Positions 1-40,629 of a stretch of 40,629 nucleotides of DNA are shown here, one piece after another. The DNA lies in assembly GCA_009777925.1 (NCBI GenBank), contig WRKX01000009.1, forward strand, positions 1 through 40,629, in the 5' to 3' direction. The notes under the pieces are model-generated. The model did not search any database. It was not told the origin of the DNA and saw only the letters and a program-made list of their open reading frames with translations. Both the position numbers and the translations under genes were made by a program. This stretch comes from Betaproteobacteria bacterium. Lineage in GTDB: Bacteria > Pseudomonadota > Gammaproteobacteria > Burkholderiales > Rhodocyclaceae. How positions within the stretch are numbered: the first letter of the stretch is position 1; each line of letters begins with the position of its first letter.

Positions 1-219
1 AGCCTGCGACCATCTTCTTTGTCCATTTCACTTATCTGGGGATGATGTAAAATTATTCAATACTTAGTAGCCGGGTCTATAACAACAGTAAATTTATTCG
101 CGGGAAGCACTATAATGCGCCTCTTTCCAAAAAATGATGATGCTTGGTTGTCCTGCCCCTTTTGACTTCGCCGCAAGCCCAAATTGCCATCCGCAGGAAT
201 TGCTGTCCGCAGGACATAT

Positions 220-264
220 TTGACAGCGGTTAACCTCATCCATAAAATGATACGTTATATCGTT
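220..264 (+). promoter_or_regulatory. sigma70-type promoter (TTGACA 220-225, 17-bp spacer, TAAAAT 243-248) overlapped by Zur/Fur-like palindrome AATGATA-N5-TATCGTT (246-264)
   Basis: Read directly; palindrome half-sites AAyGATA/TATCrTT; lies 41 bp upstream of ATG 305 of an operon that ends in a Fur/Zur-family gene. Confidence 0.6.
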
Positions 265-304
265 TTTTTGTCCTCCAGTGCATCCCAGCCAACGCCGATT
301 CACG

Positions 305-865
305 ATGAAAAAACTCTCCTCCTGCCTTATTCTGGCGCTCTTTCTGGCAGGCGCGTCTGCCTTCGGGCATGACGCTCATACCCACGGCATCGCCAGGCTC
401 AATCTGGTCATCGAAGGAATAAACGTAGAAATCGGCTTTGAAACGCCCCTCATCAATCTCATTGCCTTCGAGCGCGCCCCCAAAAATGACAAGGAACGGC
501 AGGAAGTACGCAACATGGCAACAGCATTACGCAACGCCCATACCCTCTTTATTTTTCCCCCGGATGCCAAATGCGGTCAGACAAGCGTGCTTTTGAAAGC
601 GGATGTTATAGCCGAGGAACTGGCTTACACGGCGAATGAACATGAGCGCGGGCAGGAAAACCACGCTCACGCGGCAGGAGACGGGCACGCAGACTTGGAT
701 GCGGAATTTGTCTTTACCTGCCAAAACCCGGCGGCGTTAAAGCAAGTCGAAGTTAGGATTTTCCAGGCGTTTCCCGCGCTGAAGCGCATAGAGGCTGAAC
801 TTGTAACTCCGCGTGGACAAAAGGCTATTAAACTTACGTCCCGCGCCAATCGCCTGCAATGGTAA
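305..865 (+). CDS. DUF2796 / ZrgA-like His-rich exported zinc-associated protein
   Basis: Signal peptide MKKLSSCLILALFLAGASAFG, HDAHTHG N-terminus, His-rich HERGQENHAHAAGDGHAD segment; DUF2796-like pattern. Confidence 0.8.
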   Translation: MKKLSSCLILALFLAGASAFGHDAHTHGIARLNLVIEGINVEIGFETPLINLIAFERAPKNDKERQEVRNMATALRNAHTLFIFPPDAKCGQTSVLLKADVIAEELAYTANEHERGQENHAHAAGDGHADLDAEFVFTCQNPAALKQVEVRIFQAFPALKRIEAELVTPRGQKAIKLTSRANRLQW

Positions 866-1629
866 GCCCTTCGGTATCCCCTGCCGTTCTTCTGGAAAAC
901 GCACGTTTTCGCTGGCCCGGCAGCAAACGGTTCGTTCTGGATATTCCCTTCTTCGCCGCGCGTGCCGGGGAACATGTGTTCATCGCTGGGGCCAGCGGCA
1001 GCGGGAAAAGCACGCTGTTAAGCCTGATTGCGGGCATTCTCTCGCCGGAATCAGGGCGCATTCTGGTTGATAATGTGCCAATTTTCAATATGCCCGCCGC
1101 CAGACGCGACATCTTTCGCGGCGAACATATCGGCTTCATTTTTCAGCAATTCAACCTGATTCCATATCTTTCCATCCTGGAAAACGTCCTGCTCCCCTGC
1201 CGTCTCTCGCCTCTACGCAGCGCCCAAACCCAAAAGCAGGCCGCCACGCCCGAAGAGGCCGCGCGACAACTTCTCTCCCGGCTGGACATCGCGCCCGACC
1301 TCTGGCAACGCCGCGCCGACAAGCTCTCCGTCGGGCAACAACAACGGGTAGCGGCGGCGCGCGCCCTGATCGGCTGCCCGCCGCTTCTCATCGCCGACGA
1401 ACCGACCTCCTCGCTGGATACGGATCGGCGTAGCGCCTTTCTGCGTCTTCTTATCAAGGAATGCCGGGCGTCCAACTCAACATTGCTTTTCGTCAGCCAC
1501 GACCGCAATCTGGGCGAGACTTTCGACACCTGCATTGAACTCCCAGAACTCAACCGCGCTTTACCGGACAATTCGCCGGAACAGGCCAACGGATATTCCC
1601 ACGGCTTACAGGAGCCAGCCCCGCAATGA
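859..1629 (+). CDS. ABC transporter ATP-binding protein (LolD/MacB type)
   Basis: Walker A GASGSGKST, signature LSVGQQQRVAAARAL, Walker B LLIADEPTSSLD. Confidence 0.9.
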   Translation: MVSPSVSPAVLLENARFRWPGSKRFVLDIPFFAARAGEHVFIAGASGSGKSTLLSLIAGILSPESGRILVDNVPIFNMPAARRDIFRGEHIGFIFQQFNLIPYLSILENVLLPCRLSPLRSAQTQKQAATPEEAARQLLSRLDIAPDLWQRRADKLSVGQQQRVAAARALIGCPPLLIADEPTSSLDTDRRSAFLRLLIKECRASNSTLLFVSHDRNLGETFDTCIELPELNRALPDNSPEQANGYSHGLQEPAPQ

Positions 1630-2897
1630 GCCGCTTTTTCTGTCTCCTTCTCCTCGCGGCCAAAAGCGCCTGGAACCGGCGCGGCACCCTGGCGCTGGTC
1701 GTCTGCTCCATCGCTCTGTCTGCCACCCTGTTGTTGGGTTTGGAAAGAATCCGCTCCCAGGTCAGAGAGAGTTTCGTTCAGGCGGTTTCCGGCACCGACC
1801 TCATCGTCGGGGCGCGGGGCGGCAATCTCCAATTGATGCTTTACGCGATTTTCCATCTGGGCGGCGCAACTCACAACATGGGCTATAAAAACGCGCAGGC
1901 TATCGCCCAAAACCCGGAAGTAGCCTGGACTATCCCGGTCTCCCTGGGCGACTCCCATCGAGGTTATCCGGTTGTCGCCACCAATCACGATTTTTTCACC
2001 CACTATAAATTTCGCAATCAGGAAGCCATCGCTTTCGCAAAAGGCAGGGCGTTTGATGATCTGTTTGAAGTAGTAGTCGGCGCTCAGGCAGCACGGATGT
2101 TGGCCTACGAACCAGGGCAAAAAATCGCGTTAAGCCACGGCAGCGGCGATGTGTTGGCAATCGCGCACGACGACATGCCTTTTACCGTAATCGGCGTCCT
2201 CGCTCCAACCGGGACGCCGGTCGACCGCTCGCTCTACATCAGTCTTGCCGCAATGGAGGCTATCCATCTGGGCTGGCAGGGCGGCGCGCCCCTTAAGGGA
2301 TTACGCATTTCACCCGAACAGGCCCAACAATTCGTCCGGGAACCGCAAAACATCACTGCGCTTCTGATCGGCCTTGACAAACGCAGCCGGGTTTTTGCCG
2401 TACAACGCGACATCCATGACTACCCGGACGAGGCGCTTACCGCCGTCATGCCCGGAGTCGCAATGGATCAAATCTGGCAGATGGTGGATACCGGCGAAAA
2501 GGCGCTTCTCCTGGTCTCCATGCTGGTGACGGCAACCGGGCTGGCGGGACTTATCGCCGCGATTCTCGCGGGGCTGGGCGAGCGCCGACGGGAATTGACC
2601 ATCCTGCGCTCAGTCGGCGCAAGACCAGCGGACATCCTGATCCTGCTGGCCGCCGAAGGCTTTTTGCTGGTCATATCAGGCGTCCTGGCCGCGCTTCTTG
2701 CCCTGTTCCTGCTCCTGCGTTTTCTCTCCCCCGCGCTGACTGATTTATATGGCATTGTTCTTCAGATTTCCCCGCCAAGCGCGACAGAATGGGGCATCAT
2801 GGGCGGCATTTGCGTCGCCGGGTTTATGGCCAGCCTGATTCCCGCCTTTCGCGCCTATCGCTTGAGCCTCGCGGACGGATTGACCCTCTCCCGATGA
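1626..2897 (+). CDS. FtsX-like ABC transporter permease
   Basis: N-terminal TM, large periplasmic loop, ERRRELTILRSVGARPADI motif; 4-bp overlap with ATPase gene. Confidence 0.88.
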   Translation: MSRFFCLLLLAAKSAWNRRGTLALVVCSIALSATLLLGLERIRSQVRESFVQAVSGTDLIVGARGGNLQLMLYAIFHLGGATHNMGYKNAQAIAQNPEVAWTIPVSLGDSHRGYPVVATNHDFFTHYKFRNQEAIAFAKGRAFDDLFEVVVGAQAARMLAYEPGQKIALSHGSGDVLAIAHDDMPFTVIGVLAPTGTPVDRSLYISLAAMEAIHLGWQGGAPLKGLRISPEQAQQFVREPQNITALLIGLDKRSRVFAVQRDIHDYPDEALTAVMPGVAMDQIWQMVDTGEKALLLVSMLVTATGLAGLIAAILAGLGERRRELTILRSVGARPADILILLAAEGFLLVISGVLAALLALFLLLRFLSPALTDLYGIVLQISPPSATEWGIMGGICVAGFMASLIPAFRAYRLSLADGLTLSR

Positions 2898-4141
2898 AAA
2901 ACCCGCAACATATACGCCTCTGGCAGAGCGCGAGAATTCTTGCCCTGCTCTGTCTTCTGTCTCTAGCCGCCGCAAACGCCGCGCCGTCCTATCAGGAAAC
3001 AGGCTGGGAAGCGTTGATCCCGGAAGCAGAGCGAATCAATGATGTAGATACTTATCTGAAACAAATTTCAGAACAGAGTCATTATCAGGATGAGACGCGT
3101 GTAAACCCCGCGCTAGAGGGGAAACCGGTCATGATGCGCGGCTTTGTCGTCCCTCTGGAACGGGAAGACAGGAGCGCGTTGCGTGAATTCCTGCTGGTTC
3201 CCTACTTCGGCGCCTGCATCCATACGCCGCCGCCGCCTGCCAACCAGATCATCCATGTCCACGCAAAGCAGACGCCGGTCGACATTCAGGCCATGACGCC
3301 GGTGACAGTCTACGGCAGCCTCTCGCTGGAAGGCTCCAGCACCAAGGAAGGCAATGCCGCTTATCAGTTGCAAGCCCACAAAATAGAAGCCCTGCGTCCG
3401 GGCGTGGACATGCTGTTTCCTGCCCTGCTCACTCTCTTCTGCGGCCTTTCCGCCTGCATAGGCGCGCTTGCAGCATTCCTCGTACCCAAGGCGCATACAC
3501 GCGCAATCTGCCTCATCCTCGGCTTTGCGGCGGGTATTATGCTCTGGCTTGGCCTCTCGCCCCTCACGCGCATGACTTCCGGCTGGCAAATCCCGCTCTG
3601 CTTTCTGGCGGGCGTCCTCTCGCTCGTAATGCTGGAATATCTATTGCGCCACAGGAGAAATTCGGGAGAACACACTGCCGGACAGAAGCGGCAACATGCC
3701 GGAGAGTTTTCCGCGCTGGCGGTTGCCGCGCATAATTTCCCGGAATGCCTGGCGGTCTTCAGCGCCGCCCTGACCAATCCCGCAACCGGCATGATCTTGT
3801 GCGGCGCGGTAATGGCGCATCACCTGCCGCTGGGGCTTTCCATCGCCCTGCCGCTTAAAGCAACAGGAGCAATAGGTTATCGTAAATCCATAATTTACGC
3901 TTTTTTTGCCGGTCTCTTTCCGGCCACGAGCATCGTTCTGATGTATCTCCTCATCAAACCACTCTTTTCTCCGGCAAGCCTGGGCTTGTTTTTCTCGTTC
4001 GCCGGGGGCATCATGGTTTTTATCGCGGTGACAAAACTCATCCCTGCCGCGCGAAGTTATGGCAACCCGCAAACCCTGGCCATCGGGCTGATTGCGGGCT
4101 TGTTGTTCGCGTTCTCTGTCCTTGGTCTTGTTTCTGCCTGA
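2894..4141 (+). CDS. Exported DUF3299 domain fused to ZIP-like membrane domain
   Basis: DUF3299 motif REFLLVPYFGACIHTPPPPANQIIHV, then multi-TM region with HNFPEC and HHLPLG ZIP-like motifs; ATG 2894 overlaps previous stop. Confidence 0.75.
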   Translation: MKNPQHIRLWQSARILALLCLLSLAAANAAPSYQETGWEALIPEAERINDVDTYLKQISEQSHYQDETRVNPALEGKPVMMRGFVVPLEREDRSALREFLLVPYFGACIHTPPPPANQIIHVHAKQTPVDIQAMTPVTVYGSLSLEGSSTKEGNAAYQLQAHKIEALRPGVDMLFPALLTLFCGLSACIGALAAFLVPKAHTRAICLILGFAAGIMLWLGLSPLTRMTSGWQIPLCFLAGVLSLVMLEYLLRHRRNSGEHTAGQKRQHAGEFSALAVAAHNFPECLAVFSAALTNPATGMILCGAVMAHHLPLGLSIALPLKATGAIGYRKSIIYAFFAGLFPATSIVLMYLLIKPLFSPASLGLFFSFAGGIMVFIAVTKLIPAARSYGNPQTLAIGLIAGLLFAFSVLGLVSA

Positions 4142-4144
4142 ACG

Positions 4145-4696
4145 ATGCGTAACGTTTTCCGAATTACTCTTGCCTTTATCATCCCTCTTCTCCTTTTCTG
4201 GCATGAAGTCTCCCTCGCGGCCGAGAAAAAACCCGCGCCCAAATACCGGGAAATCAAATGGGAAGAACTCGTGCCGGCTTCGTGGCAGCCCGAAAAACTT
4301 TTCGCCAAACTGAATCTGGACAAAATCACCGACGACTCCCCCGAAGCCGCCAGGGCGCTCAAAATCATCGCGGAAGAATGGAAGAACGCGCCAGCCAATC
4401 CGGCATTGCAAGACCAGTCCGTCAAGCTGCCCGGCTATGTCGTGCCGCTGGATTGGGAAGGCAGCGCAACGCTTAAGGAATTCCTGCTTGTACCCTATTT
4501 CGGCGCTTGCGTCCATACTCCGCCGCCGCCCGCCAATCAGATAGTGCATGTCAGGATGAACAAACCCGCCAAAGGCGTCAGAGCCATGGACGCCGTATGG
4601 GTCTATGGCAAATTGCGGCTTGAGCGCAATGATTCCGGCGACATGGGCAGTTCCAGCTATAGCATGCGCCCGGACAAGGTAGAGCTTTACAAATGA
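4145..4696 (+). CDS. DUF3299 family exported protein
   Basis: KEFLLVPYFGACVHTPPPPANQIVHV; signal peptide; paralogous to N-terminus of preceding gene. Confidence 0.8.
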   Translation: MRNVFRITLAFIIPLLLFWHEVSLAAEKKPAPKYREIKWEELVPASWQPEKLFAKLNLDKITDDSPEAARALKIIAEEWKNAPANPALQDQSVKLPGYVVPLDWEGSATLKEFLLVPYFGACVHTPPPPANQIVHVRMNKPAKGVRAMDAVWVYGKLRLERNDSGDMGSSSYSMRPDKVELYK

Positions 4697-5145
4697 CTCC
4701 GCACACTCCTTCGGACAAGAAGGCAGCGCAGCCCTCGCAAGAGGAGGGGGCGCGTCTGACCCGGCTGCGCCGCGATATTCTGGATGTGATTTGCGCCGAA
4801 AACGCGCCTGTGAAGGCCTATGACCTGATTGAGCGTATGCGCGGCAAGGGCAGGCGCGTAACTCCGACCACCATGTACCGCACCCTGGAATTCCTGCTGC
4901 AGAACGGTTTTATCCACCGGGTCAACTTTCTGAACGCTTATCTGCCCTGCACCGGCAAACACAAAAACCATACCGCCCTGCTGTTGTTCGTATGCTCGGA
5001 ATGCGGTCAAACCAGGGAAATTGACGACGCCCAACTATATAACGCAATGCACAGAAGGCTGAACGAATTGGGGATTTATCTGAAGGACAGCCGGATTGAA
5101 ATCCAGGCGGCCTGCCAATCGTGTCGCGCATCGGGGAATCCGTAA
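4693..5145 (+). CDS. zur: Fur-family transcriptional regulator, probable zinc uptake regulator (Zur)
   Basis: RVTPTTMYRTLEFLLQNGFIHRV winged helix, HKNHTALLLFVCSECGQTREI and CQSC metal-site motifs; terminal gene of zinc-type operon. Confidence 0.8.
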   Translation: MTPHTPSDKKAAQPSQEEGARLTRLRRDILDVICAENAPVKAYDLIERMRGKGRRVTPTTMYRTLEFLLQNGFIHRVNFLNAYLPCTGKHKNHTALLLFVCSECGQTREIDDAQLYNAMHRRLNELGIYLKDSRIEIQAACQSCRASGNP

Positions 5146-5169
5146 AGCGTTCGAGGCGCAAGGCAGGTC

Positions 5170-5838
5170 TTATTCGGCCTCGTTCGCACGCTCACGCTCT
5201 CGCGGTAGCGTCCCTACGATAATCTGCGCCCAGTCGTGAATATCCTCGTACACCCTGGCAATCCCACCATTAACCGTTCGGAAAAGCAGCTTCGGTATCT
5301 CTCCGTCCACTGAATTATCGTAAACATAGGCACGATCCGCGAACGAGGCAACTGCCGCGCAGTTCGCTATGGACTTGGGATACCTGGAAATGATCTTTGG
5401 AATAGGCACATCATGCCCGCCTTCCATCACCCGCTGCGTAACACGGGCGCTGTTAATGGAAGGACGGTCTGTGCCTACAAAAAAGAGGCGGATAAAATAG
5501 CCTTCATCCCTGGCTCGCTTGACGAAGTCAACCTTCTCCGGTGTTGATAACACGCTCTCGAAAGCCATACTTTCGCACAGACGCAGACAGCGTTCACGCT
5601 CTTTCTCAGCATATCTGGCCGCCGCGATCACTGCATCAAGGGAATTCCAGTCGCCATAGAGATCGCGGGCAATATTGTCCGGGTTAATGTAGGTACAGCC
5701 TTCAATCCATTTATGTTGCAACAGTTTTTTGGTAAGAAATGTTTTGCCGGAACCATTCGGCCCGGCAATAACAATCAGGGATGGACGCCAATCTGTGTTC
5801 AATTGACCTGCTCCAGACCGAATTCGTAACGCAAGCAA
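5170..5838 (-). CDS. Zeta-toxin-like P-loop ATPase
   Basis: SLIVIAGPNGSGKTFLTKKLL, INPDNIARDLYGDWNSLDAVIAAAR, FESVLSTPEKVDFVKRARDEGYFIRLFFVGT; start may be internal. Confidence 0.8.
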   Translation of the reverse strand: MLALRIRSGAGQLNTDWRPSLIVIAGPNGSGKTFLTKKLLQHKWIEGCTYINPDNIARDLYGDWNSLDAVIAAARYAEKERERCLRLCESMAFESVLSTPEKVDFVKRARDEGYFIRLFFVGTDRPSINSARVTQRVMEGGHDVPIPKIISRYPKSIANCAAVASFADRAYVYDNSVDGEIPKLLFRTVNGGIARVYEDIHDWAQIIVGTLPRERERANEAE

Positions 5839-5993
5839 ACCTCGTCTATCTTCTTTTGCAAAGTATCCATCAATGCGGCATTGGCAATTTCCGCCCTGTC
5901 ACGCGCATCAAGCAGCGCCTCACGCATAAGCATATCCAGTTGCTCATCGGACGGCTCCTGTAAGCAGTCCAGAAGGTTAACCTTTGCGTCCAT
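5799..5993 (-). CDS. Small acidic protein, candidate antitoxin/partner of zeta-like protein
   Basis: 64-aa ORF directly upstream and overlapping the zeta-like gene on same strand. Confidence 0.5.
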   Translation of the reverse strand: MDAKVNLLDCLQEPSDEQLDMLMREALLDARDRAEIANAALMDTLQKKIDEVCLRYEFGLEQVN

Positions 5994-6306
5994 GATCTAA
6001 TCCTTGTTTCATTCGCTCGCTTTCAGGAATGTCGGCATATGTCCATGACCCAAAGCGCCAAGGGGCAAATACCAGCAAATCACCCCAATAAATTTTCATC
6101 ATTACCCTGATGATTATCAACGATGAAATCAATATCTGCAATGCTTTCCAAGGTTTCCACGCTTGCCTAGCTTCCGGTTTGCGACTGCCCAAACCTTATC
6201 CAACATGTGCCGTTCATGTCAGTGGACGAGCAGGCGCGCGCCTTGAAAAAATCCCATCCACCCCCATCTCCTTTTTCATCTTTTATCCTGAAGGGAGAAA
6301 CACCGT

Positions 6307-8214
6307 ATGACCAGCAAGGAAACCCTGGGCTTCCAGACCGAGGTGAAGCAGTTATTAAACCTCATGATCCACTCGCTCTACAGCAACAAGGAAATTTTTC
6401 TGCGAGAGCTTATTTCCAACGCCTCCGACGCCTGCGACAAACTGCGCTTTGAGGCGCTCAACAATACCGTTCTGTATGAAGGCGATGGCGACCTTGAGAT
6501 TCATGTCAGTTTTGACAAGGCGGCGCGTACCGTCACCGTAACTGATAACGGCATCGGTCTTTCCCGCGAAGAGGCAATCCTGCATTTGGGCACTATCGCC
6601 AAATCAGGAACCCGCGAATTCTTCAGCGCCTTGACGGGCGACCAGGCAAAGGACGCGCATTTGATCGGCCAGTTCGGGGTGGGTTTTTATTCTTCCTTCA
6701 TTGTAGCCGACCGGGTAACGGTAATTTCCCGCCGCGCGGGTCTGCCTGCCGACCAGGCAGTGCGCTGGGAATCAGGCGGCGAGGGCGATTTTTCCGTGGA
6801 AATGACGGAAAAGGCCAGACGCGGCACGGAAGTTACCTTGCATCTACGCGAAGGCGAAGACGGCTTTCTCGACAACTGGCGCTTGAAATCCATCATCCGC
6901 AAGTATTCGGATCATATTTCCATGCCGATCAGAATGGCGGGCGAGAAATGGGATGAAGAAAAAAAGGAAATGATTGCGAGCGGCGAAGACGAGACGATCA
7001 ATCAGGCAAGCGCCCTGTGGACGAGAAGCAAGGCCGACATCAGCGAAGAACAATATCGGGAATTTTACAAACATGTCGCGCACGACTTTGAAGACCCGCT
7101 CGTCTGGACGCACGCCAGGGTTGAAGGCAAGCAGGAATACACGCAACTGCTCTACATCCCTTCCCGCGCCCCGTTTGATCTTTGGGATCGCAAGGGGCGG
7201 CACGGCATCAAGCTCTATGTGCGGCGCGTGTTCATCATGGATGACGCGGAAAAGCTGATGCCGCTTTATCTGCGCTTTGTGCGCGGAGTGGTGGATTCCG
7301 CCGATCTGCCGCTCAACATTTCCCGCGAAATTCTGCAGGAAAGCAAAGATATCGAAAGCATCCGCAACGGCTGTGCCCGCAAGGTGTTAACCATGCTGGA
7401 AAACATGGCGGAAAATGAGGACGCTACCGAAAAGGAAAAATACGCGCAGTTCTGGGGCGAATTCGGCAAAGCTCTAAAAGAAGGGGTCGGCGAAGATTTT
7501 GCCAATCGGGAAAAGATCGCCGGTCTTTTGCGTTTTGCCTCGACCCACAGCGATACGCCGGATGAGACAGTCGGCCTGAAAGACTACATCGCCCGGATGA
7601 AAGAAGGACAGGAAAAGATTTACTACATTACGGCGGATACCTTCAAGGCCGCGCAGAACAGCCCGCATCTGGAAATTTTCCGCAAGAAAGGCATTGAGGT
7701 GCTGCTTCTCTCCGACCGGGTAGACGAATGGGTAGTCGGGCATCTGACCGAATTCGACGGTAAGCCCCTGCAATCCGTCGCCAAGGGCGGTCTTGACCTG
7801 GGCAAGCTGGAAGATGAGACGGAAAAGCAGGAAGCTGAAAAGGCAGCCGATGAATTCAGGGAACTGCTCGAAAAGGTGAAAAAATCTCTGGGCGAAAGGA
7901 TCAAGGAAGCAAGGGTCACGCACCGCCTTACCGATTCTCCCTCCTGTCTGGTGACGGAAAACTTCGATATGTCCGGCAATCTGGCGCGTATTCTGAAGGC
8001 CGCCGGACAGGACGCGCCGGACATCAAGCCCATCCTGGAAATCAATCCACGCCATCCGGTAGTGGAGCGCTTGAAACAGGAAGAAAACCGCTTCGACGAC
8101 TGGGCAGCCCTGCTCTTTGAACAGGCCGCCCTTGCCGAAGGCGGCCAGCTCGAAGACCCGGCAGGATTCATAAAACGCATGAACGACCTGATTCTGGCGC
8201 TTTCGGGGCAGTAA
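6307..8214 (+). CDS. htpG: Hsp90-family chaperone HtpG
   Basis: [85 protein letters not shown]. Confidence 0.98.
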
Positions 8215-8233
8215 TCAGAGGACAGTGGACAGG

Positions 8234-8253
8234 AATCAGGAGTGTTCCTGATT
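8234..8253. terminator. Hairpin AATCAGGA-GTGT-TCCTGATT after htpG
   Basis: Perfect 8-bp stem 20 bp after htpG stop; no long U tract. Confidence 0.35.
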
Positions 8254-8591
8254 TCTGTACTCTGCACGAGCATTCCGGCAAGTCTGGGTGTCTCAAGGAA
8301 AAACTGGTATGCAATAACACAGCGGAATAATCAGTCTTGCAGACGGCAATTCAGGGCGCTATAAATCGCGCCCCTACGGGCAAGGCCGTATGCCGGAGGC
8401 GTAAGCTGGGATGAAACAAAGTAGAATCCCAGCTTTGATACTACTGCGTTGAGGTTCGTATCCTACTCACCACAACTAATTCCATTTTCCTTTCAAAAAG
8501 GCAAGAATTAAAGGCCGTTATTCTCGTGAAGGCGGGAATGGCGGTGAGTATTCTTGTCGTCTCGAGGTAAAAATAGAATAACAACTATCGC

Positions 8592-9344
8592 TTATTCTTT
8601 ATTGTTTTCCTGGTGGTCAACTGCGGCTTTTAGGTTGAGATCTTCAGCAACCGTTACCGCAATTCCAGACGCAGCATCGCTTAATGCAGTAGCCGCTTTC
8701 TCCGGATCAGACATAAGTGTGCCAAAGTCACTAAAGGTTACCTTTGGTGGAGAATACCGCCATCCTCCAGCATTAGGCAGCCAGCCTGTCGCATGAAAGC
8801 CACGGTAAAGAGGTTCTTTTCGATCTTCACCAAAAAGTGTCAGTACAGCCGTAATGGTTGGCAAATAGCCACTGGTAGCACTCGTAGAGATAAAGCCTAT
8901 GGTAGTTGGCGCAACTACTAGTATGGCATCTGCGTTGGAGGTAATTTTTTCAAATTCAATCTTAAATCCATTATCGATTTCTTCCCAAGAACCTTCTTCC
9001 ACTTTGGCATCAAACCCTTGGTATGCCAATTGGGTTGCAATACTCTGAGCGAGGGTATCAGAAGTCGGAGTTTCATTTTTTTCCTTGATAGCTTGAGTAA
9101 GCAGCTCTTGCTTTTTGTATTGATCAGCTATTGCTATCATTCCCCCGATAAAACCAAATGCCCTGCCAAGATGGAAGAAGTCATATACGGTGTAAGTTTT
9201 TGGTTCTGGCGAACGAATAACAGCGACTGTCTTAACATTGGTGAGAGTGTTTGGCGAAATATCAATTTTTGGAACTGGGCTGGCGCACCCAGAAATTAAA
9301 GCTATGGTTGCAATTGCCAATAAAGACTTAACCGATGAAAACAT
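8592..9344 (-). CDS. Lipoprotein of unknown function
   Basis: Lipobox-like LLAIATIALISGCASP; plausible start 9344. Confidence 0.65.
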   Translation of the reverse strand: MFSSVKSLLAIATIALISGCASPVPKIDISPNTLTNVKTVAVIRSPEPKTYTVYDFFHLGRAFGFIGGMIAIADQYKKQELLTQAIKEKNETPTSDTLAQSIATQLAYQGFDAKVEEGSWEEIDNGFKIEFEKITSNADAILVVAPTTIGFISTSATSGYLPTITAVLTLFGEDRKEPLYRGFHATGWLPNAGGWRYSPPKVTFSDFGTLMSDPEKAATALSDAASGIAVTVAEDLNLKAAVDHQENNKE

Positions 9345-9499
9345 TCAATACTCCTAAGAAGACAATGGAAAACATAACATTCAGCATGAAAAACTGACGA
9401 ACGATAACCGTCAAAACGGGTACTGTCAGATCAAGTCGAAACTTCTACAGATCATTTTCATCCCAAACATTATGCTTTGCAAGCGCGGTACGCAATGAA

Positions 9500-9654
9500 C
9501 GCGTGTAGGTTGGGGTGAGCGGAACGCGAACCCCAACATTTGAGAAAGAAAACAATCAAATAACATGACAGGTTGACCGTAAGAAGATGAGGCACATTTT
9601 ATCATCATGGAATGGCGATGTGTTGGGGTTCGCAAGCTCACCCTAACCTACGCG
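9500..9654. repeat. MITE-like element with ~38-bp imperfect terminal inverted repeats (CGCGTGTAGGTTGGGGTGAGC...AACCCCAACA)
   Basis: 9500-9539 is inverted-repeat partner of 9617-9654. Confidence 0.7.
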
Positions 9655-9656
9655 GG

Positions 9657-9740
9657 CTTGCCGAAGGCGGGCAGCTCGAAGACCCGGCAGGATTCATCAA
9701 ACGCATGAACGACCTGATTCTGGCACTTTCGGCAAAGTAA
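9657..9740 (+). pseudogene. Displaced second copy of htpG 3' end (last 84 nt)
   Basis: 78/84 identity to 8131-8214, stop codon conserved. Confidence 0.9.
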
Positions 9741-9745
9741 ACAAC

Positions 9746-9775
9746 AAGTCTGGCGATATATCAATCGCCAGACTT
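9746..9775. terminator. Hairpin AAGTCTGGCGAT-ATATCA-ATCGCCAGACTT, bidirectional terminator candidate
   Basis: Perfect 12-bp stem between convergent htpG tail copy and yidC. Confidence 0.6.
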
Positions 9776-9817
9776 ATCCTTTCCCGCACCGAAAGACGGC
9801 GCAAAATCTCATCCGTC

Positions 9818-11548
9818 TCAGATGTTTTGATCGTTCGCCGCCTGTTTCTGTTTGGCTTTGTGCACCGGGTCAAGCATCCGGTTAATATGCCACTGCTGCG
9901 CGATGGAGAGCAGGTTGTTAACCACCCAGTAGAGCACCAGACCAGCCGGGAAGAAAAAGAACATGACGCCGAACACCAGCGGCATGATAAGCATCATTTT
10001 GGCCTGAATAGGATCAGGCGGGGTCGGGTTTAAGCGAATCTGCACAAACATCGAAGCCATCATGACTACCGGCAGAACGTAATAAGGATCTGCCACGGAC
10101 AAATCGCGTATCCATAGCAGCCACGGCGCACCGCGCATTTCCACCGCGCCCAGCAATACCCAGTAAAGCGCAATGAAAACCGGAATCTGCACCAGAATGG
10201 GCAAACAACCGCCCAGAGGATTCACCTTTTCCGTCTGGTAGAGCTTCATCATCTCCTGATTCATTTTTGCCTTGTCATCGGCATAACGTTCCTTCAACTG
10301 CATCAGGCGCGGCGTCAATACCCGCATTTTTGCCATGGAACGATAGGAAGCAGCGGAGAGCGGATAGAAAATCAGTTTGATAAGCACGGTAAGCACGACG
10401 ATTGACCAGCCCCAGTTGCCCGTCAACTTGTTGATAAATTCCAGCACCCAAAAAAGCGGCGCGGCAATAATGTGCAGCCAGCCGTAATCCACCACCAGAT
10501 CAAGGCCAGGCGCAACCGCTTTAAGGGCGGATTGTTCCTGCGGTCCGGCAAATAGAGGAACGCTGATTTTGCCTGTTTGTCCCGACGCAATGCGGTCAAC
10601 CGGCAGAATCACCCCGGCGGTAAACAAATCATGCCCATCTTTTGTCTGCCCGATCTTGCGCATGAAGAACTCGCGCAATGTATCGCCCTGTGGCGCCCAG
10701 GCCGTGACAAAATAATGCTGCACCATAGCCAGCCAGCCATCGTCGGCCTGCCTTGCAAACCTGGCCTCACCTTTGACAATGTCAGCGTAGGACACTTTCT
10801 GGTACTTACCGGCATCGGTATATACTGCCGCCCCCGTAAAAGTGACCAGAAAGAAAGATTTGCCTTCCGGGCTTTCACCATCGCGTTGCAACTGAAAATA
10901 GGCGTCCGGCGTCAGCGGCGCGTCCCTGCCGTTTTCAATCTCCCAACTTACGTCAATCAGGTAGGAGCCGCGATGAAAGGTATAAACTTTGGTTGCACGA
11001 ACATCATCCATAAGAGGCGCGGCAAGGCGGATTTCCAGCGTATCCGCCCCATCCGCCAGATCACGCGGACCGGGCAGCGCCACCAGGAACGTCTTGTGAT
11101 TGGGCAATTCCGCGCCTTCGCCGCCAATCAGGCCGCTCTGCGCATGGTATAAATGCACGTCGGAAAAAAGCGTAAACGGCTCCTTGTCCTCACCCTGACC
11201 ATTTGCCTGATAATTCTTCAGGCCAAGCCAGACCAGATCACCGCCGCGCGTGGAAATTTCGGCGCGGACAAGATCAGTCTCCACAAAAATGCTTTCCGCC
11301 GGAGCGTCTTCGGGCAAAGCGGACGCCAATACTTCCGCCTGTTGCCCCGCACCCCGTAAATTGCGCGTCGCCTCAGGAATGGGCGCGCCATCCCTGCTTT
11401 GCCGCACCGCGACGGGCGCACCGTCGGCAGATGCAGAAACCGCAGCATCAGCGGCAACCGGCGCATGTTGCGCTTTCTGCCAGGCATCCCAAAGCATGAA
11501 CAGGGAGAACAAAAAAACGCCGAGCAGCATTAAACGACGGGTATCCAT
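9818..11548 (-). CDS. yidC: Membrane protein insertase YidC
   Basis: MDTRRLMLLGVFLFSLFMLWDAWQ, WGWSIVVLTVLIKLIFYPLSAASYRSMAKMR, GGCLPILVQIPVFIALYWVLL. Confidence 0.97.
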   Translation of the reverse strand: MDTRRLMLLGVFLFSLFMLWDAWQKAQHAPVAADAAVSASADGAPVAVRQSRDGAPIPEATRNLRGAGQQAEVLASALPEDAPAESIFVETDLVRAEISTRGGDLVWLGLKNYQANGQGEDKEPFTLFSDVHLYHAQSGLIGGEGAELPNHKTFLVALPGPRDLADGADTLEIRLAAPLMDDVRATKVYTFHRGSYLIDVSWEIENGRDAPLTPDAYFQLQRDGESPEGKSFFLVTFTGAAVYTDAGKYQKVSYADIVKGEARFARQADDGWLAMVQHYFVTAWAPQGDTLREFFMRKIGQTKDGHDLFTAGVILPVDRIASGQTGKISVPLFAGPQEQSALKAVAPGLDLVVDYGWLHIIAAPLFWVLEFINKLTGNWGWSIVVLTVLIKLIFYPLSAASYRSMAKMRVLTPRLMQLKERYADDKAKMNQEMMKLYQTEKVNPLGGCLPILVQIPVFIALYWVLLGAVEMRGAPWLLWIRDLSVADPYYVLPVVMMASMFVQIRLNPTPPDPIQAKMMLIMPLVFGVMFFFFPAGLVLYWVVNNLLSIAQQWHINRMLDPVHKAKQKQAANDQNI

Positions 11549-11600
11549 GAACAACCTTCAACTCAAATTCAGCGAACTGAAAAACATGCGAACAAAACGC

Positions 11601-11816
11601 TCATACAACCGGGTCATAGCCGCCCTGATTCCATGGATGGCAACGGCTCAAACGACGAAGCGCAAGCATTACGCCCTGCCAGGCGCCGTATTTCCGCACG
11701 GCGTCCCGCGCATATTCGGAACAACTCGGATGAAAGCGGCAATTGCGCCCCAAAAGAGGACTGATGGCGACACTATAAGCGCCCAGAAGGCCAAGAAGAA
11801 AACGCCGCGCTAACAT
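11601..11816 (-). CDS. yidD: Membrane protein insertion efficiency factor YidD
   Basis: [30 protein letters not shown]...[12 protein letters not shown]. Confidence 0.95.
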
Positions 11817-12190
11817 GGTCTTTGCCCGATCGCCCTGGTCAACAAGCGCGAAATTTCCGCTGCCAATTCCTGCCGCATGGCGCGATCCGGTTTAGGTAAT
11901 TTTGCCGTCAGCCTTAATACCCAATCCCGGGGTGGTAATGACACGCGCGCTTGCCGGAAAGCCTCACGCGCCATGCGCTTGACCGCGTTTCGCCCAACCG
12001 CGCGGCGGATGATTTTTTTGCCGACCACCAGCCCAAGCCGCGCCGTACCTTCCTGCCCTGCTCTCTCTCCGCCATAGTGAAGCAGAAAATATTTGCCGCG
12101 CAAAACCTGCCGAAAACTGAATACGGCGGCATACTCGTCTGCCCGAAGCAAGCGGCATGAGCGAGGAAAAGACCAGGAAGCAGAGCGCAT
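11810..12190 (-). CDS. rnpA: Ribonuclease P protein component
   Basis: [29 protein letters not shown]; between rpmH and yidD. Confidence 0.93.
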
Positions 12191-12229
12191 TCCGGGGTCG
12201 GGAAAGCCAGACGCAACCGACCGATGGGA

Positions 12230-12364
12230 TCAGGGAGCCAGACGATGCCGGCCCTTGGCGCGACGGGCGGCAATTACCCTGCGCCCACCCTTGGTACGCA
12301 TTCTGACCAGAAAGCCATGCGTCCTTTTGCGGCGCACAACAGAAGGTTGATAAGTACGTTTCAT
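12230..12364 (-). CDS. rpmH: 50S ribosomal protein L34 (44 aa, below ORF-track cutoff)
   Basis: Manual translation: [44 protein letters not shown]. Confidence 0.97.
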
Positions 12365-12457
12365 GGCACACTCCTTGTGGCACAAAATGTTTAATTATAC
12401 ATTGGGACGGCTCATAACTGTTAAAGCAAAAAGCAACGGTAGTGCCCCAGTCTGAAA

Positions 12458-12554
12458 TATATTGAACCGGCAATTAAGGTTTGACTTTTCGAGGCACGCC
12501 CCATATGGGCCGAAATGGCAAATATGATGCAACCCTTAATTGCCTGGTGAATAG
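12458..12554 (+). repeat. 97-bp dispersed palindromic element, copy 1
   Basis: Near-identical to reverse complement of 36018-36114; ends CCGGCAATTAAGG.../...CCTTAATTGCC are inverted repeats. Confidence 0.85.
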
Positions 12555-12720
12555 TGATTCACATAATTTCGGGAACATCGCCCCGGGGAGCGCCAGGCAC
12601 CAGCAGCCTGGCATCATCAGCCAGTCTGCTCTACCGCCTGGCCGCGCTGGCGCGTGGCGCTCCCGGAATTCCCGGGAGCATCATTTTCCCAACTGTCTCT
12701 TTATATGCGTGAATCACTAT
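12551..12720. repeat. ~170-bp MITE-like element with ATAGTGATTCAC / GTGAATCACTAT ends and internal imperfect palindrome
   Basis: Terminal inverted repeats 12551-12562 and 12709-12720; subterminal CCGGGGAGCGCCAGGC / GCGTGGCGCTCCCGG. Confidence 0.6.
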
Positions 12721-12803
12721 ATGTGTCGAGTCTACGGGAAGATGGTGGTGTTTCCGACAAAATGCAGGGGCGAGATTTATCGCGCCCAACAAACCCCCTC
12801 GCT

Positions 12804-12845
12804 CCCGCGCTAAATCCTGCCGCTTGCGACAGGATTTAGCGCGGG
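12804..12845. terminator. Strong 16-bp-stem hairpin CCCGCGCTAAATCCTG...CAGGATTTAGCGCGGG downstream of pstC
   Basis: Perfect 16-bp stem; lacks clear U tract on either strand. Confidence 0.4.
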
Positions 12846-12862
12846 GAAAAATGGCGGAAGTT

Positions 12863-13876
12863 TTATGTCCGTCTGCCCTCGTCCTTTTGCAGGCGCATGA
12901 GGAGCAGGCGGGAAAAGACCAGAACCGTAAAGGTTATCAGGAAAAGAACAAGCCCAAGGTAAATCAGTGACGCCTGATGCAGACCCGGCGCAGCCTCGGC
13001 AAATTCGTTGGCAAGCGCGGAAGTAATGCTGTTGGCGGCCTCGAAGAGCGAAACCGAACTCAACTGATTGATATTGCCGATCACAAAGGTAACAGCCATG
13101 GTTTCCCCCAATGCTCGCCCCAGCCCCAGCATGATGCCGCCCAGCACGCCCGTCCTGGTGTAAGGTAAAACAACACGCCAGACCACTTCCCAGGTCGTCG
13201 CCCCCAGGCCGTAGGCGGATTCTTTCAGGAGCGGCGGCGTCACCTCAAACACGTCGCGCATAACTGAGGCAATGAAGGGAATAATCATGATGGAGAGAAT
13301 GATTCCCGCTGGCAAAATCCCGATCCCCACCGGTGGCCCGGAAACCAGCGCTCCCAAAAACGGCGCGTCTCCCACAAGCGACTGAATCGGTTGCTGCACA
13401 TATTTTGCCAGCACCGGCCCGAACACCATCAACCCCCACATGCCATAGACGATGGACGGCACCGCCGCCAGCAATTCAACGGCAGTCCCCAACGGGCGCT
13501 TCAACCAGACCGGCGATAGTTCCGTCAGGAAAAGCGCAATACCGAAACTGACCGGAATCGCAATTATCAGCGCGATGGCGGAAGTCATCAGCGTGCCGTA
13601 AATCATGACCATCCCGCCAAAATCCTCCTGCACGGGATCCCAGGCATTGCGCGTCAAAAAACCCGCTCCAAACTGGCTGATTGCGGGCCAGGCGCCTATC
13701 ACCAGGGAAATGATGATGCCCAGCAACAAAGCCAAAGTCAGGAGCGCGGCGCCACGCGCAAGCCATGAAAACAGCCGGTCGGCCAGCGCGTCGGAAATCA
13801 AACCTGATCCAGAGCTGGCAGCGTTTGACAGCGAGCCAGATCTGGAAGCAGGCATGGAGGGTGAAACGTCGGTCAT
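12863..13876 (-). CDS. pstC: Phosphate ABC transporter permease PstC
   Basis: PstC topology; [65 protein letters not shown]. Confidence 0.95.
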
Positions 13877-13904
13877 GACGGAAAAGAACCGCTCAAAAAG
13901 ATAT

Positions 13905-14954
13905 TCATTTTCTGACAGGCTTGCCGGACGTGTCCACTATCGTCTGCCAAAGATTTATCACAATATCTTTCACACTTTGCGGCATAGGCACATAGTCCAG
14001 ACTTCCGGCCTGCGCGTCGCCGTTCCTGTAAGCCCACTCGAAAAAATCAAGCGCGGCGGCTGCCTGTCCTGGCTTATTCTGTTGTTTGTGCATCATGATA
14101 AAAGTCGCGGCGGTAATCGGCCAGGAATCTTCACCCGGCTGATCGGTCAGAATCTGGTTAAAGCTCTTCGTCCAGTCCGCGCCTGCCGCTGCCGCCTTGA
14201 AACTTGCCTCCGAAGGCTGAACGAATTTACCCGCCTGATTCTCCATTTGCGTGTGCGCCAGCTTGTTGCGCTTGGCGTAAGCATATTCGACATAGCCGAT
14301 TGCGCCGTCCAGACGACCTACGAACGCCGCCACGCCTTCATTGCCTTTGCCGCCCAGGCCGGTTGGCCAATTCACGGCTGTGCCTTCGCCGACTTTCTCT
14401 TTCCACTCAGGGTTAACCTTGGCAAGATAGTTCGTAAAGCCAAAGCTCGTGCCCGAACCATCCGCGCGGCGGACAACCGCAATAACTGTATCGGGAAGAG
14501 TAAGGCCGGGATTGAGCGCCGCGATAGCGGGATCGTTCCAGTTGGCGATCTTGCCCAGATAAATATCACCCAGAAGTTGGCCGTTCAGCTTCAACTGTCC
14601 CGGCGCAACACCTTTGATATTGACGATGGGCACGATGCCGCCGATTACCGTCGGAAACTGGATCAGCCCCTTTTCCTGCAAGGCCGCGTCGGTAAGCGGC
14701 GCGTCGGAAGCGCCGAAATCCACCGTTTTGGCTTCGATCTGCTTCATGCCCGCGCTGGAACCGACCGACTGATAATTGATCCTGTGTCCGGTAGCCTTGT
14801 TATAATCCGCCGCCCAGCGGGCATAAAGCGGCGCGGGGAAACTCGCCCCGGCTCCGGTTATGTCAGCCGCCTGTGCGGACACGAAGCACGCCATAACCAG
14901 CGCGGCAGCCCCCATAAACCATTTTTTACCGATGATTTTGCTGTTCGGTTGCAT
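13905..14954 (-). CDS. pstS: Phosphate ABC transporter substrate-binding protein PstS
   Basis: Signal peptide, [61 protein letters not shown]. Confidence 0.96.
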
Positions 14955-14983
14955 AATTGTCTCTCCTGTTGAAAACGCGGTGT

Positions 14984-15017
14984 ATTCTAGGAAGACTTTG
15001 TGACACCTCCGTGACAC
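14984..15017 (-). promoter_or_regulatory. Pho box (GTGTCAC-N4-GTGTCAC) with -10 TAGAAT 10 bp downstream, upstream of pstS
   Basis: Read on minus strand: GTGTCAC GGAG GTGTCAC AAAGTCTTCC TAGAAT; 7+4+7 architecture. Confidence 0.75.
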
Positions 15018-15087
15018 CGCGCATTCTTTTCATCCATGCAAATCCACGTTTTAATTTTGGATTTGCATGGACAAAAGAGACTGAAAG

Positions 15088-15308
15088 CGGTAGTAGTGCC
15101 TCAGTTTGAAAGCAAGTTCAGGCAATGCATAGCAATGCTCGTAGGGGCGCGATTTATCGCGCCCGATACCGCACCTGCTGACATGCAACCATCAGGATAC
15201 TTGCAGACGGCAGTGTTCAGGGCGCGATAAATCGCGCCCCTACATTTTGCCGAAAACACCACCATTCTCCCGTAGACTCAACGCATATTTCAAACTGAGA
15301 CTCTGCCA
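15088..15308. repeat. ~220-bp repeat with CTCAGTTTGAAA terminal inverted repeats and two internal GTAGGGGCGCGATTTATCGCGCCC arms
   Basis: Related fragments at 8336-8378, 12721-12787 and 40154-40183. Confidence 0.65.
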
Positions 15309-15407
15309 ACGCGGTCTGGGCTTGGACATGCGGTGGCGTGAGATACCGCAAGCTATATCACATACTGAGACTGTACATCTCGGCCATGCCGGGCGGTCTT
15401 GCGTGAT

Positions 15408-17441
15408 TTAGCGTTGAGCTTGCGCGTCAATGTAAGGTCTGGCCTGTAGCAAGACGATACGGCCCTCGATATCAAATGCCCATTCAATATCCTGCTCGGT
15501 TTGGTCGCCCAGGCTGGCCTTTACCAGCACGGCGGTTTCCGCAAGCAGGCGTACCTGCTCGTCGCTGAGGACATCCCTGGCGGGGTCGGTTGGAATTTCC
15601 TTGAGGCCACCGTTTTCGTCGAGTTGCAACTCGGTTACCTCGCCGGAACGCGAGAAACGCTGAACCGCCTTGCTCCAGGTGTCGTACAACGACTGTTCGG
15701 CGATTCGTTTACCCTCCACGACACGTATTCCTACGCCGCGCTTGGCGGCGACATAAACCACACGTTGCCGCGACTGATCGAACGGGTCGCGGGTAATCAT
15801 GACCCCGGATGCGCGCGGCGCAATCGCCGTCTGGACAAAGACCGCCATCTGCGCCTGATTGTGCGGCAGCCGGGCAACGCGCCGCGCTTCAAAGGCTTGC
15901 GCGTTGTAGACGGAGGCCCAGACGGTTTTGACGGCTAGTTCCAGAGCGGCCTGCCCAGTTACGTTTGGAACCGTCGTATACAAACCAGCGCCGCTGAAAT
16001 TCGACAAATCTTCAGAATTGGAACTGCTACGCGCGAACACGCCCTTGCCTGCGAGTTGGTCTTGCCAGCGTACGCTCCATTCTTGAGCCAATTGTCCTGG
16101 CACCGGAAGTTTGACCAATTCGGCGCGAAGCCGCTCAAGAGCCTGACGGCGAACCGCGCTCGATTGATCGAATCGTCTGGTGGCGAGCGCACGCTTGATA
16201 AGGGCTTGTGCCTGCGGCTGCGCCATGAACGCAACAAATTGCGCGTAGGGAATACAAAAGCCATCGGGAATAGGCGCGATGGAACCAAGCCTGCCCTGCT
16301 GCCGCGCTTTTTCAAGGGTGCCTAGCCGTGCCGCCTTGGCTCCGCAGCGAGCGGTATCTTTTTCCGACAACTGCGCGAGGGGTATCAGTGTGTGTCGAGT
16401 CAAATCCGGCTGCGACAGCAGCGTCACAGTCGGAGGCAGGGGAATGGAAGCAGGGCGGCCGGTTTTTTCCAGGCTATAGGAATTCCGGTCGGCGTGCAGC
16501 AGCACCCACTGACCATTCAATGTCCGTAATTGATTCAGCGCATCTTGCAGGTAAATGTTTGGTATTCCCCAACCCCTGGCAAGCAGGTTGACATGCGACA
16601 ACGCCGTGGAAGGCTGCGCCATAATCACGCCTGCCACCGGCGGCAGGGTAAGCGGAGCTTCATTTAACACAACTATATCGGTCGGCGCAATGTCGTCTTC
16701 CTCTTCAGCATCGAGCTTGGCGAGGATGCGTAGCCGCCCCAGAGCCTTGCCGGTATTGAGCGCCAGATAAGATCGTTGGGCGACGATCTGCGATTGTGTG
16801 ATCATCGCCATTTGAGCGGCTTTTGCCGTTCGCTCCTGTTGCGTGGAATTGGCCTTGAAGGTCAGCGGCTTGAAGAAGGTAGCGGCAAGCGTCGCGTCTG
16901 TTTCGCGCAGCAGTTCGGCAGTGACCTGATCGCCATCCCAGTATTCAAACAGCCAGCGGTTCAGATCAGGGTGAAAGCTCACCGTGCCGAGGATGAAGCG
17001 GCGCGTCGCAGACAGATAGAAACTCTCCAGCGTGGCGTGATCGAGATTCAACACCAGCCGCTCCCCGCGCAGAAAGTCCTCATGGAACGCGAAGCGCGTC
17101 GTGTTGACGTAATGCACTTGCCTGTTGCTTCTGTCAATGACAAACATCGCGTGCGGAATCGCCGCAAGCGTTCCGGCATCATGGATTCGCGCTATGCTAT
17201 CAAACTCTGCTTGAGATTCAATGCGAGAAAGCGCGTTCGGCGCGTTGGCCTTGGCGCGCTCCTTCGTAATCCGATCAATTAGACCATCCCGCTTTGAATT
17301 ACAGGTATCACAGAGGACAACAGAAGAGGAGGATAATTCGTCAGTGGTCTGTGCGTATGCGCCGACAGCGGCGATCAGTTGAACCGTGAAGGCTGCGCAG
17401 ACGAATTTTCGCAAGAGCACATTAAGAGACTTGGCGAACAT
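15408..17441 (-). CDS. Exported protein with phosphohistidine swivel domain followed by PEP/pyruvate-binding (PPDK_N-like) domain; GWD-like architecture
   Basis: Signal peptide ...AAFTVQLIAAVGAYAQ; swivel PPVAGVIMAQPSTALSHVNLLARGWGIPNIY; KGVFARSSSNSEDLSNFSGAGLY; DIEWAFDIEGRIVLLQARPY. Confidence 0.8.
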   Translation of the reverse strand: MFAKSLNVLLRKFVCAAFTVQLIAAVGAYAQTTDELSSSSVVLCDTCNSKRDGLIDRITKERAKANAPNALSRIESQAEFDSIARIHDAGTLAAIPHAMFVIDRSNRQVHYVNTTRFAFHEDFLRGERLVLNLDHATLESFYLSATRRFILGTVSFHPDLNRWLFEYWDGDQVTAELLRETDATLAATFFKPLTFKANSTQQERTAKAAQMAMITQSQIVAQRSYLALNTGKALGRLRILAKLDAEEEDDIAPTDIVVLNEAPLTLPPVAGVIMAQPSTALSHVNLLARGWGIPNIYLQDALNQLRTLNGQWVLLHADRNSYSLEKTGRPASIPLPPTVTLLSQPDLTRHTLIPLAQLSEKDTARCGAKAARLGTLEKARQQGRLGSIAPIPDGFCIPYAQFVAFMAQPQAQALIKRALATRRFDQSSAVRRQALERLRAELVKLPVPGQLAQEWSVRWQDQLAGKGVFARSSSNSEDLSNFSGAGLYTTVPNVTGQAALELAVKTVWASVYNAQAFEARRVARLPHNQAQMAVFVQTAIAPRASGVMITRDPFDQSRQRVVYVAAKRGVGIRVVEGKRIAEQSLYDTWSKAVQRFSRSGEVTELQLDENGGLKEIPTDPARDVLSDEQVRLLAETAVLVKASLGDQTEQDIEWAFDIEGRIVLLQARPYIDAQAQR

Positions 17442-17556
17442 AGATGATTAGGTGCAGGGAATTATGCCGGGATTCCATTTCATTCCATCCCAGCCTACGG
17501 GCTGGCACAACAATGCCGATAGGGACAGGAGGAGTCCATATCATTAGCCTACCGGG

Positions 17557-17889
17557 CTACAGTCCAGAATAGAGAAATAAAATCAGTGCGCCGGCAAAAA
17601 CAAATTTATTTAAATTGAATATTAGCTTTATGCCTTTATAAGTTACGTGTTCATAGTATGCAAACAGATTAAACAAGATAGCGATAAAACCATAAAAAAA
17701 TACAAACCAGGCAAGCAGATACATTTCCTGGATAAAGTATAGCATAATAGGTTTTTTAAGTTCCATATCGATACTTTGTATTAAATGATTATTATGGCCT
17801 GCTGTTAATATATAGAAAGCCGTGTAGAATATCAATATTGATAGAATAGAGTTTTTGACTAATAAAAGTTGACCAGGAGAATATTTCAT
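17557..17889 (-). CDS. Small integral membrane protein, unknown
   Basis: 110-aa hydrophobic ORF in AT-rich segment. Confidence 0.45.
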   Translation of the reverse strand: MKYSPGQLLLVKNSILSILIFYTAFYILTAGHNNHLIQSIDMELKKPIMLYFIQEMYLLAWFVFFYGFIAILFNLFAYYEHVTYKGIKLIFNLNKFVFAGALILFLYSGL

Positions 17890-17919
17890 TTGTTTTAGCG
17901 ATTTGGTTAATATTTACAA

Positions 17920-20113
<2,194 letters not shown>

Positions 20114-20137
20114 TTAGTCCGAAACGGCAAACTCCGT

Positions 20138-20884
20138 TCAGCGGCTGCGCTTTTTCTCATCCGCCAACGCCTGCGCGGCAGAAAAATCCAGCGAGCCATC
20201 ATAAATGGCGCGGCCTGCGATTGTGGCGATTATTCCTTCCTCTTCCACCGCGCACAGCGCCTCAATATCGGCAAGGGAAGAAAGACCGCCGGACGCAACA
20301 ACCGGAATGGAGAGCGACCGCGCCAGGCGAACCGTTGCCTCAATGTTCAAGCCGGTCAACATTCCATCCCGCCCGATGTCGGTATAGACAATGGCCTCCA
20401 CGCCATAATCCTCATACTTCTTCGCCAGATCCACAACTTCATGCCCGGTCAGTTTCGACCAGCCATCAACCGCCACCCTGCCATCCTTTGCGTCCAGGCC
20501 AACGATAATATGTCCGGGAAAAACAGAACAGGCATCGCGCGCAAAGTCGGGGTTTGTTACCGCCGCCGTACCTATGATGACATAGGAAAGCCCGATATCC
20601 AGCCCGCGCTCAATGGTATCCAGATCGCGGATGCCGCCGCCTAACTGCACGGGGATGGTATCCCCCACCTCACGCAAAATTTCCCGGATTGCGCTTATGT
20701 TTTTGGGCGCGCCCGCAAACGCGCCATCCAGATCAACCAGATGCAGACGCCGCGCGCCCGCGTCAAGCCAGCGCCGCGCCGCCTCTCCTGGACGATCAAA
20801 AAAGACGGTGGTCTGTTCCATAAGACCTTGTTTCAAACGGACACATTGCCCGTTCTTCAAATCAATGGCGGGAATGATAAGCAT
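20138..20884 (-). CDS. hisA: HisA (ProFAR isomerase)
   Basis: [49 protein letters not shown]. Confidence 0.96.
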
Positions 20885-20980
20885 GATGTCTCACTGTGTG
20901 ATGAAAAGCGAAAGGGGAAATATAGTAGTTCCCGCAAGCGACTATCAGGTGCCTTGCTCTCCCGCGCCTGCCCATTCGTC

Positions 20981-21115
20981 ATTCCCGCGCAGGCGGGAAT
21001 CCAGTAAAGCCTTTCCGTTGCCCCGGCGTTTCCGCATGGGAATGTAGCTCCTGTCCTGCCCTGAAAACCTGTCGTGGCTGCCAGCGCCATACTGGATTCC
21101 CGCCTGCGCTGGAAT
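20981..21115. repeat. Pair of dRS3-like 20-bp palindromes (ATTCCC-N8-GGGAAT) in inverted context
   Basis: ATTCCCGCGCAGGCGGGAAT 20981-21000; ATTCCCGCCTGCGCTGGAAT 21096-21115. Confidence 0.75.
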
Positions 21116-21187
21116 GACGATCGGGTTATTGCCGGCGCGAAAGATTGGCAACGCATGATAGTCGTTTTATCTGGGAGAGTCACTATA

Positions 21188-21820
21188 TCAGGGATGCCAG
21201 CGCACAAAATTGGACAACAACATCAGACCATCCCGCGCGCTTTTTTCCGGGTGAAACTGCACGGCGAAAATATTATCCTTAGCCACGGCTGCCGTAAAGC
21301 GAAAGCCGTACTCACAACTGCCAAGCGACAAGGATACATCTTCCAGCGCAATGTAGTAGCTATGCACGAAGTAAAAACGCGCGTTATCGGCAATCCCCCC
21401 CCAGAGCGGATGGGACGCTTCCTGCCTGACCGGGTTCCAGCCCATATGCGGCACTTTCAGACGCCCGCCGTCAAGGGCGCGCATCGTATGCGGGAAACGC
21501 ACAACTCGTCCTGCAAAGCAGTCAAGCCCCGGCGAATCGCCTTCTTCACTGTGCGAAAACAGCATTTGCAACCCAATGCAAATGCCAAGAAAAGGTTTGC
21601 TCGCCGCCGCCGCCAATACAGCCTCGCGCAAATCGCGGCGGGCAAGTTCCGCCATGCAATCCGGCATAGCGCCCTGGCCGGGGAAAACGACCCGTTCCGC
21701 CCGCGCCACCTCCGCCGGACAGGAAGTCACCACGATTTCATGCCCTGCCGCAACTTTGCTCAATGCTTGCGCGACCGAGCGCAGATTTCCCATGCCATAG
21801 TCAATAATGGCAATGCTCAT
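21188..21820 (-). CDS. hisH: Imidazole glycerol phosphate synthase subunit HisH
   Basis: [46 protein letters not shown]. Confidence 0.97.
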
Positions 21821-22407
21821 GCAAGCGTGCCCTTGGTTGAGGGAATCACGCCCACGCCGCGCGGGTCAGGCATAACCGCCAGCGAAAGAGCGCGAGCAAA
21901 CGCCTTGAAAATGCTTTCTATCTGATGGTGGGTATTTTTCCCTTTGAGGTTGTCAATATGCAAAGTAAGCCCCGCGTGATTTGCCAACGCGCGGAAAAAC
22001 TCCTCGATCAACTCAGTATCCAGTTGCCCGACCGAGGCGCGGAAAAACTCCACCGCCATGAAAAGCCCGGGACGCCCGGAAAGATCAACCACCACCCTCG
22101 ATAGCGACTCGTCCAGCGGCACACAGGCGTGTCCGTAACGGTTCAGCCCTTTTTTGTCCCCGACCGCCTGGGTGATCGCCTGCCCCAACGCAATACCTAC
22201 ATCCTCTACGGTATGGTGCGCGTCAACCATCAGGTCGCCTGTAGCTTCGATCTCCAGATCGAACTGTCCATGTCTGGCAATCTGATCCAGCATATGATCC
22301 AGAAAGGGAACGCCGGTCGCCAGATGAGCCTTTCCCGAACCATCCAGATCAAGACGAACCCGAATCCGGGTCTCCAGCGTATTGCGATTGATTTCAGCCT
22401 GGCGCAT
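21817..22407 (-). CDS. hisB: Imidazoleglycerol-phosphate dehydratase
   Basis: [41 protein letters not shown], 4-bp overlap with hisH. Confidence 0.97.
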
Positions 22408-22422
22408 GGCAATCTTTCAGAA

Positions 22423-22953
22423 TTAAGAAGAAGTGTCGGGAACCTCTGTCGGCAGAGGCGCGCCCTGGGTATTCGGAACCGGGATGGCATTGACTGGCGG
22501 GATGGCAGCCGCGCCGGAAGGCGATAAGGGCAGAGGGATAGGAACAGGCCCGACGGGCGCTTCTACCGCGCTTTCACTTGTATTGTCTGCGTCTCCCGTA
22601 CTCTCTGCCGCTTTCTTTTTCTTTTTGCCGGAATCGGGCGGCGCAGGGGGAAGCAATGGCGGGATGGTATCCAGATTGTTCTCCCGCATATAGGCGTCCA
22701 TATCCAGCCAGCCGGAAAATACCGCTTCCTTCGGAACCCAGGTATAAATGGAATAGCAATCCTCAATGGCGCGTCCGGACTGGCGACACCCGCCGCCGAC
22801 CGCCTTGCCTTCGGCTTCCAGCCGCGCCTCTTTGCGGGAAGATGTCTCCACGCCCAACGCGCCGCTCAACTGGTCACAGCCGACAAGCACAGGCAGCAGC
22901 AACAGCATAAGCGCGAACCAGGAGAGACTAAATGAACAATGCTCTGCTTTCAT
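22423..22953 (-). CDS. Pro-rich lipoprotein, unknown
   Basis: MKAEHCSFSLSWFALMLLLLPVLVGCDQLSG lipobox. Confidence 0.7.
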   Translation of the reverse strand: MKAEHCSFSLSWFALMLLLLPVLVGCDQLSGALGVETSSRKEARLEAEGKAVGGGCRQSGRAIEDCYSIYTWVPKEAVFSGWLDMDAYMRENNLDTIPPLLPPAPPDSGKKKKKAAESTGDADNTSESAVEAPVGPVPIPLPLSPSGAAAIPPVNAIPVPNTQGAPLPTEVPDTSS

Positions 22954-23073
22954 AGGGCGCAATTCTCCCACATCATCGTATCTATGTCGCAATTCCGTTG
23001 AGTCATGTCGTTCTCCCTGCCGTGTTCCTGTTGCAATCATCTTTCTATTTATGGCGCGTATAATTCATATCCC

Positions 23074-24549
23074 ATGAACAGCCATACTAACCCGCCGGCG
23101 GGCGAAACCCCGCCACCCGTCTTCACTGCGCTCGGTCTTGTGCCGGAATTGTTGCAGGCCGTCGCTGACGCCGGTTATACGACGCCGACGCCGATTCAGG
23201 TACAGGCTATTCCGCTTGTTCTTGCCGGACAGGACATCATGGGCGGCGCGCAGACCGGAACCGGCAAAACCGCCGCTTTCACCCTCCCCATTCTGCAACG
23301 CCTCCTTCCTTTCGCCAATTCCAGCCCTTCGCCAGCGCGACATCCTGTCCGGGCGCTGGTGCTGACACCAACCAGGGAATTGGCTTTGCAGGTTTTCGAG
23401 TCAATCAGGACTTACGCCAAATATACGCCGCTACGCGCCATGTGCGCCTTTGGCGGCGTCGACATCAAGCCGCAAACCGCCGAACTTAGGCAGGGCGTGG
23501 AAATTCTGGTGGCAACACCCGGAAGACTTCTCGATCATGTCGAGCAAAAAAGCGTGCATTTCAACGAGGTTATGGCGCTGGTGCTGGACGAAGCCGACCG
23601 GATGCTGGACATGGGTTTTATCCCGGACATCAAGCGCATCATGAATCTGCTGCCCCAGAAGCGGCAGAGCCTCCTTTTTTCCGCCACCTTTTCCGAAGAA
23701 ATCAAGCGTCTCGCCGATTCCATCCTGCAAGCGCCGGTATTGATCGAGGTTGCGCGGCGCAATCAGGTTTCGGAAACGGTAACGCACCGCGTATATCCGG
23801 TTGCCGAAGGTAAAAAACGCCAGCTTCTCATTCATCTTTTGGAGACCGACGAAATCCGGCAATGTATTGTCTTTACCCGTACCAGACAGGATTGCGCGCG
23901 GCTGGCGCGTGAGTTGGAACGCGCCAGGTTCAGCGCGAACGCCATCCACGGCGACAAAACCCAGAGCGAACGCTTGAAAGCTCTGGATTCCTTCAAGAGC
24001 GGAGAAACAAGGGTGCTGGTCGCTACGGATGTTGCGGCGCGTGGGCTGGACATTGAAGACCTGCCCTATGTCATCAATTATGAATTGCCGCATGTGCCGG
24101 AAGACTATGTGCATCGCATTGGCAGAACCGGACGCGCGGGAAGGAGCGGGCAAGCCATTTCCCTCGTTTCTCCCCCGGAATTTTTATATCTTGCCGAAAT
24201 CGAAAAGCTGATTAAATTCAGGATTGAGCAAGTCATGCTTCCCGGCTTCACGCCTGAGTATGAGACGGCGCTTCAGGAGCGGAGCAAGCGCCCGGATCGG
24301 GGCAAGCGCCCGGCAAGGGCTGACAAAGCCGCGCATACGGAGCGTGTAAAACGTCCCGATAAAAACATGATCGCCGCGGACGGCTTTGATTTCTCCAAGC
24401 CTTACATCCCCAAGCTCGCGGCAGCGGACGAGAGCATACCTTCCGAAAACGCCCCTGCCTTTGCTCGCCCTACCGGCCACCCGCCCCTGAAAAAACCCAT
24501 ACGCCCGGTTGCCGCCCTGCTCGGCGGTCTGGGAAGGAAAACACGCTAA
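23074..24549 (+). CDS. rhlE: DEAD-box RNA helicase (RhlE-like)
   Basis: GAQTGTGKTAAFTLPIL, DEADRMLDMGF, SAT, HRIGRTGRAGRSG. Confidence 0.93.
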   Translation: MNSHTNPPAGETPPPVFTALGLVPELLQAVADAGYTTPTPIQVQAIPLVLAGQDIMGGAQTGTGKTAAFTLPILQRLLPFANSSPSPARHPVRALVLTPTRELALQVFESIRTYAKYTPLRAMCAFGGVDIKPQTAELRQGVEILVATPGRLLDHVEQKSVHFNEVMALVLDEADRMLDMGFIPDIKRIMNLLPQKRQSLLFSATFSEEIKRLADSILQAPVLIEVARRNQVSETVTHRVYPVAEGKKRQLLIHLLETDEIRQCIVFTRTRQDCARLARELERARFSANAIHGDKTQSERLKALDSFKSGETRVLVATDVAARGLDIEDLPYVINYELPHVPEDYVHRIGRTGRAGRSGQAISLVSPPEFLYLAEIEKLIKFRIEQVMLPGFTPEYETALQERSKRPDRGKRPARADKAAHTERVKRPDKNMIAADGFDFSKPYIPKLAAADESIPSENAPAFARPTGHPPLKKPIRPVAALLGGLGRKTR

Positions 24550-24592
24550 TCGCTGAAATAACCGCATGATCCTGGCCTATCAAGGAATCACC

Positions 24593-25510
24593 ATGACCCG
24601 CCTTATTTCCATGCTCTCCTTACTCTTGCTTTTGGGTGTTATGCCGTTTGTAGCGCACGCGCAGGAACAGGATTACGGTAGCTTGCCCCTGCCTGAATTG
24701 ACGCAAATGGCAGAAGCGGGGGATGCGGAAGCCCAGTTTCATCTTGGGCGCAGGTACTACGAAGGGCAAGGTGTGCCAAAGAGTTTTCCACAGGCAGTCA
24801 ATTGGTATCGCAAAGCGGCGAAACAAGGAAATGCGACGGCACAGTACAACTTGGGGAACATGTATGCAAAGGGACAAGGTGTGTCGTATGATGAACAGGC
24901 GTTTATCAATTGGTATCGCAAGGCTGCGGAGCAGGGGAATGCGGATGCTCAGTACAAATTGGGGGACATGTATTATTGGGGGTGGCATGTGTCACAGTCT
25001 TTTCGAGAGGCTTTCAATTGGTATCGCAAGGTGGCAGAACAGGGAAATGCGGATGCTCAATACGATTTAGGTCTCATGTATGACAATGGGCGGGGTGTTT
25101 CACAGGATTACAAAGAAGCGGTCAATTGGTATCACAAGGCGGCAGAACAGGGGAACGCGAATGCCCAAGGCAACCTGGGATACATGTATGCCAATGGGCG
25201 AGGTGTTTCACAGGATTATGAAGAAGCGGCCAATTGGTATCGCAAGGCTGCGGAGCAGGGAAATGCTTATGGTCAGAATAGCTTGGGGACACTATATCAT
25301 AGTGGTCATGGCATGCCGAAGGACATCGTACTGGCCTACGCGCTTTACAGCCTTGCGATAGCAGGAGGAAGCAAGGACGCTGCGAATAATCGCAACCTGA
25401 TTGCCAAGCAGATGACAGGCGCGCAAATTGAGGAAGGCAGGGCTATCTCGGTCCGATGGCGACCAGGCCAGCCTTTACCGACCAGCAGTAAAACAGGCGG
25501 TTCCAGGTAA
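24593..25510 (+). CDS. Exported Sel1-repeat protein
   Basis: Signal peptide MTRLISMLSLLLLLGVMPFVAHAQ; tandem ~36-aa Sel1 repeats (ANWYRKAAEQGNADAQYNLGxMYxxGxGVSQD). Confidence 0.9.
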   Translation: MTRLISMLSLLLLLGVMPFVAHAQEQDYGSLPLPELTQMAEAGDAEAQFHLGRRYYEGQGVPKSFPQAVNWYRKAAKQGNATAQYNLGNMYAKGQGVSYDEQAFINWYRKAAEQGNADAQYKLGDMYYWGWHVSQSFREAFNWYRKVAEQGNADAQYDLGLMYDNGRGVSQDYKEAVNWYHKAAEQGNANAQGNLGYMYANGRGVSQDYEEAANWYRKAAEQGNAYGQNSLGTLYHSGHGMPKDIVLAYALYSLAIAGGSKDAANNRNLIAKQMTGAQIEEGRAISVRWRPGQPLPTSSKTGGSR

Positions 25511-25534
25511 GCTGGGTGATTTTCCGGCAATTCC

Positions 25535-25612
25535 CTTGCTCATTCGCCCCTGAAAAAAACCATGCGTCCGTTTGCCGCCCTGCGCGGTTATTTGAGAAGA
25601 AAAACACGATGA
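25535..25612 (+). pseudogene. Relic of rhlE 3' end between the two sel1 genes
   Basis: Encodes PLKKTMRPFAALRGYLRRKTR* versus RhlE tail PLKKPIRPVAALLGGLGRKTR*. Confidence 0.85.
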
Positions 25613-25655
25613 TTGCTATAATGGCGGCATGATTTTCGATTAACAAGGAATCATC

Positions 25656-26354
25656 ATGACCCGCCTCCCTGCTTCCGTATTTCTTGTTTTGTTGTTTGGC
25701 ATTCAACTCGTGGCCTGTACGACAGAACCGGATCAAAATAACTTGTCTCTGCCCAAATTGACGCAAAAGGCAGAGGCAGGGGACGCAGAAGCCCAGTTTT
25801 ATCTTGGGTTCAAATATTACAACGGACAAGATGTGCCGCAGGACCTTCGTCAGGCTGCCGCCTGGTTTCAAAAAGCGGCAGAACAAGGAGATGTGATAGC
25901 GCAGTTCAACCTGGGGGTCATGTACGAAAATGGACAAGGCGTATCCCGGAATTCCCAGCAGGCAATCAGTTGGTATCGCAGGGCGGCAGAACAGGGACAC
26001 GCCTCCGCCCAGTACAACCTGGGAATCATGTATGAAAATGGAGATGGCGTGCCGCAGGATTACCAGCAGTCCGCCAGTTGGTATCGCAAGGCGGCGGAGC
26101 AGGAAGACAGGTCTGCCCAGTTTAACCTGGGGAACATGTATAACGAGGGACGAGGCGTGCCGCAGGATACTGTGCTGGCCTATGCTCTTCTCAACCTTGC
26201 AGCGGCAGATAGAGACGCGGAATTCATAAGGAGCCGTAACCTTGCCGCCGAAGACATGACGCCCGAACAAATTGAGGAAGGAGACACTATCGCAAGCCAG
26301 TGGCGCCCCGGCCAGCCTTTGCCGACCAGCAGCAGAACAGGCATTTTCAGGTAA
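25656..26354 (+). CDS. Sel1-repeat lipoprotein, paralog of preceding gene
   Basis: MTRLPASVFLVLLFGIQLVACTTEP lipobox; Sel1 repeats; similar C-terminal tail RPGQPLPTSSRTGIFR. Confidence 0.9.
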   Translation: MTRLPASVFLVLLFGIQLVACTTEPDQNNLSLPKLTQKAEAGDAEAQFYLGFKYYNGQDVPQDLRQAAAWFQKAAEQGDVIAQFNLGVMYENGQGVSRNSQQAISWYRRAAEQGHASAQYNLGIMYENGDGVPQDYQQSASWYRKAAEQEDRSAQFNLGNMYNEGRGVPQDTVLAYALLNLAAADRDAEFIRSRNLAAEDMTPEQIEEGDTIASQWRPGQPLPTSSRTGIFR

Positions 26355-26466
26355 GCTAATTCGATAACGCGCCTGGGGTGAGCGCCTTGCGCATACGCCA
26401 ATTTAATTGTCATTCCAGCGCAGGCGCGTTGCTGTCCTCTCAGTCGCTTACAGCGAGTCGCTACAC

Positions 26467-27453
26467 TCAAACCAAACTCTTTTCCAGACTTCTGACCTCT
26501 GCTTCGCTCAGTTCCAGGCAACGCCCACGTTTCAAGCGCGAAGGCAGCAGGAAAGGACCGTAACGAACCCTGATTAACCGGCTCACCTTGCAGCCGACCG
26601 CTTCAAACAGGCGGCGCACTTCGCGGTTGCGCCCTTCGTGGAGACTTACCCGATACCAACGGTTCGCGCCTTCGCCGCCCGCTTCTTCCAGACTTGCAAA
26701 GGCCGCTTCCCCGTCTTCCAGCATGACGCCATTTCGCAGCCGCGTTTTCGCTTCCTCAGTCAGTTCGCCCAATACGCGGGCTGCGTATTCACGCAACAGG
26801 TTTGCGGAAGGGTGCATCAGCCGATTGGCCAATTCGCCGGAATTCGTAAACAGCAAAAGACCTGAGGTATTGATGTCCAGCCGCCCTACTGCCACCCAGC
26901 GTTCGCCGCGCAAGCGCGGCAAAGCGTCAAAGACGCTCTGCCGCCCTCCCGGATCACGTCTGGATACTATTTCGCCTTCCGGCTTGTGGTAGAGCAAAAC
27001 ACGCGCAGGCTTATCGGAAAAACGCAGCGTTACCAGCCGTCCGCCAACCTTGACCCTATCGCCGGGAAAAACGCTCATGCCGATTTCCGCCATCTTGCCA
27101 TTTATCTCTACCTTGCCGTCGGCAATCCAGGCTTCCATTTCCCGCCTTGAGCCAAGCCCCGCCCTGGCAAGCGCCTTGTGCAGCCGCTCGCCCTCCGTTT
27201 TGGGGCGCTCCGCGCTGTTTTGCCGCTTTTGGTGGTCTACACGCGATGGTTGACCCGGCCTGTCAGAAGCGCGTCTGCCCTTGCGTCCTTCTTCCCTCGC
27301 CGGCATATCCTTTCCCCGGCCTGGATTGCGAAAGGGCGGTTTTTTGCCACCGCCCGGTTCCGCTGGCGCAACAGGACGCGCAGTACCAGCGCGTCCCACG
27401 GCGTTTTTGGCGCTTCGCTTATTCTGTCCCAACGGTTTGCTCTTGCAGCTCAT
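26467..27453 (-). CDS. rluB: 23S rRNA pseudouridine synthase RluB
   Basis: S4 domain; [45 protein letters not shown]. Confidence 0.93.
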
Positions 27454-28048
27454 CGTGTGCCTCCACCCCGGCGGACGCCGGTTCTAAAAGGGATGGGTTA
27501 AACCAGTCCGGGTTTATCGTTTCCAGCGCTGGCAGCTCGCTCACGGCGCGTAGCCCCAGATCATCCAAAAACTGCCGGGTGGTTGCGTAAAGTGCAGGAC
27601 GCCCCGGCGTTTCCCTGTGTCCCACCACATCAATCCAGCCGCGCTCTTCAAGGGCGCGAATGGCGCTGCTGTTTACCGCCACGCCGCGTATTTCCTCAAT
27701 GTCGCCGCGCGTCACTGGCTGGCGATAGGCAATGATAGCCAGTGTTTCCAGAGTCACGCGGGAATATTTTGGCGGCTTTTCAGGATATATGCGTTCCAGA
27801 TACGGCATGAATTCCGCCCGGGCGCGAAAACGCCAACCGGAAGCAAGACACACAAGTTCAATGGGGCTGCCTTTTTCTGCCCAATCAGCGCGAATCGTCT
27901 CCAGACAGTTACGCAAAACTCCATTATCCAGCCGTCCATCAAACATTTTTTTCAGGTCGTCCAGAGAAAGCGCCTCCCGCGCCGTCAGAAGCGCCGCCTC
28001 CAGAATCGCCTTGAAGGGTTCAGGCCGGATCGCCTCAAACGCTTCCAT
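27419..28048 (-). CDS. scpB: Segregation and condensation protein B
   Basis: [45 protein letters not shown]. Confidence 0.95.
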
Positions 28049-28910
28049 TTTTCGCTCTTTCCATATCTGAAATTTCCATCTCTGAAGTTTCCATTTCTGA
28101 AACCTGCCTAAGATAAATTGGCGCAAATGGTTCCGTTTGTATGATGTCAATCAGTTGTTCCCGCATCAATTCCAAAAGGGCAATAAAATGCACAATCAAT
28201 ACAGACACTCCCATTTCCGGCGTAAAAAGGCTTGCGAACGGCACATAACCGCCCTTCTCTTTCAGGACGCGCAGGATGATTCCCATGTGTTCGCGTACCG
28301 AGAGTTCTTCCCGGCGGATAGCGTGATGTCTGGTCAGACTGGCCTGCCGCAAAATGTTGCGCCAGGCGTTTTCCAGATCGTTCAGCCGCACTTCCGGGTA
28401 ACGCTTGACCAGCGTCTTTTCTACCCAGGATTCTACCCAGAGAAAATCCCTTCCCGCCTGTTCATGCGCGTCAATTTTCCCTGCCGCGCGGCGAATCTGC
28501 TCATATTCCAGCAAGCGCCGCGCCAGTTCCGCGCGGGGGTCTCCCGCATCCTCGTCGCCTTCCGCCCTGGGACGCGGCAGGAGCATCCTTGACTTGATTT
28601 CAATCAGGGTTGCCGCCATGACCAGATACTCGGCAGCCAATTCCAGATTCGCCGCCCGCATGGCTTCGACATATTCCAGATATTGCCTGGTTAAGGGAAC
28701 CATCGGAATATCGAGAATATCAATGTTGGCGCGGCGAATCAGGTACAGCAGAAAATCCAACGGCCCCTCAAACGCCTCCAGCATGATCTCCAGCGCGTCC
28801 GGCGGAATGTAAAGATCAAGCGGAAATTCGGCAAGCGGTTGCCCATATATCCGCGCAATAACCGGAACTTCCTTGCGGGAAGCGGCCTCTTCACGAACAG
28901 TATCCAGCAT
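28035..28910 (-). CDS. scpA: Segregation and condensation protein A
   Basis: [39 protein letters not shown]-terminal pentapeptide repeats. Confidence 0.94.
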
Positions 28911-28920
28911 GAACAACGGC

Positions 28921-31029
28921 TCAGGCGAGAGAGAGCGTATTTTTAGCCGGATTGCCTGCGGCTTTGGCGGGATTCCTGGCCGGCTCATTCACCTCGGTCT
29001 TTACCGCCGCTTTTACCACTCCTGCCTTCCTCGCTTCCCTTACCATTTTCGCCGCCTTTTCCGCTGTCTCTTTGCCATGTTCCTCCACCAGCAGGTTTTC
29101 CAGTTTAAGCAGTACTTGCAGGGTTTCGTGGATATGATCCACTTCCGTGATTTGCTGTTCGAGGTCCTGCCGCAGTCCTTCCAATTCCTCAATCCGCTCT
29201 TCCAGGGTTTCGCTGGCCTGATGGATGCGCCGGATACTTTCCAGCCGCCGCTTCAAGTAAAGTTGATGCTCGCGCACCTGCGTTTCCATCGGCGCCATGA
29301 TGATCTTCAACCAGTTTTCCGCATCCCAGTTGGCGCGTTCAAAAATCCTCTGGGTTTGCGCGGCGACTTCCGAGAAGAAACGCTGGACAATGTTTTTCTT
29401 CTCGCTGGTCAACAACTGAACCGCCGAATTCAGGTGTTCATTGCACCAGCCATGCAGACGCTTTAACTCATGCGCATAGGCGTTGACCGAAAAAGCGACC
29501 GGCGCGGAAAAGCGAAGTCCCTGTTCCACCGTCAACCGCTTATAGACCGCGCGCATCATTTCCTGGATTTCAACAACTCCCTTGTCCGCCTTTTTCAGCC
29601 GCTCTTCGACATCAATAAAAAAGCTCTCCATGACCCCGGAAATCTGACGGGAAAAGTGCGCCGCCAGCATTTTTTCTTTTCGCCTGCCGATAAGGGCGCG
29701 CAGGGAATCCACGCTCAAATCCTTCAAAAGCCGGTTGGTCAGGGTGGAAAAGACGCTACGCACCGCGTGGTAATGTTGCAGGCCGGATTCAAATTCTTCC
29801 TTCTCGGCCTTGATTTTGCCCATCATGTACTCAACCACGCCCTTGTTTTTACCACGCAGGTCGCCCAATTCCGTCAATTGTTCGGCCAATCCCTGCAAAC
29901 GGCCTTCCAGCACGTTACGAACCTGGGTATACACTTCGCCAAATTCAACCTCCGCATCCTCGCGGACGATTTCATGCTTGGATGGAATCAACTCAAAGGA
30001 AAGCGCATTCTCAAGCTGCGGCAAGCGGCTTTTCAGGAGCAAGCGATAATCCTGATTAACCTTGGCGACCAGTCCCTTTTGCGCCGAAACCGGGAAAATC
30101 TGCGCCTTGTTCAATTCGAGAATTTCCGCGCAGGAACGCGACTGGCGCGCAATCTCCGCTTCAATTTCCGCTTCGCTTCGCAGTTCGTCCCAAAGACCAT
30201 CAATCTTGTTCAACACCACCATGCGCCCGCGCCGCCCCTTATGCCCGCCGCCGATATGCTCACGCCAGACAATCAGATCGGATTGGGTCACCCCTGTATC
30301 AGCCGCCAGAATGAACAAAACCGCGTGCGCGTTGGGAAGAAGGGACAGAGTTAATTCCGGTTCTGAACCGATGGCGTTCAAGCCCGGCGTGTCCAGAATC
30401 ACCAGACCCTGTTCCAGCAAGGGATGGGGGAAATTGATGATGGCATGCCGCCAGCGCGGAATTTCCATCTTGCCGTCTTCGCCGAGAACGATTTCAAGAC
30501 CAGTTTCCTTTTCGCCATCCTTGTTGATGAAGCCAAGCTCGCTCGCTTCATCCGGCGTCGCCCGGACAACTTCACTCACCTGCCGGAGCGCCTGCTGCAT
30601 CTTTTCCGCCGAACTGGTATCCAGCGCCACTTCATGCCACCTGTTGCGCTGCCGCTTGTATTCGCTCACGCTGATATTGTCGGCGCGCGTCTCAATCGGC
30701 AACAGGCGTATTGCAGGCGCTTCCGCCGGGATAAACATCAATTCTGTAGGGCACATCGTCGTGCGCCCTGCCGAAGAGGGAAGAATCCGGTCGCCGTAAT
30801 CAGCAAAGAAAATGCTGTTTATCAGCTCGGATTTGCCACGGGAAAATTCCGCTACGAAGGCGACATTCAGCTTGTCTTCCCGGATACGGTCTTTTAGACG
30901 CGATAGCCTTAATTCCGTCTGCGCGTCGCTCAAATCCTGCTCGACCAGCCACTTCCGGAAACGCTCCACTACCGCGATGACCTTGTGCCGCCACTGGCTA
31001 TACGCCGCGAAACGTTGTGCGAGGGACAT
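28921..31029 (-). CDS. Dynamin-family GTPase
   Basis: AFVAEFSRGKSELINSIF (P-loop), LVILDTPGLNA, VVLNKIDGL; long coiled-coil C-terminus. Confidence 0.85.
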   Translation of the reverse strand: MSLAQRFAAYSQWRHKVIAVVERFRKWLVEQDLSDAQTELRLSRLKDRIREDKLNVAFVAEFSRGKSELINSIFFADYGDRILPSSAGRTTMCPTELMFIPAEAPAIRLLPIETRADNISVSEYKRQRNRWHEVALDTSSAEKMQQALRQVSEVVRATPDEASELGFINKDGEKETGLEIVLGEDGKMEIPRWRHAIINFPHPLLEQGLVILDTPGLNAIGSEPELTLSLLPNAHAVLFILAADTGVTQSDLIVWREHIGGGHKGRRGRMVVLNKIDGLWDELRSEAEIEAEIARQSRSCAEILELNKAQIFPVSAQKGLVAKVNQDYRLLLKSRLPQLENALSFELIPSKHEIVREDAEVEFGEVYTQVRNVLEGRLQGLAEQLTELGDLRGKNKGVVEYMMGKIKAEKEEFESGLQHYHAVRSVFSTLTNRLLKDLSVDSLRALIGRRKEKMLAAHFSRQISGVMESFFIDVEERLKKADKGVVEIQEMMRAVYKRLTVEQGLRFSAPVAFSVNAYAHELKRLHGWCNEHLNSAVQLLTSEKKNIVQRFFSEVAAQTQRIFERANWDAENWLKIIMAPMETQVREHQLYLKRRLESIRRIHQASETLEERIEELEGLRQDLEQQITEVDHIHETLQVLLKLENLLVEEHGKETAEKAAKMVREARKAGVVKAAVKTEVNEPARNPAKAAGNPAKNTLSLA

Positions 31030-31119
31030 GAAAAATCCTCCGGAAGAACAGACTGCTAATTTAACATGCCAACCGCCCAATCTGACAGATGAAAACGCAT
31101 CAGGCGCAATCATCGCCAT

Positions 31120-31827
31120 TTATGGCGAGATAAGCGAGAAAGACGCAGGCTTCAGTTGCCCGGCAGCCATGCGGAAAAGATGATACATTGCGCCCAATGC
31201 AGCATAGTCGGCGCTGACTACAGAAGCAAATTCGCTACTCATCAACAGCGGATCGTAGTCCATTATTCTGGACAGATACACATTACGGCGACCAAATAGC
31301 GCAACAATTTCTTCAGGAATACCGGCCGGAACAGGAGGATGCCTTTTGTACGGATCGCCGTAAAGCGAGAAACCGCGATCCGTGGCGGCAGCCATCGCTG
31401 TCAGGAAGCGTTCCTGATTTTCTTCCGCTATGTCACGCAATGTTGCCATCGTCGCGGGGCGAGCAGAGTAATAGCCCATTCCCCACCGGCAATGCTCCGA
31501 TGTTACCTCCAGGAAAAATGCCGGATACTCCGTCCAGTTGGGTAAGTCTCTACGAAAGGCGAACCACATTTGCGTCCGAAAAGGAGACTTGTCCTTTGAA
31601 AACCGGGTATCACGTTGCGGACGGGACAGCCTCTTAATAAGCGAGTTGTCGAGCAAAGCAATGTCAGGAGCGAGCATTTCCGCAAGCGACGCAAGGGGCG
31701 CGGCAACGTAGTGTTGATACTCTTCCCTATGCGCATTGAACCATTCTCGAGAGTTGTTGCGGCCAAGCTCCAGCAAAAAGGCAGGCAACATTTCGCCAAG
31801 CCCTTTAAAAGTTTGCATGCAATCCAT
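31120..31827 (-). CDS. DUF2461 / TIGR02453 family protein
   Basis: FLLELGRNNSREWFNAHREEYQ, RDTRFSKDKSPFRTQMWFAFRRD; start could be slightly downstream. Confidence 0.85.
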   Translation of the reverse strand: MDCMQTFKGLGEMLPAFLLELGRNNSREWFNAHREEYQHYVAAPLASLAEMLAPDIALLDNSLIKRLSRPQRDTRFSKDKSPFRTQMWFAFRRDLPNWTEYPAFFLEVTSEHCRWGMGYYSARPATMATLRDIAEENQERFLTAMAAATDRGFSLYGDPYKRHPPVPAGIPEEIVALFGRRNVYLSRIMDYDPLLMSSEFASVVSADYAALGAMYHLFRMAAGQLKPASFSLISP

Positions 31828-31876
31828 AAGAACCTGCCTTCATCATTTGTTGTGCACTGTGCCGAGCAAAAATCAG

Positions 31877-32005
31877 CGACAGGCATTCATGCCTGTCGTT
31901 CAAAACAAACAGGGAAGGGGTTTGCATCCCCTCCCCTGTTGCTACGGTCGAAACCCCGGCCTGAAGGCCGGGGTTCCAACCTTCGCGCCGCCCTGAAGGG
32001 TGGTG
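31877..32005. repeat. Array of four strong hairpins
   Basis: CGACAGGCATTCATGCCTGTCG; CAGGGAAGGGG-TTTGCAT-CCCCTCCCCTG; AACCCCGGCC-TGAA-GGCCGGGGTT; CGCCGCCC-TGAA-GGGTGGTG. Confidence 0.8.
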
Positions 32006-32088
32006 TTTCAAACCAGAGTTAGGTTTACGATAAATACCAGCTTTATTTACCTCGCCATAAATGGTGGAAGATTGCGCGAGTCCCACGC

Positions 32089-32910
32089 TCAACTCTGACA
32101 GTCAGGGCAATAAAAACTGGCGCGTCCGGCAAGCGGCGCGCGGCAAATCTCTGTGCCGCAGCGCAGGCAAGGTAAGCCTTCGCGCCCGTATACCGCGCAT
32201 TGCAACTGGAAACTGCCCGCGCCGCCGTCGCTATGCACATAGTCGCGCAAGCTGCTGCCGCCCGCCGCAATGGATTCCCGCAAGGTAGCAACAATAGCGT
32301 CCGCCAGCGCGGCAAGCTTATCCTCTCCGATCTTCCCCGCTTCCCTGAACGGGGAAATTCCGGCTTGATAAAGGCTCTCCGCCGCGTAGATGTTGCCCAC
32401 GCCCACCAGAAAACGCGCATCCATGATAATTGATTTGATCGGCGTTTTCCGTCCGGCGACCAGGCGAATCAGCCATTCCGGCGTAAATTCGGGCGATAAC
32501 GGCTCCATACCCAGCTTTGCAAGTAGCGGATGCGCTAACGGATCATCGCCCGCCTGCCATGCGATAAGCCCAAAACGACGTGGATCGCGGAAACGCAGCA
32601 GCATCCCCGGAAATACGAAATCCACATGGTCATGCCGCCCCGGTTCCGGAAAAGGAGGAAGCGCCAGGCGCAAGCTCCCAGACATGCCCAGGTGCAGAAT
32701 CAGCCAGCCTTTTGCCGCCGGCCAATGAAAAAGCAAATATTTGCCACGCCTGCGTATCTCCGCTAACTCTGACCCGCATAAACGCATATCCAGTCCGGCA
32801 GGGATCGGCTGGCGTAAATCGGCGCGACGCGCAGTAAACGAAACCAGCAGCCGCCCTACCAAGGGCAGCAATCCTAAGCGACTCACTTCAACTTCAGGCA
32901 ATTCAGGCAT
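32089..32910 (-). CDS. mutM: Formamidopyrimidine-DNA glycosylase
   Basis: MPELPEVEVSRLGL; GVGNIYAAESLY; C-terminal zinc finger C-x2-C...FYCPDCQ. Confidence 0.97.
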   Translation of the reverse strand: MPELPEVEVSRLGLLPLVGRLLVSFTARRADLRQPIPAGLDMRLCGSELAEIRRRGKYLLFHWPAAKGWLILHLGMSGSLRLALPPFPEPGRHDHVDFVFPGMLLRFRDPRRFGLIAWQAGDDPLAHPLLAKLGMEPLSPEFTPEWLIRLVAGRKTPIKSIIMDARFLVGVGNIYAAESLYQAGISPFREAGKIGEDKLAALADAIVATLRESIAAGGSSLRDYVHSDGGAGSFQLQCAVYGREGLPCLRCGTEICRAPLAGRASFYCPDCQS

Positions 32911-32987
32911 GGCTTTTATACGGCAATTTCTTGTCAATTTCAGGCTCAACGATTATTCTGCCCCATTCTTTCCCGCTTAGGGTAATT

Positions 32988-34244
32988 ATGAACCCAACTA
33001 CGGTACAGATAGTCAGCGCAGTCATTTTCGCTATCGCCATTCTGCATACTTTTTCCGCCAGTTTTGTCGAGCGTTTGGCGCATGTATTTCCTTCTCATGC
33101 CAGATTATGGCATTTACTTTCCGAAGTGGAAGCCGTGTTCGGTTTTTGGGCAATTGTGCTGATCGCCTTTATGGCGCTCCATAGCGGCCATGAAGAAGCA
33201 GCACGCTACCTTGACCAGCGGGATTATACAGAACCGATGTTCGTTTTCGCCATCATGGTGGTTGCCGCCTCAAGACCGGTTATGCAGTTTGCCGCCACTA
33301 TTGTGCGGGTTGTGTCCGGGATTATCCCCCTGTCGCGCCCGGTTGCGGTCTATTTCACCATCATGGCAATTGTGCCGCTGTTAGGCTCATTCATCACCGA
33401 ACCTGCCGCCATAACCCTGGCTGCATTTATGTTGAAAGAGCTTTACTATAGCAGGGGCATTTCTTCCCGCTTAATGTACGCCACGATAGGAGTTCTGTTC
33501 GTCAATGTTTCCATCGGCGGAGCCATGACCAGCTTTGCCGCTCCGCCGGTGCTGATGGTGGCGAAAACCTGGAACTGGGATAACTGGTACATGCTCACCC
33601 ATTTCGGCTGGCGGGTCGCGTTAGCGGTCTTCATCAACGCGCTTGTCGTCACCCTCCTGTTCAGGAAAGAACTTCGGCATATTTCCCTGCCTGCGCCAGA
33701 AAACAAAAGCGACGTACCCCTGATGATGGTAATCATTCATCTTTTCCTGCTTTTTGTTGTCGTGTTTTTCTCCCATCATCCACCGGTATTCGTCGGCGCT
33801 TTCCTGTTGTTCATGGGGTTGGCGACGACCTACCCACAATATCAGGAGCGCCTGATTCTGCGGGAAGGGTTGATGGTTGCCTTCTTTCTTGCCGGTCTTG
33901 TTACCCTGGGCGGGCAACAAATCTGGTGGCTGCAAAACCTGCTGAGCAAAATGGACGCGACCGGCATTTACTATGGCGCGACTGCACTGACCGCTGTTAC
34001 CGATAATGCCGCCCTTACTTACCTTGGCTCTCTGGTGGAAGGGTTAACAGAGGACTTCAAATACGCGCTTGTCGCGGGCGCGTTGACGGGCGGCGGACTG
34101 ACCGTGATTGCCAACGCCCCGAATCCAGCGGGGATGTCCATCCTGCGCGGCAATTTCCAGGGCAGTTCGGTAAGTCCGCTCTGGCTTTTTCTGGCTGCTA
34201 CGCCACCCACTGTGGTGACGATTCTGGCTTTCCGGTTGTTTTAA
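32988..34244 (+). CDS. Putative Na+/H+ antiporter (DUF1504-like)
   Basis: Multi-TM; GSFITEPAAITLAAFMLKELYYSRGISSRLMYATIGVLFVNVSIGGAMTSFAAPPVLMVAKTWNW. Confidence 0.8.
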   Translation: MNPTTVQIVSAVIFAIAILHTFSASFVERLAHVFPSHARLWHLLSEVEAVFGFWAIVLIAFMALHSGHEEAARYLDQRDYTEPMFVFAIMVVAASRPVMQFAATIVRVVSGIIPLSRPVAVYFTIMAIVPLLGSFITEPAAITLAAFMLKELYYSRGISSRLMYATIGVLFVNVSIGGAMTSFAAPPVLMVAKTWNWDNWYMLTHFGWRVALAVFINALVVTLLFRKELRHISLPAPENKSDVPLMMVIIHLFLLFVVVFFSHHPPVFVGAFLLFMGLATTYPQYQERLILREGLMVAFFLAGLVTLGGQQIWWLQNLLSKMDATGIYYGATALTAVTDNAALTYLGSLVEGLTEDFKYALVAGALTGGGLTVIANAPNPAGMSILRGNFQGSSVSPLWLFLAATPPTVVTILAFRLF

Positions 34245-34251
34245 GCAAGGC

Positions 34252-34278
34252 TTAAGTTTCGGCAAAAGTTGCCGATAT
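34252..34278 (+). promoter_or_regulatory. sigma-28 (FliA) promoter TTAAGTTT-N11-GCCGATAT
   Basis: Consensus TAAAGTTT-N11-GCCGATAA, one mismatch per box, exact spacing; upstream of YjfB-like gene. Confidence 0.75.
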
Positions 34279-34311
34279 AAACAGGATAACCCTAACGCGC
34301 AGGAGAAAAAT

Positions 34312-34497
34312 ATGGATATAAGCAATATCGGCGGCAGTCTGGCCGCGCAAACCTCAGACGCAGTGGGCCTTACCGTATTGAAGAACGCCATCAGGATTCA
34401 GGAGCAGGCTGCCATAGAGCTTCTTGAAGCTATACCTGACCCATCCGCTGCCAACAATCCGTCCCATTTGGGACAGACGATTGATGTACGGGCGTAA
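34312..34497 (+). CDS. YjfB-like putative motility protein
   Basis: 61-aa ORF MDISNIGGSLAAQTSDAVGLTVLKNAIRIQEQAAIELLEAIP resembles YjfB family; AGGAG RBS. Confidence 0.75.
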   Translation: MDISNIGGSLAAQTSDAVGLTVLKNAIRIQEQAAIELLEAIPDPSAANNPSHLGQTIDVRA

Positions 34498-34549
34498 TCA
34501 GCGCAAAAAACAGGACGCAAAGCATCCTGTTTGCCGTCCACAGAACCGT

Positions 34550-34644
34550 TATAGTGCTTTTCCTAAATAATCTTACTCTATCAACCTTCAGACATCCTAT
34601 CCAGCAAGCGAGAAAGGGTAAAAATAATTACGAGAAGCACTATA
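34550..34644. repeat. 95-bp MITE-like element A (TATAGTGCTTTTC...GAGAAGCACTATA)
   Basis: About 20-bp terminal inverted repeats; same length and ends as element B. Confidence 0.8.
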
Positions 34645-34673
34645 GACGGCTGTGTTCCTATAGGAAATTTAAA

Positions 34674-35060
34674 ATGGACAAGATTGACGATCTGAGAAGA
34701 AAGAGAAAGCGGGCGCATAAGCAACTTCAGGAACTCAAGTCGCCCGTATACGACATCTTTCTCAAAATGGAGCAGGCCACATACTCCGATGGCGCTTTGT
34801 CCAGGAAACACAAAGAACTGGTGGCTGTTGGAATCTCGGTAGTCATCAATTGCGAATCGTGCATGGAGTGGCACATCACCCAGGCCGCGCAAGCGGGCGC
34901 AACAGAAAAAGAAATCCTCGAAGCCATCGAAGTAGGCATTGAAATGGGCGGTGGGCCGGCGACGGCCTACGCCCGATTTGCCTTGGAGGTTATGGAAAGA
35001 GTTTGCCACGACAGAGACGCCGGAAATGAAGCAGCCGTCTATAGTACTTTCCGCAAATAA
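34674..35060 (+). CDS. AhpD-like / carboxymuconolactone decarboxylase family protein
   Basis: KELVAVGISVVINCESCMEWHITQAAQAGATEKEILEAIEVGI (CxxC..H motif). Confidence 0.88.
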   Translation: MDKIDDLRRKRKRAHKQLQELKSPVYDIFLKMEQATYSDGALSRKHKELVAVGISVVINCESCMEWHITQAAQAGATEKEILEAIEVGIEMGGGPATAYARFALEVMERVCHDRDAGNEAAVYSTFRK

Positions 35061-35134
35061 AAGTACGCTAATTCAGCGACGAAAGTAGTATCATCTGGAC
35101 ACTTAGCGTCCTTTTATCTACGAAAAGCACTATA
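35040..35134. repeat. 95-bp MITE-like element B (TATAGTACTTTCCG...CGAAAAGCACTATA)
   Basis: Terminal inverted repeats matching element A. Confidence 0.8.
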
Positions 35135-35206
35135 ATTCTCCGTCAACCTGACCGCCCAACAGCTAAACTTCTGCCTGTTACCGATTTTTGGACAGAGAAA
35201 CACACC

Positions 35207-35234
35207 TTGCCAAAAATATCATTTATGCTATAAT
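35207..35234 (+). promoter_or_regulatory. sigma70 promoter TTGCCA-N16-TATAAT immediately upstream of toxin ATG
   Basis: Read directly; -10 ends 6 nt before ATG 35241. Confidence 0.6.
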
Positions 35235-35240
35235 TAGCTC

Positions 35241-35576
35241 ATGTCCTACACCATCGCATACTACAATGCCTCCGTGCAGGCAACCATCGAAGAATGGCCA
35301 ACAGGCATCAGTGCCAGCTATGTGCGAATCGTGGAGCAGATGGTAGTGTCCGGGCCGAACCTTGGCTTACCATACACGCGCCCCTTTGGCGATGGCCTGT
35401 TTGAGATTCGCGCCAAGGGAGAGGAAGGTATCGGACGCGCGTTCTTCTGCTCCTTGAGCTCCTTGATAGGGCGGCGCATCGTTATCCTACACGGCTTCAT
35501 CAAGAAGACACAGCAAACCCCGCAAAAGGAATTGAAACTCGCCCGCAGGCGTTTGAAGGAGGTACTCAATGACTAG
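35241..35576 (+). CDS. RelE/HigB-like (phage Gp49-like) toxin
   Basis: LPYTRPFGDGLFEIRAKGEEGIGRAFFCSL...IVILHGFIKKTQQTPQKELKLARRRLKEV. Confidence 0.88.
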   Translation: MSYTIAYYNASVQATIEEWPTGISASYVRIVEQMVVSGPNLGLPYTRPFGDGLFEIRAKGEEGIGRAFFCSLSSLIGRRIVILHGFIKKTQQTPQKELKLARRRLKEVLND

Positions 35577-35898
35577 AAAAATCGAAACCGAAGAAGGCTA
35601 TCAGCCGGTGACGTTCGACCCAAAATCCCATGCTGCGAAAAAACGCGAGGCCGATCCAGTTTTTCGCGCCGCCTACGATGCGCTCGAAGACGAATTCGCG
35701 GCGCTGGCCGCGCTGCTTGCCGCGCGCAAGGATGCCGGTCTGACCCAAGCCGATGTGGCCGCCCGTATGGGTGTTTCGCAGCCTGTGCTTGCTCGCATCG
35801 AATCAAGTCTGGGCAGCCGCAAGCATTCGCCCTCTCTCGAAACCCTTAGGCGCTACGCTGGAGCCTGCGGGAAAAAACTTGTCATTCAAATGGTATAG
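35569..35898 (+). CDS. XRE-family HigA-like antitoxin
   Basis: HTH LTQADVAARMGVSQPVLARIES; overlaps toxin gene. Confidence 0.88.
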   Translation: MTRKIETEEGYQPVTFDPKSHAAKKREADPVFRAAYDALEDEFAALAALLAARKDAGLTQADVAARMGVSQPVLARIESSLGSRKHSPSLETLRRYAGACGKKLVIQMV

Positions 35899-36017
35899 CC
35901 CCGGCAGGCAGGCATTGCGCGTCCGATTGATCTTGCGCCTGATTTTGCGCTCAAGCAGATAGCCTAAGCTTAGGCGGGTTTGCAGCTTGCCTTGCACATT
36001 ACAACAGCCGCCCCATA

Positions 36018-36114
36018 CTATTCACCCGGCAATTAAGGGTTGCATCATATTTGCCATTTCGGCCCATATGGGGCGTGCCTCGAAAAGTCAAACCTTAATT
36101 GCCGGTTCAATATT
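36018..36114 (-). repeat. 97-bp dispersed palindromic element, copy 2 (inverted relative to copy 1)
   Basis: Reverse complement near-identical to 12458-12554. Confidence 0.85.
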
Positions 36115-37324
36115 CGTTCCGGTTATTTTGTCCCTCAGCTACCGATTCACGTGTAAATGGTTCCTGCCCGGACTGCCGCATGCGATGCCAGTGTCCGTAT
36201 CCCGCCATATCGGCAACAAACCGGACGATTCCATAGCAAAGCCAGCATAGAATCCGTGTAAACCAGGATTGATTGCCCGGCTTCAATTCCACCGCGCCCT
36301 CCTCTATCTCGCGCATAAGGCTTGCGGACAGTTGCGCCGCAAAATCCGTATCCAGAATGGCAAGATTGCTTTCCTTGGCAAGAAAAAGACTGAAAGGATC
36401 AATATTGGAGGAACCGACCGTCGCCCACGACTGATCCACCACCGCGACTTTCGCGTGCAAAAAACCTTTCCGGTAGGCAAAGATACGCACCCCGGAGCGC
36501 ATAAAATCGTCATATAACGCTCTGGACGCATAATGAAACAGCCAGTGGTCGCTCCTGCCCTGCACCAGCACGGTCACGCAAACGCCGCGTCTGGCAGCCG
36601 CAGTCAAAGCGCGGCGAAAGCGCCATCCTGGGAAAAAGTAGGCAATCGCCATCAACACCGTTTTACGCGCGTCGCCGATTGCTTCAAGATAGGATTTAGC
36701 GATGCTGTTGCGACGATAGAAACTGACATGCGGCAGAAAGGCCACCCGATGCTGGCCTGCCTCCTTTGTGGAGGACAGCGGAATTTCAGGGTAGCGAAAA
36801 TGCGGCTTGAAACTCGCTCGCGCAACGCCGCTCCATGTCCGGCGCAAGGTTTCAAGAATCGGACGCAGAACCGGCCCTTCTACCCGCACCGCGTAATCGG
36901 CATATTGGCCAATGTCGGACTCGGCGTCATCCATGATATTGATTCCGCCGATGAAGGCGACTTTCCCGTCAATGGCCGCGAGCTTGCGATGCAGGCGGCG
37001 CAGACGATAGCGGCTGACCTGGAAGAAAGCGACTTCTTCGCGGTAGATCAGATAGTGCGCTCCGGCGGCGGCAAGCGTCCTGCCAAAGCTATGCGAAAAG
37101 TGGCGCGCCCCAAAACCATCCACTATGACCCGCACGATGACCCCGCGCTTCGCTGCCCGCGCGAGCGCCTCTATAACCGTCTGACCGATACGATCATCTG
37201 CAAAGATATAGGTTTCCAACTGGATGTCGCGCCTCGCCCCATTTAAGGCGCTAATGAGCGCCGGAAAAAATTCCGCGCCCGAATGCAGCAAAGTCACCCG
37301 ATTGCCAGCGATGAACTCTGCCAT
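36107..37324 (-). CDS. Cardiolipin synthase / phospholipase D-like protein
   Basis: Two HxK motifs: RLHRKLAAIDGKVAFIGGINI and FLHAKVAVVDQSWATVGSSNIDPFS. Confidence 0.92.
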   Translation of the reverse strand: MAEFIAGNRVTLLHSGAEFFPALISALNGARRDIQLETYIFADDRIGQTVIEALARAAKRGVIVRVIVDGFGARHFSHSFGRTLAAAGAHYLIYREEVAFFQVSRYRLRRLHRKLAAIDGKVAFIGGINIMDDAESDIGQYADYAVRVEGPVLRPILETLRRTWSGVARASFKPHFRYPEIPLSSTKEAGQHRVAFLPHVSFYRRNSIAKSYLEAIGDARKTVLMAIAYFFPGWRFRRALTAAARRGVCVTVLVQGRSDHWLFHYASRALYDDFMRSGVRIFAYRKGFLHAKVAVVDQSWATVGSSNIDPFSLFLAKESNLAILDTDFAAQLSASLMREIEEGAVELKPGNQSWFTRILCWLCYGIVRFVADMAGYGHWHRMRQSGQEPFTRESVAEGQNNRNEY

Positions 37325-37337
37325 TTCTCTTGTCGCT

Positions 37338-38429
37338 TCAGGAAATTTGCAACATCCGTTCCAGCGACTGCTTCGCTTCCCCGGCCTCGCGCTCTGGAAC
37401 GACAATCTGGTTGACCACTTCCCCCGCAACGAGATTTTCCAGTGTCCAGGCCAGATGTTGCGGATCAATCCGCTGCATGGTGGAGCACATACAAACGATG
37501 TCGGACATGAATTCCACGATTTTGCCCTCCGGTGCAAGCTCTTTTGCCAGGCGCTCGACCAGATTGAGTTCCGTGCCTACCTGCCAATGTCCGGGCGTTT
37601 TCGCTTCCTTGATGGTTTTGACGATATATTCGGTAGAGCCGACTTCATCGGCGGCGGAACAAACCTCAAAATTGCACTCAGGATGGACAATGACCCGCCC
37701 TTCCGGGCAGCGAGCGCGAAAAGCGTCAATATGACGCTTCTGGAACATCTGATGCACCGCGCAATGCCCTTTCCAGAGCAGAATTTTCGCCTGCCGGATC
37801 GCCGCTTCGCTAAGCCCGCCCAAGGGTAGATCAGGATCCCAAACCTGCATTTCGGCAAGCGGAATGCCCATGTTGTAGCCCGTCCAGCGTCCCAAATGCT
37901 GATCGGGGAAAAAAAGCACTTTCGGGCGCTTCGCAAATGCCCAGCGCGTAATAGCAGCGGCATTGCTGGAGGTGCAGACGATGCCGCCATGCCGTCCGCA
38001 AAATGCCTTCAGGTCGGCGGCGGAGTTGATGTAAGTGATCGGCGTAAAAGTCTCTTCCACCGGGCAAACGCTCGCCAATTCGCGCCAGGAACGCTCGACT
38101 TTGGCAAGGTTGGCCATATCCGCCATGGAACAGCCCGCCGCAAGATCGGGCAAAATCACCTGTTGTTCCGGGCGGGAAAGAATATCCGCCACTTCCGCCA
38201 TGAAGTGCACCCCGCAAAAAACAATGCGCCTTGCATCCGTTGCCGCAGCCAGTCTGGCAAGTTTCAGGGAATCGCCGGTCAAATCAGCGTGCTGATAAAT
38301 ATCGTTGCGCTGATAGTGATGGCAAAGCAATGTCGCCTCCCTGCCCAGTTTTTGCCGGGCAACGCGGATGCGCTCCTGGCATTCGGCATCGGACAAGGAG
38401 TTGTATGCCGCAAAAGAAAAATTGCTCAT
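37338..38429 (-). CDS. nadA: Quinolinate synthase
   Basis: LCHHYQRNDIYQHADLTGDSLKLA, FCGVHFMAEVADIL, HPECNFEVCSAADEVGST, SDIVCMCSTMQRIDP. Confidence 0.97.
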   Translation of the reverse strand: MSNFSFAAYNSLSDAECQERIRVARQKLGREATLLCHHYQRNDIYQHADLTGDSLKLARLAAATDARRIVFCGVHFMAEVADILSRPEQQVILPDLAAGCSMADMANLAKVERSWRELASVCPVEETFTPITYINSAADLKAFCGRHGGIVCTSSNAAAITRWAFAKRPKVLFFPDQHLGRWTGYNMGIPLAEMQVWDPDLPLGGLSEAAIRQAKILLWKGHCAVHQMFQKRHIDAFRARCPEGRVIVHPECNFEVCSAADEVGSTEYIVKTIKEAKTPGHWQVGTELNLVERLAKELAPEGKIVEFMSDIVCMCSTMQRIDPQHLAWTLENLVAGEVVNQIVVPEREAGEAKQSLERMLQIS

Positions 38430-38443
38430 AACGCCCTGGCCGC

Positions 38444-38926
38444 TCACCACCCGAACATGACGTTAGCGCCGCCGGAAGCATTCACCCATGGCAAACCGGC
38501 CAGCCGCCAGCCGCCCACTTTGCCGCGTTGCAGATTTGCGTCCAGGTCTCCTTCAAAACCCTCCAGCACGTTGTAGCAAGCGGTAAATCCCTGTGCCGTT
38601 GCTGCTATCGCTGCCAGATCAGAGCGATGTCCGCTGCGGCAGATAAAAAGAATCAGCGATTCATTATCCACCTCGGCAAACAACTGCCGCATGAAATATG
38701 GGTTTTCCATTTTGCTCGGATAGTGCAGCCATTCGATTTCCACCGCGCCTGGAATGCGTCCGACGAAATCCAGCTCGGCGCGGGTACGAACATCCACCAG
38801 CTTTGCGCCCGGCGCGTTCTGCCAGACATGACAGGCTTCCGCAGGCGTCAACGCCCCGGCATAGGGGAGATTCGCGCTTTTCGTGCGCTCATGCGCCAGG
38901 CGCAGCAATTCATTCAATGTTCCCAT
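38444..38926 (-). CDS. Rhodanese-like domain protein
   Basis: KLVDVRTRAELDFVGRIPGAVEIEW, LILFICRSGHRSDLAA. Confidence 0.9.
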   Translation of the reverse strand: MGTLNELLRLAHERTKSANLPYAGALTPAEACHVWQNAPGAKLVDVRTRAELDFVGRIPGAVEIEWLHYPSKMENPYFMRQLFAEVDNESLILFICRSGHRSDLAAIAATAQGFTACYNVLEGFEGDLDANLQRGKVGGWRLAGLPWVNASGGANVMFGW

Positions 38927-39134
38927 GTCGTAAACCACCTATGAAAAAACTCAGGCAAGTATAACGCAGTCGTATGGGTAGCTCACGCCGCAATTGTTAT
39001 GTGTCAACCGGATAAATACAGAGTATGATTCATCGAATTCGCGCAGTTATTTTTACCGGAGCGCTTCACGCTGACAGGATTACAGGCAGGGCAAAATCCA
39101 GTTTTTCTGCAACACGAACAGATACGGAGAAACC

Positions 39135-40013
39135 ATGAACTTGTTTGGCCAACTGACACAGTTAATCGGCATGGGAGAGAAAGATTCTTCCCCAAAGAAT
39201 GAGGAACAGGAACTTCTGCTTGCCCGTACCATTGAAATGACCGACCGGCGAATCGCCAAGGTGGAATCATTCCGGGAAACCCTGTGGCCTGCCATCCAGT
39301 TCGCGCGTATCTATTTTTCCGAAGTCCTGGAAAGCATTCCCGGTCCATTTTTGCTGGACAATAAAAAATTCCCCTTCGAGGAGCTTTTTCCGAACCAGGA
39401 AGACCTGACTGCCTGTCTGGGGCGTTCCATTGCCACAAAGAATGAATTGCCGCGCCACATTCTGAAGAAACGTAAACGGGTCTTCGCCCTGCTTGGCATG
39501 CGCCCGCGCACCAGACAGGACGAGAAAATTCAACTGGTGGATCATACGCTCAGGAGCTTGCGCCGGTCGGCTGCCTCGGTGCGTCGCGCTATGCTGAGCG
39601 CTGCCTTTGAAAGCCTTTTACAAGGTTTTGCCAACCGCTATCTGCATCATGAAAAAAAGCTGGAGCAGTTGCGCTCGCAGCAGGAAATGCTTAGAAAATC
39701 CAGTAACACCTCAACCAGCCCGCCTGTAGACATGGGCGTTCCTGAACCTGATTTTCCCAAACTCATGCACGACCCCAAAGAAGTGCTTGCCCATCTTGTC
39801 GAGGAGTTGCACAATCCTGCCAGGCGCTTGCAATTGGAATACGACGACGGCTATCCCTTAGGCGCACAAGAGCATGGAAAAGATTACCTTCTACCGCAAC
39901 TGAAGACTCAGGATCGGCGTCATTGGTTCATTTGTATCGTTGAGTTTCCGGTCGCCATGGCGCAAGAGGCGCTTGACAAGGAAACGTACAACCACCGTTT
40001 TATTTTGATATAG
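39135..40013 (+). CDS. Conserved-looking protein of unknown function
   Basis: 292-aa ORF with plausible start and no recognised domain. Confidence 0.65.
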   Translation: MNLFGQLTQLIGMGEKDSSPKNEEQELLLARTIEMTDRRIAKVESFRETLWPAIQFARIYFSEVLESIPGPFLLDNKKFPFEELFPNQEDLTACLGRSIATKNELPRHILKKRKRVFALLGMRPRTRQDEKIQLVDHTLRSLRRSAASVRRAMLSAAFESLLQGFANRYLHHEKKLEQLRSQQEMLRKSSNTSTSPPVDMGVPEPDFPKLMHDPKEVLAHLVEELHNPARRLQLEYDDGYPLGAQEHGKDYLLPQLKTQDRRHWFICIVEFPVAMAQEALDKETYNHRFILI

Positions 40014-40153
40014 GGGTCGTGACCCTACGGAGGGATGTTTGTTATTTGTATGGGGCAGACTTCCGCGCCTATCCAGATCTGTTTCTATTGTCCGTCAGCA
40101 GACTGAGTTGGAGTTTGCTGGCGCTTACTCCAATCTACATGCCTTTGCGTCAT

Positions 40154-40183
40154 GTAGGGGCGCGATTTATCGCGCCCCTACAT
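40154..40183. repeat. Palindrome GTAGGGGCGCGATTTATCGCGCCCCTAC
   Basis: Perfect palindromic copy of the arms in 15088-15308. Confidence 0.75.
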
Positions 40184-40374
40184 GAAATAACTTGCGCCAG
40201 ATCATGTAAGCCAGCGTAATTGTATGGACTCGCCCAAGCCGAGGCGTCTAATAAGCGCCACGGTGGCATCATGATGATTTTGCCGACGACAGCGAGGACG
40301 AACCCAGCAAGAAATTAGAACGTGTCGTCAATAGGTTGTATAATATCTTGATTTTGTGCAAATAGGAGAAATTT

Positions 40375-40629
40375 ATGCAACCGGCGCACAGACGGCACGA
40401 CATTTCCGATACAGTCTGGCAGATTTTGGAGCCTCATCTGCTCGGTCGTAAAGGAACCTGGGGAGGAATGCCCGCGACAATCGCAAATTTATCAATGCTG
40501 TTTTCTGGATTCTGCGCACAGGCGCGCCGTGACGGGATTTACCGCCGGATTACGGCGATTGGAATAACACGCATCGCCGTTTTTCCCGGTGGCGAGACAA
40601 GAGAATCTGGGAAAAGCTGCTGGAAACAT
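40375..40629 (+). pseudogene. IS5-family transposase N-terminus, frameshifted and nonsense-mutated, cut by window edge
   Basis: MQPAHRRHDISDTVWQILEPHLLGRKGTWGGMPA / -1 shift near 40475 / DNRKFINAVFWILRTGAP*RDLPPDYGDWNNTHRRFSRWRDKRIWEKLLET. Confidence 0.85.

Follow-up and report, generated by a model that had tools for sequence, protein, structure and literature searches.

The window, by which we mean the whole stretch of 40,629 nucleotides analysed, is contig 9 of a genome of 2.47 Mb in 175 contigs. It carries a small, peroxidase-like gene of the ahpD type between two short elements, A and B. The features discussed below are these.

34550-34644, no strand assigned: MITE element A, 95 bp with the TA on both sides (mobile unit of 93 bp plus TA)
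34645-34652, plus strand: one arm of an 8-bp inverted repeat, GACGGCTG, directly inside A
34674-35060, plus strand: ahpD-like gene, carboxymuconolactone decarboxylase/AhpD family with CxxC, now 128 aa
35032-35039, minus strand: other arm of the repeat, GACGGCTG on the reverse strand, in the last ahpD codons and directly before B
35040-35134, no strand assigned: MITE element B, 95 bp, of a subfamily other than that of A
35040-35060, plus strand: YSTFRK and stop codon supplied by B (its first 21 bases)
84-114, no strand assigned: fragment of a MITE end, isolated and close to the start of the contig, 87% identical over 31 bp to one end of a third subfamily, tip at 102-114
Same genome, locus L303 (G000:C3:6000-25999), about 7220-8788 and 6211-6279: integron whose intI-like gene is interrupted by a copy of A

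Both elements, 95 bp each, were found where the first-pass annotation had placed them. The tips of A are TATAGTGCTTTTC and GAGAAGCACTATA, and those of B are TATAGTACTTTCC and GAAAAGCACTATA; the tips quoted earlier were broadly right, with two positions off in the left tip of B and one in the right tip of A. A repeat finder recovered the inverted arms of A (33 nt, 79% complementary) together with an inner and an outer repeat between A and B. Short, without transposase and bounded by terminal inverted repeats, A and B have the make-up of MITEs. RNA folding of the subfamilies of A, B and the third one (C) gave hairpins with z of about -3.8 to -9, and the predicted hairpin of B could also influence the 3' end of the ahpD mRNA. 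Either tip of B presents stop codons in all three frames. More generally, the tips of A, B and C lead to stops when entered in frame, except in one frame of A (plus strand) and one frame of C. A similar end had also been proposed at 104-117; the tip is real (102-114), but it belongs to an isolated stretch of about 31 bp and not to a full element.

Counts of the elements rest on searches of the genome, from which 63 distinct elements were collected with their flanks. With up to two mismatches, the single-tip pattern TATAGTGCTTTTC matched 116 times on one strand of the genome and 117 times on the other; its reversed control matched 37 and 42 times. A tip-to-tip pattern with 80-110 bp allowed found 76 intact elements, against none for the reversed control. 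The repeat is real and far beyond chance. The annotation had held that its reading would fall if the ends recurred nowhere else; they recur in about 76 elements.

The length was 95 bp in 62 of the 63 collected elements and 94 bp in the other. About 49 belong to the subfamily of A, 10 to C and four to that of B, a count that takes in one element left unassigned by the keyword test. Element A had 41 matches in the genome, with 93-99% identity for its full copies (94-99% to the window copy in a second comparison), and the approximately 49 distinct copies collected for its subfamily are each 95 bp long. Four more full copies of B were found, at 86-89%. The three subfamilies differ in their cores and yet are 95 bp long nearly without exception, which suggests that transposition imposes a constraint on length. 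Judging by their sequences, several copies are situated within transposase-like reading frames (the intI case alone was tested against families). Pairs are often clustered, with seven adjacent pairs less than 700 bp apart among the 50 elements listed. At several loci the MITEs have in common a flank resembling AACAAAAACCGC or AACCCAAAACCGC directly at one tip but are unlike in the flank at the other. Another interspersed repeat (ATTCACCCGGCAATTAAGG...), found in the window at 35990-36110, also adjoins several MITE copies elsewhere in the genome.

We searched 150 genomes for the element. It was missing from 19 of the 20 congeners, and the nearest congener had one divergent element of 83 bp, which indicates a lineage-specific burst. 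One further genome gave two unrelated-looking matches. Among the 21 genomes of the genus, the burst is limited to this species; by its sequences, it is a young, species-level, lineage-specific MITE amplification.

The TA at the ends had been taken as a sign of an IS630-like origin. A search of the same genome for the DDE_3 family gave 27 matches. One of them is on contig 62, within an element of 944 bp that shares its tips with the MITEs, and the second reading frame of this element matches DDE_3 and, above the curated cut-off, NF033545 (NCBIfam IS630 family transposase). The right 27 bp of B are identical to the first 27 bp (left end) of the 944-bp element (27/27). Compared with the two ends of this element, the ends of A and C have 19-24 of 27 positions in common, and the right-hand 20 bp of A match its right end at 95%. 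The proposed origin was thus borne out by shared tips, an IS630 DDE transposase and the end of B, and we classify A and B from these similarities as non-autonomous IS630-type elements, that is, MITEs. The contig-62 copy is the sole full-length one and may be inactive, because two frame changes (read from the frames) are needed to join its transposase parts. A copy on contig 31 is 98% identical over the first 241 bp, where the contig ends. Judged from these sequences, the transposase was likely active in the recent past.

The target site could be read at another insertion of A, one that interrupts an ISAs1-like transposase repeat in two of its copies. The flanks of that A, joined with a single TA, match 13 uninterrupted places at 93-97%. 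Twelve of these 13 places were fetched and all align gap-free through the junction, the filled site reading CTGCA[TA-element-TA]AACCC and the empty one CTGCATAAACC. Hence the target is TA, it is duplicated upon insertion, and the mobile unit is 93 bp; the TA targeting proposed earlier holds at this site. At the ahpD locus itself we infer the insertions of A and B, no allele with one or no MITE having been found.

The product of the ahpD-like gene matches PF02627 (E=5e-19) and TIGR00778 (ahpD_dom) over the cut-off, and its CxxC reads CESC, as expected of a CMD/AhpD family member. Its frame ends ...AAV-YSTFRK, and the final seven codons (six residues and the stop) are the first 21 bases of B, as the annotation had observed. 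When B and one TA are cut from the window, the TAA stop is restored; with A and B each cut out with one TA, the protein has 122 aa and ends ...NEAAV. The closest relative comes from a MAG labelled Rhodocyclaceae (L135) and is 84% identical over residues 1-109. This homolog has 122 aa, ends ...PEAHGV, and its stop aligns with the restored stop of the window. In the comparison of C-termini that the annotation had called for, the closest orthologs are without the YSTFRK tail, so the same C-terminus was not found in genes lacking the element. The restored 122-aa frame, with its stop aligned to that of L135, means that B most likely entered the ahpD stop codon (TA/A) and supplies YSTFRK and the stop; the product before B would have been 122 aa. 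At the other end of the gene, the open frame of A runs in frame with ahpD, which is why mechanical ORF calling carries the frame out to 34554. At the threshold of the promoter scan, neither A nor B contained a promoter-like site, and MITE A was rejected as the ahpD promoter on that ground.

Upstream of A lie a Na+/H+ antiporter gene and a small ORF, which we take to be YjfB-like, both syntenic with the nearest congener. Synteny reaches CAGAACCG, one base before A, where other DNA follows in the congener, and it resumes at 37336 in the window. The entire interval between A and the next conserved gene is replaced; it measures 2.8 kb in the window and 4.8 kb in the congener. The comparison marks the block from A to 37336 as a variable region. 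An exact break at the left edge of A was not upheld, as other gap settings carry the alignment past it, although that extension is not significant. No simple empty site for the variable region was found among the genomes compared. Close homologs of ahpD are scattered across bacteria and archaea. Within the family, there is one in 1 other of 399 genomes, and the congeners have relatives only at 31-40% identity; this patchy occurrence makes it likely that ahpD was gained by transfer in this lineage. The variable region also holds a Gp49-like/HTH toxin-antitoxin-like pair (35241-35898), of which other genomes in the family have copies at 73-90% DNA identity. In two other genera of this family the copies have 86-90% DNA identity and similar edges, so the pair is probably mobile. 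It was rejected as a cassette: the homologs at 73-90% have similar edges, but an attC is not evident in them. Just downstream of the pair, at 35935-35976, is an attC-like stretch, GCCTGATTTTGCGCTCAAGC, which matches an attC-like site of the genome at 18/20 and is followed by the palindrome GCCTAAGCTTAGGC.

We propose the following course of events. An IS630 relative of this genome would supply the transposase, which would recognise the TATAGTGCTTTTC-like tips of A and B and paste the MITEs into TA dinucleotides, these being duplicated. The MITE family amplified recently in this lineage. The lineage probably acquired ahpD, and two MITE insertions would then have occurred independently around it: A a short way upstream, at 29 bp from the start codon, and B in the TA of the TAA stop codon. 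Translation of ahpD would now run six codons into B (YSTFRK) and halt at B's own TAA. The damage to ahpD would be mild because the tip of B has stop codons in all three frames. We infer the transposition in trans by the IS transposase and the order of the A and B insertions; AhpD presumably still works. We put the probability of the whole account (trans-mobilised IS630-type MITEs, two independent insertions around ahpD, B in the stop codon) at roughly 85%.

To the first-pass annotation the locus looked like a MITE-flanked single-gene cassette. As a mobile unit, the 585-bp A-ahpD-B block would have arrived as one composite, the transposase acting on the left tip of A and the right tip of B as in TIME-COMPs. 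The outer tips are indeed inverted copies of each other, perfect over 13 bp (91% over 22 nt), and both the patchy occurrence of ahpD, with its close homolog in just one other family genome, and the fading of synteny from the position of A onward would suit such an arrival. On the other hand, A and B belong to different subfamilies and each is complete by itself. Only one copy of the block exists: its own genome holds no second one, just ahpD paralogs at 33-34%, and no empty site for it was found in the nearest congener. Furthermore, the replaced interval exceeds the block, and removal of B alone restores a stop aligned with that of the ortholog, which indicates that B entered beside a native gene end and fits separate insertions of A and B. 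A composite single-gene transposon was rejected on the copy number, the empty site and the subfamilies, and we consider arrival as a unit unlikely.

Two separate insertions leave one observation unexplained, and it counts against them. The inner flanks had been described as inverted repeats, and the repeat is real (34625-34652 versus 35032-35059; 28 nt, 82% complementary), but the GACGGCTG/CAGCCGTC it takes in lies outside both elements and is no part of them. Among 24,741 pairs of TA 150-700 bp apart in the window, the inner flanks are complementary over at least eight bases in seven, including this one (2.8e-4); given seven neighbouring MITE pairs, the chance of the 8-bp repeat is roughly 2 in 1000. 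As a target motif, GACGGCTG was rejected, since none of the other collected MITE flanks begins with it. With the MITEs removed and the TAs restored, the flanks read CCG-TTAGACGGCTG ... CAGCCGTCTAA-TTC, and this restored repeat led us to test whether ahpD is an integron-type gene cassette, with A and B each landed in one box. The boxes would be GTTAGAC, which fits GTTRRRY, and GTCTAAT, which fits RYYYAAC with one mismatch. In keeping with this, the genome has the integron listed above, attC-like sites, and the attC-like stretch downstream of ahpD. Its intI-like ORF matches TIGR02249 (E=2e-41, the tested piece being below the full-length cut-off), and from its interruption by the A copy the integrase looks inactivated. 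Two attC-like sites (57 and 69 bp) lie upstream of the intI-like gene and a third on contig 127 (L127:300-362). However, the attC scan, which finds two sites beside intI, finds no complete one after ahpD or elsewhere in the window. No partner boxes come after the ahpD stop. An attC site does not predict five of the eight bases that match, and the sites of the genome itself have GTTAGGC. With boxes that fit only partly and attC absent, the integron cassette was rejected, and we judge it quite improbable. A long shot is that ahpD is an integron-type or other cassette, with 11-bp inverted ends (TTAGACGGCTG/CAGCCGTCTAA), at a non-integron site, that IS630-type MITEs then landed in both boxes and that another copy split the integrase; if true, such MITEs would insert preferentially at the recombination sites of integrons and lock cassettes in position. 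Finally, virtually no credence can be given to chance repeats or a YSTFRK tail native to the gene: the tail is short and the C-termini of the AhpD family vary in length, but full-length copies of B exist elsewhere, its end shares 27 bp with the IS, and the orthologs end without the tail.

The case documents a young, species-specific burst with an identifiable IS630-type source and proven target duplication, and three subfamilies holding almost exactly one length. It also illustrates cleanly that an element with stop codons close to its tips can insert into the stop codon of a gene and do little harm. Known principles are left unchanged by it.

Several known systems resemble the one described here. 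The Correia/NEMIS elements have ends of the TATAG type. Presumably only the outermost bases of these agree with A and B. The Correia/NEMIS elements (CREE) of Neisseria have TA-type termini with target duplication, measure 105-155 bp, form stable stem-loops and have been found fused to reading frames, and in these traits they are like A and B (PMC2229807). RUP of Streptococcus pneumoniae (107 bp), which goes with IS630-Spn1, is present in about a hundred similar copies (PMC2229807). Like the family of A and B, it is about 100 bp long, has terminal inverted repeats in common with an IS630-type element of the same genome, targets TA, and has many similar copies and insertions in transposase genes (PMC2229807). 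The likeness is drawn from descriptions; the host is another, three 95-bp subfamilies are present here, and one copy provides the stop codon of a gene, RUP being intergenic by its description. By analogy, then, the present system would operate like RUP with IS630-Spn1, and it resembles the Correia elements.

TIME-COMPs are genes bounded by two Tn3-type MITEs (PMC13367494). Here too a gene, ahpD, lies between two MITEs, but TIME-COMPs have two copies of one MITE and evidence of movement, neither of which is shown for A-ahpD-B. QMITE2 of Coxiella burnetii and RU-1 of enterobacteria are MITEs that, at the 3' end of a gene, supply its last residues and remove the normal stop (PMC5896051, PMC2759123). 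B does the like at the 3' end of ahpD, although these are other MITE families and B adds six residues only. That MITEs shape gene ends is already known, and the ahpD case is a clear, recent and ordinary one.
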